DNA of 44,764 nucleotides from Microcaldota archaeon (GCA_023129075.1 JAGMCT010000014.1:1-44764), one strand, 5' to 3'; shown: positions 1-44,764, counted from the first letter of the stretch. The notes: generated from the letters alone by a model not told the origin. Program-made: numbers and translations.

Positions 1-30
1 TTTTTATTTATTTTCATACATAATATACTT
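1..30 (+). promoter_or_regulatory. 5' flank shared with the flank at 2410-2439
   Basis: The 30 bases before the ATG at 31 match the 30 bases before the ATG at 2440 at 27 of 30 positions; the first 21 are identical. The segment is A/T rich (TTTATTTATTTTCATACAT). It probably holds the TATA-like promoter and transcript start of a short-leader mRNA. The window edge cuts it, so its upstream extent is unknown. Confidence 0.6.
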
Positions 31-2409
31 ATGGCAAAAAGAAAGCAGAAACCGCTGAAAAATAAAAAACTAGCTTTTATTCCAAGTAAAACTCCTAAGA
101 TTGCCCAGGTTATCCTAAAGAAAAAACTAAATTATACTAAATTATTCGAAAAACACTATCCAAAGGAGTTTGAAGAGCGCTGTCCATGGGATGCAAAGCA
201 GGTAAAAATAGCATGGATAAATTTTGCAAAACAGCATAAACTCAATGAAAGAAATTTCCTGAGATTGATTCCTGTCGTAGAAATTGTCTTAAAAAACACT
301 ACAGGACACGCAACCAAAACCACATTCTACGTCCTAAGTTCACTCCTAAAAAACCGGAACTTCAAATTAGAATATCTTTCAACAATTGAAACAATAACAA
401 AAAACACTGTAGAAGACGCAACCGAAAGTACATTCCACGCCCTAGATTCCCTTCTAAAAAACCCCAATTTCAAACCAGAATACTTTCCAGCAATTGAAAC
501 AATAACAAAAAACACTACAGGAGACGCAACCCCAAGTGCATTCTACACCCTAAATTCACTCCTAAAAAACAAAAACTTCAAACCAGACTGGATAGAAAAA
601 CACTGGAGCCCGGTTTTCAATTCAATAACAAAAAACACCACTACAGGATACGCAACTGAATCTGCATTCTACACCCTAAATTCACTCCTAAAAAACAAAA
701 ACTTCAAACCAGACTGGATAGAAAAACACTGGAGCCCGGTTTTCAATTCAATAACAAAAAACACTACAGAACACGCAACTGAATCTGCATTCTACGCCCT
801 AAGGTCACTCCTAAAAAACACCAATTTCAAACCAGAATATCTTCCAGCAATTGAAACAATAACAAAAAACACTACAGGATACGCAACTGAATCTGCATTC
901 TACGCCCTAAATTCACTCCTAAAAGACACCAATTTCAAACCAGAATACTTTTCAGCAATTGAAACAATAACAAAAAACACTACAGGATACGCAACTGGAT
1001 ATGCATTCGACGCCCTAAATTCACTCCTAAAAGACACCAATTTCAAACCAGAATACCTAAACTCTCTTCTAAACAACGAATCCTTACTCTTCACAGTCCT
1101 TTTCTCCACTTATCCAGCTTCAATAGAATTGGGAAAACCCCTTGACACCCTCCACAATGATTCAACAAAAAGAAAACAATACCTTAATTCCCTTACAAAG
1201 TACCAAATTACTGCCCTTCTTCTCTCAGACCCTGAATATTTCTACACCTCTTCAAATAAGATGCTTGTAGAAAGATTTCAGAGTGATTTAAAGAAAGGAG
1301 AATACAAAATAAATGAAAAAATCATAATGACCCACCCTTTTTTTAGTTACTCTAAAGACCCCTATCTTCTACTTAAACAACTCACATTATTTGATAATGA
1401 GCTTGGGAAGGAAAAGCTAAGAAACCTGACAGCAAGATTAATCACCTATGATTTATTCACAGGAGAAAAAGGAGTATTCTCAGAGGAAAATGCAGGAAAA
1501 CTCATCAATGTTTTTATAGAACCAATAGAAAAACTGAAGCTTGAAGACAATTATCTCTTCCTCCTTGGAAACATGATTGAAAGGTTGGAAAAAGGAGAAA
1601 ACATAGAATTGATAAAAAGAAAATTAGAAGAAAACTTTTCAAAAACAAAAGGAAAAAACAAAAAAGCATTTGAATTTCTTCTTACAATCACAGATAAGAA
1701 CACCACCCTGGTTTCAGAAGAAAAGAAAAAGAAAATCTCAAAACTTATTCAGGAACGTTCAATTTTTAGACCTCAGAAATTTGTTTCTAAAGGAAAATTC
1801 ACTGTGGTACAGGTCTTTGGAAAGGAAGGAGGTCTGTGGAGCGGAACCTATCAAGGACTTAAGAGAAATTTCAAATTAAAGGAAACCCTTTCTGAAACAA
1901 AGGGAAAAAGAAGACTCAACGAGAAAACAGGAAAAATAATCCTTGAGAATGATAAGGCAAGGTTTATCCTAATCAGAGGCGAGCCAGAAGAAACTGAAAA
2001 AATCTTGAAACAAACAATAAAAGAAAACCCGAACGGAGTCTATCTCTTCAGGGGCCACTCTTACAATCTGACCAAATATTTCCCGACCAAAATATTCAAT
2101 GAAAATGGAGCAAAGAATATCCTTTTCTTTCCAGGAAGCTGTGGAAGCTCATCAGCAATTCCAGAATACCTCAAAAACAATAAAAGCATAACAAATTTCC
2201 TTGCCAATAGAAGAATAGGAGAAGCAGGGGTAAGCAGATACATTGCTCAAGAGATGGCAAAGCATTACTCAAGAACAACAAAACCAGTAAAATTCTCAAA
2301 TTTCCTTCTGAAAAGGGCAAGACAGCTTGAAAAAAGAAAAGGAGATATAAAGTCTATGAGTTACGGCTCTTTTGGAGAGATTCTGATTTCACATCTCTAT
2401 TCCGAGTAG
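31..2409 (+). CDS. HEAT-like repeat protein with caspase-like C-terminal His/Cys block
   Basis: A 792-residue protein of no family I can name with certainty. Residues 13-32 carry a basic motif (IPSKTPKIAQV) that recurs in the next gene. Residues 85 to about 348 are seven tandem repeats of 36-42 residues with consensus ITKNTTGYATESAFYALNSL followed by LKNTNFKPEYLPAIET. These look like HEAT-type helix pairs, so the region is probably a binding solenoid. Residues 350-590 are helical and unrecognised. The C-terminal region (about 595-792) has a hydrophobic strand ending in FRGHS (H676) and a second ending in FPGSCGSS (C704). That order and context resemble the catalytic dyad of clan CD peptidases (caspase, gingipain, CHAT). 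Protease activity is inference. No signal peptide is seen, so it is probably cytoplasmic. The start is fixed by the flank shared with the gene at 2440. Confidence 0.75.
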   Translation: MAKRKQKPLKNKKLAFIPSKTPKIAQVILKKKLNYTKLFEKHYPKEFEERCPWDAKQVKIAWINFAKQHKLNERNFLRLIPVVEIVLKNTTGHATKTTFYVLSSLLKNRNFKLEYLSTIETITKNTVEDATESTFHALDSLLKNPNFKPEYFPAIETITKNTTGDATPSAFYTLNSLLKNKNFKPDWIEKHWSPVFNSITKNTTTGYATESAFYTLNSLLKNKNFKPDWIEKHWSPVFNSITKNTTEHATESAFYALRSLLKNTNFKPEYLPAIETITKNTTGYATESAFYALNSLLKDTNFKPEYFSAIETITKNTTGYATGYAFDALNSLLKDTNFKPEYLNSLLNNESLLFTVLFSTYPASIELGKPLDTLHNDSTKRKQYLNSLTKYQITALLLSDPEYFYTSSNKMLVERFQSDLKKGEYKINEKIIMTHPFFSYSKDPYLLLKQLTLFDNELGKEKLRNLTARLITYDLFTGEKGVFSEENAGKLINVFIEPIEKLKLEDNYLFLLGNMIERLEKGENIELIKRKLEENFSKTKGKNKKAFEFLLTITDKNTTLVSEEKKKKISKLIQERSIFRPQKFVSKGKFTVVQVFGKEGGLWSGTYQGLKRNFKLKETLSETKGKRRLNEKTGKIILENDKARFILIRGEPEETEKILKQTIKENPNGVYLFRGHSYNLTKYFPTKIFNENGAKNILFFPGSCGSSSAIPEYLKNNKSITNFLANRRIGEAGVSRYIAQEMAKHYSRTTKPVKFSNFLLKRARQLEKRKGDIKSMSYGSFGEILISHLYSE
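283..1075 (+). repeat. Seven tandem in-gene repeats, including a 102-bp exact direct repeat
   Basis: Seven coding repeats of about 108-126 bp encode the HEAT-like units. Bases 537-638 and 663-764 are identical over 102 bp at an offset of 126 bp, and neighbouring units are close to identical. Units 3 and 4 share a five- to six-residue insertion (DWIEKHWSPVFNS in place of EYLPAIET). The DNA-level identity points to recent unit duplication or gene conversion. Confidence 0.85.
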
Positions 2410-2439
2410 TTTTTATTTATTTTCATACATATTATGATT
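2410..2439 (+). promoter_or_regulatory. 5' flank shared with the flank at 1-30
   Basis: Lies directly after the stop of the previous gene and matches positions 1-30 at 27 of 30 bases. It places the start of the next gene at 2440 rather than at the in-frame ATG at 2434, because the conserved spacing ends at ATGGCA in both copies. Confidence 0.6.
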
Positions 2440-3309
2440 ATGGCAAGAGAAACAAAGGTAAAAGAGAGTAAAAAACCAGGCCTTATCCCTATTAGAAAGA
2501 ATGCAAGACTTGCACAGGTTCCAAAGAAAAAAGGAAGAATCATGGCCACCATGAGAATAAAATCCGGAAAGGTTTATCTGGAAAAAGGTTATTCTGTAAA
2601 AAATATCAAAAATAAGAAACTGCTTCTTGAGGCCTCCCGCTTATTTGTAAAAAAATGGTCTGAGTGGAAAAAGGTTTCAAACCGAATCCTGGAAACCGCC
2701 GAGGCACTAATGAAGGAAACAAAAGATAAAGGCTGGGAAAATGGAGTATGGGACTGCGCCCTTTTCACCAGAGAGGTTTATAACAGGGTAATCTCAGAGT
2801 TGCTCTCGGAATCATTCAAGGAAGCAAGTAAAGGAAAATCTAGTGCAAAGATAGATGTAGATATAGGAGAATGCACTTATCTCCAATGGACCAACACAAA
2901 GAAAATGACAAAGTCCCTAAAGCAGAATAAGTTGCTTGATTTGCTAGAGAAAGAGCCTGAGAAATACAAAGGCATGCTTGTTTTCCACAAATCCACCAAC
3001 AGAAAGTTTGCCAATCCCTCAAGGCGCGGTACATACGGCCATGTTGCTATCTATTCAGGAGTAGAGAATGAAATTCCAATGGGTTATGATAATACAATAA
3101 GCTTCTATGGCGATGGTGTGCGTAAACGGCCGATAGATTCAATGTTTCGTACTTCACGAATTGACCGAGGCTCAGAGCCATTCCTCTTTATTTCCAGACC
3201 GGATTTCTCAAATGCCAGCATCGTTGTAAGAACAAGCTCGGTTTCATTGGAGACAAAGGTCTGGTCAAGGCACAAAATAAGGGTAAACATTGCAATAAAG
3301 AATAAATAG
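2440..3309 (+). CDS. NlpC/P60- or CHAP-like papain-fold protein
   Basis: A 289-residue protein. The N-terminus (KPGLIPIRKNARLAQVPKKK) resembles residues 12-32 of the upstream gene. C106 in the WDCALF block at a helix start and H201 in the YGHVAIYSG strand have the order and context of the NlpC/P60 and CHAP amidase/peptidase superfamily. A segment between them (YKGMLVFHK) fits the strand before the His. The substrate is unknown. Archaea lack murein, so related proteins may act on protein or pseudo-peptide bonds. No signal peptide or membrane segment is evident. The shared leader motif and 5' flank suggest that the two proteins function or localise together. The fold assignment is inference from two motifs. 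Confidence 0.65.
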   Translation: MARETKVKESKKPGLIPIRKNARLAQVPKKKGRIMATMRIKSGKVYLEKGYSVKNIKNKKLLLEASRLFVKKWSEWKKVSNRILETAEALMKETKDKGWENGVWDCALFTREVYNRVISELLSESFKEASKGKSSAKIDVDIGECTYLQWTNTKKMTKSLKQNKLLDLLEKEPEKYKGMLVFHKSTNRKFANPSRRGTYGHVAIYSGVENEIPMGYDNTISFYGDGVRKRPIDSMFRTSRIDRGSEPFLFISRPDFSNASIVVRTSSVSLETKVWSRHKIRVNIAIKNK

Positions 3310-3383
3310 TTCTGTTGCGTTTCCTTCTATACATTTCAATTTCTTCAGCTGTATTTTAAGTTTTTTGTATTCCAGTTTATTTC

Positions 3384-3779
3384 ATGGCAAAAAAACAAAC
3401 CACAAAAGAAAAAGCAATAAAATATTTTCACTCCGGCTTCAACTGTGCAGAAGCAGTGATTAAGGTTTCATTGGAAAAATGGGGCATCAAGAATGAGGAG
3501 GTTGAGCGTGCAGGAACAGTATTCGGCCGGGGCATTGGAGGATTCGGAGATATCTGCGGTGCAGCTACAGGAGCCCTCCTAATAATAGGAATTAAATACG
3601 GCAAGGTTGTTCCCTACGAAGACAGAACGGAATGCTACAAAAAAGGATATGGATTCATGAAGCATTTTGAAAAGCGCTTGGGAGAAGTCGACTGCAAGAA
3701 ACTAAAAGCCAAAGCCGTCCCATGTATCAAATGCGTTGGAACCGCAATAGAAATTTTAGAAGAGATGAATGTAATTTAG
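3384..3779 (+). CDS. C_GCAxxG_C_C family redox protein
   Basis: A 131-residue protein of the C_GCAxxG_C_C family (putative redox-active proteins). The cysteines are C21 (FNCAEAV), C58 in the ICGAATGALL motif, C84, C104 and a CIKC pair (C114, C117). In this family the conserved cysteines are thought to bind a metal cluster or do thiol chemistry, but no reaction is firmly known. There is no signal peptide. It precedes the metal-responsive regulator at 3843 and an Fe-S-related operon, so a metal or redox role is plausible. The ATG follows an A/T-rich stretch at 3350-3383, and no strong ribosome binding site is seen, which fits a short leader. Confidence 0.85.
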   Translation: MAKKQTTKEKAIKYFHSGFNCAEAVIKVSLEKWGIKNEEVERAGTVFGRGIGGFGDICGAATGALLIIGIKYGKVVPYEDRTECYKKGYGFMKHFEKRLGEVDCKKLKAKAVPCIKCVGTAIEILEEMNVI

Positions 3780-3811
3780 TAGTATATATTTTTGTTCCTC
3801 TCAGCCGAAGG

Positions 3812-3828
3812 CTTTTTATACCTAATAT
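3812..3828 (+). promoter_or_regulatory. TATA box and putative DtxR-type operator of the regulator gene
   Basis: CTTTTTATA at 3812-3820 is a TATA box about 25 nt before the ATG at 3843. It runs into TATACCTAATAT (3817-3828), a 12-mer that recurs exactly at 4327-4338 in the promoter of the next operon. The position, overlapping TATA and the expected transcript start, fits repression. Operator function is inference. Confidence 0.5.
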
Positions 3829-3842
3829 TGCCAAATAGAATT

Positions 3843-4283
3843 ATGCTCTCAAGAAAAACTGAGGATTATTTAGAGGCAATCTACGATGAAATAAAGGAAA
3901 AAGGATACGTGAGGGTAAAGGCCCTTGCAGAGAGATTGAAGGTAAAACCCCCCAGTGTCAGCGAAATGCTTTCCAGACTTCATTCCCAAGGATATGTAAT
4001 TTACAGAAAAAGGAGCGGAATAACCCTTACATTAGAAGGGGAAAAAATAGCAAAAAGCATAAGAGCAAGACATGATATTTTTGAAAAATTCCTGAAGATA
4101 ATAGGTGTTCCAGATGAGATAGCAGGAAAGGACGCATGCATCCTTGAGCATCATCTTGATAAAAAAACCATTGCCCAATTCAAGGCATTTGTTGAGTTTG
4201 CAGAGCAAAAAGAAAACAAGCAGTTTTCTAAGGCTTTCAGGGAATTCTGCAGGAAAAAGAGAGAAACAAACCCTCCTTCTTAG
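3843..4283 (+). CDS. DtxR/MntR-family metal-dependent transcriptional repressor
   Basis: A 146-residue regulator from the ATG at 3843, chosen over the upstream in-frame ATG because a TATA box lies at 3812-3820. Residues 1-65 form the winged HTH (VRVKALAERLKVKPPSVSEM). Residues 66-146 are the metal-binding and dimerisation domain. The SH3-like third domain of long DtxR proteins is absent. Metal ligands fall at the same numbers as in Bacillus MntR: D8, E11, H77, E102 and H103. Residue 99, Glu in MntR, is Cys here (DACILEHHL), as in the DtxR/IdeR primary site. The metal may therefore be Fe(II), Mn(II) or another ion. Family knowledge says it dimerises on metal and represses uptake or storage genes. 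The likely target is the operon beginning near 4340. Confidence 0.9.
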   Translation: MLSRKTEDYLEAIYDEIKEKGYVRVKALAERLKVKPPSVSEMLSRLHSQGYVIYRKRSGITLTLEGEKIAKSIRARHDIFEKFLKIIGVPDEIAGKDACILEHHLDKKTIAQFKAFVEFAEQKENKQFSKAFREFCRKKRETNPPS

Positions 4284-4319
4284 GGTTTTATTTACTTTCC
4301 CTACTTTTGTTAGGGCAAC

Positions 4320-4338
4320 TTAATTATATACCTAATAT
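4320..4338 (+). promoter_or_regulatory. Promoter and putative operator of the metal/Fe-S operon
   Basis: TTAATTATATA around 4320-4330 is a TATA-like box. TATACCTAATAT (4327-4338) exactly matches 3817-3828 in front of the regulator. A TTAGG at 4310-4314 faces CCTAA at 4331-4335. These half-sites resemble the TTAGG/CCTAA halves of DtxR/IdeR operators, but their spacing is wider than in the classical 19-bp site. Confidence 0.45.
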
Positions 4339-4351
4339 CCATAAATTCAAA

Positions 4352-4404
4352 AAAGGTTTTGATTATTATGGAAAACCAAGAAAGGTTTTGATTATTATGG
4401 AAAA
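4352..4404 (+). repeat. Tandem duplication of a translation start region
   Basis: The 24-mer at 4352-4375 recurs exactly at 4381-4404 with a 29-bp period. Each copy has GGTTTTGATTATTATGGAAA, so the initiation region is duplicated. The period is not a multiple of three, so the first ATG (4368) reads a different frame from the second (4397). Confidence 0.9.
4368..4391 (+). other. Seven-codon upstream ORF (MENQERF)
   Basis: ATG at 4368 is followed by six sense codons and TGA ending at 4391, six bases before the next gene's ATG at 4397. It arises from the 29-bp duplication, and its initiation context is nearly identical to that of the downstream gene. It could be a translated uORF that tunes translation, or a neutral by-product of the duplication. 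Confidence 0.4.
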
Positions 4405-4750
4405 TTCTCACGATACTATTCCCGATACTCATAAATGCCCCTCTGGAAACCAGAGGATGCGCAGGTGTTTTAAAGAAGAGATTAAGATTTCCTTAAAGGG
4501 ATTTCCACCTTCCACCTCCAAAAAAGTGATGGTTTATCTTGAGAGTGTTGACAATTTTAATGAAATTTCTTCATTCAAATCAGGTTTTGATGAACCAATG
4601 CTAAAGCTGTTCCAGCATTCAGTTTCTATTCTTTTTCAGCTCAACAAAGAAGCAGAATTGTTTCCTGAATTGGAAGATGTATTGAGTAAAATAATAGAGC
4701 AAAGAAGCAGTATTGCCTATAAAATGCTCCTAAAGAAAATTTCGGTGTGA
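4397..4750 (+). CDS. Small protein of unknown function, first full gene of the Fe-S operon
   Basis: A 117-residue protein that I do not recognise. The start at 4397 (MENSHDTIPD) is preferred to an in-frame start at 4307, which precedes the promoter. The N-terminal third has two cysteines (HKCPSGNQRMRRC) and is hydrophilic. The rest is predicted amphipathic helix without membrane segments. Its stop overlaps the possible starts of the next gene (TGATG), so the two are translationally coupled. Co-transcription with NifX-like and Fe-S ATPase genes suggests a metal-linked role, but nothing in the protein itself proves it. Confidence 0.6.
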   Translation: MENSHDTIPDTHKCPSGNQRMRRCFKEEIKISLKGFPPSTSKKVMVYLESVDNFNEISSFKSGFDEPMLKLFQHSVSILFQLNKEAELFPELEDVLSKIIEQRSSIAYKMLLKKISV

Positions 4751-4755
4751 TGATT

Positions 4756-6246
4756 ATGGGAGATGCAGAGAGGGTAGGCAACAAAGATGTTCAAAAAACC
4801 CCCCAGCAGCAGCAAAAAAATCCTTTTAGCAATTTTAAGAAACCGCAGGGTTGTGATGGGAATTGCGGAGCCTGTCCAATGATGAAAATGATGCTTAAGA
4901 ATATTTTATCTCTGCCTGAAGCTGAACAGCAGGAAAAATTGAATGAGATAAAAAACATGAATGCAGGTGCACATAAAATTATTCTTTCTAAACTGAGCGA
5001 GGAAAAAGCAAATGCCCTTGTTGAACAAGGTCCTGCTAAACTTAATGATGAACTTATTTCTGGAAAGGATTCTTTTTTAGAATCTACAGAATCCCCTAAA
5101 AAAGAAACTCCAAAAGATAGTGCGAAAGATGCAGAGCCAATTATTGCGGAGGACAACAGGAGCATTTCTTATTTAGGAACTGAAAACACAACCCAGGAAA
5201 TCGCCGAATTTCGCATCCTGCAGGATATAGGAAAACGAAAGTATGATGATGGTCCACATAGAATAGATGAACAAAGACAACACAAGCATGATGAGACAAA
5301 AGGAGCAGATATCGTTTCAGGGAAAGTTGGAGGAACGGGATATACCAGCGAACAAATACGAACCGACCCGCATCTGAGAAGACTTTATGGTTATCTGCTG
5401 GGTCTTTTTGATTCTGAAGAAAAACCCATTCAGAAAAAAAGAGATTTTGAACTACAGGAAAACAAGGATGATACTAAGAATAACCTGGAAAAAAATGAGC
5501 AACAGACTTCCAGAGAAGAGAGTTCTTCAGATGAAAAAAAGAATTCTGTTTTTGTTGATAGTAAAGAGAAGCCAATGGACAATATAGAATATAGGAATGA
5601 ATCAAAGATACAGATAGATAAAGAGGGTATTGAAGCCGCCGAACAGAGTGAGACTTCTGGTTCGTTCAAAGAAAAATTTTCCAAGAAACTATCAAAAATT
5701 AAAAAGAAAATTGAAGATTTTTTAGATAAGAAGAAGGAGCAGAAACAAGAGAAAAGTGAAAAAAAAGAGCAGGAAGAGAAGGAAAAAGAAGAGAAAAAGA
5801 AAAACGAACAAAAACCCAATTCAAAAAAATCAGATGAAAAAGAGAACAGGATTAGTGAAAACAATAAGGAACAGAAAAAGGAAGTTGAAGAGGAAAAGCA
5901 AAAAGAGCAGGAAGAGAAACAAGAAAAGCAAAAAGAAGATACAAAGAAAAAAACTAAAGAAGAGAAAGGAGATTCTGAAAAAATAGAAGAAAAACAGCAG
6001 GAATTTGAGTTTCAGAAAAAGATTAAGGTCTTTTTTAAGAAGGAAGGGCTGTCCGAAGAAACAATAACAGAATTACTCCTTATTTTGTTCGATGGAAATA
6101 AATCAAAAAGAAGCAGGGCATTGGAGAAACTAACTGAAAAACAAAAGAAAATTTTAATCAAGTTGTTTAAATGTAAAAGTTGGGAAGAGGTAAAAAGTCT
6201 GCTAAGCCTGTTTCTAGATAATAAAGAGCAAAACAAATTAAAATAG
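4756..6246 (+). CDS. Lys/Glu-rich protein with N-terminal Cys cluster
   Basis: A 496-residue protein from the ATG at 4756, with GGTGTGATG just upstream; the GTG at 4747 and ATG at 4750 are alternatives. Near residue 33 is a compact cysteine motif, GCDGNCGACP, suited to binding a metal or Fe-S cluster, followed by a helical segment with PEAEQQEKLNEI. The middle (about residues 215-420) is very rich in Lys, Glu and Gln and is probably a long single helix, coiled coil or disordered linker. The last 80 residues form a compact helical domain (EEVKSLLSLFLDN near the end). No signal peptide or membrane segment is seen. I do not recognise the family. Its place before a NifX-like gene and two ferredoxin-ATPase genes suggests a scaffold or carrier in metal-cofactor handling, which is inference. 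Confidence 0.65.
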   Translation: MGDAERVGNKDVQKTPQQQQKNPFSNFKKPQGCDGNCGACPMMKMMLKNILSLPEAEQQEKLNEIKNMNAGAHKIILSKLSEEKANALVEQGPAKLNDELISGKDSFLESTESPKKETPKDSAKDAEPIIAEDNRSISYLGTENTTQEIAEFRILQDIGKRKYDDGPHRIDEQRQHKHDETKGADIVSGKVGGTGYTSEQIRTDPHLRRLYGYLLGLFDSEEKPIQKKRDFELQENKDDTKNNLEKNEQQTSREESSSDEKKNSVFVDSKEKPMDNIEYRNESKIQIDKEGIEAAEQSETSGSFKEKFSKKLSKIKKKIEDFLDKKKEQKQEKSEKKEQEEKEKEEKKKNEQKPNSKKSDEKENRISENNKEQKKEVEEEKQKEQEEKQEKQKEDTKKKTKEEKGDSEKIEEKQQEFEFQKKIKVFFKKEGLSEETITELLLILFDGNKSKRSRALEKLTEKQKKILIKLFKCKSWEEVKSLLSLFLDNKEQNKLK

Positions 6247-6275
6247 TATATGCTAACTGAAATGAGGTGAATCAA

Positions 6276-6668
6276 ATGAAAATAGCAATAAGTTCTACAG
6301 GAAAAGGAATTGAAAGCCAGATTGATGCAAGATTCGGCAGATGTGTTTATTTTGTTATTGCCGAAGTAAAAGATAAGAAAATTGAAGAAATAAAAAGTAT
6401 TGAAAATCCCAGTATCAATGTTGGTGGCGGTGCAGGAATTTCAGCAGCCGAGCTCGTAGCAAATGAAGGTGTTAAGGCAGTGATAACAGGAAACGTAGGT
6501 CCAAGGGCTATTAGTGTATTTTCACAATTTGGAATAAAAGTTTATAGTACCACTGGAAAAGTAAAGGATGCATTAGATAATTTCGTTGAAGGCAAATTAG
6601 AAGAATTGAATAGCGCTACAGGTCCAATGGGTTCCGGAAACAAAGAATTTGGGAGACGCGGACTGTAA
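6276..6668 (+). CDS. Dinitrogenase iron-molybdenum cofactor family (NifX/NifB-like) protein
   Basis: A 130-residue single-domain protein of the NifX/NafY/NifB-C family (COG1433 type). The sequence begins MKIAISSTGKGIESQIDARFGRC and contains the glycine-rich GGGAGISAAELVANEGVKAV segment followed by GNVGPRA. This RNase H-like fold binds iron-sulfur or Fe-Mo cofactor precursors in diazotrophs. No nitrogenase genes are present here, so general Fe-S or metal-cluster storage or carriage is more likely; an archaeal Fe-S storage protein (IssA) is reported from a related family. The ATG at 6276 is chosen because GAGGTGA at 6264-6270 sits five bases upstream. The tail (GPMGSGNKEFGRRGL) is glycine-rich and basic. 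The two ferredoxin ATPases follow directly. Confidence 0.9.
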   Translation: MKIAISSTGKGIESQIDARFGRCVYFVIAEVKDKKIEEIKSIENPSINVGGGAGISAAELVANEGVKAVITGNVGPRAISVFSQFGIKVYSTTGKVKDALDNFVEGKLEELNSATGPMGSGNKEFGRRGL

Positions 6669-6724
6669 GAAGAGCAAAAGCAATATTTAGATTGGATAAT
6701 TCACAATTAATAAGGGGACTCAAT

Positions 6725-7564
6725 ATGAAAATAGCTATCACAGGAGGAAAAGGAGGCACAGGAAAGTCCACCGTGGCAACAGCTTTAGCAATAGAATTAG
6801 CCAAGGAAAATAAGGTTTTACTCATTGATGCTGATGTTGATTGTCCTGATGATGATATTGTTCTTTCAATCGATACTAAAAAGGTAAAAGATGTTGAAAA
6901 CATGGTCCCAAATTTTGATAAGAATAAATGTATAAAGTGCGGTAGATGTTCCCAAGTATGCAAGGAAAATGCTATAGTTTTTGTGAAAGGAAAAATTCCA
7001 TTTCTTGTTCCGGAGCAGTGTACTGGTTGCAAAGCTTGTGAAATTGCCTGTCCAGTTAATGCTATTTCTGAAAAGAAACAAATTATAGGGAAAATTCTCT
7101 CCGGAAAAAAGGAAAATGTTACATTAGTAACCGGAGAAATGAAACCCGGAATAGAGGAGTCCAGTTTGATTGTAAATGCTGTCAAAAAATATATAGAACC
7201 AAAGGAAAAGAATTACGATTATATAATAATAGATACAGCAGCCGGGACACATTGTCCAGTTATTGCGGCTTTACTTGATGTGGATTTAGGAATAGCAGTA
7301 ACCGAACCAACACCTTTGGGAAACCATGATTTGAAACTTATCTTAGAATTAATGAAAGAATTAAAAGTAAAATCAAAAGTGATATTGAACAGGTCAGATA
7401 TTGCTGATAAGAAAGAGGTAGAAAAAACAGTTAAAAATTTTGGAATAAAAATAATTGCTGAAATTCCATACAGCAAAAAAATACAGGAAGCCTATTCTAA
7501 AGGAATTCCTGTAAAACACAAGGCCATTAAGGAAATTATCAAGGAGATAAAGGAGATAAAATGA
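6725..7564 (+). CDS. MinD/Mrp-type ATPase with two 4Fe-4S ferredoxin clusters
   Basis: A 279-residue P-loop ATPase of the MinD/Mrp/NBP35 superfamily. The deviant Walker A is GGKGGTGKST at residues 7-16. A ferredoxin insert at about 63-110 has two complete CxxCxxCxxxC sets (CIKCGRCSQVC and CTGCKACEIACP). Later motifs include IIIDTAAGTHCPV and TEPTPLGNHD. Related proteins handle or transfer Fe-S clusters using ATP. The start at 6725 follows AAGGGGAC with normal spacing, whereas the TTG at 6692 has no such signal. The stop overlaps the next start by four bases (ATGA). It probably works with its paralogue as a heterodimer together with the NifX-like protein. Confidence 0.9.
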   Translation: MKIAITGGKGGTGKSTVATALAIELAKENKVLLIDADVDCPDDDIVLSIDTKKVKDVENMVPNFDKNKCIKCGRCSQVCKENAIVFVKGKIPFLVPEQCTGCKACEIACPVNAISEKKQIIGKILSGKKENVTLVTGEMKPGIEESSLIVNAVKKYIEPKEKNYDYIIIDTAAGTHCPVIAALLDVDLGIAVTEPTPLGNHDLKLILELMKELKVKSKVILNRSDIADKKEVEKTVKNFGIKIIAEIPYSKKIQEAYSKGIPVKHKAIKEIIKEIKEIK

Positions 7565-8454
7565 AAACAATAACAATATTATCCGGTAAAGGAGGAGTAG
7601 GAAAAAGTTCCATAACTGCTTCTTTAGCTGTTTTATTAGCTGAAAAAGAAAAAATAGTTGCTGTTGATTGTGATGTTGATGCTCCTAATTTGGCTTTAAT
7701 TTTGGGTGTTGAAAAATTTGATAAAGAAAAAGTAATTTCAACTAATGAAAAGGCATTTGTGAATGAAAAAGCGAAAGACTGTAAAGAGATTGTAAATATG
7801 TGCACTTTTTCTGCAATTAGCTGGAATAGAAAAAAAGGATTACCTGAGATAAATAAATTTTTATGCGAAGGTTGCGGAGCCTGCCAGCTTTTATGTCCGC
7901 AGGGAATTGAATTAAAGAAAGTGAAAAACGCAGTCATTGGTGAAGCAAAAACTGACTATGGTTTTTCTCTAATTTCCGGTCAATTAAAAATGGGTGAAAG
8001 CGGCAGTGGAAAAGTAGTTGACGCTATCAAGAGAAAAGCCAGCAAATTTGATGCAGATATAATGATTGCGGATTCTTCTGCAGGAATCGGCTGTCCGGTT
8101 ATAGCTTCTATTCGAGGTTCTGACTTTGTTTTGGCAGTTACAGAACCAACACCATCAGCTTTGAGTGATTTAAAAAGAAGTTTACAGGTTGTTGAACATT
8201 TCAGAGTTCCTTATGGGATTGTAATTAATAAATATGATTTAAATAAAAAGTTCAGTAAAAAAATAGAAGAATTTGCAAAACAAAATAACATCCCTTTTTT
8301 AGGGAGAATTCCTTATGATAAAAAATTTGTTGAGGCGTTGGTTAATCTACAGCCGGTTATTAAACAAGATGAAAAATTCAAGCCAATATTTAAAAAAATC
8401 TTGAATAAAACAATTAAATATTTAGGGGTTAAGTCCAAGAATTTTGAATGTTAA
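7561..8454 (+). CDS. MinD/Mrp-type ATPase paralogue with one intact ferredoxin cluster
   Basis: A 297-residue paralogue of the preceding gene, coupled to it by a 4-bp ATGA overlap. Walker A is SGKGGVGKSS at residues 7-16. The ferredoxin insert keeps one full motif, CEGCGACQLLCP. The first motif is reduced to two cysteines (DCKEIVNMC), with the other two ligand positions replaced by Ala and Ile, so only one 4Fe-4S cluster is expected. Other motifs are IADSSAGIGCPV and TEPTPSALSD. In archaea such pairs commonly sit next to NifX-family genes. The asymmetry suggests a heteromeric ATPase with distinct donor and acceptor subunits, which is inference. This is the last gene of the operon; about 130 bp separate it from ftsZ2. 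Confidence 0.9.
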   Translation: MKTITILSGKGGVGKSSITASLAVLLAEKEKIVAVDCDVDAPNLALILGVEKFDKEKVISTNEKAFVNEKAKDCKEIVNMCTFSAISWNRKKGLPEINKFLCEGCGACQLLCPQGIELKKVKNAVIGEAKTDYGFSLISGQLKMGESGSGKVVDAIKRKASKFDADIMIADSSAGIGCPVIASIRGSDFVLAVTEPTPSALSDLKRSLQVVEHFRVPYGIVINKYDLNKKFSKKIEEFAKQNNIPFLGRIPYDKKFVEALVNLQPVIKQDEKFKPIFKKILNKTIKYLGVKSKNFEC

Positions 8455-8540
8455 AAAAAGACCATTGCTTTTAGATAGTATTCTTAAAAGATTTTCAACT
8501 CTTGTGTTTACTTCTGTAAATTCCGGTTTTTTCAACCACT

Positions 8541-8578
8541 GCCTTTTTAATATTTTGCTCTCTATTTTAAATCGGTGG
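8541..8578 (+). promoter_or_regulatory. ftsZ2 promoter region and ribosome binding site
   Basis: CCTTTTTAATATTTTG (about 8541-8556) is a TATA-like element. GGTGG at 8574-8578 is a ribosome binding site five bases before the ATG at 8584, which selects that start over the GTG at 8575. Confidence 0.45.
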
Positions 8579-8583
8579 CGACC

Positions 8584-9657
8584 ATGTTGAATAGTATAGT
8601 TAGTGATATCTTGGAGAATGAGGAAAAAATAGAACCCATTCATGAGGGCGGTTCTACGATAAGAATCTCGGTTGTTGGTATAGGCGGAGCCGGCTGTAAT
8701 TCTGTTTCCAGGATTACAAAATCAGGAATTAGAAGCGCACATACCATTGCAGTCAATACAGATAAACTTCACCTTAATATTACCGAGGCGCATTCCAAAC
8801 ACGTCCTTGGTTATTCTGTTACAAAAGGTTTGGGAGCAGGAGGATATCCTGATGTTGCAAGAAAGGCAGCAGAAATCGATAAAAAAGAACTCGCAAAACT
8901 AATAGGGGAAAATGAAATAGTATTCCTGCTTGCAGGTATGGGCGGAGGAACCGGAACAGGTGCTTCCCCTGTAATTGCACAGGTTGCAAAAGACCAGGGA
9001 GCTGTTGTCATTTCCATTGTCACCTACCCATTTGCTCTGGAAAGGGCAAGACTGAAAAAGGCGCAGGAAGGAATCAATGAACTCATGAAAGTATCTGACA
9101 CCGTTATCGTAATAGATAACAATAGACTTACATCATATGCTCCAAACCTTCCGATAAATGAAGCATTTAGAATTGCAGATGAGATTGCTTTGAGAGCAGT
9201 AAGAGGAATTTCAGATACAATCGTAGAAAGCAGTCTTATAAATATAGATTATGCAGATGTAAAATCATTGATGGGAGACGGTGGTCTTGCGATGATTTCC
9301 CTTGGAGAAGCAAAGGGAATTGATATGGTTGAGAACGTTGTTGAAGATACTCTTAACCACCCTTTACTTGATGTTGAGTATGAAGGAGCAAAGGGAGCCA
9401 TTATTCATATAGAGGGCGGACGCAATCTTTCTCTTGGAGATGCAATAAGTATAGGAGAAGGCATCTCAAAGAGTTTTGATGATAATGCACAGGTTAAACT
9501 TGGTGCTAGGTTTGTTCCTGAAATGAATGAATCAGTAAGGGTAACCTCTATAATTACCGGAGTGAAATCCCCGTCTTTATTCAGTTCTCTAGGGCAAGCC
9601 GAAGAACCGAAAAGTTTTTATGATGAAGAGACGGAAGAGATACTTAAAAATCTATAA
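8584..9657 (+). CDS. ftsZ2: Cell division GTPase FtsZ2
   Basis: A 357-residue tubulin-superfamily GTPase. The nucleotide-binding parts are visible: VVGIGGAGCNSVSRI near the N-terminus, the tubulin signature AGMGGGTGTGASPVIAQ, and IDNNRL with NEAFRIADE in the T7 region. IDNNRL and GLGAGGYPDVA are typical of the archaeal FtsZ2 group, which acts with FtsZ1 in constriction. The GTPase core ends near residue 330. A short acidic tail (FYDEETEEILKNL) follows and may bind a partner. It is followed by aglB after only eight bases, so the two are probably co-transcribed. A second FtsZ of the FtsZ1 type lies at 42179-43282. Confidence 0.95.
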   Translation: MLNSIVSDILENEEKIEPIHEGGSTIRISVVGIGGAGCNSVSRITKSGIRSAHTIAVNTDKLHLNITEAHSKHVLGYSVTKGLGAGGYPDVARKAAEIDKKELAKLIGENEIVFLLAGMGGGTGTGASPVIAQVAKDQGAVVISIVTYPFALERARLKKAQEGINELMKVSDTVIVIDNNRLTSYAPNLPINEAFRIADEIALRAVRGISDTIVESSLINIDYADVKSLMGDGGLAMISLGEAKGIDMVENVVEDTLNHPLLDVEYEGAKGAIIHIEGGRNLSLGDAISIGEGISKSFDDNAQVKLGARFVPEMNESVRVTSIITGVKSPSLFSSLGQAEEPKSFYDEETEEILKNL

Positions 9658-9665
9658 GTGATGGA

Positions 9666-12593
9666 ATGATTGAGTTCAACCTTTTTCTTTACCTTATTGT
9701 TCTTGCTCTCGGATTCGGCCTTCCAGGAGCATTGCTTTTCCTCGGCCTGTTCAAAAAAAGTGATCTGAATTTTATTGAAAAGATACTGGCCGGCTTAGGA
9801 ATAGGAGTAATAATTCCTGCTTTTGTTTCCTGGATTTTATTTATATTCGGTGTTCCTTTCAACTACGGAATCGCTTTACTTTCAATATTCATTTCATATG
9901 CAATAGGTTTGATATTCTTTATAAAAGAAAAAGCATATCTATTTTCTTTTCCAAAAGATTTTATTTCTGATTTCAAGCAAAACTGGAAATCATATATCCT
10001 TCCTATTCTCCTTCTTCTTGTTGTTTTCTTTTCTTTCTGGCTGAGAATCCAATCTTATAGCCCGGTATTCCACGAACTTGACCCTTACTTTTACCTTTAC
10101 CATACCTATTTTATACTTCATGACGGCGGAGCACCACTAATCGATGACCTTGCATGGTATCCTGAGGTTTTTACTTCCCATAGACAGGCTCCGTTGAAGG
10201 CATACCTTGAAGCAGATGCCTATGCCCTTTATACAGGCGGAGAAAAGATGGGTGCAGATACTGATATCTATTTGAATGTAATAACCGCAGGTTTGCTCCC
10301 CCCTCTTTTTGCGGCTCTTGCAGTTTTTTTCTTTTATCTTTTCATTTCCGCAGAGTACAAAAAGGAATTTGCACTAATAGGAGCATCCATAATCTCCTTT
10401 GTCCCGATGTTTTTTATGAAAACACTTGCAGGGGAAAGCGAGGTTCAGCCATATGCATTCTTTGGATTGGCATTCTTTCTTGGGTTTTATGCGCTTGCAA
10501 TAAAAAGAAAAGACCTCCGTTATGCTGTTCTTGCAGCAATAGGCTATATGGCAACCGCGTTAGGTTCAAGCTCAGCAATTGTTCTCCAGACAGTTCTTAT
10601 GCTTTTTATACCTCTGCACGCCCTGTTCATGTTTTTTATCTCAAAGAAAAAAGAAGAGCTTTTATTCAAATTGAAAACAGATGGGATTGTTATTCTTGGG
10701 GTTTTTCTTGCTCCATTACTAATGATGTTCTTCAGAGAAACTGTTGATATATTCTCTCTTTTCAGCGGAGCAAACCTGATTATACTTACAGTTTACATAT
10801 TTTCTATTCTGCTCTATTATATAAAATCCATAAAAATAAAGGACCCTGAAATATTATTCTATTATGCAGGAGGCGCCATTGCAATAGGTCTTATCGTGAT
10901 GCTTTTCACCCCAATTGGAGCAAGCTTCTTTTCAATTGTGAAAGGCTCCGCAGGGGTTGCACAGTTTGGCGTACCATTGCACAGGACAATCCAGGAGCAG
11001 GGACTTGCCGGCTCCTCTTTCCAATCCCAAATAGGATTCATAGGAACGGTCTTTCAGCCCCCCCTCTACTATATCCTTTATCCTATAACAGCACTTGTCA
11101 ACCTTATTCTCTCAACCATCTTCTGGACAGTAAACGCGGTATTTTCCGCAGGCCTGAACTTCACCCAAAAAACCGACAGCATGCTGCACGTGGTTTTTTT
11201 CTTTGTATTCCTTTCTGTGGCTCATTCCTTATATGAGAAAATCTTCCTAAGAAAAGAGAGATTAAGCCTTCTTTATGCAGCGTTCATAATCCCGATTTCT
11301 ATGATTGGCCTTCTAAAAACAAAATATACTATTTATATGGGTGTTGCCCTTGGAACCGGAGTTGGCATCTCATTCGGAGAACTTTTCCTGTTCCTCTCCA
11401 CCTATCTTTCAAAATACAAAAAAGAGATATTTGCAGGGTTGGTATTCATAGGGATTCTTTTTGCATATTTCCAGGTTTACGGCGCAAATTCAATGACGCA
11501 GGGAATACTCTCTGTGATATGGCAGCCAAGGTTCCAGGATGACCCAATGGCCCTTCAGCCTAAATTTTCAGAATTGTGTTCACAGGGTGTTTCAGAAGTA
11601 TGTCCAATTGCAAGCGACCCTCTTCTCTATGCCAATTTAGGTACAAACTACCAATACAGCCAGAATCTCTGCTTATTCTCTCTTGTTTCAGACCCTTATA
11701 ATCCTTCCAGTGTAGAAATGGCAGGGGTATCTGTAAGATGCCAGAGATTAGCATACTACTGGGTGGATTCAATGGAATGGATAAGAACGCTCCCTGAAGA
11801 TGCAAGAATTATCTCCTGGTGGGATTACGGCCACTGGATAAACTATTTCGGTCAGCACGCTTCAGTTCTCAGAAATGACCATGCCTCAACAAGCATGATA
11901 GGCGCAACCGCTTATGGTTTCCTCCACGGAACTGAAGAAGAGCTCATCTCTTTTATGAAGGCCCATGATTCAGAGTATGCATTATTTGATAAGGAGCTTA
12001 TGCTGGACACCTATTCCAATTTCAAGAAGTTTGGAGGAAAATACGGTGCTTTGAATTACCTGGGCTGCGCCCATGCTAACAGAACAAGTGTTTCCAAATC
12101 CCCTGGAAATTCTGAATGCGAATTGGAACATCTCTGGGAGGAGATAGTGCTTACGGGAGAAGAATGCACCCTTTCTGAATTAAGCGGGGAAAAAGGCCTT
12201 CTGGCTTACAGCATGAAAAGAATAACCACTCCTTCAGGTATACAGGTAACACCAGTTGCTTCCTATTGTGTAGGGAAAGCTGAATTGACCACAGGAGAAT
12301 TCTTTGCTCCTTATTATTTAGATAAGAAATACCCAAACGGCGACCTCCAGCTGAATAAAGCATTTATGGTTGAGGAATACACAACCTCCCAAGGCAACAG
12401 GGTTTTCGGATTATTCTATACAAAGGAAAAGATATGGCTGGAAAAGGGAGAACTCAAAAGCGGATGGGAGGATAGAAGTACAAAATTCTATGATTCTGTT
12501 CTTTACCGGGCTCTTATCCTACAGGAGCTGGACAACTTTGAACTGCTTTACACAAGTCCGCAGGGAGAGGTCGTTGTTTTCAAGATAAGATAA
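9666..12593 (+). CDS. aglB: Oligosaccharyltransferase AglB/STT3
   Basis: A 975-residue integral membrane enzyme that transfers a lipid-linked glycan to asparagine of N-X-S/T sequons outside the membrane. The N-terminal half has about 13 hydrophobic segments. The first external loop holds the acidic catalytic motif around D139 (HELDPYFYLYH), and the WWDYG signature is at 718-722 (SWWDYGHW). The soluble C-terminal domain follows. The start at 9666 has GTGATGG just upstream. The 3' end overlaps the convergent cyclic-DPG synthetase gene by 14 bp. Its products may include the external domain of the protein at 23979 and the lipoproteins in this window. Confidence 0.95.
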   Translation: MIEFNLFLYLIVLALGFGLPGALLFLGLFKKSDLNFIEKILAGLGIGVIIPAFVSWILFIFGVPFNYGIALLSIFISYAIGLIFFIKEKAYLFSFPKDFISDFKQNWKSYILPILLLLVVFFSFWLRIQSYSPVFHELDPYFYLYHTYFILHDGGAPLIDDLAWYPEVFTSHRQAPLKAYLEADAYALYTGGEKMGADTDIYLNVITAGLLPPLFAALAVFFFYLFISAEYKKEFALIGASIISFVPMFFMKTLAGESEVQPYAFFGLAFFLGFYALAIKRKDLRYAVLAAIGYMATALGSSSAIVLQTVLMLFIPLHALFMFFISKKKEELLFKLKTDGIVILGVFLAPLLMMFFRETVDIFSLFSGANLIILTVYIFSILLYYIKSIKIKDPEILFYYAGGAIAIGLIVMLFTPIGASFFSIVKGSAGVAQFGVPLHRTIQEQGLAGSSFQSQIGFIGTVFQPPLYYILYPITALVNLILSTIFWTVNAVFSAGLNFTQKTDSMLHVVFFFVFLSVAHSLYEKIFLRKERLSLLYAAFIIPISMIGLLKTKYTIYMGVALGTGVGISFGELFLFLSTYLSKYKKEIFAGLVFIGILFAYFQVYGANSMTQGILSVIWQPRFQDDPMALQPKFSELCSQGVSEVCPIASDPLLYANLGTNYQYSQNLCLFSLVSDPYNPSSVEMAGVSVRCQRLAYYWVDSMEWIRTLPEDARIISWWDYGHWINYFGQHASVLRNDHASTSMIGATAYGFLHGTEEELISFMKAHDSEYALFDKELMLDTYSNFKKFGGKYGALNYLGCAHANRTSVSKSPGNSECELEHLWEEIVLTGEECTLSELSGEKGLLAYSMKRITTPSGIQVTPVASYCVGKAELTTGEFFAPYYLDKKYPNGDLQLNKAFMVEEYTTSQGNRVFGLFYTKEKIWLEKGELKSGWEDRSTKFYDSVLYRALILQELDNFELLYTSPQGEVVVFKIR

Positions 12594-13890
12594 ATTCTTT
12601 TACAAGCCTTTTCATGCTTCCTTTTCTTTCCTTTATTTTATAAGAAACATGCACAATAGGTACATTAACCTTTATAACATTCCTCAAATCCATGGGTGTT
12701 CCGCTAACCACCACTTCAGGTTTTGCATTCTCAATGGTTTTTTCCAGTTCCTTTAACTGCTTTCTGGAATAACCCAGCGCAGGAAGCACTCTTCCCATAT
12801 GCCTATACTTTGAATATGCTTTCTTTATGCTCCCAACCGCAAACCTTCTTGGTTCAATGAGCTTTGCTCCTTTTCTTTTTGCATATAAATAACCTGCCCC
12901 ATAACTCATCCCTCCATGTGTTATCGTAGGTCCGTCATCTATTGCAAGCACCCTTTTTCCCTTTAAATTCCCTTCAAAATCCGAACTCAATATTGTATCA
13001 GTCTCAAATATTTTTGCTTTTGAATTTACCTCCTTTGCATTTTTCCTTATAATTCCTGCACCTTTTTTACTTCCACTCACCTTATTTATTACTATTACAT
13101 CTGCCATCCTGAAGTTCGCTTCCCCTGGATAATATTTCAACTCATGCCCTGGCCTTAGTGCATCCGCAACCACAATGTGCAAATCCGATTCATAAAAAGG
13201 CAGGTCGTTGTTTCCCCCATCCCATAAAATGATATCCGCTTCCTTTTCCGCTTTCCTAAGAATCTTTTCATAATCCACTCCTGCAAAAACCACAAATCCA
13301 TTTTTTATGTGCCCTTCATATTCCTCTCTTTCTTCTACAGTACATTCTGCTTTCTTCAAATCCCTGATTGAAGCAAACCTCTGAACCTCCTGTTTTCTCA
13401 AGTCTCCATAAGGCATCGGATGCCTTATTATTGCAACCCTCTTCCCGCTCTTCTTCAATATTCGGGATATGTATTTCGTGAGCGGGGATTTTCCTGCTCC
13501 GGTTCTCACAGCACACACTGCAAGCACGGGTTTTCTACTCTTCAGCATGGTTTTTTCCCCTCCAAGAAGCACAAAGTTCGCTCCTGCTGCGTTTGCCCTT
13601 GAAGCCAGATGCATTACATGCTCGTGCGAAACATCCGAATAAGAGAAAACCACCGAATCTATCTTATGCCTCTTGATTAGTTTTTCCAAATCCCGTTCCT
13701 CATAAATTGGAATTCCCTTTGAATATAGTTTCCCTGCAAGCTCTTTTGGATATCTCCTTCCCCCTATTCCCGGAATCTGCGCTGCTGTAAACCCTACAAC
13801 CTCAAACTCCTTCTTACCCCTGAAATACAGGTTAAAATTATGAAAATCTCTTCCGGCTGCTCCAAGAATAAGAACCTTTTTCCTTTTCAT
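12580..13890 (-). CDS. Cyclic 2,3-diphosphoglycerate synthetase-like GTPase/ATPase (COG2403)
   Basis: A 436-residue protein of the archaeal COG2403 family, which includes the cyclic 2,3-diphosphoglycerate synthetase of methanogens. Residues 1-110 form a Rossmann-like domain (LILGAAGRDFHNFN). A P-loop lies at 127-135 (AVRTGAGKS), with a downstream acidic strand (IILWDGGNNDLPF) and IVINKVSGS as a G4-like motif. THGGMSYGAGY and GTPMDLRNVI are also typical. cDPG is a thermoprotective solute and phosphate store in some thermophilic archaea. Some family members may do other chemistry, so the exact substrate is not proven. It is divergent from topA and shares an 85-bp promoter region with it. Confidence 0.85.
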   Translation of the reverse strand: MKRKKVLILGAAGRDFHNFNLYFRGKKEFEVVGFTAAQIPGIGGRRYPKELAGKLYSKGIPIYEERDLEKLIKRHKIDSVVFSYSDVSHEHVMHLASRANAAGANFVLLGGEKTMLKSRKPVLAVCAVRTGAGKSPLTKYISRILKKSGKRVAIIRHPMPYGDLRKQEVQRFASIRDLKKAECTVEEREEYEGHIKNGFVVFAGVDYEKILRKAEKEADIILWDGGNNDLPFYESDLHIVVADALRPGHELKYYPGEANFRMADVIVINKVSGSKKGAGIIRKNAKEVNSKAKIFETDTILSSDFEGNLKGKRVLAIDDGPTITHGGMSYGAGYLYAKRKGAKLIEPRRFAVGSIKKAYSKYRHMGRVLPALGYSRKQLKELEKTIENAKPEVVVSGTPMDLRNVIKVNVPIVHVSYKIKERKGSMKRLVKEFILS

Positions 13891-13910
13891 GATTTAAGAA
13901 GTGTTACACT

Positions 13911-13950
13911 CCTTTAAATTATTTTCTCCCTTCCCCCTACCTTTTTTAAA
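13911..13950. promoter_or_regulatory. Divergent promoters for the cDPG synthetase gene and topA
   Basis: AATTTAAAGG on the minus strand (13911-13920) lies 21-30 bases upstream of the minus-strand start at 13890. CTTTTTTAAA on the plus strand (13941-13950) lies 26-35 bases upstream of the topA ATG at 13976. Both are archaeal TATA boxes placed for short leaders. Confidence 0.6.
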
Positions 13951-13975
13951 TCCCTTCCTTCAAAAACGCAAAACC

Positions 13976-16027
13976 ATGGAGCTAATTGTTGCGGAGAAAC
14001 CAAAGGTCGCGTACACAATAGCAAAAGCACTCCATCCTTCCCCCAAAAGAATAACAGAAGGAAAGGTTGCCTATTACGAATTTGAACTAAATGGAGAAAT
14101 GGTTGTTGTTGCCCCGGCAGTAGGCCATCTTTTCACGTTGGCAGAAAAAAACAAAACAAATTCCTACCCTGTTTTTGATATAGAGTGGAAGCCAACCTAC
14201 GAGACCTCCAAATCCTCCTATTTCTCACGCCCTTATGTTGCTCTGTTAAAAAAACTTGGAAAAGAAGCAGACTTGCTTACAGTTGCCTGCGATTATGATA
14301 TTGAAGGAACCCTAATTGGTTATAATGTTTACCGTTTCTGCTATGGAAAAAAGGATGCAGCAAGGATGAAGTTTTCAGCTCTTGTTCCCTCAGAATTAAA
14401 GGATGCGTATGCAAACAAAGGAGAGCTTGATTTGGGGAATGCACATGCTGGAGAAGCAAGGCATATTCTTGATTGGTATTACGGCATAAATTTGAGCAGG
14501 GCTCTGATGTCCTGTTTAAAAACCGCAGGAACATTCAGAATTCTCAGTATAGGAAGGGTGCAGGGACCTGCCCTTAACCTGCTTGCTGAAAAGGAGGATG
14601 CAATAAAGAAATTTGTATCCGAGCCTTACTGGGAGGTATACATCCAATGCAGGGGTTTTCTCTTCCTCCACAAAGCAAACCGTTTCTTTGATGAAGAAAA
14701 AGCAAAAAAGGTTCACTCTAGAATAGGGAAAACAGGAATAGTTGCAAATAAGGAAGTCAGTGAAAAGAAAATACCCCCTTACCCTCCGTTTGACCTTACC
14801 TCTCTGCAGACCGAAGCATACAGGACATTCGGCTTCAGCCCCACAAGAACCCTTAAGCTTGCGCAAAACCTTTATGAGGATTCTCTTATTTCCTACCCTC
14901 GTACCTCTTCACAAAAACTTTCAGCAAAACTAAACCTTCCAAGAATTCTGCAAAAGCTTGCAGAGATTGAAGAATACGCAGAGCATGCAGGGAAGCTTAT
15001 TTCAGAGAAAAGATTCAGGCCCATGCAGGGAAAAAAGGACGACCCTGCACATCCGGCAATCCATCCAACAGGCCAGAAAGGAAAGATGGATAAGGATGAA
15101 AAGAAATTATACGATTTGATAGTAAAAAGATTCCTTTCTGTTTTTGCTTCCTGGGCCAAATCCGAAATAACCCATATTCTTATAGAAACCGGAGAAGAGC
15201 CTTTCACAGGAAAGGGCATAAGAATTATAGAGAAAGGATGGATAGAATATTATAGCCCATACTACAAAAGTAAGGAGGTTGAAATCCCGTTCTTTGAACA
15301 GAAAGAACAGGTTGAAATAGAAGATAAAGAGAAAAAGAAGAAAAAAACAAAACCACCTGCAAGATATACTCCTGCATCCATTATCTCTGAATTGGAAAAA
15401 AGAAACTTGGGCACAAAGGCCACGCGGGCAGCTATAATAGAAACTCTTGTCAAAAGAGAATACATAACAGGAAGAAGCCTGGAGGTTACTGATTTTGGGA
15501 TTGGCATCTGGAAGGTACTGAAAGATGAGGTTCCGACAATTCTTGATGAGGAGCTCACAAGGTCTATAGAAAGTAAAATGGTTAAGATATCAGAAGGAAA
15601 GATAAAAATGGAGGAGCCAATAGAAGAAGGCAGACAGCGGCTCATTTCAATCCTTTCAAAGTTCAAACAAAGGGAAAAAGAGATAGGAGAAAGCCTGAAA
15701 AAGGCTCTTAAGCTTTCAAGCGGAAGTAATGTCATTGGAAAATGCGGATGCGGAGGAGATTTAAAAATAATAAAATTAAAGAACGGCAATCAGTTCGTAG
15801 GGTGCTCCAATTATCCAAATTGCAGACAAACATATCCCCTTCCTTCCGGAAGCTGGGTAACACCCACTGGAAAGACATGCAAAGAGTGCGGAAAACCAAT
15901 TATAAAGGTTTCAAAGAACAGGAAATTCTATCAGATGTGCGTAAGCCCTGCTTGCCCTTCAAAAGCAAATTGGGGAAAGAAAAAAGATAACAAAGAAGAA
16001 AAAAAGAAAAAAGAAAACAAGGATTGA
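13976..16027 (+). CDS. topA: DNA topoisomerase I (type IA)
   Basis: A 683-residue type IA topoisomerase that relaxes negative supercoils through a 5'-phosphotyrosine. The N-terminal TOPRIM domain starts ELIVAEKPKVAYTIAKAL, with the acidic CDYDIEG triad further on. The active-site Tyr is Y307 in SLISYPRTSS. The C-terminus has two zinc-ribbon-like repeats (CGCGG...CSNYPNC and CKECGKP...CVSPACPS) and a Lys-rich tail. The start at 13976 is chosen over the in-frame upstream ATG because it begins exactly at the conserved TOPRIM sequence and lies about 30 bases after a TATA box. No helicase domain is fused, so it is not a reverse gyrase. Confidence 0.95.
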   Translation: MELIVAEKPKVAYTIAKALHPSPKRITEGKVAYYEFELNGEMVVVAPAVGHLFTLAEKNKTNSYPVFDIEWKPTYETSKSSYFSRPYVALLKKLGKEADLLTVACDYDIEGTLIGYNVYRFCYGKKDAARMKFSALVPSELKDAYANKGELDLGNAHAGEARHILDWYYGINLSRALMSCLKTAGTFRILSIGRVQGPALNLLAEKEDAIKKFVSEPYWEVYIQCRGFLFLHKANRFFDEEKAKKVHSRIGKTGIVANKEVSEKKIPPYPPFDLTSLQTEAYRTFGFSPTRTLKLAQNLYEDSLISYPRTSSQKLSAKLNLPRILQKLAEIEEYAEHAGKLISEKRFRPMQGKKDDPAHPAIHPTGQKGKMDKDEKKLYDLIVKRFLSVFASWAKSEITHILIETGEEPFTGKGIRIIEKGWIEYYSPYYKSKEVEIPFFEQKEQVEIEDKEKKKKKTKPPARYTPASIISELEKRNLGTKATRAAIIETLVKREYITGRSLEVTDFGIGIWKVLKDEVPTILDEELTRSIESKMVKISEGKIKMEEPIEEGRQRLISILSKFKQREKEIGESLKKALKLSSGSNVIGKCGCGGDLKIIKLKNGNQFVGCSNYPNCRQTYPLPSGSWVTPTGKTCKECGKPIIKVSKNRKFYQMCVSPACPSKANWGKKKDNKEEKKKKENKD

Positions 16028-16082
16028 TACCTCAAAGAAGAACCCCAAACATTTTTAATTCTATTTTTGCAAGGGTTGTTTA

Positions 16083-16844
16083 ATGAATCCTTATATTTAT
16101 CTCGCTGTTTTTGACAGAATTGTCAGAATTCCCTTTCATTTAGATATATTGTTTCAGAACAGTTTTTGGGATTTGTTTTCTGTAAACTTCTTTAATTCAA
16201 GGAAAAACTTTGTTTTTAACGGTATAAGTTTTCTGGACTGCAACAGAGGAGATCTAAGTACACTGATTGAGTATTTTGTTTTGGGCGAATACCCTGAGGT
16301 TGAATGCGATGTTCTTATTGACTGCGGAGCTAATATCGGTGCGGTTTCTCTGGGTTATGCAAAAAAAGGCGCATTTGTTGTTGCTTTGGAACCCGTTCCC
16401 TCCATTTATAAAAAACTGAACATAAATATAAAGGAAAACAACAACACGAAAAATATACTGCCTCTGCAAAGAGCAGTCTGCAACAGCGATTTTGTTGAGT
16501 TGTATCTCCATGATTCCACCACAAGTTCTACTAAGTGCAGGTCAAAGAATTCAATTAAGGTAAAAGGTATTACTCTTGGTTCTTTGATACAAAAATATGC
16601 AAAAGGAAAAACCTCTTTGAAGATGGATATTGAAGGAGAGGAATACCCTGCTCTTCTTTCACTTTCTAATTCTGAGCTGGATAGTTTGGATTCCATCTTT
16701 TTTGAATACCATTTCTACGATAAGGAAGCGCCCTCCCTCCTGAAAAAATGTTCAGACAAACTTTTGGATAATGAATTCTCTCTTTCTTATTCCAGGGAAT
16801 ATCTTGGAGGAAAATACGGGATACTGCTCTTTAAGAAAAATTAG
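16083..16844 (+). CDS. FkbM-family SAM-dependent methyltransferase
   Basis: A 253-residue methyltransferase of the FkbM family. Motif I is IDCGANIGAVSLGYA, followed by ALEPVPSIYKKLNINI and the later LKMDIEGEEYPALLSL, a family signature. Family members O-methylate sugars and other small molecules and often sit near glycan genes, so glycan decoration alongside AglB is possible. No such cluster surrounds it here. The first 65 residues are aromatic and hydrophobic and not part of the core fold. A TATA-like ATTTTTAATTC lies about 30 bases upstream of the ATG. The acceptor substrate is unknown. Confidence 0.85.
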   Translation: MNPYIYLAVFDRIVRIPFHLDILFQNSFWDLFSVNFFNSRKNFVFNGISFLDCNRGDLSTLIEYFVLGEYPEVECDVLIDCGANIGAVSLGYAKKGAFVVALEPVPSIYKKLNINIKENNNTKNILPLQRAVCNSDFVELYLHDSTTSSTKCRSKNSIKVKGITLGSLIQKYAKGKTSLKMDIEGEEYPALLSLSNSELDSLDSIFFEYHFYDKEAPSLLKKCSDKLLDNEFSLSYSREYLGGKYGILLFKKN

Positions 16845-16906
16845 CCTGCATCTCCGCGCAAAGCGAACAAATAAAAAGAATTAACCCAATATATTACGGT
16901 GGGAGC

Positions 16907-18091
16907 ATGCCGATATCTGTAAAGAATATTAATGTCAAAGGAAAAAAGGTTTTGAAAAGAGTGGATTTAAACCTGCCCATAACGGATGGAATTCTCCAGC
17001 CAAATCCCAGACTGCAGAGGCATGCAGAAAGCATAAAGGAACTTTCAGAAAGGGGCGCCAGGTTGATTGTTTTAGCCCACCAGGGCAAGCCAGGTTCAAA
17101 GGATTTTACCACTCTTAGAACACATGCTGAATTCCTTGAGAAGGAAACCCAAAAGCCAATTATGTTCCTGCCAAAAATCACAGGCCCCGAGATTATTGAG
17201 AAGATAAATTCCCTTAAAGACGGCCAAATCCTGCTTCTTGAGAATGTAAGGATGGTTGAAGGTGAGATGGAAAATAAATCAAAACTGGTTGAGGAGCTCT
17301 CCCCTCATGTTGATTATTATATTCTGGATGCATTAAGTGTTGCGCACAGACCACAGGCATCTATCATAGGGTTTTCAAAACATATTCCATGTTTTATGGG
17401 TCCTGTTCTTAAGAAAGAATTAAGCGCTCTTGACAAGGTCAGCTCTTCTAATATTACCCTTGTTATAGGGGGCTCCAAGATAAAGGATTCTCTGGATTTA
17501 ATGGAAAAATGGCTTTCTTCAGGAAAGGCAGAGAAGATTCTTGTTGGTGGTGCTCTTGCCTCTCTTTTCCTTTATGCAAAAGGACATGTTATAGCCGGTT
17601 CCTTAGAATATTTGAGACAGGAAGGATTCCTTATATTTACTGAAAAGGCAAGGAAACTTCTGCAGGAATATGAAGAGAAGATTATGCTTCCTGTTGATGT
17701 TGCCCTAAACATAAAAGGAGAAAGAACAGAATCAGGAGTAGACAATATAAAAGAAGGCCAGATATGGGATATCGGAAGCAAAACAGCAGAATTATACCGA
17801 AATGAAATTCTTAATTCAAAGAATATCCTTGTAAACGGCCCGGTAGGTGTTTATGAGTCCAAAAAATTTTCCCAAGGAACAAAAATAGTCCTTGAAGCGA
17901 TTGCAGAAAGCCCTGCATTCTCTGTTGTCGGCGGCGGCCATACAATAACAGCAATAAGAAATCTTGGGCTGGATGAAAAAAAATTCGGATACATAAGCTT
18001 ATCCGGAAAGGCGCTTGTAGAATATTTAAGCGGAAAGGAACTGCCTGCTCTGAAAGCATTAAAAGAGAGCAGGGTGAAATTTAATTTGTAG
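16907..18091 (+). CDS. pgk: Phosphoglycerate kinase
   Basis: A 394-residue kinase that interconverts 1,3-bisphosphoglycerate + ADP and 3-phosphoglycerate + ATP. Motifs in order: KRVDLNLP near the N-terminus, the substrate-binding AHQGKP (His-x-Gly-x-Pro, usually SHLGRP), LLENVRMVEGEM, the archaeal DALSVAHRPQAS, VIGGSKIKDSL, VNGPVGVYE and the nucleotide-loop GGGHTITAI. The overall style is archaeal. The ATG follows GGTGGGAGC. purB starts nine bases after its stop, so they form an operon. The product feeds central carbon metabolism, and the enzyme is one step from the DPG pool used by the protein at 12580-13890. Confidence 0.95.
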   Translation: MPISVKNINVKGKKVLKRVDLNLPITDGILQPNPRLQRHAESIKELSERGARLIVLAHQGKPGSKDFTTLRTHAEFLEKETQKPIMFLPKITGPEIIEKINSLKDGQILLLENVRMVEGEMENKSKLVEELSPHVDYYILDALSVAHRPQASIIGFSKHIPCFMGPVLKKELSALDKVSSSNITLVIGGSKIKDSLDLMEKWLSSGKAEKILVGGALASLFLYAKGHVIAGSLEYLRQEGFLIFTEKARKLLQEYEEKIMLPVDVALNIKGERTESGVDNIKEGQIWDIGSKTAELYRNEILNSKNILVNGPVGVYESKKFSQGTKIVLEAIAESPAFSVVGGGHTITAIRNLGLDEKKFGYISLSGKALVEYLSGKELPALKALKESRVKFNL

Positions 18092-18099
18092 GTGTTGAT

Positions 18100-19413
18100 A
18101 TGACAATCTCCCCTTTAGAAATAAGATACAGGACCGAAATGAGCGATGTGTTTAGTGAAGAAAATAGATTAAGGAAATGGATTGCTGTTGAAGTGGCTTT
18201 GGCAAAGGCCCACGCGGATGTCGGCAACATCCCAAAGGAAGCTGCAGAAGCAATAGAAAAGGCCTCTTCACAGGTAAATATAGAAAGGGTCCTTGAGATA
18301 GAAAAGGAAATACACCACGACCTTATGGCCGTTGTAAGAGCTCTTGCAGAAAAATCCGGTGAATATGGAGGATATATCCATTACGGCGCCACAAGCTATG
18401 ATATAGAGGACAGCGGAACAGCCCTTCTTTTCAAAGAAGGAATTTCTATCCTTGAAAAACACATCTTAGAAAACATAGAGATTCTGAAAAATCTTGCACT
18501 TGAACACAAAGAAACTGTCTGCATTGGAAGAACTCACGGCCAGCATGCCATTCCAACCACCTTTGGAATGAAGTTTGCACTCTATTATTCTGAATTAAAA
18601 AGACATCTTGAGCGCCTGAATGAGCTTAAGAAAAGAGCCATAGTCGGAAAGATGAGCGGAGCAGTCGGAACCATGGCCGGTTTTGGGGAAAAAGCATTTG
18701 AAATAGAAAGCAAAAGCATGGAATACCTCGGCATCTCTCCAGCAATAATCTCAAACCAGGTGGTGCAGAGGGATAGGCATGCAGAACTCTTCTCTTTTAT
18801 TTCTCTCGTAGGCGGTACAATAGAGAAGATTTCAAAAGAAATAAGAAACCTAAGCAGGCCGGAAACCAATGAGGTAAGGGAATCCTTTGGAAAAAAGCAG
18901 GTCGGTTCTTCTACAATGCCGCACAAGAGAAATCCGCACAAATCCGAAAGACTGTGCTCCCTTGCAAGGGTTCTAAGGTCCAATGTCAGCATGTCCATGG
19001 AGAATATTGCCCTTGAGCATGAAAGAGACCTTACCAACTCAGCAAACGAACGCTTTCTGTTCCCTGAAAGCTTCATCGTCCTTGATTTTATGCTTGTAGA
19101 GTGCAAAAAAATACTTGAAAACCTTGAATTCTACCCTGAGAATATAAAGAAAAACCTTGAGCTTACAAACGGCCTTATTATGGCCGAGCGCATAATGCTC
19201 TTTCTTGTTGCAAAAGGAAAGGGAAGGCAGGAAGCCCATGAAAAGATAAGAGAGCTTTCTCAGAAGGCATTCACGGAAAAGAAGCACCTTAAGGAAGTAA
19301 TAAAGGAAAGCGAACTTTCCTCCTTATTCTCTGAAGAAGAATTGGATGAGCTGTTTGATTACTCAACTTATATAGGAAAGGCAAAGGAAATTATAGAGAG
19401 AACATTGGAATGA
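18100..19413 (+). CDS. purB: Adenylosuccinate lyase
   Basis: A 437-residue member of the fumarase/aspartase superfamily acting twice in purine synthesis (SAICAR to AICAR, and adenylosuccinate to AMP). The superfamily signature GSSTMPHKRNP starts at residue 269. The conserved HYGATSYDIEDSG and GRTHGQHAIPTTFG regions match the adenylosuccinate lyase substrate loops. AGGTGTTGAT precedes the ATG, nine bases after pgk. The length is normal for the family. No other purine genes are near. Confidence 0.95.
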   Translation: MTISPLEIRYRTEMSDVFSEENRLRKWIAVEVALAKAHADVGNIPKEAAEAIEKASSQVNIERVLEIEKEIHHDLMAVVRALAEKSGEYGGYIHYGATSYDIEDSGTALLFKEGISILEKHILENIEILKNLALEHKETVCIGRTHGQHAIPTTFGMKFALYYSELKRHLERLNELKKRAIVGKMSGAVGTMAGFGEKAFEIESKSMEYLGISPAIISNQVVQRDRHAELFSFISLVGGTIEKISKEIRNLSRPETNEVRESFGKKQVGSSTMPHKRNPHKSERLCSLARVLRSNVSMSMENIALEHERDLTNSANERFLFPESFIVLDFMLVECKKILENLEFYPENIKKNLELTNGLIMAERIMLFLVAKGKGRQEAHEKIRELSQKAFTEKKHLKEVIKESELSSLFSEEELDELFDYSTYIGKAKEIIERTLE

Positions 19414-19439
19414 AAGGAATAGTTTGTGGTAATAGATGG

Positions 19440-19450
19440 CTTTTTAAACC
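19440..19450 (+). promoter_or_regulatory. TATA box of the gene at 19481
   Basis: CTTTTTAAACC sits 31-41 bases before the ATG at 19481. It has the TTTAAA core seen at other promoters in this window. Confidence 0.5.
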
Positions 19451-19480
19451 CTTCTATACATAGTTATAATTGATGATAAT

Positions 19481-20137
19481 ATGCAGAACAAAAAACAAAG
19501 TCCAAAGGAAAGAATAAGAGGTCCTAAAATAGAGGTTTTCAGGAAATATAAGGAAGGCGTTTCATTTCTCAAAGCACTGAAGCTTGCCGAAGAAGCAAAA
19601 ATGGTTTTAGTTTCAAACATAAGGCATGATAAAATACTTACTGGAAGCGATGAATGGAAAAGCATGGAAGATGTTTATGCGTGCCACACAGGAACAATAA
19701 CAGGCTATGAAGAGAAAAACAAAGAACTTGGAAAAGAGATAGTTTATACTGACCCAAAAACAAAACAGAGATATATCTTCCCGACTGGAGATGCAGAGGG
19801 CTCAAAGAATGTTATTCTTGTTGCAGAGCATCCTGATTATGAATTGGTTAAAGATGGAAAAGACCTTATAGTAAAGGCATCCATATCCATAATTGATATA
19901 TTGGAGAATTTTCCTGTTTCAGACGGCTGGTATAAAACAGATGAGAAACACGGCATTCCGCTCGGAAAGGAAGTAAGTTCAGACAATAGGGATGCACGGA
20001 ATCTTTGGAGAGCAGAAGGTGCGAGAGTGGGCTCTGTTGTCCGCGGCTACTACTTCCTCGATTACAAGGACAGGCATGGCGTCTTTCTCAAGGACGTGCC
20101 GTCCGATGGGCTTGGGGTGGCAGTAGAAGCCCCATAA
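19481..20137 (+). CDS. Hypothetical protein with Asp-rich conserved-looking blocks
   Basis: A 218-residue soluble protein of no family I recognise. The first 30 residues are basic (KKQSPKERIRGPK). The rest is mixed alpha/beta with blocks such as HTGTITGYEEKN, YIFPTGDAEGSKNVILVAE and VRGYYFLDYKDRHGVFL. No signal peptide, membrane segment or known catalytic motif is visible. The last 100 bases are more G/C rich than the rest, and a short coding remnant in another frame follows. The gene may therefore have been rearranged at its 3' end. It has its own promoter and stands alone. Confidence 0.65.
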   Translation: MQNKKQSPKERIRGPKIEVFRKYKEGVSFLKALKLAEEAKMVLVSNIRHDKILTGSDEWKSMEDVYACHTGTITGYEEKNKELGKEIVYTDPKTKQRYIFPTGDAEGSKNVILVAEHPDYELVKDGKDLIVKASISIIDILENFPVSDGWYKTDEKHGIPLGKEVSSDNRDARNLWRAEGARVGSVVRGYYFLDYKDRHGVFLKDVPSDGLGVAVEAP

Positions 20138-20160
20138 AGAGTGGAGCGCCGAAAAAATTA

Positions 20161-20280
20161 TAGACCAAAGAAGAACAGAAATTAAGGTTTACAAAAGGGC
20201 AGGGAAAATTGATTATTGAGGGAACCCCAGAACAACTTAAAGAAGCAGAAAGACTGTTTAAGTTTTCTTTTTTCCCTTAA
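20161..20280 (+). pseudogene. Start-less coding remnant resembling the end of a KH-like domain
   Basis: Between stops at 20161-20163 and 20278-20280 one frame reads RFTKGQGKLIIEGTPEQLKE then AERLFKFSFFP. This resembles a beta-beta-alpha C-terminus of KH-like domains. No ATG or GTG is available and no ribosome binding site is seen. It may be a relic of a gene truncated next to the protein at 19481-20137. The rest of 20138-20417 is A/T rich and holds the promoter of the next operon. Confidence 0.35.
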
Positions 20281-20373
20281 TTCCAAATAATAGTTTCTCA
20301 CCATCTAAAAATTTTCTTTTTTTCTTTGAATATATTCATTTAATCTCAATTACTTTTCACTGAATAAAAGCAA

Positions 20374-20384
20374 CCTTTAAAAAC
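20374..20384 (+). promoter_or_regulatory. TATA box of the VirB4-like operon
   Basis: CCTTTAAAAAC lies 34-44 bases before the ATG at 20418 and is the only strong TATA-like element in front of the five-gene operon. Confidence 0.5.
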
Positions 20385-20417
20385 AATCCCATCTAATAGG
20401 CAAACAGAGGGACATTT

Positions 20418-21224
20418 ATGATTTCTAATAAATATATTTCTTATGGAATGGCCGGTGTCGGAGTTTTGGGAGCCCTGCTGGCCTTTGCCGGCGGAGGCGG
20501 AATTCTCGGCCTTATTGGAGGAATCCTCGCGGCCCTGGGAAGCTTTGGTGCAATTCTTGTCCTTAAATACGGCTACATTATTATTCCGATGATTACACAG
20601 CAGGCAAGGATTGTTGTGATGACTGATACGGGTTATGAAATCCCTCCTTCACAAGATGTCATCATCAAGAAAATAGGGGGTATATATTACGCATCAACAT
20701 TTCTTGCAGTGAGAATATACGAATCCTCTACCGAAAGGTCGCTTGAACAGAATGTTGCCTACAACGAATATTTTGAAAGGGCAATCTCCAATCTTAAATA
20801 TGTAGTGAAGATAGCGCTCATGCTGTATGCAGAGAATATCACAGAAAAAAGAAAGATAATAGAAACCAAAAGAGCAGAATCACAGCTCAGGCTTGCAAGA
20901 GAAAGAGAAAAAGCAGAGCCGGATGTGCTCAAAATGGACCAATATGAAAGACAGGTTTCAATGTGGGACTCACAGCTGAATAAACTCATAAGCGGTATAA
21001 GGCCCATGGGGGTGCTTTCGTATGCAATGACTACTGCTGCAGGAATAACAAAAGAATCAGCTGTTGCAAAGGTAAAGTCGCAGGCAAGGGAGCTCAGCAC
21101 AACCCTTGCAAATGCATTGAATGTGCAGGTTGAGCAGTTGACTGGAGATGAGATGCTCAAGTGCTTTGAATGGGAAAAGGTGTTCCCTACATCTCCTGAA
21201 GAGCTGGAGAGTGTTGTTGATTAG
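20418..21224 (+). CDS. Two-helix membrane protein, possible detached VirB4/TraC N-terminal part
   Basis: A 268-residue protein. Residues 5-60 contain two hydrophobic, glycine-rich membrane segments (GVGVLGALLAFAGGGG and the following GGILAALGSFGAILVL). After them come a soluble alpha/beta part (TDTGYEIPPSQDVIIKKIGG) and a long charged helical region (about 140-190). The pattern of a strand-rich segment, then long helices around a MWDSQLNKL block, recalls the N-terminal domain that precedes the ATPase in VirB4/TraC proteins. This gene directly precedes a VirB4-like ATPase that lacks such a domain. I propose it anchors that ATPase to the membrane. The resemblance is structural pattern only and unproven. 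Confidence 0.6.
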   Translation: MISNKYISYGMAGVGVLGALLAFAGGGGILGLIGGILAALGSFGAILVLKYGYIIIPMITQQARIVVMTDTGYEIPPSQDVIIKKIGGIYYASTFLAVRIYESSTERSLEQNVAYNEYFERAISNLKYVVKIALMLYAENITEKRKIIETKRAESQLRLAREREKAEPDVLKMDQYERQVSMWDSQLNKLISGIRPMGVLSYAMTTAAGITKESAVAKVKSQARELSTTLANALNVQVEQLTGDEMLKCFEWEKVFPTSPEELESVVD

Positions 21225-21233
21225 GTGAAATAA

Positions 21234-22802
21234 ATGGGAAGGTTGAAGATATCCAAGGTTTCCAACAAGGAGATTTCAAGAAGAAACATTCTTGTTCATC
21301 CTCCTGAACCGCCGATGCACGTACTTTTCAAGGACCCCTCCAATTCAATATTTATAGGAAGAACCAAGATGCTTCATGTTCCTTTCTACTGGACGTTCCA
21401 GGAGACAACAAATCCGCACATAGCTGCCTGCGGTATTACAGGAAGCGGTAAAAGTTACTTCATTAAAACATTTCTTGTCCGCGCCTCATTTGTGTGGAAT
21501 TCCAATTCCCTTATAATAGACTGGGCAGGGGAATACAAGGCTTGGGTGAGGCAGACAGGGGGAAAGGTCATCTCTCTTGGAAAAGGTTCTTATCTCAATC
21601 TTCTGGATCTTGGAGGAATGAAACCATATAATAGGATAAAACAAGTAATGAGAACACTTGCCCTTCTTACAGATGTAGATAAATACCCTGAGCAGAAACG
21701 GCTCACAGAGCAGGCTATAGAAAAGGCATATGTTGAGAACAAATTTAGAATGGACGTAAAGGAGCAAAGGGATGAACTTGGGAAGCCACTTACTCCTCCA
21801 ACATTAAAGGACGTTGTACGTATTCTTGAAGAGATGTCTTCAATGGGAACCTATGAGTTTCCGGCAGAGCTTGATAATGCCATATATAGACTCAGGCAGT
21901 TTACAAGGCCTGGAGAGGATTTTTTTGCACAGCAGAGCACAGTGAGCATGGACGACTTGACGACCTCTGGTCTTGTTGACCTTGACCTTTCAGGTCTGCC
22001 CGATGAAACATTCAGGGCCCTCGGCGCGCTTGCAATTCTTCAGTTCCTAAAAGAAAGGATGAGAATGGTCGGCTGGTCCAAGAAGAAGGGGATAGACCTT
22101 ATAATCGTTCTTGATGAAGCATGGAAGATTGGGAAGGATGACAACAGCGACGCAGTTATGATAATAAGGGAGGGCAGAAAATATAATTTTGCGCTCTTTG
22201 TTGCAAGTCAGAATCCTACAGATATAAGCGAGGCAATCTTCTCCAACGTTGGAACAACATTCATTCTCAAGGTTAAATTTGATAAGTTTCTTAACTACCT
22301 TCAGAACACACTAAATTTCAGCAATTTTATGCGTTCAGAGATAATGAAATTTGGAGTAGGACAGTGTGCAGTGGATATGGCATTTGCAGCCGCCACCTCA
22401 TTCCCGTCTACATTCCTTTTGGATAAAATAGAGGGTGAGGAACCTTCAAAGGAATTCTTTCTTGATATGGAAAGCGCATATGAGGGTAAAGAGATGATGG
22501 ATATGGCAAGGAGCATTTCATTCTTAAAAGAAAACATGAAGAAAAGACTGCTTGGTTTCGGGCTTGATGAAAGCAGGATTGAGGAGGTCATAAGCCTTTT
22601 TGATAAAAAGAACCGTCATATAGATGTTATCTCCTTTGTTGTGCTTCTGGAGAGGTATGGAGTTGCGCGTTCAAACATAACATCCTTCCTCAAAGAGGTT
22701 GGTGTGGATGATGCAACCATCATAAACATCTTTACAAAGGCTGACAGAAAGAAGGGAGGCCTTGTTGGGGGAGACATAACCCAGGTTATCCTGGAGGAAT
22801 AA
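21234..22802 (+). CDS. VirB4/HerA-like (DUF87-type) ATPase
   Basis: A 522-residue ATPase of the VirB4/TraC/HerA-FtsK group. Walker A is GITGSGKS (67-74) and Walker B ends LIIVLDEAW (DEAW at 294-297). A sensor-like ASQNPTDI and a downstream arginine-containing segment match the T4SS coupling/assembly ATPases. The N-terminal 60 residues are short, so the usual VirB4 N-terminal domain is missing and may be supplied by the gene at 20418. The C-terminal 120 residues form helical repeats (FGLDESRIEEVISLF) that look like an added partner-binding module. AGGTGA sits just before the ATG, nine bases after the previous stop. The family drives DNA or protein through membranes by ATP hydrolysis. CedB of Sulfolobales is a related type. 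Confidence 0.85.
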   Translation: MGRLKISKVSNKEISRRNILVHPPEPPMHVLFKDPSNSIFIGRTKMLHVPFYWTFQETTNPHIAACGITGSGKSYFIKTFLVRASFVWNSNSLIIDWAGEYKAWVRQTGGKVISLGKGSYLNLLDLGGMKPYNRIKQVMRTLALLTDVDKYPEQKRLTEQAIEKAYVENKFRMDVKEQRDELGKPLTPPTLKDVVRILEEMSSMGTYEFPAELDNAIYRLRQFTRPGEDFFAQQSTVSMDDLTTSGLVDLDLSGLPDETFRALGALAILQFLKERMRMVGWSKKKGIDLIIVLDEAWKIGKDDNSDAVMIIREGRKYNFALFVASQNPTDISEAIFSNVGTTFILKVKFDKFLNYLQNTLNFSNFMRSEIMKFGVGQCAVDMAFAAATSFPSTFLLDKIEGEEPSKEFFLDMESAYEGKEMMDMARSISFLKENMKKRLLGFGLDESRIEEVISLFDKKNRHIDVISFVVLLERYGVARSNITSFLKEVGVDDATIINIFTKADRKKGGLVGGDITQVILEE

Positions 22803-22803
22803 A

Positions 22804-23214
22804 ATGGCAAAGGTTTGTTTGATATCCAAAAAAGAGGTAAAGGAAGGCTATCCAATAATTGAAGACCCGGTTGTACAGACCATCAGAAAGATAAAGAAAA
22901 GATTCGGTCTTCTGCAGAATAATGAAATTGTTGTTTCTCCAGAGCATCTTGAAACCTACAAAAAGAAGAGAGAGGCTTTTGAAAGGAACCTTGTGATTTA
23001 TTCTGCAGTAGCGATAATTGTTGTAGTAGTATTTTCTACTCTCCCGATAATCCTCTCAGGAACATTCAATTTTATGGCTGTTCTTTATTCGTTTTTGCTT
23101 GGAATAATGATAGTGCTTTTTGCTCTTATGGGTTACCTTCCGCAGGTGGATACTGGTAAGGTAATAAAACCAGCAGGAAAGGAAGCAAGGAAGCCGGCTA
23201 AAAAGAAGAGGTGA
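22804..23214 (+). CDS. Small membrane protein with two C-terminal helices
   Basis: A 136-residue protein in the VirB4-like operon. Residues 1-58 are soluble and basic, with a single Cys (KVCLISKKEV). Two membrane segments at about 60-82 and 88-112 are separated by a short loop, and a Lys/Ala/Pro-rich tail follows (PAGKEARKPAKKKR). The topology places both ends in the cytoplasm. It begins one base after the upstream stop, with GGAGGAAT as ribosome binding site, and its stop is five bases before the next start. No known family is recognised. Size and topology resemble small inner-membrane subunits of translocation machines such as VirB3 or CedA1, but I see no sequence proof. Confidence 0.65.
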   Translation: MAKVCLISKKEVKEGYPIIEDPVVQTIRKIKKRFGLLQNNEIVVSPEHLETYKKKREAFERNLVIYSAVAIIVVVVFSTLPIILSGTFNFMAVLYSFLLGIMIVLFALMGYLPQVDTGKVIKPAGKEARKPAKKKR

Positions 23215-23219
23215 AAAAA

Positions 23220-23972
23220 GTGGCGGATGAAAAGAAAGAGGAAAAGAAACAACCTCCTAAGTTTTCAGAACCCATGGTTGATGGGTTTAAATTGAAGGTA
23301 AAGATAAAAGGTTCACTGAAAGATGCAGCTACCCTTCTGAGATCAGTTTCTTTACTGGAAGTTGCTCCTGAAAAGGATGTTGTTAATGCTGTTTATGTTG
23401 AAAACAGGGACATACACAAAAAGCCTTATGTATTCCTTGTAATGAGATTCAGGGAGGACGAGGTTGAATTTATATACAGCGTTCCGCCTGAGATATCTCC
23501 AACACGAAGAAGATTGGATATGATTCGTTACCTGATGAATATACTCTCGCTTCTCGGAGATTGTTATGAGATTGACGGCAAGATTGTTTACCAGCTTATT
23601 GAATCCTCTTTAAAGGAGATGGATAGCTATGCTTCGCTTGATTTCAAAAGGCTTTATACAGAATATGACCACATGAAAAAGAAATTGGATGATTCAATAG
23701 CAAAGGCAGGAATATATGAAAAAAGAGCAGACCAGATTTCCAAGGAAAATTATGAATTGAAGAATAGACTTGATGAGCTTGAGATTCAGGTGAGGAAGAT
23801 GAGGGGATTATCTGAAAAGGTGTTGGTTTCAAAGGTTCAGGAATGGATATTAGACCATAATGGCATCATTAACATCTCTGATTTCGCAAAGACATTTCAT
23901 GTTCCCGATTCTCGTGTGGAAGGGGCCCTCAACAAACTTGTGAGGGATGGTTATTTGGAGTTAGTCCAGTGA
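23220..23972 (+). CDS. Coiled-coil protein with C-terminal winged helix
   Basis: A 250-residue cytoplasmic protein. The start is taken as the GTG at 23220, five bases after AGAGGTGA; GTG at 23211 is the alternative. Residues 1-20 are Lys/Glu rich. Residues 25-130 form an alpha/beta domain (FKLKVKIKGSLKDAATLLRS). A coiled coil lies at about 145-195 (YELKNRLDELEIQVRKM). The last 55 residues form a winged-helix-like domain (VQEWILDHNGIINISDFAKT then VEGALNKLVRDGYLEL). The winged helix could bind DNA or act as an adaptor. I do not recognise the family. The tight operon position implies it is a subunit of the same machine. Confidence 0.65.
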   Translation: MADEKKEEKKQPPKFSEPMVDGFKLKVKIKGSLKDAATLLRSVSLLEVAPEKDVVNAVYVENRDIHKKPYVFLVMRFREDEVEFIYSVPPEISPTRRRLDMIRYLMNILSLLGDCYEIDGKIVYQLIESSLKEMDSYASLDFKRLYTEYDHMKKKLDDSIAKAGIYEKRADQISKENYELKNRLDELEIQVRKMRGLSEKVLVSKVQEWILDHNGIINISDFAKTFHVPDSRVEGALNKLVRDGYLELVQ

Positions 23973-23978
23973 GTGAAA

Positions 23979-26546
23979 ATGGCCAAAAAAATAAAGGACT
24001 TCAAAAAAATAAAGGATATTGGAAAATTAAAAATAAAGAAGAAAATGTTTTCCTTTGAGGTTAGAGAAAGATATAATTACGAAGAGAAATACAAAACTAT
24101 AGAAAAACCCCCGATAGAAAAGCTCAGGGATTTCCTTGATGGTTTTAAAAAGAAGGAAAAGCCTGAGAAGATTGAGAAGATGAAGAAAAGGATAAAGAAA
24201 GAAAAATTTGTTCTTCCCTTTGGTTTTGATAAGAAAATGGTTTCCATGGCTAAATGGGCTATTCCCTTGGCTTTATTGCTTGCAGTAGGAATATGGCTTT
24301 TTCTTGGAACCTTTACCCCTTCTTCTCTCGCCACAGATGGACAGATTGTTTCTGTTTCCAGGATTTCAGGAAGCATATTTGACAGTAATATCATAAGTGC
24401 ATCAATGGAAATGGACAGCTCTGCAAAAAACATTGCCCAGGCCGTTTTCCGTTTGGATACCGAAGCGGTTGAAGGTCTAAATGTAAAGATAGATGCATAT
24501 TCAGGAACCGTTCCCAGTTCTGTTTATTTTTTTAAGAGCACAACCTACCAATCCACATCCTATCCTGCGTTTAAGCGTTATCTAATAAATATGCTTGAGA
24601 AAAAGGACATACCTTATGGAGAGATAGATTATACTGAATTAAAATCACTTCCAAGGGGTTCTCTTCTTGTCGTTCCTTCAGGTTATCTTCCAGCCCCTTT
24701 ATTCGGAGAGGAGGATGGTGTTTTTTTTGATGAACTGCTTTCAAGAGGAGTTACCATAATATATCTTGGTCAGCCCCTTAACAAAATGATAACCTCAAGG
24801 GACGAGATAAAGAACTCCCCTGCGGTTGTTTTAACAAAACAGGGGATAAAGACAACAAGTGCAGGGCTTCCGTCGGGAATAAATCTCAGAAATCCACTTT
24901 ATGTTCTGAGCGGAATGGATTCAGACCAGGTTCTCTATGGTTGTGTGAGCGCCCTTTCCTATGGAGAAGGATACTTGGTTACACTGCCCCAGACGCTCGA
25001 TGTTGGATGGGAAAACCCGCTTGAGGCTGCAGATGATGTTATGCTTCTTATAGAAGAACTTCCATGGTTAAACAAGGTTTCCTCAAGGAGTATAGATGTG
25101 GCATACCTTGGCGACGGCGAATTCTGGTTTTTTTCTGCTCCTTTTACAGGCAATGAAATATACCTGAGAATTAGAGGTGTTGAACCCACCAATACAACTG
25201 GTTTTACGAAGGTTGTTCATGTTGAGAAAAAGCAAAAAGGAGAACTTCTTTATGTTACCGGAGACCCCTTTAAGGTCCTTCCGTTTGAGATAGGGGGGCT
25301 TGCAATAGATTTTGCAGCGCACTTAAAGGAAACCGTAAGGGAGGTAAAAGACCTTTTCCTGATTGTCCGCGGTTCAGAAGGCTTGATGGAAAGAACAGCA
25401 ATAGGAAGCAGGGTTGATGTAACCTCCAAACAGGCATTTTACCACCAGTTTTCAATTCCAGGAGGAGAATATGTGCTTGATGTTGTGGATGGAGAAGGAA
25501 AGATATATGCAAGCGCTTATATGCGTGTGGTCGGCCTTTTTATAGAATCAGTAGGAACCCCTGACTTTGAGAATAATAAATTTACATTCCAAACCCTTGT
25601 TGCAGGCGAGGCCCTTCCTGTAAGGAGTATAATAGTAACCATAGATGACGGAAAATATGGAATCCATACATTCAATGACGTTTCCCTCATACAATTAGAC
25701 ATAAAGGAAGATTATCCCGAACCTCTTCCTGTTGGAGAGCACAAATTCAGTTTCCAGGTGGGAAAGGCAGTATTTGACCTTACACTGGAAAAACCAAGAA
25801 GACAGACCCTGCTTGATGACCCAGTGATAATACTTACAATATTCCTTGCTATCGTAATTGTGGGAGCAGGAATAGTTTTTGCAAGACAGAGCCAGCCTGT
25901 TTATTCAATAGACATCCCTGACTTTCCTCCGCATGAAGTAAAGAAGATTGTGATAAAAAAACAGCAGATTCTTGATGTTTTCCCAAGAATAAATGAGAGG
26001 TATAAATGGAACGAGATGCCGTTAACCCTTTCTGAAATAAAAAGCGGTTTCAAGGACACCATGCACCATGGAATGAGTATTTTCATAAGTGATTATAATC
26101 TCCAGTATATTCTTCAGAAGCTTGTGGAGAAAGGGGATATTATAAAAGTACTGGATTATTACAGTGTTTCTTCATTGGGAGAAAATCAGCAGCTTAAGGC
26201 AATGTTCAGAAAGATCAGGGACATCTGCATAAATTATGCAGTGCCTTTTTCTCCACTAGGTAAATCAAAGGATCTTGATACAAAAATCCGTTTTATTGGA
26301 CAGGATTTTTACATTCATCTTTATGATGGAAACCTTCAGCGTATAATTCCTAATATTCTTTCATCAGCAGTAAAAGGAGTGAATATTATCCTTGTTAATG
26401 GAAAGAATGAGAAAAGAGAAGTCTATGGAAAGCTGATTTCGGATTCTTCGCTTGCAGGTTTGATAAAATTTGAGCTTCAGACAGGAAGCGTTTCCATAAA
26501 AACAGCAAAGGAACTGGAGGATATGATAAAAGAGATGAAAGGTTAG
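23979..26546 (+). CDS. Large bitopic membrane protein with external domain and cytoplasmic winged-helix-like tail
   Basis: An 855-residue protein, the last gene of the operon. The start is the ATG at 23979, after GTGAGTGA. Residues 1-88 are very basic. Membrane helix 1 is at about 93-113 (IPLALLLAVGIWLFLGTF). Residues 114-612 lie outside the cell and are rich in strands. They contain a Rossmann-like stretch (PSGYLPAPLFGEEDGVFF then GVTIIYLGQPLN), reminiscent of DUF4350/GATase-like sensor domains. Membrane helix 2 is at about 615-638 (VIILTIFLAIVIVGAGIVFA). The cytoplasmic tail (640-855) has a winged-helix-like block (LQYILQKLVEKGDIIKVL). Sequons such as NTT in the external part could be AglB targets. 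The gene meets polB tail to tail with a 4-bp overlap. The function is unknown. Confidence 0.7.
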   Translation: MAKKIKDFKKIKDIGKLKIKKKMFSFEVRERYNYEEKYKTIEKPPIEKLRDFLDGFKKKEKPEKIEKMKKRIKKEKFVLPFGFDKKMVSMAKWAIPLALLLAVGIWLFLGTFTPSSLATDGQIVSVSRISGSIFDSNIISASMEMDSSAKNIAQAVFRLDTEAVEGLNVKIDAYSGTVPSSVYFFKSTTYQSTSYPAFKRYLINMLEKKDIPYGEIDYTELKSLPRGSLLVVPSGYLPAPLFGEEDGVFFDELLSRGVTIIYLGQPLNKMITSRDEIKNSPAVVLTKQGIKTTSAGLPSGINLRNPLYVLSGMDSDQVLYGCVSALSYGEGYLVTLPQTLDVGWENPLEAADDVMLLIEELPWLNKVSSRSIDVAYLGDGEFWFFSAPFTGNEIYLRIRGVEPTNTTGFTKVVHVEKKQKGELLYVTGDPFKVLPFEIGGLAIDFAAHLKETVREVKDLFLIVRGSEGLMERTAIGSRVDVTSKQAFYHQFSIPGGEYVLDVVDGEGKIYASAYMRVVGLFIESVGTPDFENNKFTFQTLVAGEALPVRSIIVTIDDGKYGIHTFNDVSLIQLDIKEDYPEPLPVGEHKFSFQVGKAVFDLTLEKPRRQTLLDDPVIILTIFLAIVIVGAGIVFARQSQPVYSIDIPDFPPHEVKKIVIKKQQILDVFPRINERYKWNEMPLTLSEIKSGFKDTMHHGMSIFISDYNLQYILQKLVEKGDIIKVLDYYSVSSLGENQQLKAMFRKIRDICINYAVPFSPLGKSKDLDTKIRFIGQDFYIHLYDGNLQRIIPNILSSAVKGVNIILVNGKNEKREVYGKLISDSSLAGLIKFELQTGSVSIKTAKELEDMIKEMKG

Positions 26547-28918
26547 AAAAAATCCTCAATTCCTTTTTGTTTCCCCCCCATCTTTAAATCATATTTACTG
26601 TATCCTAATTCACTTAATATCTTCATGACTGCAGGAAGCAGTTGATTGTTAAGATAATAATCAACATCATAATCTACGGCATCCTCAAATAGTACTGCCT
26701 TTTCAGATATGCTGTTTCCTTTTTTTCCTATTACATAAGAAATCATGCTTCCTTTTCCGATTTCTTTTCCTTTTTTTATTCCTTTTCTTGCTGCCGCAAT
26801 CTCCGGACTCATTAAATTATAGTCTTTTGGGTCCTTTTTTATCTGGGTAAGTATAGCAAGTTCTTCCAACGGCACCGTTCCCTGTTTTAATTCCTCTATT
26901 CTTTCCCTTACAATCCTTACTGCCTTTTCTTTACTTCCTTCCTTAAGAATGGTTTCCAGCACCTTGAACTGGGTGTCCTTTGCGAGTTTTGACCAGTCTC
27001 TTCTTACAAGTTCAAACCCTTTTATTTTTATCTTTTCGTTTTCTCCCAGCAATGCATATTTCTTTTTTGCTCCCTTTTGTTCGCTTTTTTTGCTTACAAA
27101 TAATCCTCGTTTGTAAAATCCTTCAAGTTCAAGCTCCATTTTTTCAGGAAGACCATCATTTATCTTCTTCAGGAATGCAAACACATCCGTTTTCGTCTTG
27201 TTTTTCAGAAGCAGAAACACCGAATCAGTATCGCCATAAAGCACCTCAAATCCACACTCTTCTGCTTTCTTTATTGCTTCCTGAATATGCTCCCTCCCCC
27301 AGGCAGTAATGCTTTCTGCACATTCCCTTGAATACCATCTTGAGCGTGCATACCCCATATATCCATAAAAGGAATTTGCCAATATCTTAAGGGCATGGGA
27401 GCGGGCCATCAATTTCTTATATTCCTTATTTTCATCTGCCATCTGTTTTAGTTCTTTTTTCACTTTTACTCTTCTGTCTATTAATTTATTCAGTATAATT
27501 GGAATAAGCCCCTTTGGTTCTTTCCTGAATCTTGCACCGGTAGGCGATTCATATCCTTCTTCTTTGGTTATGCTATTTGGTTCTATATTATAGGATACTA
27601 TTATTGAAGGATACAGCCCCCTAAAATCAAAAACCACAATATCATCATAGATCCCAGGTGTAGGGAGTTTTACATAGGCGCCTTGTACAGGGTTTTTCAT
27701 TCTTGCTGCAATCGCTCCACCAGATGGTTTGGAGGGTACAATCTCCTTCCTTTTAATTGCAGTGCTCATAAGAAGGCTTTCAACAAGCTGTCCTGAGGTT
27801 GAGAGCGTTACATCAAACAAAGGCATTCTTGTTATGGTGCTGAGCTCCAACTGCAATGGAAGTATATAATTGCCCAGTTCCAGCGTAATCTCGGAATCTC
27901 TTCTGGAATACTCAAACAGCTCACCTATTTTTTCAGGGTCGTCCCACATCTCCCAGATATTAAGACGCTCAACCATGAATTTCTTTTTTCCTGTAAACTC
28001 AGGATAGACATTCTTCAATTTGTAGTTCTTTGGTTTTATGAGTCCTATGAACCCAAAGAACCTTGAGCCGGGGTAAAGGTCAACATGCACCATTCCGTTT
28101 ATCTTTGCTCCCTTCATAAGCCCTTTTGTCACTGCTTTAAAACCACTTCTTCCGCTTCCCAGTTTAAGTTCAATATTGTTTTTTTCAGCTCTTGCTTTGA
28201 GATAAGGAAGGTCAAACTGTGCGGAGTTGTAGCCAAGCAATATCTCAACATTTTCTTTCTCAAGTTTTTCACAAAACCTCTTAATCATCTCTCCTTCGTT
28301 TTCACAAAGCTCTACATAATCCTGTTTATCTTTTTTATATGAGAAAACCATACTGCTTTTTTCATCTGCATAGCTTATCATGATTGCAGGGTCTTTCTTT
28401 TCTCTTGGAGCACCTTCAGGATTGTAGGTTTCTATATCAAATGCACTCTTTTTCAGTTCAGGAACCCCTCTTTCCTCAATCTTCAGTATTTTTATTATTT
28501 TTCCATCCAATCCTTCTTTTTCACCCTTTTCCTCGTAAGTGATAAAAGAAAATGGTTCTATTCCGAGGTCCATGATTGCCCGTTTGCTGTACAATATATC
28601 ATATTCATAAGAGGGGTATGGAATGGCCTGCCGGACAAGCGGAACATCAGAAGGTTTCCTGCATATAACCTTCACCAGTTTTTTTCCTTCCTTTTCTATA
28701 TTTTCTGTTCCTTTTATTGTCGTATACTCCCCATCTTTTCTTTTTACCTTTAGTTTTTTCAGTTGTTCCAGGTCTTTCTGCAAAACCTCTGCAAGAAAAT
28801 ACGGGTCATATTGAACATATCTATTGAATATTTTTTCTCCCTTCAGAAGCAGTCTCAAATATGTGTTTCCTTCATACACTTCATAATCTGCTTCCAAGAA
28901 GTAAGCTTTTTTCTGCAT
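26543..28918 (-). CDS. polB: Family B DNA polymerase
   Basis: A 791-residue replicative-type polymerase with no intein. The exonuclease motif Exo I is AFDIETYNPEG (D161, E163). The polymerase motifs are DFRGLYPSIIVSYN (about residue 430), LKILANSFYGYMGYA, and YGDTDSVF (about residue 560), which carries the catalytic aspartates. The last eight residues, QKGIEDFF, are a PCNA-interacting (PIP) box. Both polymerase and 3'-5' proofreading sites look intact. The gene starts 25 bases after the stop of the triple-HTH protein gene and may share its transcript, although no clear GGTG ribosome binding site is visible. Confidence 0.97.
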   Translation of the reverse strand: MQKKAYFLEADYEVYEGNTYLRLLLKGEKIFNRYVQYDPYFLAEVLQKDLEQLKKLKVKRKDGEYTTIKGTENIEKEGKKLVKVICRKPSDVPLVRQAIPYPSYEYDILYSKRAIMDLGIEPFSFITYEEKGEKEGLDGKIIKILKIEERGVPELKKSAFDIETYNPEGAPREKKDPAIMISYADEKSSMVFSYKKDKQDYVELCENEGEMIKRFCEKLEKENVEILLGYNSAQFDLPYLKARAEKNNIELKLGSGRSGFKAVTKGLMKGAKINGMVHVDLYPGSRFFGFIGLIKPKNYKLKNVYPEFTGKKKFMVERLNIWEMWDDPEKIGELFEYSRRDSEITLELGNYILPLQLELSTITRMPLFDVTLSTSGQLVESLLMSTAIKRKEIVPSKPSGGAIAARMKNPVQGAYVKLPTPGIYDDIVVFDFRGLYPSIIVSYNIEPNSITKEEGYESPTGARFRKEPKGLIPIILNKLIDRRVKVKKELKQMADENKEYKKLMARSHALKILANSFYGYMGYARSRWYSRECAESITAWGREHIQEAIKKAEECGFEVLYGDTDSVFLLLKNKTKTDVFAFLKKINDGLPEKMELELEGFYKRGLFVSKKSEQKGAKKKYALLGENEKIKIKGFELVRRDWSKLAKDTQFKVLETILKEGSKEKAVRIVRERIEELKQGTVPLEELAILTQIKKDPKDYNLMSPEIAAARKGIKKGKEIGKGSMISYVIGKKGNSISEKAVLFEDAVDYDVDYYLNNQLLPAVMKILSELGYSKYDLKMGGKQKGIEDFF

Positions 28919-28943
28919 AAAATTGAGTTGGAAGGAAAGTTAT

Positions 28944-29672
28944 TTATTTCCTTCTCAATGCAACCTCTTTTTCTATAAGTTCCTTTACGACATCATTAGG
29001 GATAAATCTCCTTCCTCCTATTTTTAGGTGAGGAATCCTTCCCCTGTCAAGCCTTCTTTCAAATGCATTTCTCTTTATACCTATTCCCTTTTTGTGCAAT
29101 GCATCTATTGCCTGGCTTACTGTATGGTATTTTTTTGATATGTGGGTAAGAGCACCCATTGCATCTCTTGGAATCAATCTTTTTGTTCCGATTTTTACAG
29201 AAGGAACAGAACCTTTTTCTACCCTTCCGATAAATGCCCTGTAGTTTATTTTTGAGTTGGATTGTTTATACATCTCATAGGCATCCTTAACACTATAGAA
29301 TTTTTTGCCAAGGTTAAGAAGATCGTCAAGGGTTGCCATGGGGATATACCTCTTTTTTCCGATCTTGATAGAATAAATAGATTTTCTTTCAATCCTTCCG
29401 CCAAAGGCCCTGAAAGAGATGTTCATTCCGCTTCCTCTAAGATAATCATAAGCTTCCTGTATTGATAGGAGATTCTTTCTCTGGAATTCTTCCCTATCTC
29501 TCCTCTGATAAAGTTCTTCTGCTGATTTTACTATGTTATTTATGGAGCTGTAGAGTTTTTTCTCCTCTTTTTTCCTTTCTTTGAGTATTCCCTCAGGTTT
29601 CATATCAACAAAACCTTTAACGGTTTCGTCATCCAATTTCCGGTTTATTATTATTCTTCTTCCCCTTGGCAT
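28944..29672 (-). CDS. Protein with three tandem excisionase-like (HTH_17/MerR-like) domains
   Basis: A 242-residue protein. The first 65 residues are basic and helical. Three repeats of about 53 residues follow at 68-120, 125-177 and 182-234. Each has the pattern hhS-hxxAhxxh, a turn, RAFxxRhx[KR]GxhPshKIGxxRhIP, then a helix. For example, NYRAFIGRVEKGSVPSVKIG is in repeat 2. This is the excisionase/helix-turn-helix 17 architecture, in which a short helix and wing read DNA and give the KIG-x-R-x-IP hairpin. Three in one chain predict binding to a long or repeated DNA site. GGTGAT precedes the ATG. The gene sits directly upstream of polB, so a role in replication or in control of polB is possible. 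I know no named family with this triple form. Confidence 0.8.
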   Translation of the reverse strand: MPRGRRIIINRKLDDETVKGFVDMKPEGILKERKKEEKKLYSSINNIVKSAEELYQRRDREEFQRKNLLSIQEAYDYLRGSGMNISFRAFGGRIERKSIYSIKIGKKRYIPMATLDDLLNLGKKFYSVKDAYEMYKQSNSKINYRAFIGRVEKGSVPSVKIGTKRLIPRDAMGALTHISKKYHTVSQAIDALHKKGIGIKRNAFERRLDRGRIPHLKIGGRRFIPNDVVKELIEKEVALRRK

Positions 29673-29738
29673 ATTTTAATCACCTTGTGGCTATTTTTGT
29701 TACATAGAGTTTATACACACAATCCTTTTAAACCCTTT

Positions 29739-31040
29739 CTAAGTTCCGTCGGTGTTCTCCGTTATTTTTTTCGAGAATTCCTCAGTTTTTTCTACGACCT
29801 CCGTCGGTATCACTTTCTTGAACTCTCCATTTTTTAACACCCATTCTCCATTAATGATAACATTCCTTATATTCCCAGCATTTATATTATAAATAACAGA
29901 GCGCGGGTCATGCATAGGTACGAGATTCGCATTTTTTCTATCTGCAATAACAATATCTGCGTTCTTTTCCGTTTCTATACTACCACTTTCTATTCCAAAG
30001 AATCCTGCGGAATTTAGGGTTGCCATATCCCATATGTCCTGTTCTTTTATTATCGTTGGGTTCCAGTATTTATGTTTCTGCAGCAGCGCTGTCATCTTCA
30101 TGGTTTCCATCATGTTCAGGGAATTGTTGCTCGCAGGTCCGTCTGTTCCAAGTGTTACATTTACTCCTTCCTGCAAATATTCCGCCACAGGTCCGATTCC
30201 CCCTGTTGCCAGTTTAAGGCTGCTTATCGGGCAGTGCGCTATTGTTGGTCCATATCTTTTTGCAAGAAGTATCTCTCTTTTGGACACCCACGCACCATGC
30301 GCCAGTAGCGTATTTCTGTCAAAAGCCCCAATCTCCTGCAAATACTCGTAAACCCTCTTCCCTTTGCTCTTCATTAAGTCAAAGACCTCTTTCCTTGTCT
30401 CGCTTGCATGCATATGAAACAAAAGCCCCTCTTTATCTGCAAGTTCCTTTGCCTTCCTTATAAGCTCTTCAGAAGATGAATAAACAGAATGGCAGGAAAC
30501 AATAGGTTTCACAAGTTCGCTTTTCAGCTCTTTTATTTCTTTTATGCTCCGAATTCCCTTTTTTATATGCTCCTCCACTGACTTTTCTTCCACTCCGTTG
30601 AATAGACCTTCAGATATGAACCCTCTTATCCCGAGCTTTTTTGCAGCTTCCCCCATTTCCTTTATCCCTACGAGGTACATATCATTGAAGCATGTAGTTC
30701 CGCTCTTAATCATTTCAAGCATACCAAGCATTGAACCCCAGTAAACTGCTTCTTTTGTCAGTCTTCTTTCTGCAGGCCATATCTTCTTTGTAAGCCATTT
30801 GTGCAGGGGCAGACCCTCACCATAACCCCTGAAAAGACTCATCGCAACATGCGTATGCGCATTAATCAACCCTGGAAAAATAAGCTTGTCATTACACTCA
30901 AAAATCTCATCCGCTTTTTCGTTTATTTCTTTTCCAACCTCTTTTATCTTATTTCCCTCTATTAATATGTCTCCCTTTAATATTTCCCGATTCTTGTTTT
31001 GTGTAAGAATAAGACCGTTTTTCAAGAGGATTGTTTCCAT
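29739..31040 (-). CDS. MTA/SAH deaminase-type amidohydrolase (5'-deoxyadenosine deaminase family)
   Basis: A 433-residue metal-dependent amidohydrolase of the COG0402 group. The metal ligands are visible as NAHTHVAM, LLFHMHASE, the AHG after TLLA and the LGTDGPASNN aspartate. AHCPISSLKLATGG is typical of the S-adenosylhomocysteine / methylthioadenosine / 5'-deoxyadenosine deaminase family. Methanogen and bacterial homologues deaminate nucleosides made by SAM enzymes, feeding the inosyl form to salvage. It starts nine bases after the stop of eL41, so the two are probably co-transcribed. The exact nucleoside preference cannot be read from sequence. Confidence 0.88.
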   Translation of the reverse strand: METILLKNGLILTQNKNREILKGDILIEGNKIKEVGKEINEKADEIFECNDKLIFPGLINAHTHVAMSLFRGYGEGLPLHKWLTKKIWPAERRLTKEAVYWGSMLGMLEMIKSGTTCFNDMYLVGIKEMGEAAKKLGIRGFISEGLFNGVEEKSVEEHIKKGIRSIKEIKELKSELVKPIVSCHSVYSSSEELIRKAKELADKEGLLFHMHASETRKEVFDLMKSKGKRVYEYLQEIGAFDRNTLLAHGAWVSKREILLAKRYGPTIAHCPISSLKLATGGIGPVAEYLQEGVNVTLGTDGPASNNSLNMMETMKMTALLQKHKYWNPTIIKEQDIWDMATLNSAGFFGIESGSIETEKNADIVIADRKNANLVPMHDPRSVIYNINAGNIRNVIINGEWVLKNGEFKKVIPTEVVEKTEEFSKKITENTDGT

Positions 31041-31049
31041 TTTTGAGCC

Positions 31050-31163
31050 CTAAAGGTCGCCTACCCTTCTTCTCATCTTTCTCTTAAGCCTCTTTCTCTT
31101 TTTCTTTACCCATTTCCAGCGCATCCTGCCTTTTTTCTTCCATTTTCTTGGTCTAGCTCCCAA
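31050..31163 (-). CDS. rpl41e: Ribosomal protein eL41 (L41e), TTG start
   Basis: A 37-residue, very basic protein: [15 protein letters not shown], then a Lys/Arg helix and a VGDL end. This matches the archaeal eL41 pattern ([15 protein letters not shown]...RLKR) closely. eL41 is a single helix at the interface of the small and large ribosomal subunits. The start is TTG at 31163-31161, preceded by GGTGAT (31172-31167), which is the ribosome binding site and spacing seen at other starts here, for example spt5. It is followed after nine bases by the amidohydrolase gene. It is shorter than usual gene-calling limits and easily missed. Confidence 0.9.
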
Positions 31164-31258
31164 TAAATCACCTATAAGATAAGTCTTAGTAACCCATCAC
31201 TTACCAGCAAAAGAATATAAAACTATCTTTTATTTTTCCCTGCTGAACAACCTTTGTT

Positions 31259-31570
31259 CTAATCTATACAGGCACAAGTGATATCCTTTGCTTTATATCC
31301 CCCATCCTCCTGTACAGTAGTATACTTATGCTCATACGGTCTTGAGCCGTACTCAAATTTCCAGCAGGTTGTTTTGCACATCTCATTTACGTCTTCCTTC
31401 AATTGGGTTGTATTCTCAGCAGTCAATATAGTATTATAGGTCCCAACATTATGATAGGGGTTGTGTATGCAATTTATAAGACTAATATCCCCATCCTCAT
31501 TTATACAACATCCTGAAAGAAATACACCCGCAAAAACAATCAACCCAAAAATCACATATTTCAATTTCAT
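31259..31570 (-). CDS. Small Cys-rich lipoprotein
   Basis: A 103-residue exported protein. The N-terminus is a signal peptide with lipobox: KLKYVIFGLIVFAGVFLSGC, cleaved before C21 (C22 follows directly). The mature part is about 80 residues with six further cysteines, including a CKTTC pair and a final CACID. These could form disulfides or bind a metal outside the cell. It starts ten bases after the DJ-1 family gene (same strand), so they are likely one operon. The function is unknown. Confidence 0.75.
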   Translation of the reverse strand: MKLKYVIFGLIVFAGVFLSGCCINEDGDISLINCIHNPYHNVGTYNTILTAENTTQLKEDVNEMCKTTCWKFEYGSRPYEHKYTTVQEDGGYKAKDITCACID

Positions 31571-31580
31571 ATTCTCACAT

Positions 31581-32123
31581 CTATTGCAGGAGTTTTTCTA
31601 TTTCCTTTGCAAATTCCTTTGCTGCTGACGGCCCTACCGCAGTTACAACATTCCCGTCCACCACTACAGGCTTATCCACATAGGTTGCACCGTATTTCTC
31701 CAGCACTTTGTTCGTTTCCATTCCGTATTCTGCATCATTCCCAACCCATACGGTTGCATTCTTTCCTTCAAGCACACCTGCCTTTGCGAGCGTTGTTGAG
31801 GCCCAGCATATTCCTGCAGCTATCTTCCCGCTTTTTGCCGCCTCCTTTATTATTTCAAGCGCTCTTTCCTCAGCCCTTATTACCGGGGTTCCTCCGCCCC
31901 CCACAAACACCACTGCATTGTATTCTTCTACATTAACTTCTCCGAGAGTTTTCTCTGCTTCTACAGTTCCCCCCAGCGCCCCGGTGCATGTCCCTTTCTT
32001 TGTGCTTGCAACAGTCACTTCAACTCCCTTTCCCTCAAGGTATTCCTTAGGCACAAAGAGCTCCTCATCCCTGAATTTCTCAGGTGCTATTATCATCACA
32101 ACCTTTTTTCCTTCCAGATTCAT
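31581..32123 (-). CDS. DJ-1/PfpI family protein
   Basis: A 180-residue DJ-1/PfpI superfamily protein from the ATG at 32123, preceded by GGTGAG. The nucleophile elbow is AAGICWAST with C106. The acidic partner is probably E19 or E20 in FRDEELFVP. PfpI proteases usually have a His right after the Cys, but Trp is here, so a glyoxalase/deglycase-like or chaperone role is as likely as proteolysis. The reading frame upstream of the ATG encodes KIFVLLGCITGEK, which looks like a lipobox but has no ATG or GTG before the previous stop. It may be a relic of an exported form or start from TTG. A small lipoprotein gene follows. Confidence 0.85.
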   Translation of the reverse strand: MNLEGKKVVMIIAPEKFRDEELFVPKEYLEGKGVEVTVASTKKGTCTGALGGTVEAEKTLGEVNVEEYNAVVFVGGGGTPVIRAEERALEIIKEAAKSGKIAAGICWASTTLAKAGVLEGKNATVWVGNDAEYGMETNKVLEKYGATYVDKPVVVDGNVVTAVGPSAAKEFAKEIEKLLQ

Positions 32124-32397
32124 TTTCTCACCAGTTATACAGCCCAACAAGACAAAAATCTTATTAAGAGCCAGTCTTCAATCCAATACCCTTATTTCTT
32201 TATGCTTTTTAAAATACTTTCCTTACAACTAGGATTAATTCAGGAAACTCTCTTTTATCTACATCCGCTCTAGATGGCATAGTTACAAAAAACATTATAA
32301 AACTTAAATCAGATTAGTGCACCTGGCTGTTTTTTATGTGCCGAGAATTCTTATTAGAGAAATATTTAAGAAATAGATTAAGTTTAGTTAATTCCAT
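32124..32397. other. A/T-rich intergenic region
   Basis: It lies between the divergent DJ-1 family gene and the transporter gene. I see no RNA gene or conserved ORF. AAATATTTAAGAAAT near 32361 is a possible TATA box for the transporter, about 30 bases before its ATG. Confidence 0.5.
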
Positions 32398-33264
32398 ATG
32401 AAAAAAATTAATAAAACCACATTAGTTTATTTACTCGGAGTATCTCTATTCTATGGTTTATTAATTGTCGTTCAAAAAATGGGTTTAAATTTTGGTTTAG
32501 ACCCATTATCATTCTCATTTTCAAGAAGCATCATAATTATTTTTATTTCACTTCTTTTCTTTTCATCACAACTAAAAAACTTAAAATTTATCAAAAAATA
32601 TGAATTAAGAGATTTGGTTATTCTTGGAATTGTTTCCGCTGCGGCCATTTTAATTTTATTCCTGGGACAAAATATTACAGCCGCAGTAAACGCGGGATTT
32701 CTTATTAGATTAACACCTTTATTTGTGTTACCTTTTGCCTATTTCTTACTAAAAGAAAAAGCTTCCAAAAATTCGATATTTTTTATGTTTATAATGCTAT
32801 TCGGGGCATTTTTATTAGTAACCAATGGAGCTTTGATAATTCCTTATTTAGGTGACTTATTGATAATCCTTGTTGCATTGATTATAGCATTTCAAAATGT
32901 TTTTGCTAAGAAAATTATGCAGAGCGTATCAACGGATATTATCATCTTCTTTAGAGTCTGTTTAAGCGCATTATTTATAGTAATGTTTATCCCTTTTCTT
33001 TTAGGTTATGAAAGCATAAGTGCATTATTTGATGGTTTATTCTATGTCGTACTTACAGCAATCTTATACTTTCTATCTGTGATTTGTCAATATAGAGCAA
33101 TAAAATTAGTCGGTCCATTTATTACAACTACATTTTTCCTTTCAGGTTCATTGTTTTCAGCGTTATTTGCCTATATTTTATTAGGGGAAATTTTGTCTTT
33201 TGTACAATGGATAGGTGCAGCAGGTATTTTATTAGGAGGGTATCTCTTAATAAAAAAAATATAA
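32398..33264 (+). CDS. EamA/DMT-superfamily transporter
   Basis: A 288-residue membrane protein with about ten hydrophobic helices in two five-helix EamA halves. Family features are the N-terminal FYGLLIVVQKMGL, a mid-protein YFLLKEKASKNS and its second-half equivalent YILLGEILSFVQWIGAAGI. Relatives export amino acids, sugars or other small metabolites; the substrate here is unknown. The gene is more A/T rich than its neighbours, stands alone with its own promoter, and has a different codon feel (many TTA, ATT and AAA codons). This may indicate acquisition by transfer. Confidence 0.88.
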   Translation: MKKINKTTLVYLLGVSLFYGLLIVVQKMGLNFGLDPLSFSFSRSIIIIFISLLFFSSQLKNLKFIKKYELRDLVILGIVSAAAILILFLGQNITAAVNAGFLIRLTPLFVLPFAYFLLKEKASKNSIFFMFIMLFGAFLLVTNGALIIPYLGDLLIILVALIIAFQNVFAKKIMQSVSTDIIIFFRVCLSALFIVMFIPFLLGYESISALFDGLFYVVLTAILYFLSVICQYRAIKLVGPFITTTFFLSGSLFSALFAYILLGEILSFVQWIGAAGILLGGYLLIKKI

Positions 33265-33410
33265 AATAAAACTAAATTTTCGGCCAGATTCCGTGAGCTC
33301 TTATTTGCTGCCGCTCACCCGATGCCGTACCAATATAAATTCTCTTGACACCTGCTGCCCATCTGCGAAAAAACAAATTCTTTTAAATTCTTCCTATAAT
33401 TTCTTTCTTT

Positions 33411-33974
33411 ATGTGGGAATTAATTATTGGTGCTGTAATTCTGGGAACAATATTTCTTGTATTACTGGTTCTGTTTTTCCTTTACAACAGGCTCATTGCC
33501 CTGAAGAATAGAATAGATAATGCATGGGCCCAGATTGATGTACAGCTCCAGAGAAGGGCCGACCTTATTCCAAACCTTGTCAAGACAGTAAAAGGATATG
33601 CAAAGCACGAGAAAAGCGTTTTTGAGAATGTTACAAAGGCAAGGTCTGCTATGCTCAGGGCAAAGACCGTTGAGGGAAAGGCAAAGGCAAGCAATATGCT
33701 TTCAGAGACCCTGAAATCCCTTTTCGCAGTTTCAGAGGCCTACCCGGACTTAAAGGCAAACAAAAACTTCATGATGCTCCAGGAGGAGCTCTCTGGACTG
33801 GAGAATAAGGTTGCTTATACAAGAACAGCTTACAACGACACAGTTCTTGAATTCAACCAGACAATAGAGCTTATTCCATTCAATTTCATTGCATCGATAC
33901 TCTCCTACAAGAAAAGACCTTACTTTGAAGCAGAAGAAGAAAAGAAAGAGGTTCCCGATGTTTCCTTTGAGTGA
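33411..33974 (+). CDS. lemA: LemA family protein
   Basis: A 187-residue LemA-family protein. One N-terminal membrane helix ([20 protein letters not shown]) is followed by the family motif [30 protein letters not shown] and [13 protein letters not shown] long helical bundle ends with [18 protein letters not shown]. Orientation is N-out with a cytoplasmic helical domain in the usual model. htpX follows on the same strand, as in many bacteria and archaea. The biochemical role is not established; co-occurrence with HtpX suggests membrane-protein quality control. Confidence 0.92.
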
Positions 33975-34016
33975 TAAGACCATTGGTTTCCGTGAACTAT
34001 AAAGGTGTGAAATAAG

Positions 34017-34889
34017 ATGAATCTATTTGATGCCATCTCTGCAAACAAGAGGAACTCTATTATCCTTATGCTCTCAGTGATTTTCCTTATTTCTTTAATT
34101 ATTGCTATATTCTCTTATGCTTTAGGGCTGGACGAATTCGGACTGACTGGAGGTATAATATTTGCTCTTGCCTATGTCATCATCAATTATTTTTATGCAG
34201 GCAGTATAATTCTCTCTCTCAGCAGTGCAAAACCAGTAAAGAAAACCGAATACCCTTACCTCTACAATTTAGTAGAAGGTCTTGCACTTGCCGCCGAAAT
34301 CCCAAAACCAAAGCTCTACATGATAAATGAAGCCGGAATGAATGCATTTGCAACAGGCAGAGACCCAAAGCACGCCGTAATAGTTGTTACAAAAGGCCTT
34401 GTAGAAAATATGAACCGCCAGGAATTGGAAGGGGTAATAGCCCATGAGATGTCCCATATAATGAATTATGATATCCGCTTCATGATGCTGTCCGTGGTTC
34501 TTGTGGGCCTTATAGGAATGCTTTCAGAGGTTTTTCTGCGCTCCTTATTCTGGGGTGGAGGAAGAAGAAAGGGAAGCGGAAATGCGGTTTTGCTCCTTAT
34601 TGCTGTAGTCCTTTCTATTCTTGCACCAATCTTCGCCATTATAATAAGATTTGCCATCTCAAGGCAGAGAGAATACCTTGCAGATGCTTCTGCAGCCCGC
34701 TTAACCCGCTACCCCCCTGGCCTTGCTTCTGCCCTTAAGAAAATAAAAGCCCATTACAAGCCCATAAAAGCAGCTAATTCCGAAACCGCGCCTCTTTATA
34801 TTGTAAATCCCATAAAAAAAGGGATTGCAGGAATGTTTGCCACCCATCCCCCCATTGAAGACAGGATAAAGAAACTGGAACAAATGTAA
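34017..34889 (+). CDS. htpX: HtpX-like zinc metalloprotease
   Basis: A 290-residue M48-family membrane protease. Two membrane helices lie at about 15-65, the zinc-binding HEMSH is at 143-147 in GVIAHEMSHIMNYD, and two further hydrophobic segments follow. The third zinc ligand region is ISRQREYLADASAARL. HtpX degrades damaged membrane proteins with its active site in the cytoplasm. The ATG follows GGTGTGAAATAAG. lemA lies 43 bp upstream and is probably co-regulated. Confidence 0.95.
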   Translation: MNLFDAISANKRNSIILMLSVIFLISLIIAIFSYALGLDEFGLTGGIIFALAYVIINYFYAGSIILSLSSAKPVKKTEYPYLYNLVEGLALAAEIPKPKLYMINEAGMNAFATGRDPKHAVIVVTKGLVENMNRQELEGVIAHEMSHIMNYDIRFMMLSVVLVGLIGMLSEVFLRSLFWGGGRRKGSGNAVLLLIAVVLSILAPIFAIIIRFAISRQREYLADASAARLTRYPPGLASALKKIKAHYKPIKAANSETAPLYIVNPIKKGIAGMFATHPPIEDRIKKLEQM

Positions 34890-34909
34890 TCCTTTTCACT
34901 GTATTTTAT

Positions 34910-35215
34910 TCAACAGTAAGCTTCTTCTTCGGTTTCTCCTACACAAACCCCTTCCACACATGAACAGGTAATACACGATTTAGCTATTAATAGGCAGGTA
35001 ACTCCTTCACAATCCTTTTCCTCAGCAAAATTTTTATTGATGCATGGAGTTGAACCCGGATTACAACATGAGGGCATATTTACGCAGTCCGAATCAACTG
35101 AACATTTTAGGTGCTCTGGAATCTCAGTATTACTTTCAGTATTTTCTCCATTTGTTATACAGCCTGCAAACATGAAACTAAGAGCTAGGATAGATATCAG
35201 AATATATTTTTTCAT
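34910..35215 (-). CDS. Cys-rich lipoprotein
   Basis: A 101-residue exported protein. The start is the ATG at 35215, because KKYILISILALSFMFAGC is a complete lipoprotein signal with lipobox FAGC; in-frame upstream codons would bury it. The mature part (CITNGENTES...) has about twelve more cysteines in a compact pattern (CSVDSDCVNMPSCCNPG, then CITCSCVEGVCV). This suggests a disulfide knot anchored on the outer face. Similar DSDC...CVxGxCV patterns occur in other small archaeal surface proteins. Its gene converges with htpX, 20 bp apart. The function is unknown. Confidence 0.8.
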   Translation of the reverse strand: MKKYILISILALSFMFAGCITNGENTESNTEIPEHLKCSVDSDCVNMPSCCNPGSTPCINKNFAEEKDCEGVTCLLIAKSCITCSCVEGVCVGETEEEAYC

Positions 35216-35370
35216 TTTTACCACTATCTTATGCCAAGTAATACACATTAAAAATATATCGTTGGAGTCCTGTTCAGTTCTATGAAATAAATAATACAAA
35301 TCAACTGGAACTACCAATTAATATGTAAAGTAAACCAAACATATACTTTTTTGTAAGTTTTGTTTATTTC

Positions 35371-35418
35371 ATGGAGCAGTTGTATTCCGAGGTACTGGAA
35401 GAAATGCAAGCCTTTTAA
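35371..35418 (+). other. 15-codon mini-ORF in the glyA upstream region
   Basis: ATGGAGCAGTTGTATTCC begins a 15-residue ORF (MEQLYSEVLEEMQAF) ending in TAA at 35418, inside the TATA box of glyA. Its upstream bases (TTTTTTGTA...GTTTATTTC before ATGG) resemble those before the gene at 3384. It could be a leader peptide, a gene relic, or chance. Confidence 0.25.
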
Positions 35419-35420
35419 TC
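35411..35420 (+). promoter_or_regulatory. glyA TATA box
   Basis: CCTTTTAATC lies 23-32 bases before the glyA ATG at 35443, the spacing expected for a nearly leaderless archaeal transcript. Confidence 0.5.
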
Positions 35421-35442
35421 CTTAAACATTATATCTCCAAAC

Positions 35443-36651
35443 ATGGACGACGAAATCTTTTCTTTGGTTAAAAAAGAGGAAGAAAGGCAGAGAAACACCC
35501 TTGACCTTATTGCATCTGAGAATTACACCAGCAAAGCAGTATTGGAGATAACAGGCTCAGTACTAACCAATAAGTATTCCGAGGGCTACCCTGGAAAAAG
35601 ATATTATGCAGGAAATGAATTCATAGACCAAACCGAAACCCTTGCAATAGAAAGGGCCAAAAAACTCTTCAAGGTAGGTTATGCAAATGTTCAGCCCCAT
35701 GCAGGAGCAATAGCAAACCTTGCAGCTTTCCAGGCCTTCCTGAACCCTGGCGATAAGATAATGGGGATGGACCTTTCTCACGGAGGCCACCTTACCCACG
35801 GAAGCCCTGTAAACTTCTCAGGAAAGCTCTACAATGTAGTAAGCTACGGGGTCTCAAAGGAAACCGAAACAATTGATTACGATGAGGTAATGAAGCTGGC
35901 AAAGCAGGAAAAACCCAACCTCATAATATGCGGATACACCGCCTACCCAAGAACTGTTTATTTTGACAGATTCAAAGAAATAGCTAATGAAGTTGGAGCA
36001 GTTCTTTTAGCAGATATAGCCCATATTGCAGGGCTTATTGCCGGAGAGGCGCACCCATCCCCTGCAAAATACGCAGATGTCATAACCTCAACAACCCATA
36101 AAACCCTTAGAGGTCCAAGAGGTGCAATAATCCTAACAGACAACGAAGAGAATGCAAAGAAGATAAACAAGGCAGTATTCCCAGGAGTGCAGGGAGGTCC
36201 TTTAGACCATGTTATTGCTGCAAAAGCTGTCTGCTTTTATGAGGCGCTGCAGCCTGAATTCAAGGATTACGCCAGACAGGTTGTAAAGAATGCAAAGGTT
36301 TTAGCAGAAGAATTAACATCTTTTGGTTATAGGCTGGTTTCAGGAGGAACAGACAACCATCTTATGCTTGTTGACCTTACAGCTAAGGAGATAACCGGAA
36401 AAGAGGCCCAGCATGCTTTGGAAGAGGTATCTATAATAGTTAATAGAAACACCGTTCCCTTTGATACAAGAAGCCCGTTCATAACAAGCGGAATAAGATT
36501 GGGGACTCCTGCATTAACCACCAGAGGGCTGAAAGAACCCGAAATAAAGGAAGTTGCCTCTTTGATACACAGAACACTTAAAGGAGAGGATAAAGAGAAA
36601 ATAAGAGGAGAAGTGCACGAGCTGGTGGGCAAATTTCCAATTTATGCTTAA
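35443..36651 (+). CDS. glyA: Serine hydroxymethyltransferase
   Basis: A 402-residue PLP enzyme interconverting serine and glycine with a tetrahydropterin one-carbon carrier. It has [33 protein letters not shown], the HGGHLTHG loop and the PLP-lysine block [14 protein letters not shown] with K220. The C-terminus [20 protein letters not shown] is typical. Length and motifs are standard, and no deletion of substrate residues is seen. Whether the carrier is folate or a methanopterin cannot be told. It stands alone under its own promoter. Confidence 0.97.
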
Positions 36652-36660
36652 TAATGCACA

Positions 36661-36670
36661 GTTTTAAATA
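36661..36670 (+). promoter_or_regulatory. TATA box of the membrane HEAT protein gene
   Basis: GTTTTAAATA begins 33 bases before the ATG at 36694. The same ten bases occur at 38945-38954, 32 bases before another ATG, which gives a clear consensus for this organism. Confidence 0.6.
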
Positions 36671-36693
36671 CTTTTCCACACATTTACTTATAC

Positions 36694-37626
36694 ATGAGCA
36701 AAAGGCAAATAGAAAAAAAAGTCCGAACCCTGGAAAGAAGAATGAAATGGCTCTCTTTCAGGAAATTCGTTAAGAAACATAGATTAGCAATATCTATGGC
36801 CCTGCTTTTGCCGGTTGCAGCTGCAGGAGTACATATTTACAATAAAGAGCCCCCAAAAGAAAAAAAGGACCCTTATTCGCAGGTGTTTGTTCTCTGGAGA
36901 AACAATGTTCTGGATTCAAGGATTTCGGCAATAGATATGCTCAAACAAATGCCCGAGAAGAAAGCATTCGGCCTTCTTATAAAATCCTTAAAAACCCAGG
37001 ATAATGAGGTTGTTGAAGAAGCACTCCATGCACTCAAGAGAAATAAAACAGAGGATAAGTCAGAGCTTCTGGAATTGCTGGTGGACAGAAGGAAAAACGT
37101 AAGAAAGCTCGGTCTTGAATATCTTTTCTCTCATAAACTTTACTCAGCCCAACAGATTTCATTTTTGAAGAATTTACTCTCAACCTCCCCATTCAATGAG
37201 ATAAGAGGAGAGATTGTTTCGCTTTTCCTTTCTCTTGGAAAAGATGACTTTCTTATGGAGAATTATTTCTCAGAACCTGATGAAAGAATAAGATCTAAAA
37301 TAGTTCAGAATCTTGCTCTAAAAAAAGAACCATATATAAGGGATTTCCTTCTTGGGGTTGCGGATAAGGAACCCAATAATGAGATTCTTTCCCGAACTGT
37401 TCTTGCACTCTCTGATTACAAGGGAGAAGAGGTTGAAAGAGCCGTGAAGAATATCTTTATAATGGCGGCACAGAATAGACTTCCAGGAAAAACTTCCAGT
37501 AGAGGATGTATGCTTTTAAGACAAAATGCACAGATGTCCCTCAATAGGATAAAGTTCGGTGCACCTCTTAATATTTCCTATGGATACAAAGGAGGGAAAA
37601 CCTCTAAAGCAGATAGGAAGAAATAG
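36694..37626 (+). CDS. Membrane-anchored HEAT-repeat protein
   Basis: A 310-residue protein. Residues 1-30 are strongly basic, and one membrane helix follows at about 31-50 (LAISMALLLPVAAAGVHIY). Residues 60-270 are HEAT/PBS-like helical repeats (for example RISAIDMLKQMPEKKAFGLL, then NEVVEEALHALKRN). The basic N-terminus predicts the repeat domain outside the membrane (N-in). It is a generic protein-protein interaction scaffold. Its end overlaps the convergent cca gene by 23 bp. No enzyme motif is seen. Confidence 0.7.
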   Translation: MSKRQIEKKVRTLERRMKWLSFRKFVKKHRLAISMALLLPVAAAGVHIYNKEPPKEKKDPYSQVFVLWRNNVLDSRISAIDMLKQMPEKKAFGLLIKSLKTQDNEVVEEALHALKRNKTEDKSELLELLVDRRKNVRKLGLEYLFSHKLYSAQQISFLKNLLSTSPFNEIRGEIVSLFLSLGKDDFLMENYFSEPDERIRSKIVQNLALKKEPYIRDFLLGVADKEPNNEILSRTVLALSDYKGEEVERAVKNIFIMAAQNRLPGKTSSRGCMLLRQNAQMSLNRIKFGAPLNISYGYKGGKTSKADRKK

Positions 37627-38845
37627 TTTTCCTGAATCTTCCTGCCTGTTTTCCGGAATATATCCCTGCTTTTTTTAATCCTTTTCCAAGATGAGAAGGT
37701 GCTTTTATATTTCGTATATCTTTGTAAAACTCCTTTATTTTTCTTTTCTTTCTTTTGCTCAAGGCACAAAGGTTCTGTTCCTTTATAATCACTGTTTTGT
37801 ATTTCTTCTTGAATTCCTCTGCATTTTCTTTCATCCAAATCATAGGTCCCTTCCTGATTTCCACTTCAGGCAGTTCCAGTTCTTCAAATTCATACAGCAG
37901 GGTAATCCCCTTCTCTTCTTCTGCATACATCCCTATTATTCCAAAACCCTTCTTTTTCAACAAGCCACTTATCCTTTCCTTTAATCTGTGCACCTGCCCC
38001 CATAATACATCATCAACAATAGGAGGTTTCTCCACATTTATTACAATAATTTTTCTCCATTTCTCTATTTTCTTTTCTTTAGGATAAAAAAAGGACATGG
38101 CCGGTTTCTTCAGAAAACACTGGCACAGGTAAATGAACTTGGAAAGCACTTCCCTAGATATTACTGCCCCAACATTCCTTTTTGGGTCCACAGGGTCCTG
38201 GAAGACAAGGTTTGCATCCTCAAAACCCCTCCCCTGCAGTACTGCAGGAATTCTCCATTTTGATGCTTCTTCCACCAGCCTCTTGAAATTTCCATACTGA
38301 AGCACCAAAAGTTCACATAGATAGCCCGAGAACCCCTTTATTTTTATCTCGGCACCATAAAGGTTGTTTGCTTTAAGGAATCTCTTGAGCAGGAGCACCT
38401 CTTTTTTTCTTCCCCTGCTAAATCTCTTGTTTATATACTCAGTATGCAATTGGGTTCTGTCCACTGAAGATGCAATCCTTTCCCCTTTTTTCATGAAATA
38501 TGCAGGAACCACATCTATTCTTATGCCCTTTAAATATAATTTTATATATGGATGTTCTGCATATCCCTCCTCCTTTCTCTCTTTTGGAAATGCTTTTTCC
38601 ACTGCTTTTTTCAGCACCCTAAACATCCTTTCTTTTGAGTATTTTTTTGGGAAAAGTGCAAATAAATCCAGGTCCTTTTCTCCTTTAATGAAGGTTTCCT
38701 TTGCAACAGAGCCGGTGGCCACTAATTTTGTTCCTTTTGGGAGTTCTATTTTTTTCATTATTTTTCTTTTTATTCCTTCAATCTCTTCTATCTCCTTTTT
38801 TCCAGGACTTATTTTTTTCAGAACTGTTTTCAGAATCTTTTCCAT
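37604..38845 (-). CDS. cca: Archaeal (class I) CCA-adding tRNA nucleotidyltransferase
   Basis: A 413-residue enzyme that builds or repairs the CCA end of tRNA. The class I nucleotidyltransferase signature is ATGSVAKETFIKGEKDLDLF, with the third carboxylate in IRIDVVPAY. The following region (RIASSVDRTQLHTEYINKRF and KVLLLKRFLKANNLYGAEI-like) matches archaeal CCA enzymes. The start is ATG at 38845, with a TATA box at 38863-38875 on the minus strand. The usual archaeal length is about 440, so it is slightly short. Its 3' end runs 23 bp into the opposing HEAT-protein gene. Confidence 0.95.
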   Translation of the reverse strand: MEKILKTVLKKISPGKKEIEEIEGIKRKIMKKIELPKGTKLVATGSVAKETFIKGEKDLDLFALFPKKYSKERMFRVLKKAVEKAFPKERKEEGYAEHPYIKLYLKGIRIDVVPAYFMKKGERIASSVDRTQLHTEYINKRFSRGRKKEVLLLKRFLKANNLYGAEIKIKGFSGYLCELLVLQYGNFKRLVEEASKWRIPAVLQGRGFEDANLVFQDPVDPKRNVGAVISREVLSKFIYLCQCFLKKPAMSFFYPKEKKIEKWRKIIVINVEKPPIVDDVLWGQVHRLKERISGLLKKKGFGIIGMYAEEEKGITLLYEFEELELPEVEIRKGPMIWMKENAEEFKKKYKTVIIKEQNLCALSKRKKRKIKEFYKDIRNIKAPSHLGKGLKKAGIYSGKQAGRFRKTISSYLL

Positions 38846-38944
38846 GCCCAATTTTCTGTAACATATTTAAAAAAGCTGTCCTAAACCTTTTTGCATTGCA
38901 TTTACTCAAAAATAGAGAAATTTAGCAGAGTTGTGTTTGTATTG

Positions 38945-38954
38945 GTTTTAAATA
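38945..38954 (+). promoter_or_regulatory. TATA box of the alpha/beta hydrolase gene
   Basis: GTTTTAAATA, identical to the box at 36661-36670, begins 32 bases before the ATG at 38977. A minus-strand box for cca (CTTTTTTAAATAT, 38863-38875) lies in the same divergent region. Confidence 0.6.
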
Positions 38955-38976
38955 CATTTCCTACCATATTCTACTC

Positions 38977-39816
38977 ATGAATACATCCAGAAGAATAAAA
39001 TCTTATAAAGAATGGAAACCAATCAATATTTCAAAAAATAAGAATATATGGGTTCGCCAAAAGGAAGGAGATATTGCTAAACCTCTTCTTGTGCTAACCC
39101 ATGGTGTGCTTTCCTCAGGTCCTGCCCTCAACAAACAGTTCGAGGCTTTTAGAGGTTATTCAGGGCCGGTTCTTGCCCTTGAATGTTCCGGACACGGCAT
39201 CTCTGATTCTTTGGAAAGAAAAAAACAAATTCTGGATTATGCAGATGAGATTCTTGAAGTGGCCGGCAGGGCCCTTCCCTTTTTCCAGCCCAGAAATACT
39301 GTTTTCCTCGGCCACTGCCATGCAGGGGATGTTGCCCACATGCTGGCGCGCAGGCAGGAGGTAGCCGGGACGGTTTTGCTCAATCCTGTTCTCACCAATT
39401 CAGTTGCATCCTTCATCGCGTTTGAACTGAATTTTATCTACCGTTCGGTCAGGAGCGAGATAAGGCGGATGCTTGGGAGAGCAGGGAAGGCAGATGAATC
39501 CCAGCACAAGGACAAGCTCCCCATTACTCAGTATACCAGTAGCCCGCTAAGACAATTTTTCAGTACGCTAGACCTTTTTCGTACAATGGGACAAAAGGAA
39601 TACGGTTTTCAATTGAACAACAGGCCGGCCCTTTTGATAACCGGAGAACACGATGCACTTGGCAGACCTGTATATGTGGAAACAATCTCCAAAATGATTC
39701 CAAATTCCGAGCACCATATTTTGAAGGACTGCGGACACATGACCATTCTTGTTAAACCCGAAGAGGTCGCAAGATTGGTAATTGAATTTGTGGAAAGAAA
39801 GGCCATAAGATACTAA
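38977..39816 (+). CDS. Alpha/beta hydrolase with Cys nucleophile
   Basis: A 279-residue alpha/beta-hydrolase-fold protein. LVLTHGVLSSGP forms the oxyanion region. The nucleophile elbow is FLGHCHAGDV with C114 in place of the usual Ser. The acid is D226 (TGEHDALG) and the base H254 (DCGHMTIL). A Cys-Asp-His triad is known from dienelactone hydrolases and some acyltransferases, so a thioester intermediate is possible. The cap region (about 150-200) is basic and helical. It has no signal peptide. The substrate is unknown. It stands 27 bp before the DNA ligase gene, but the ligase has its own TATA-like box. Confidence 0.85.
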   Translation: MNTSRRIKSYKEWKPINISKNKNIWVRQKEGDIAKPLLVLTHGVLSSGPALNKQFEAFRGYSGPVLALECSGHGISDSLERKKQILDYADEILEVAGRALPFFQPRNTVFLGHCHAGDVAHMLARRQEVAGTVLLNPVLTNSVASFIAFELNFIYRSVRSEIRRMLGRAGKADESQHKDKLPITQYTSSPLRQFFSTLDLFRTMGQKEYGFQLNNRPALLITGEHDALGRPVYVETISKMIPNSEHHILKDCGHMTILVKPEEVARLVIEFVERKAIRY

Positions 39817-39843
39817 TTTAAACCTTAATCACCTATTTTTCTT

Positions 39844-41553
39844 ATGCTCTTTTCGCTTGCTGCCCAGCGCTTTCATGAGATAGAAAAAATCCGCGGAAGG
39901 CTTGAGATGACCGATATTCTTGCTGATTTATTCAGGATGGCTCTTCCTAATGAGATATCTGATTTGGTATACCTAACAAAGGGCCAGCTTCTCCCTCCCT
40001 ATAAGGGTATTGACCTTGGTCTCGGGGAAAGGTTTGCAGAAGAGGCAATCTCCATCTCCACCGGCCACCCTAAATCAAATATCCAATCCTATTTCAAGAA
40101 GAGCGGAGACCTCGGCCTTACTGCAGAGCATTTTGTTTCAGAGAGAAAACAACAGTCCCTTTCCTCCTCCGAACTTGAACTCTCATATGTTTATGATGCA
40201 ATGCTGAAGATTGCAACCTCTTCAGGAACAGGGAGCCAGCAGTTAAAGATAAGGTATCTTTCGGACCTGCTCAATAGTGCAACACCTATTGAAGCAAGGT
40301 ATATTGTAAGGTTTGTTCTCGGACAGTTAAGACTGGGTGTCGGAGACCCAACAATCCTTGATGCCCTGAGCGTTTCCAAAACAGGAGACAAGTCCCTTCG
40401 GAATGAGCTTGAAAATGCATACAACCTCTGCTCTGATTTAGGGTTTGTTGCAAAAACCTTCAAGGAAACCCCGGACAAAATAAAGGAATTTCAAATAGAG
40501 ATTTTCAAGCCCATAAGACCGGCTCTTGCAGAAAGATTGAAAACCCCTGAAGAGATAATAAAGAAATTGGGAAGGTGCTTTGTAGAATACAAATACGACG
40601 GCTTTCGCTTAATGTGCCATAAAAAAGGAAAAGAAGTTGAGATTTATTCAAGGAAACTGGAAAAGATGACGCATATGTTTCCGGATGTAAAAAAGGCAAT
40701 CCTTTCGCTTCCGCACGATGAAATAATATTTGAGGGCGAGGCCCTTGCATTCAACAAAAAAGAAGACCGCTTTTATTCCTTTCAGGAGACCATGCACAGA
40801 AGAAGGAAGCACGGCATAAAAGAGGCTTCTTTAAAATACCCTCTGCGTGTTTTTATTTTTGATATTCAATATCTTGACGGAAGAAATACATCCATTCTTT
40901 CCTTTAAGCAAAGAAGAGAAATAATTGAAGGAATATTCCCAAAAGGAATCCTGCATACAAGCGATGGATGGATTGTAGAAAAACCAGCAAAACTAAGGAA
41001 GATTTTTGATGATGCCATATCCAAAGGTTTGGAAGGAGTAATGGCAAAGGACCTTAATTCCCCTTATGTTGCAGGAAAAAGAAAATTCGCATGGGTGAAG
41101 CTCAAGAAATCCTATGGGGCCCAAATGGACACTGTTGATGCTGTGATTTTGGGATATTACAAAGGAAAGGGAGCAAGAGCAATATTTGGTTTTGGAGGCC
41201 TTCTTGTAGGCACATATAATAATGAAAAAGGAAGATTTGAAACAATAGCAAAGATAGGAACTGGTTTTACAGAACAGGAAATGGAGATGCTCAGGGAGAT
41301 GCTGGACCGCATAAAGCTTGGACACCCTCCTCATGATTTAGATTATGAAATAAAGCCGGATGTGTGGGTAAAACCTTTATACATCGTTGAGGTTGCATTT
41401 GATGAAATCACGAGGTCTCCTTCCCATACATGCGGAAAAAAAGAAGGAAAAGGTTATGCATTAAGGTTTCCGAGAATGATAAGAATAAGGGACGATAAGG
41501 GAATCTATGACTCCACAACCACCAAAGAAATAAAAAGAATGGCAGGAAGCTAA
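39844..41553 (+). CDS. lig: ATP-dependent DNA ligase
   Basis: A 569-residue ligase of the archaeal/eukaryotic LigI type. Motif I is EYKYDGFR with the adenylated Lys at K250. Motif III includes YSRKLEKMTHMFPDV, motif IV EGVMAKD, and motif V KRKFAWVKLKKSY. The N-terminal DNA-binding domain (about 1-220) and C-terminal OB domain (PDVWVKPLYIVEVAFDEITR) are complete. AATTTAAACC at 39815 is a TATA box about 29 bases upstream. It converges on spt5 with a 4-bp CTAA overlap. It seals Okazaki fragments with PCNA and PolB. Confidence 0.97.
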   Translation: MLFSLAAQRFHEIEKIRGRLEMTDILADLFRMALPNEISDLVYLTKGQLLPPYKGIDLGLGERFAEEAISISTGHPKSNIQSYFKKSGDLGLTAEHFVSERKQQSLSSSELELSYVYDAMLKIATSSGTGSQQLKIRYLSDLLNSATPIEARYIVRFVLGQLRLGVGDPTILDALSVSKTGDKSLRNELENAYNLCSDLGFVAKTFKETPDKIKEFQIEIFKPIRPALAERLKTPEEIIKKLGRCFVEYKYDGFRLMCHKKGKEVEIYSRKLEKMTHMFPDVKKAILSLPHDEIIFEGEALAFNKKEDRFYSFQETMHRRRKHGIKEASLKYPLRVFIFDIQYLDGRNTSILSFKQRREIIEGIFPKGILHTSDGWIVEKPAKLRKIFDDAISKGLEGVMAKDLNSPYVAGKRKFAWVKLKKSYGAQMDTVDAVILGYYKGKGARAIFGFGGLLVGTYNNEKGRFETIAKIGTGFTEQEMEMLREMLDRIKLGHPPHDLDYEIKPDVWVKPLYIVEVAFDEITRSPSHTCGKKEGKGYALRFPRMIRIRDDKGIYDSTTTKEIKRMAGS

Positions 41554-42002
41554 ACTTCTTCCCCTGCCTTCCTGAAAAGTTTCACTATCTTCTGTTTTAT
41601 TGTTACCGGAATAGGCACTGCAACTTCTATCAGTTCAACAGTAAGATCTTCTTTTATTGGGTCCATCTTTGTGACCTTTGCTTTTTCTCCTTTAAAAGGT
41701 CCTGAGCGTATTTCAACAAGATCCCCCAGTTCTACGGTCGCAGAGGCAGGCTTCTCCGTCTTAATCATCTTCTCTATCTCTTCTATTCCTATTGCTTTTT
41801 TGAGAAGTCCTTTCACATGCTTTGTATTCGTTGCCAGTTTTACTGCAGCATTTTCATCTTTTGATTCAACAAAAAGATACCCCCTGACATTCTCACTTAT
41901 GAGTATTGCATGAATTGGAATATCCTGGGCCTTTGCCTTTTTCTCAAGCATCTGGGCTACAATCTTTTCCTGTCCTGTTGTTACTCTGAATATATATATC
42001 AC
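41550..42002 (-). CDS. spt5: Transcription elongation factor Spt5 (NusG-like)
   Basis: A 150-residue protein with the NGN domain (VTTGQEKIVAQMLEKKA; GYLFVESKDE) and a KOW domain (GDLVEIRSGPFKGEKAKV). It binds the RNA polymerase clamp with Spt4 to keep elongation processive. The start is GTG at 42002, after GGTGAT, eight bases after the secE stop. The ftsZ1-secE-spt5 order is conserved in many archaea; rpl11, often next, is not adjacent here because the DNA ligase gene converges. Confidence 0.95.
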   Translation of the reverse strand: MIYIFRVTTGQEKIVAQMLEKKAKAQDIPIHAILISENVRGYLFVESKDENAAVKLATNTKHVKGLLKKAIGIEEIEKMIKTEKPASATVELGDLVEIRSGPFKGEKAKVTKMDPIKEDLTVELIEVAVPIPVTIKQKIVKLFRKAGEEV

Positions 42003-42010
42003 AAAATCAC

Positions 42011-42172
42011 CTATATTACTTGAAATAGCAGATAAAGCAGCATTCCTACCGCGCCAACTACAAGCATTCCTGCACCGGTTATTCTTGCTATCTGATAAAA
42101 CTCTTTATTAGTTGGCTTCTTTGCTATATAAAGTATTTTCATTATTCTTTTCATTAACCGAGTAAATTCCAT
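42011..42172 (-). CDS. secE: Protein translocase subunit SecE (Sec61 gamma)
   Basis: A 53-residue protein. An amphipathic N-terminal helix (MEFTRLMKRIMKILYIAKKP) ends in the conserved KKPTNKEF turn, and a single membrane helix follows (about 33-52). This is the standard archaeal SecE/Sec61-gamma layout. It clamps SecY. The ATG at 42172 follows GGGTGA, which overlaps the ftsZ1 stop, and the spt5 GTG starts after its stop. It is below 60 codons and easily missed. Confidence 0.93.
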   Translation of the reverse strand: MEFTRLMKRIMKILYIAKKPTNKEFYQIARITGAGMLVVGAVGMLLYLLFQVI

Positions 42173-42178
42173 AGATAT

Positions 42179-43282
42179 TCACCCTACCATTTCAAGGTCA
42201 ATATCATCTATCTCTTGTGTTTTTTCTTCGTACTGATATTTTGGAAGTTTTACCCCTCCAAGAACTATCAATACCCGCAGGGATGTCTTCTTCATATCCT
42301 CTTCTATTCTTGCACCCCATATAATATGGGCATTCGGACTTATTCTTTTTGCTGTTTCTGAAACGATTAATTCAGCTTCCTTAAGAGTCATATCTTCCCC
42401 CCCCACAACATTTATCAGCGCTCTGTTTGCCACGCTTATGTCAGCATCAAGTAAAGGAGAATTCAATGCTGTTTCTATTGCAATAAGGGCTCTTTCCTCT
42501 GATTTCGCATCCAGGGAAGCTTCCCCAAGCCCGATTACAGCATAACCTGCATCATTAAGGATTGTTTTCAAGTCTGCAAAATCCACATTCATAAGGCCTG
42601 CTTTTGTTATCAATTCTGCTATCCCTTTTACAGAACCTGCAAGCACCTCATCAGAAACCTTGAATGCTGTATTCAAAGGCAAATCCGGAGCAATGGTAAG
42701 CAGTTTATCGTTCCTTATAACTATCAGGGTGTCTGTGTATTTCTTTAGTTTCTCAAGCCCCTGCAATGCATTTTCCATCCTTACCTTCCCTTCAGAAGTA
42801 AACGGCAGGGTTACAATAGCTACGCAAAGTGCCCCTGTACTTTTTGCCAGTTCTCCAACAACAGGACTGCTTCCTGTTCCTGTTCCTCCTCCAAGCCCGC
42901 AGGTAACAAACACCATGCTCGCATCTTTAATTGATTCTTTTACATCCTCCAGGCTTTCCCTGGTTGCTTCTTCCCCAAGTCCAGGGTTGCTTCCGGCCCC
43001 TCTTCCTTTGGTAAGCTGTTTTCCAAGCAGTATTTTTTTGTTGCATTTGATGCTCAAGAGATGCCTTGCATCGGTATTCATCGCTACAAGCTGAACATCC
43101 CGTATTCCAAGCTCGAAAAGTCTATTCAGTGTATTTGAACCGCTTCCTCCAGTGCCCACTACATACACCTTTGGCTTGCTTTCCTCTATGAACTTAAGAA
43201 GCTCCTCATCCTCCTTTGACATGCTTGGTTCGGTTACACTTTTTACGATTTCTCTGTTCACAGCTACATCCGTATTTGTCAA
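42179..43282 (-). CDS. ftsZ1: Cell division GTPase FtsZ1
   Basis: A 367-residue tubulin-superfamily GTPase. VVGTGGSGSNTLNRL, CGLGGGTGTGSSPVVGEL and the T7 region NTAFKVSDEVLAGSVKGI are present. IRNDKLLTIAPDLP and the EG-K pair in PFTSEGKVRM are FtsZ1-group features, in contrast to the FtsZ2-type IDNNRL/ER of the protein at 8584-9657. An N-terminal extension of about 30 residues (SKEDEELLKFIEESKP) and a C-terminal acidic tail (EIDDIDLEMVG) are probable partner-binding ends. It heads the secE-spt5 operon. Known archaeal FtsZ1 assembles first and scaffolds the division ring. Confidence 0.95.
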   Translation of the reverse strand: MTNTDVAVNREIVKSVTEPSMSKEDEELLKFIEESKPKVYVVGTGGSGSNTLNRLFELGIRDVQLVAMNTDARHLLSIKCNKKILLGKQLTKGRGAGSNPGLGEEATRESLEDVKESIKDASMVFVTCGLGGGTGTGSSPVVGELAKSTGALCVAIVTLPFTSEGKVRMENALQGLEKLKKYTDTLIVIRNDKLLTIAPDLPLNTAFKVSDEVLAGSVKGIAELITKAGLMNVDFADLKTILNDAGYAVIGLGEASLDAKSEERALIAIETALNSPLLDADISVANRALINVVGGEDMTLKEAELIVSETAKRISPNAHIIWGARIEEDMKKTSLRVLIVLGGVKLPKYQYEEKTQEIDDIDLEMVG

Positions 43283-43325
43283 AATAATCCCCTCTTATTA
43301 ATAGTATTGAGATATAGATAAGTAA

Positions 43326-43340
43326 ACCTTTAAAAATTAA
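43326..43340 (+). promoter_or_regulatory. endA TATA box
   Basis: ACCTTTAAAAATTAA lies about 22-36 bases before the ATG at 43362. It supports that start over the in-frame ATG at 43452. Confidence 0.5.
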
Positions 43341-43361
43341 CCTCACCTTCCATAGAATAAT

Positions 43362-44507
43362 ATGCTTTTGATTAATTACTCGAAGAAAAAAGGCTTTTTC
43401 TGCAAAGACCCCCACTCTATTTCAATCCTTTCAAACGGGTTTTACGGAAGCATGAAAAAAGCAGAGATTTCCCTTAACCCAGAGGAAGCCCTCTATCTCC
43501 TGGATGTAAGAAACTCAAAACTCCTTGATGAAAAAGAAAAGGAAATAAATCTCTCCCAAATCATTGAAAAACTCTCAAAGAATGAAAGGTTCTTTGCGCG
43601 TTATACAACATATAAGGACTGGAGGGACAGAGGCCTTATCCCAAAAGGATTTGAAGAAGAGCATTATGAGGGTTCACCAGCATGCGTAAACTACAAGCCC
43701 GAACCCCTTTCTTTAAAGGGATTCACGGGTTTTTCTGCGAGTTTTTTCCCTGATGACCTTATCTCCATCTCCCTTAAAGGAAAGGAATTCTACGATGAAT
43801 TCTGGTTCGGCCAGTTCGGCACCTATAAAGCAGACCACCGCGGTCTTCTCTTAAAACTGGATATCTTTGAAACCATTTTTCTTATGGAAAGAAAGCTCCT
43901 GAAGATAAAAGGCTTTACTCCTTCAAGGCTCAAGAAACTCGCAGAAGAAAGATTCCGTTATTTCCCGGACATGTATAATGTTTATGAAGACTGGAGGGAA
44001 AAAGGATTTGTGCTGAAAACAGGCTTTAAATTCGGCACCCATTTCCGCATCTACCTTCCAGGTATCTCCCCTGGAAAAACCAAGGGCTGGCTCCACTCCA
44101 AGCACGTAATTCACATCTTCCCAAGAAGAAGCAGGATGCTTATTTCAGAGTGGGCAAGGGCAATCCGTGTAGCCCATTCAGTAAAGAAAACCTTTATCCT
44201 TGCAATTCCAGGAAAGAAAACAACCAAGAAGGCAAAGGCAGATTTTGTTCTTTTCCACAGGATTAAAGGAGGCATAACCACCCCTAAAAAACACAACCCA
44301 AAATACCTTATGCTTTCACTTTCCGAAGATGAATATTTAGGAGGAATGGAGCTTGCCTCTTCCATAAAACTGGCTCAGAAAACCGGCCTTGAACCTCTTT
44401 TAGGAATTGCAGACCGCGAAAGCTCTGTCACCTATTACCAGATAAAAAAAATAAACCTCCCAAAAAGCAAATACGAATATTATGAAATAGAGTGGCTCCA
44501 GCCTTAA
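43362..44507 (+). CDS. endA: tRNA-splicing endonuclease, three-unit (epsilon2-like) form
   Basis: A 381-residue tRNA/rRNA intron endonuclease. Unit 1 (about 1-95) resembles an N-terminal domain (SLNPEEALYLLDVRN). Unit 2 (about 125-282) is a full catalytic unit with EDWREKGFVLKTGFKFGTHF. Its catalytic residues are probably Y231 (FRIY), H245 (LHSKHVI) and K276 (AHSVKK). The H-K spacing of 31 equals that of the Methanocaldococcus enzyme (H125, K156). Unit 3 (about 290-368) looks like an extra non-catalytic C-terminal domain (SSIKLAQKTGLEPLLGIADR). This order matches the epsilon2 enzymes described from ARMAN/Micrarchaeota, which cut a broad range of bulge-helix-bulge sites. The unit assignment is mine and not computed. 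Confidence 0.88.
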   Translation: MLLINYSKKKGFFCKDPHSISILSNGFYGSMKKAEISLNPEEALYLLDVRNSKLLDEKEKEINLSQIIEKLSKNERFFARYTTYKDWRDRGLIPKGFEEEHYEGSPACVNYKPEPLSLKGFTGFSASFFPDDLISISLKGKEFYDEFWFGQFGTYKADHRGLLLKLDIFETIFLMERKLLKIKGFTPSRLKKLAEERFRYFPDMYNVYEDWREKGFVLKTGFKFGTHFRIYLPGISPGKTKGWLHSKHVIHIFPRRSRMLISEWARAIRVAHSVKKTFILAIPGKKTTKKAKADFVLFHRIKGGITTPKKHNPKYLMLSLSEDEYLGGMELASSIKLAQKTGLEPLLGIADRESSVTYYQIKKINLPKSKYEYYEIEWLQP

Positions 44508-44562
44508 CCCTTTATTTATTTTGCGCTCTATAATATATCTAATTAAAATAAAAGGTGAATTG

Positions 44563-44764
44563 ATGGGAGAGCTGGATCGGGTAATATTCAAACAGGATAA
44601 AAAGGTCGCGCAGATTATCAGCGAAGCTAAGGTTTACATCAAAGAGAGGAGTTTTGGTTATGCAGCTGACAAATATGGAGAAGCAGCAGAAATAGTTAAA
44701 GCAAAATACCCAGACCAAGCAGCTAAGTACTATGTTGAATCAGCAAAACTATGGATCAGGCATC
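44563..44764 (+). CDS. Start of a helical-repeat (TPR/MIT-like) protein, cut by the window end
   Basis: The first 67 codons of a gene that continues past the window. The ATG at 44563 follows AAAGGTGAATTG, and an A/T-rich TATA-like stretch (TTTATTTATT, about 44511-44520) precedes it. The visible protein has paired helices (EAKVYIKERSFGYAADKYGE, then AAKYYVESAKLWIRH) with TPR- or MIT-like Ala/Tyr spacing. MIT-like proteins in archaea partner ESCRT/Cdc48-type ATPases, but the class cannot be settled from this fragment. Confidence 0.6.
   Translation, partial: MGELDRVIFKQDKKVAQIISEAKVYIKERSFGYAADKYGEAAEIVKAKYPDQAAKYYVESAKLWIRH

What the first reader, a model, noticed from the sequence alone, without database searches (positions are those of the whole stretch)
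20418..26546. Five-gene VirB4-like membrane operon with unfamiliar partners
Seen: a tightly spaced operon of a two-helix membrane protein, a VirB4/HerA-type ATPase (Walker A 67-74, DEAW 294-297), a small two-helix membrane protein, a coiled-coil winged-helix protein and an 855-residue bitopic protein with about 500 external residues. Known: VirB4-type ATPases power conjugation and the archaeal Ced DNA importer. Inference: this is a chromosomal translocation machine in which VirB4 is split into a membrane subunit and an ATPase. The two winged-helix-like cytoplasmic domains could hold DNA. No relaxase, VirD4, pilin or prepilin peptidase is nearby, so it is not an ordinary conjugative element. 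It sits between housekeeping genes, which suggests a core function in the lineage.
Basis: partly seen in the sequence, partly recalled or inferred. Interest (0 to 1): 0.82.

Follow-up and report, generated by a model that had tools for sequence, protein, structure and literature searches.

The report
Split VirB4 secretion machine of Micrarchaeota
Almost all tiny host-dependent archaea of the phylum Micrarchaeota carry, as part of their normal chromosome, a rearranged relative of the type IV secretion (conjugation) machine, which is a strong candidate for how they exchange material with other cells.

Summary
The five-gene operon is real. The genome is a Micrarchaeote (DPANN). A-B-C-D-E keep order and strand in 55 of 57 loci with enough flank, between changing neighbours; gene A occurs in 179 of 196 Micrarchaeota genomes. 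B is a VirB4/CedB-type ATPase without an N-terminal domain, well separated from HerA. A is a two-helix membrane anchor plus an AlphaFold domain whose three best PDB matches are VirB4 of the R388 conjugation machine (modest scores).

The machine is larger than the finding. A CedA/VirB6-like membrane family accompanies it: exactly six tandem, position-specific paralogs in each of 13 arrays examined. In Ca. Fermentimicrarchaeum the order is two VirB2-like pilins, six channel genes, A-A-B-C-D-E, one strand. The window's genome has two six-gene arrays, VirB2/TrbC pilins elsewhere, and a compact second set (pilin-channel-A'-B'-D'). Of 17 genomes without A, 15 lack the channel family and two hold only fragments.

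Best reading: a chromosomal type IV secretion-like machine, a new variant, comparable to the Patescibacterial T4SS needed for epibiotic growth. Cargo and direction are unknown. No earlier description turned up in the papers searched.

The parts
20375..20384 (+). TATA-like box (CTTTAAAAAC), probable promoter of the operon
   Evidence: sequence; 43 bases before the start of A; inference
20418..21224 (+). Gene A, 268 aa: VirB3-like two-helix membrane anchor (helices 4-24, 29-63) plus a detached VirB4 N-terminal-type alpha/beta domain with a helical hairpin
   Evidence: AlphaFold pLDDT 87; Foldseek PDB top three = R388 VirB4, prob 1.00/0.97/0.99, best E 4.4e-3; in 179 of 196 Micrarchaeota genomes
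21234..22802 (+). Gene B, 522 aa: VirB4/CedB-type ATPase (Walker A 67-74, DEAW 294-297) lacking the N-terminal domain; about 100-residue helical C-terminal domain that is a separate gene in other families
   Evidence: Pfam AAA_10/DUF87/P-loop_TraG; NCBIfam CedD/CedB best; tree apart from HerA
22804..23214 (+). Gene C, 136 aa: zinc-ribbon-like N-terminus (CxxC...CxxC in most relatives, largely lost here) plus two membrane helices and a basic tail
   Evidence: family alignment, hydropathy, conserved in 55 of 57 loci
23211..23972 (+). Gene D, 253 aa: alpha/beta-like N-terminal domain, coiled coil and C-terminal winged-helix-like domain
   Evidence: family alignment; weak Pfam PCI/MarR/CdvA hits; also present in the second set
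23973..26546 (+). Gene E, 857 aa: cytoplasmic N-terminus, membrane helix, external Rossmann-like domain plus Ig-like beta-sandwiches, second membrane helix, cytoplasmic winged-helix-like and alpha/beta domains
   Evidence: AlphaFold pLDDT 85; Foldseek matches to tandem Ig-like and adhesin domains

Best explanation
The operon encodes the membrane-anchored motor of a chromosomal type IV secretion-like machine of Micrarchaeota. Protein A anchors and caps a hexamer of ATPase B, the two together doing the work of VirB3 plus VirB4. The motor sits under a channel made of CedA/VirB6-like proteins, which in set 1 are six different paralogs encoded as a fixed-order array; a six-membered mixed ring matching the ATPase hexamer is my inference. 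VirB2-like pilins form or line the extension. C is a small membrane adaptor, D a cytoplasmic coiled-coil, winged-helix coupling or gating factor, and E a surface protein whose Ig-like part faces the partner cell. Cargo, my estimates: protein or metabolite exchange with host or neighbour cells about 45%, DNA uptake or exchange as in Ced/Ted about 35%, pilus assembly and attachment only about 20%. Shown here: gene content, order, co-occurrence, fold and homology assignments. Inferred: complex formation, ring stoichiometry, roles of C, D and E, cargo, direction.
For: ATPase class. A as VirB4 N-domain: confident model, R388 VirB4 first of 350,542 PDB chains, and in the viral library second hit 'component of type IV transporter system'. 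Operon conservation; phylum survey. Channel family: found upstream of A in about 30 named loci, NCBIfam CedA the top family (best E 5.3e-6; 8.3e-7 in A_DKE, 6.8e-6 in G051). Exactly six per array in 13 arrays, best hits on the diagonal in 120/120 comparisons within each array type. Contiguous pilins-array-A-A-B-C-D-E in Fermentimicrarchaeum (L220). VirB2/TrbC over Pfam's cut-off in the window's own genome (33.0 bits). Co-loss: of 17 genomes without A, 15 have no channel gene and 2 only fragments; genomes with a single A have a single channel gene. Compact second set in the own genome and in A_DKE.
Against: A matches VirB4 only by fold, with modest scores (E 4.4e-3, TM 0.32); profile-profile comparison with VirB4 N-domains available here was not significant (shallow templates). 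The CedA model does not reach E 1 in the window's own genome; the link there rests on the A6 profile. No VirB8 or VirD4 was identified. Array-motor linkage is physical only in other families; in the window's family the arrays are unlinked. No experiment shows transport.
Confidence: 0.78

Rival explanations
1. A Ced/Ted-like DNA importer: the machine takes up single-stranded DNA from relatives or hosts for repair and gene acquisition.
For: B scores best against CedD and CedB and the channel family against CedA; small two-helix pilins resemble VirB2/CedA1/TedC. Ced imports DNA in Sulfolobales (PMC11868833).
Against: All scores are far below the CedB/CedD cut-offs (700 and 600 bits). C, E and the six-gene arrays have no Ced counterpart known to me. 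No Ups pili link or DNA-damage regulation was tested.
Confidence: 0.3
2. A pilus-assembly machine only: the VirB4-type motor extracts VirB2-like subunits from the membrane to build attachment pili, with no cargo transfer.
For: Several VirB2-like genes per genome; VirB4 drives pilus biogenesis in known systems.
Against: Six distinct channel paralogs per array and a second complete set suggest more than pilus extrusion.
Confidence: 0.15
3. A HerA-type DNA repair or segregation motor that happens to neighbour membrane genes.
For: B matches Pfam DUF87 'HerA central domain' and HerA structures by sequence.
Against: HerA from the same phylum forms a separate 100/100 clade; the partner A is a membrane protein with a VirB4-like domain; no NurA in the operon.
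Confidence: 0.04
4. A mobile conjugative element frozen in the genome.
For: VirB4-like motor plus VirB2- and VirB6-like parts are typical of integrative elements.
Against: Vertical-type conservation at 51-80% identity across the phylum, varying housekeeping neighbours; no match to A in plasmid or phage records. No relaxase was seen among the operon's genes, but a genome-wide search for one was not run.
Confidence: 0.03

Closest known systems
Patescibacteria T4SS (MPF-FATA-like; VirB4, TrsD, PrgI, VirB6, VirB2-like)
   Same: Chromosomal, lineage-wide T4SS in ultrasmall host-dependent cells; TrsD is a separate protein related to the VirB4 N-terminal part; no relaxase in most clusters; T4SS genes reported essential for epibiotic growth (PMC12102498).
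   Different: As described there VirB4 is accompanied by VirB3/PrgI and VirB6 homologues. Here VirB4 lacks its N-domain, the anchor and N-domain are one protein, there are six channel paralogs per array, and C, D and E are unknown families.
Ced/Ted DNA import systems of Crenarchaeota (CedA, CedA1, CedB, CedD, CedE; TedA-C)
   Same: VirB4-like motor, CedA/VirB6-like channel, small VirB2-like pilins, chromosomal; CedB and CedD are reported to cover different parts of the VirB4 N-domain (PMC11868833, PMC9905601).
   Different: CedB and CedD keep their own N-domains and ATPases; Ced has CedA (plus the paralog CedE in Saccharolobus), not six-gene arrays; no relatives of C or E are named in the passages read; bit scores are far under the family cut-offs.
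Bacterial VirB/D4 T4SS (R388 TrwK)
   Same: Fold of A resembles the VirB4 N-domain; B is the VirB4 C-domain; VirB2 and VirB6 counterparts.
   Different: No VirB8, VirB10 or VirD4 identified; VirB4 split.
HerA-NurA
   Same: Shared HerA/FtsK-superfamily ATPase core.
   Different: Separate clade, membrane partners.

Membership tests
Type IV secretion superfamily | VirB4-type ATPase | tested here: met
   NCBIfam VirB4/TraC/CedB models match all 29 members; tree places B outside HerA and beside VirB4
Type IV secretion superfamily | VirB4 N-terminal domain and membrane anchor (VirB3) | tested here: met
   In trans, as protein A: AlphaFold and Foldseek top three = R388 VirB4; profile alignment alone not significant
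Type IV secretion superfamily | VirB6/CedA-type polytopic channel | tested here: met
   CedA model hits in relatives, E 8e-7 to 5e-5; below curated cut-off, no hit under E 1 in own genome; co-occurrence
Type IV secretion superfamily | VirB2/TrbC pilin | tested here: met
   Own genome 33.0 bits against cut-off 27.9; Fermentimicrarchaeum 29.7; the control shows the model also rings below cut-off in 12 of 14 genomes and above it in 2
Type IV secretion superfamily | VirB8 assembly factor and VirD4 coupling protein | not tested
   None recognised in the operon; no genome-wide model search was run
Ced system | CedB/CedD above curated cut-off | tested here: not met
   66.3 of 700 bits and 73.8 of 600 bits
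Ced system | CedA above curated cut-off (330 bits) | tested here: not met
   best 27.4 bits
Ced system | DNA import activity, DNA-damage induction | not testable with these tools
   needs experiment
HerA-NurA repair | ATPase in the HerA clade | tested here: not met
   HerA monophyletic 100/100 without B
Conjugative element | Presence on plasmids or phages, relaxase | tested here: inconclusive
   No match to A in plasmid or phage records; relaxase not searched genome-wide

The most novel reading that the evidence does not exclude
Micrarchaeota use a dedicated T4SS-derived organelle with a mixed ring of six different CedA/VirB6-like subunits to open a conduit to their host. In the cultured strain ARM-1, whose genome carries B-C-D-E, a six-gene array and a second motor set, this could be the 21-nm barrel in the symbiont envelope on which host nanotubes were seen to dock (PMC11329633).
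Probability: 0.2. Interest if true: 0.95.

Novelty: new variant of a known kind. Interest (0 to 1): 0.82.

Why it matters
How DPANN symbionts move material between themselves and hosts is open: A_DKE was reported to have few transporters and large gaps in amino-acid synthesis (PMC8975820), and the ARM-1 docking barrel is a structure for which the passages read name no gene (PMC11329633). A phylum-wide, co-lost machine with recognisable VirB2, VirB4 and VirB6 relatives gives named genes to localise, tag or inhibit in two existing co-cultures. It parallels the Patescibacterial T4SS, suggesting that bacterial and archaeal ultrasmall symbionts may have adopted T4SS-like machines independently. The fixed six-paralog arrays would be an unusual solution for a T4SS channel.

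Tried and rejected
HerA repair reading: rejected by tree. Profile-profile alignment of A against VirB4 N-domains from Micrarchaeota elements, F-type TraC, Brevibacillus and Alicyclobacillus: no significance, so the assignment rests on fold. Pfam on A, C, D, E and the channel family: nothing above cut-off, apart from Ig domains inserted in one channel paralog. PDB profile searches with A, E and the channel alignment: no relative. The viral-contig search with A could not be run, as no conserved seed exists. Literature: searches on Micrarchaeota or Micrarchaeum with VirB4, type IV secretion or secretion system gave no description of this system; the Mia14 genome paper lists type IV pili and Sec/Tat, not this. 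Surveys outside Micrarchaeota were not possible (one genome-contig scan); most of the best 80 loci carry Micrarchaeota titles, a few other or unnamed archaeal titles, so phylum-specificity is not proven. CedB/CedD sequences were not at hand for the tree.

Full report
Observation. E has 857 residues and two membrane helices rather than one. The operon starts after a 280-base intergenic stretch with a TATA-like box and ends convergently with DNA polymerase B.

Lineage and conservation. The window lies in a 0.99-Mb genome in 25 contigs. The closest named relatives are Candidatus Micrarchaeota, including the complete genomes of Ca. Fermentimicrarchaeum limneticum, Ca. Micrarchaeum A_DKE and ARM-1. 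A match to B is found in 59 of 59 relatives, set-1 copies mostly at 53-75% identity. Among 57 named loci with enough flank, 55 have A-B-C-D-E in order on one strand; flanking genes differ from locus to locus. In many families A is duplicated in tandem (29 of 57) and the roughly 100-residue C-terminal domain of B is encoded as a separate small gene (33 of 57). In a phylum-wide sample A is present in 179 of 196 genomes.

The ATPase. B matches Pfam AAA_10, DUF87 and P-loop_TraG. Among curated NCBIfam models CedD and CedB score best, followed by VirB4/TraC, then HerA, all far under the family cut-offs. In a maximum-likelihood tree of 50 ATPase domains, HerA proteins of the same phylum form one clade (100/100) and B, its paralogs and VirB4 proteins lie on the other side. 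B begins only 66 residues before its Walker A motif, so the N-terminal domain of VirB4 is missing.

The membrane subunit. An AlphaFold model of A built from 47 relatives has mean pLDDT 87 and shows a two-helix membrane hairpin followed by an alpha/beta domain with a long helical hairpin. The three best matches among 350,542 PDB chains are all VirB4 of the R388 T4SS inner-membrane complex (prob 1.00, 0.97, 0.99; best E 4.4e-3; that these chains are VirB4/TrwK is my reading of the entries); against viral models the second hit is named 'component of type IV transporter system'. These scores are modest, and sequence-profile comparison does not reach significance. Together with the constant adjacency of A and B, the best reading is a VirB3-like anchor plus VirB4 N-domain supplied in trans. 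The published analogues are TrsD of MPF-FATA and Patescibacteria (PMC12102498) and the division of the VirB4 N-domain between CedB and CedD (PMC11868833).

The other partners. C has a CxxC...CxxC motif in most relatives and two membrane helices. D has an N-terminal domain, a coiled coil and a C-terminal winged-helix-like domain. E (pLDDT 85) has a roughly 500-residue external part with a Rossmann-like domain and Ig-like sandwiches, which match adhesin and complement-type Ig domains, and cytoplasmic helical and alpha/beta domains. DNA binding by D or E is possible but untested.

The missing channel. In about 30 named loci a family of polytopic membrane proteins stands head-to-tail directly upstream of A, with a conserved core FLPxGxxLRxFxxTRxAGGxLIA. 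Its best named relative is CedA (E 5.3e-6; up to 8.3e-7 per genome, not above cut-off). It occurs in 58 of 59 relatives. Thirteen arrays read in full each contain exactly six paralogs, and each position finds the same position in other genomes in 120/120 comparisons within array type 1 and 120/120 within type 2. The window's genome has array 1 at G000:C2:53715-60241, array 2 at G000:C5:106484-113741 and a single copy at G000:C1:12473-13390.

The pilins and second set. In Fermentimicrarchaeum two small proteins precede the array, which runs straight into A-A-B-C-D-E; one of them matches TrbC/VirB2 (E 1.1e-4) and T4SS_pilin (2.1e-4), below the curated cut-offs, and the other is 59% identical to it. 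The window's genome has a VirB2/TrbC protein over Pfam's cut-off at G000:C15:20050-20322 and several related genes nearby. It also holds a compact second set, an 81-residue pilin-like gene, then channel, A', B', D', on contig 1; A_DKE has a similar pilin-channel-A'-B' set.

Co-loss. Of the 17 genomes without A, 15 lack any channel gene and the other two have only fragments; three genomes with a single A have exactly one channel gene; four further A-positive genomes have 8 to 18 matches. Motor and channel behave as one unit.

Interpretation. The parts amount to a minimal T4SS: VirB2-like pilins, VirB6/CedA-like channel, VirB3/VirB4 split motor, plus three unknown partners. VirB8 and VirD4 were not identified, and no genome-wide search for them was run. 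The six fixed channel paralogs suggest a mixed ring matched to the ATPase hexamer (inference). Since Micrarchaeota depend on hosts, and Patescibacteria need their T4SS for epibiotic growth (PMC12102498), exchange with other cells is the leading role; DNA import as in Ced/Ted is the main rival.

Noticed in passing
G000:C2:53715-60241 and G000:C5:106484-113741 (L209, L210): Two arrays of six tandem CedA/VirB6-like paralogs; array 2 is followed by a giant lipoprotein-like protein (1855 aa) and a 283-aa secreted protein, with large counterparts beside array 2 in other genomes.
   Followed up: partly
G000:C1:12223-16317 (L033:7223-11317): Compact second T4SS-like set: 81-aa pilin-like gene, channel, A', B', D', next to a GARS gene.
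   Followed up: yes
G000:C15:10578-20367 (L268): Cluster of VirB2/TrbC-like pilin genes, three of them near-identical in tandem, and one 573-aa protein with a pilin-like part.
   Followed up: partly
window:22400-22802 (C-terminal domain of B): Weak EF-hand-like match (calcium-dependent protein kinase, E 9.8e-4); this domain is a separate gene in many Micrarchaeota.
   Followed up: no
L145-L153, L165, L167: Several Micrarchaeota genomes also carry full-length conjugation-type VirB4 genes (738-1019 aa), distinct from this system.
   Followed up: partly
L185:731-1729, L186:1162-1899: Brevibacillus and Alicyclobacillus plasmids carry a separate one-helix protein, possibly VirB4 N-domain-like by eye, directly upstream of VirB4.
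   Followed up: partly
L213:2224-4432, L215:229-2379: Array 1 lies close to two FtsZ-like genes in two genomes (judged by eye).
   Followed up: no
L126, L221, L222 (ARM-1): ARM-1 has B-C-D-E, a six-gene array and a second set at separate loci; no set-1 A was found beside B.
   Followed up: partly
window:19481-20137: 218-aa gene between ADSL and the operon without any Pfam match; not seen in the other loci read.
   Followed up: no
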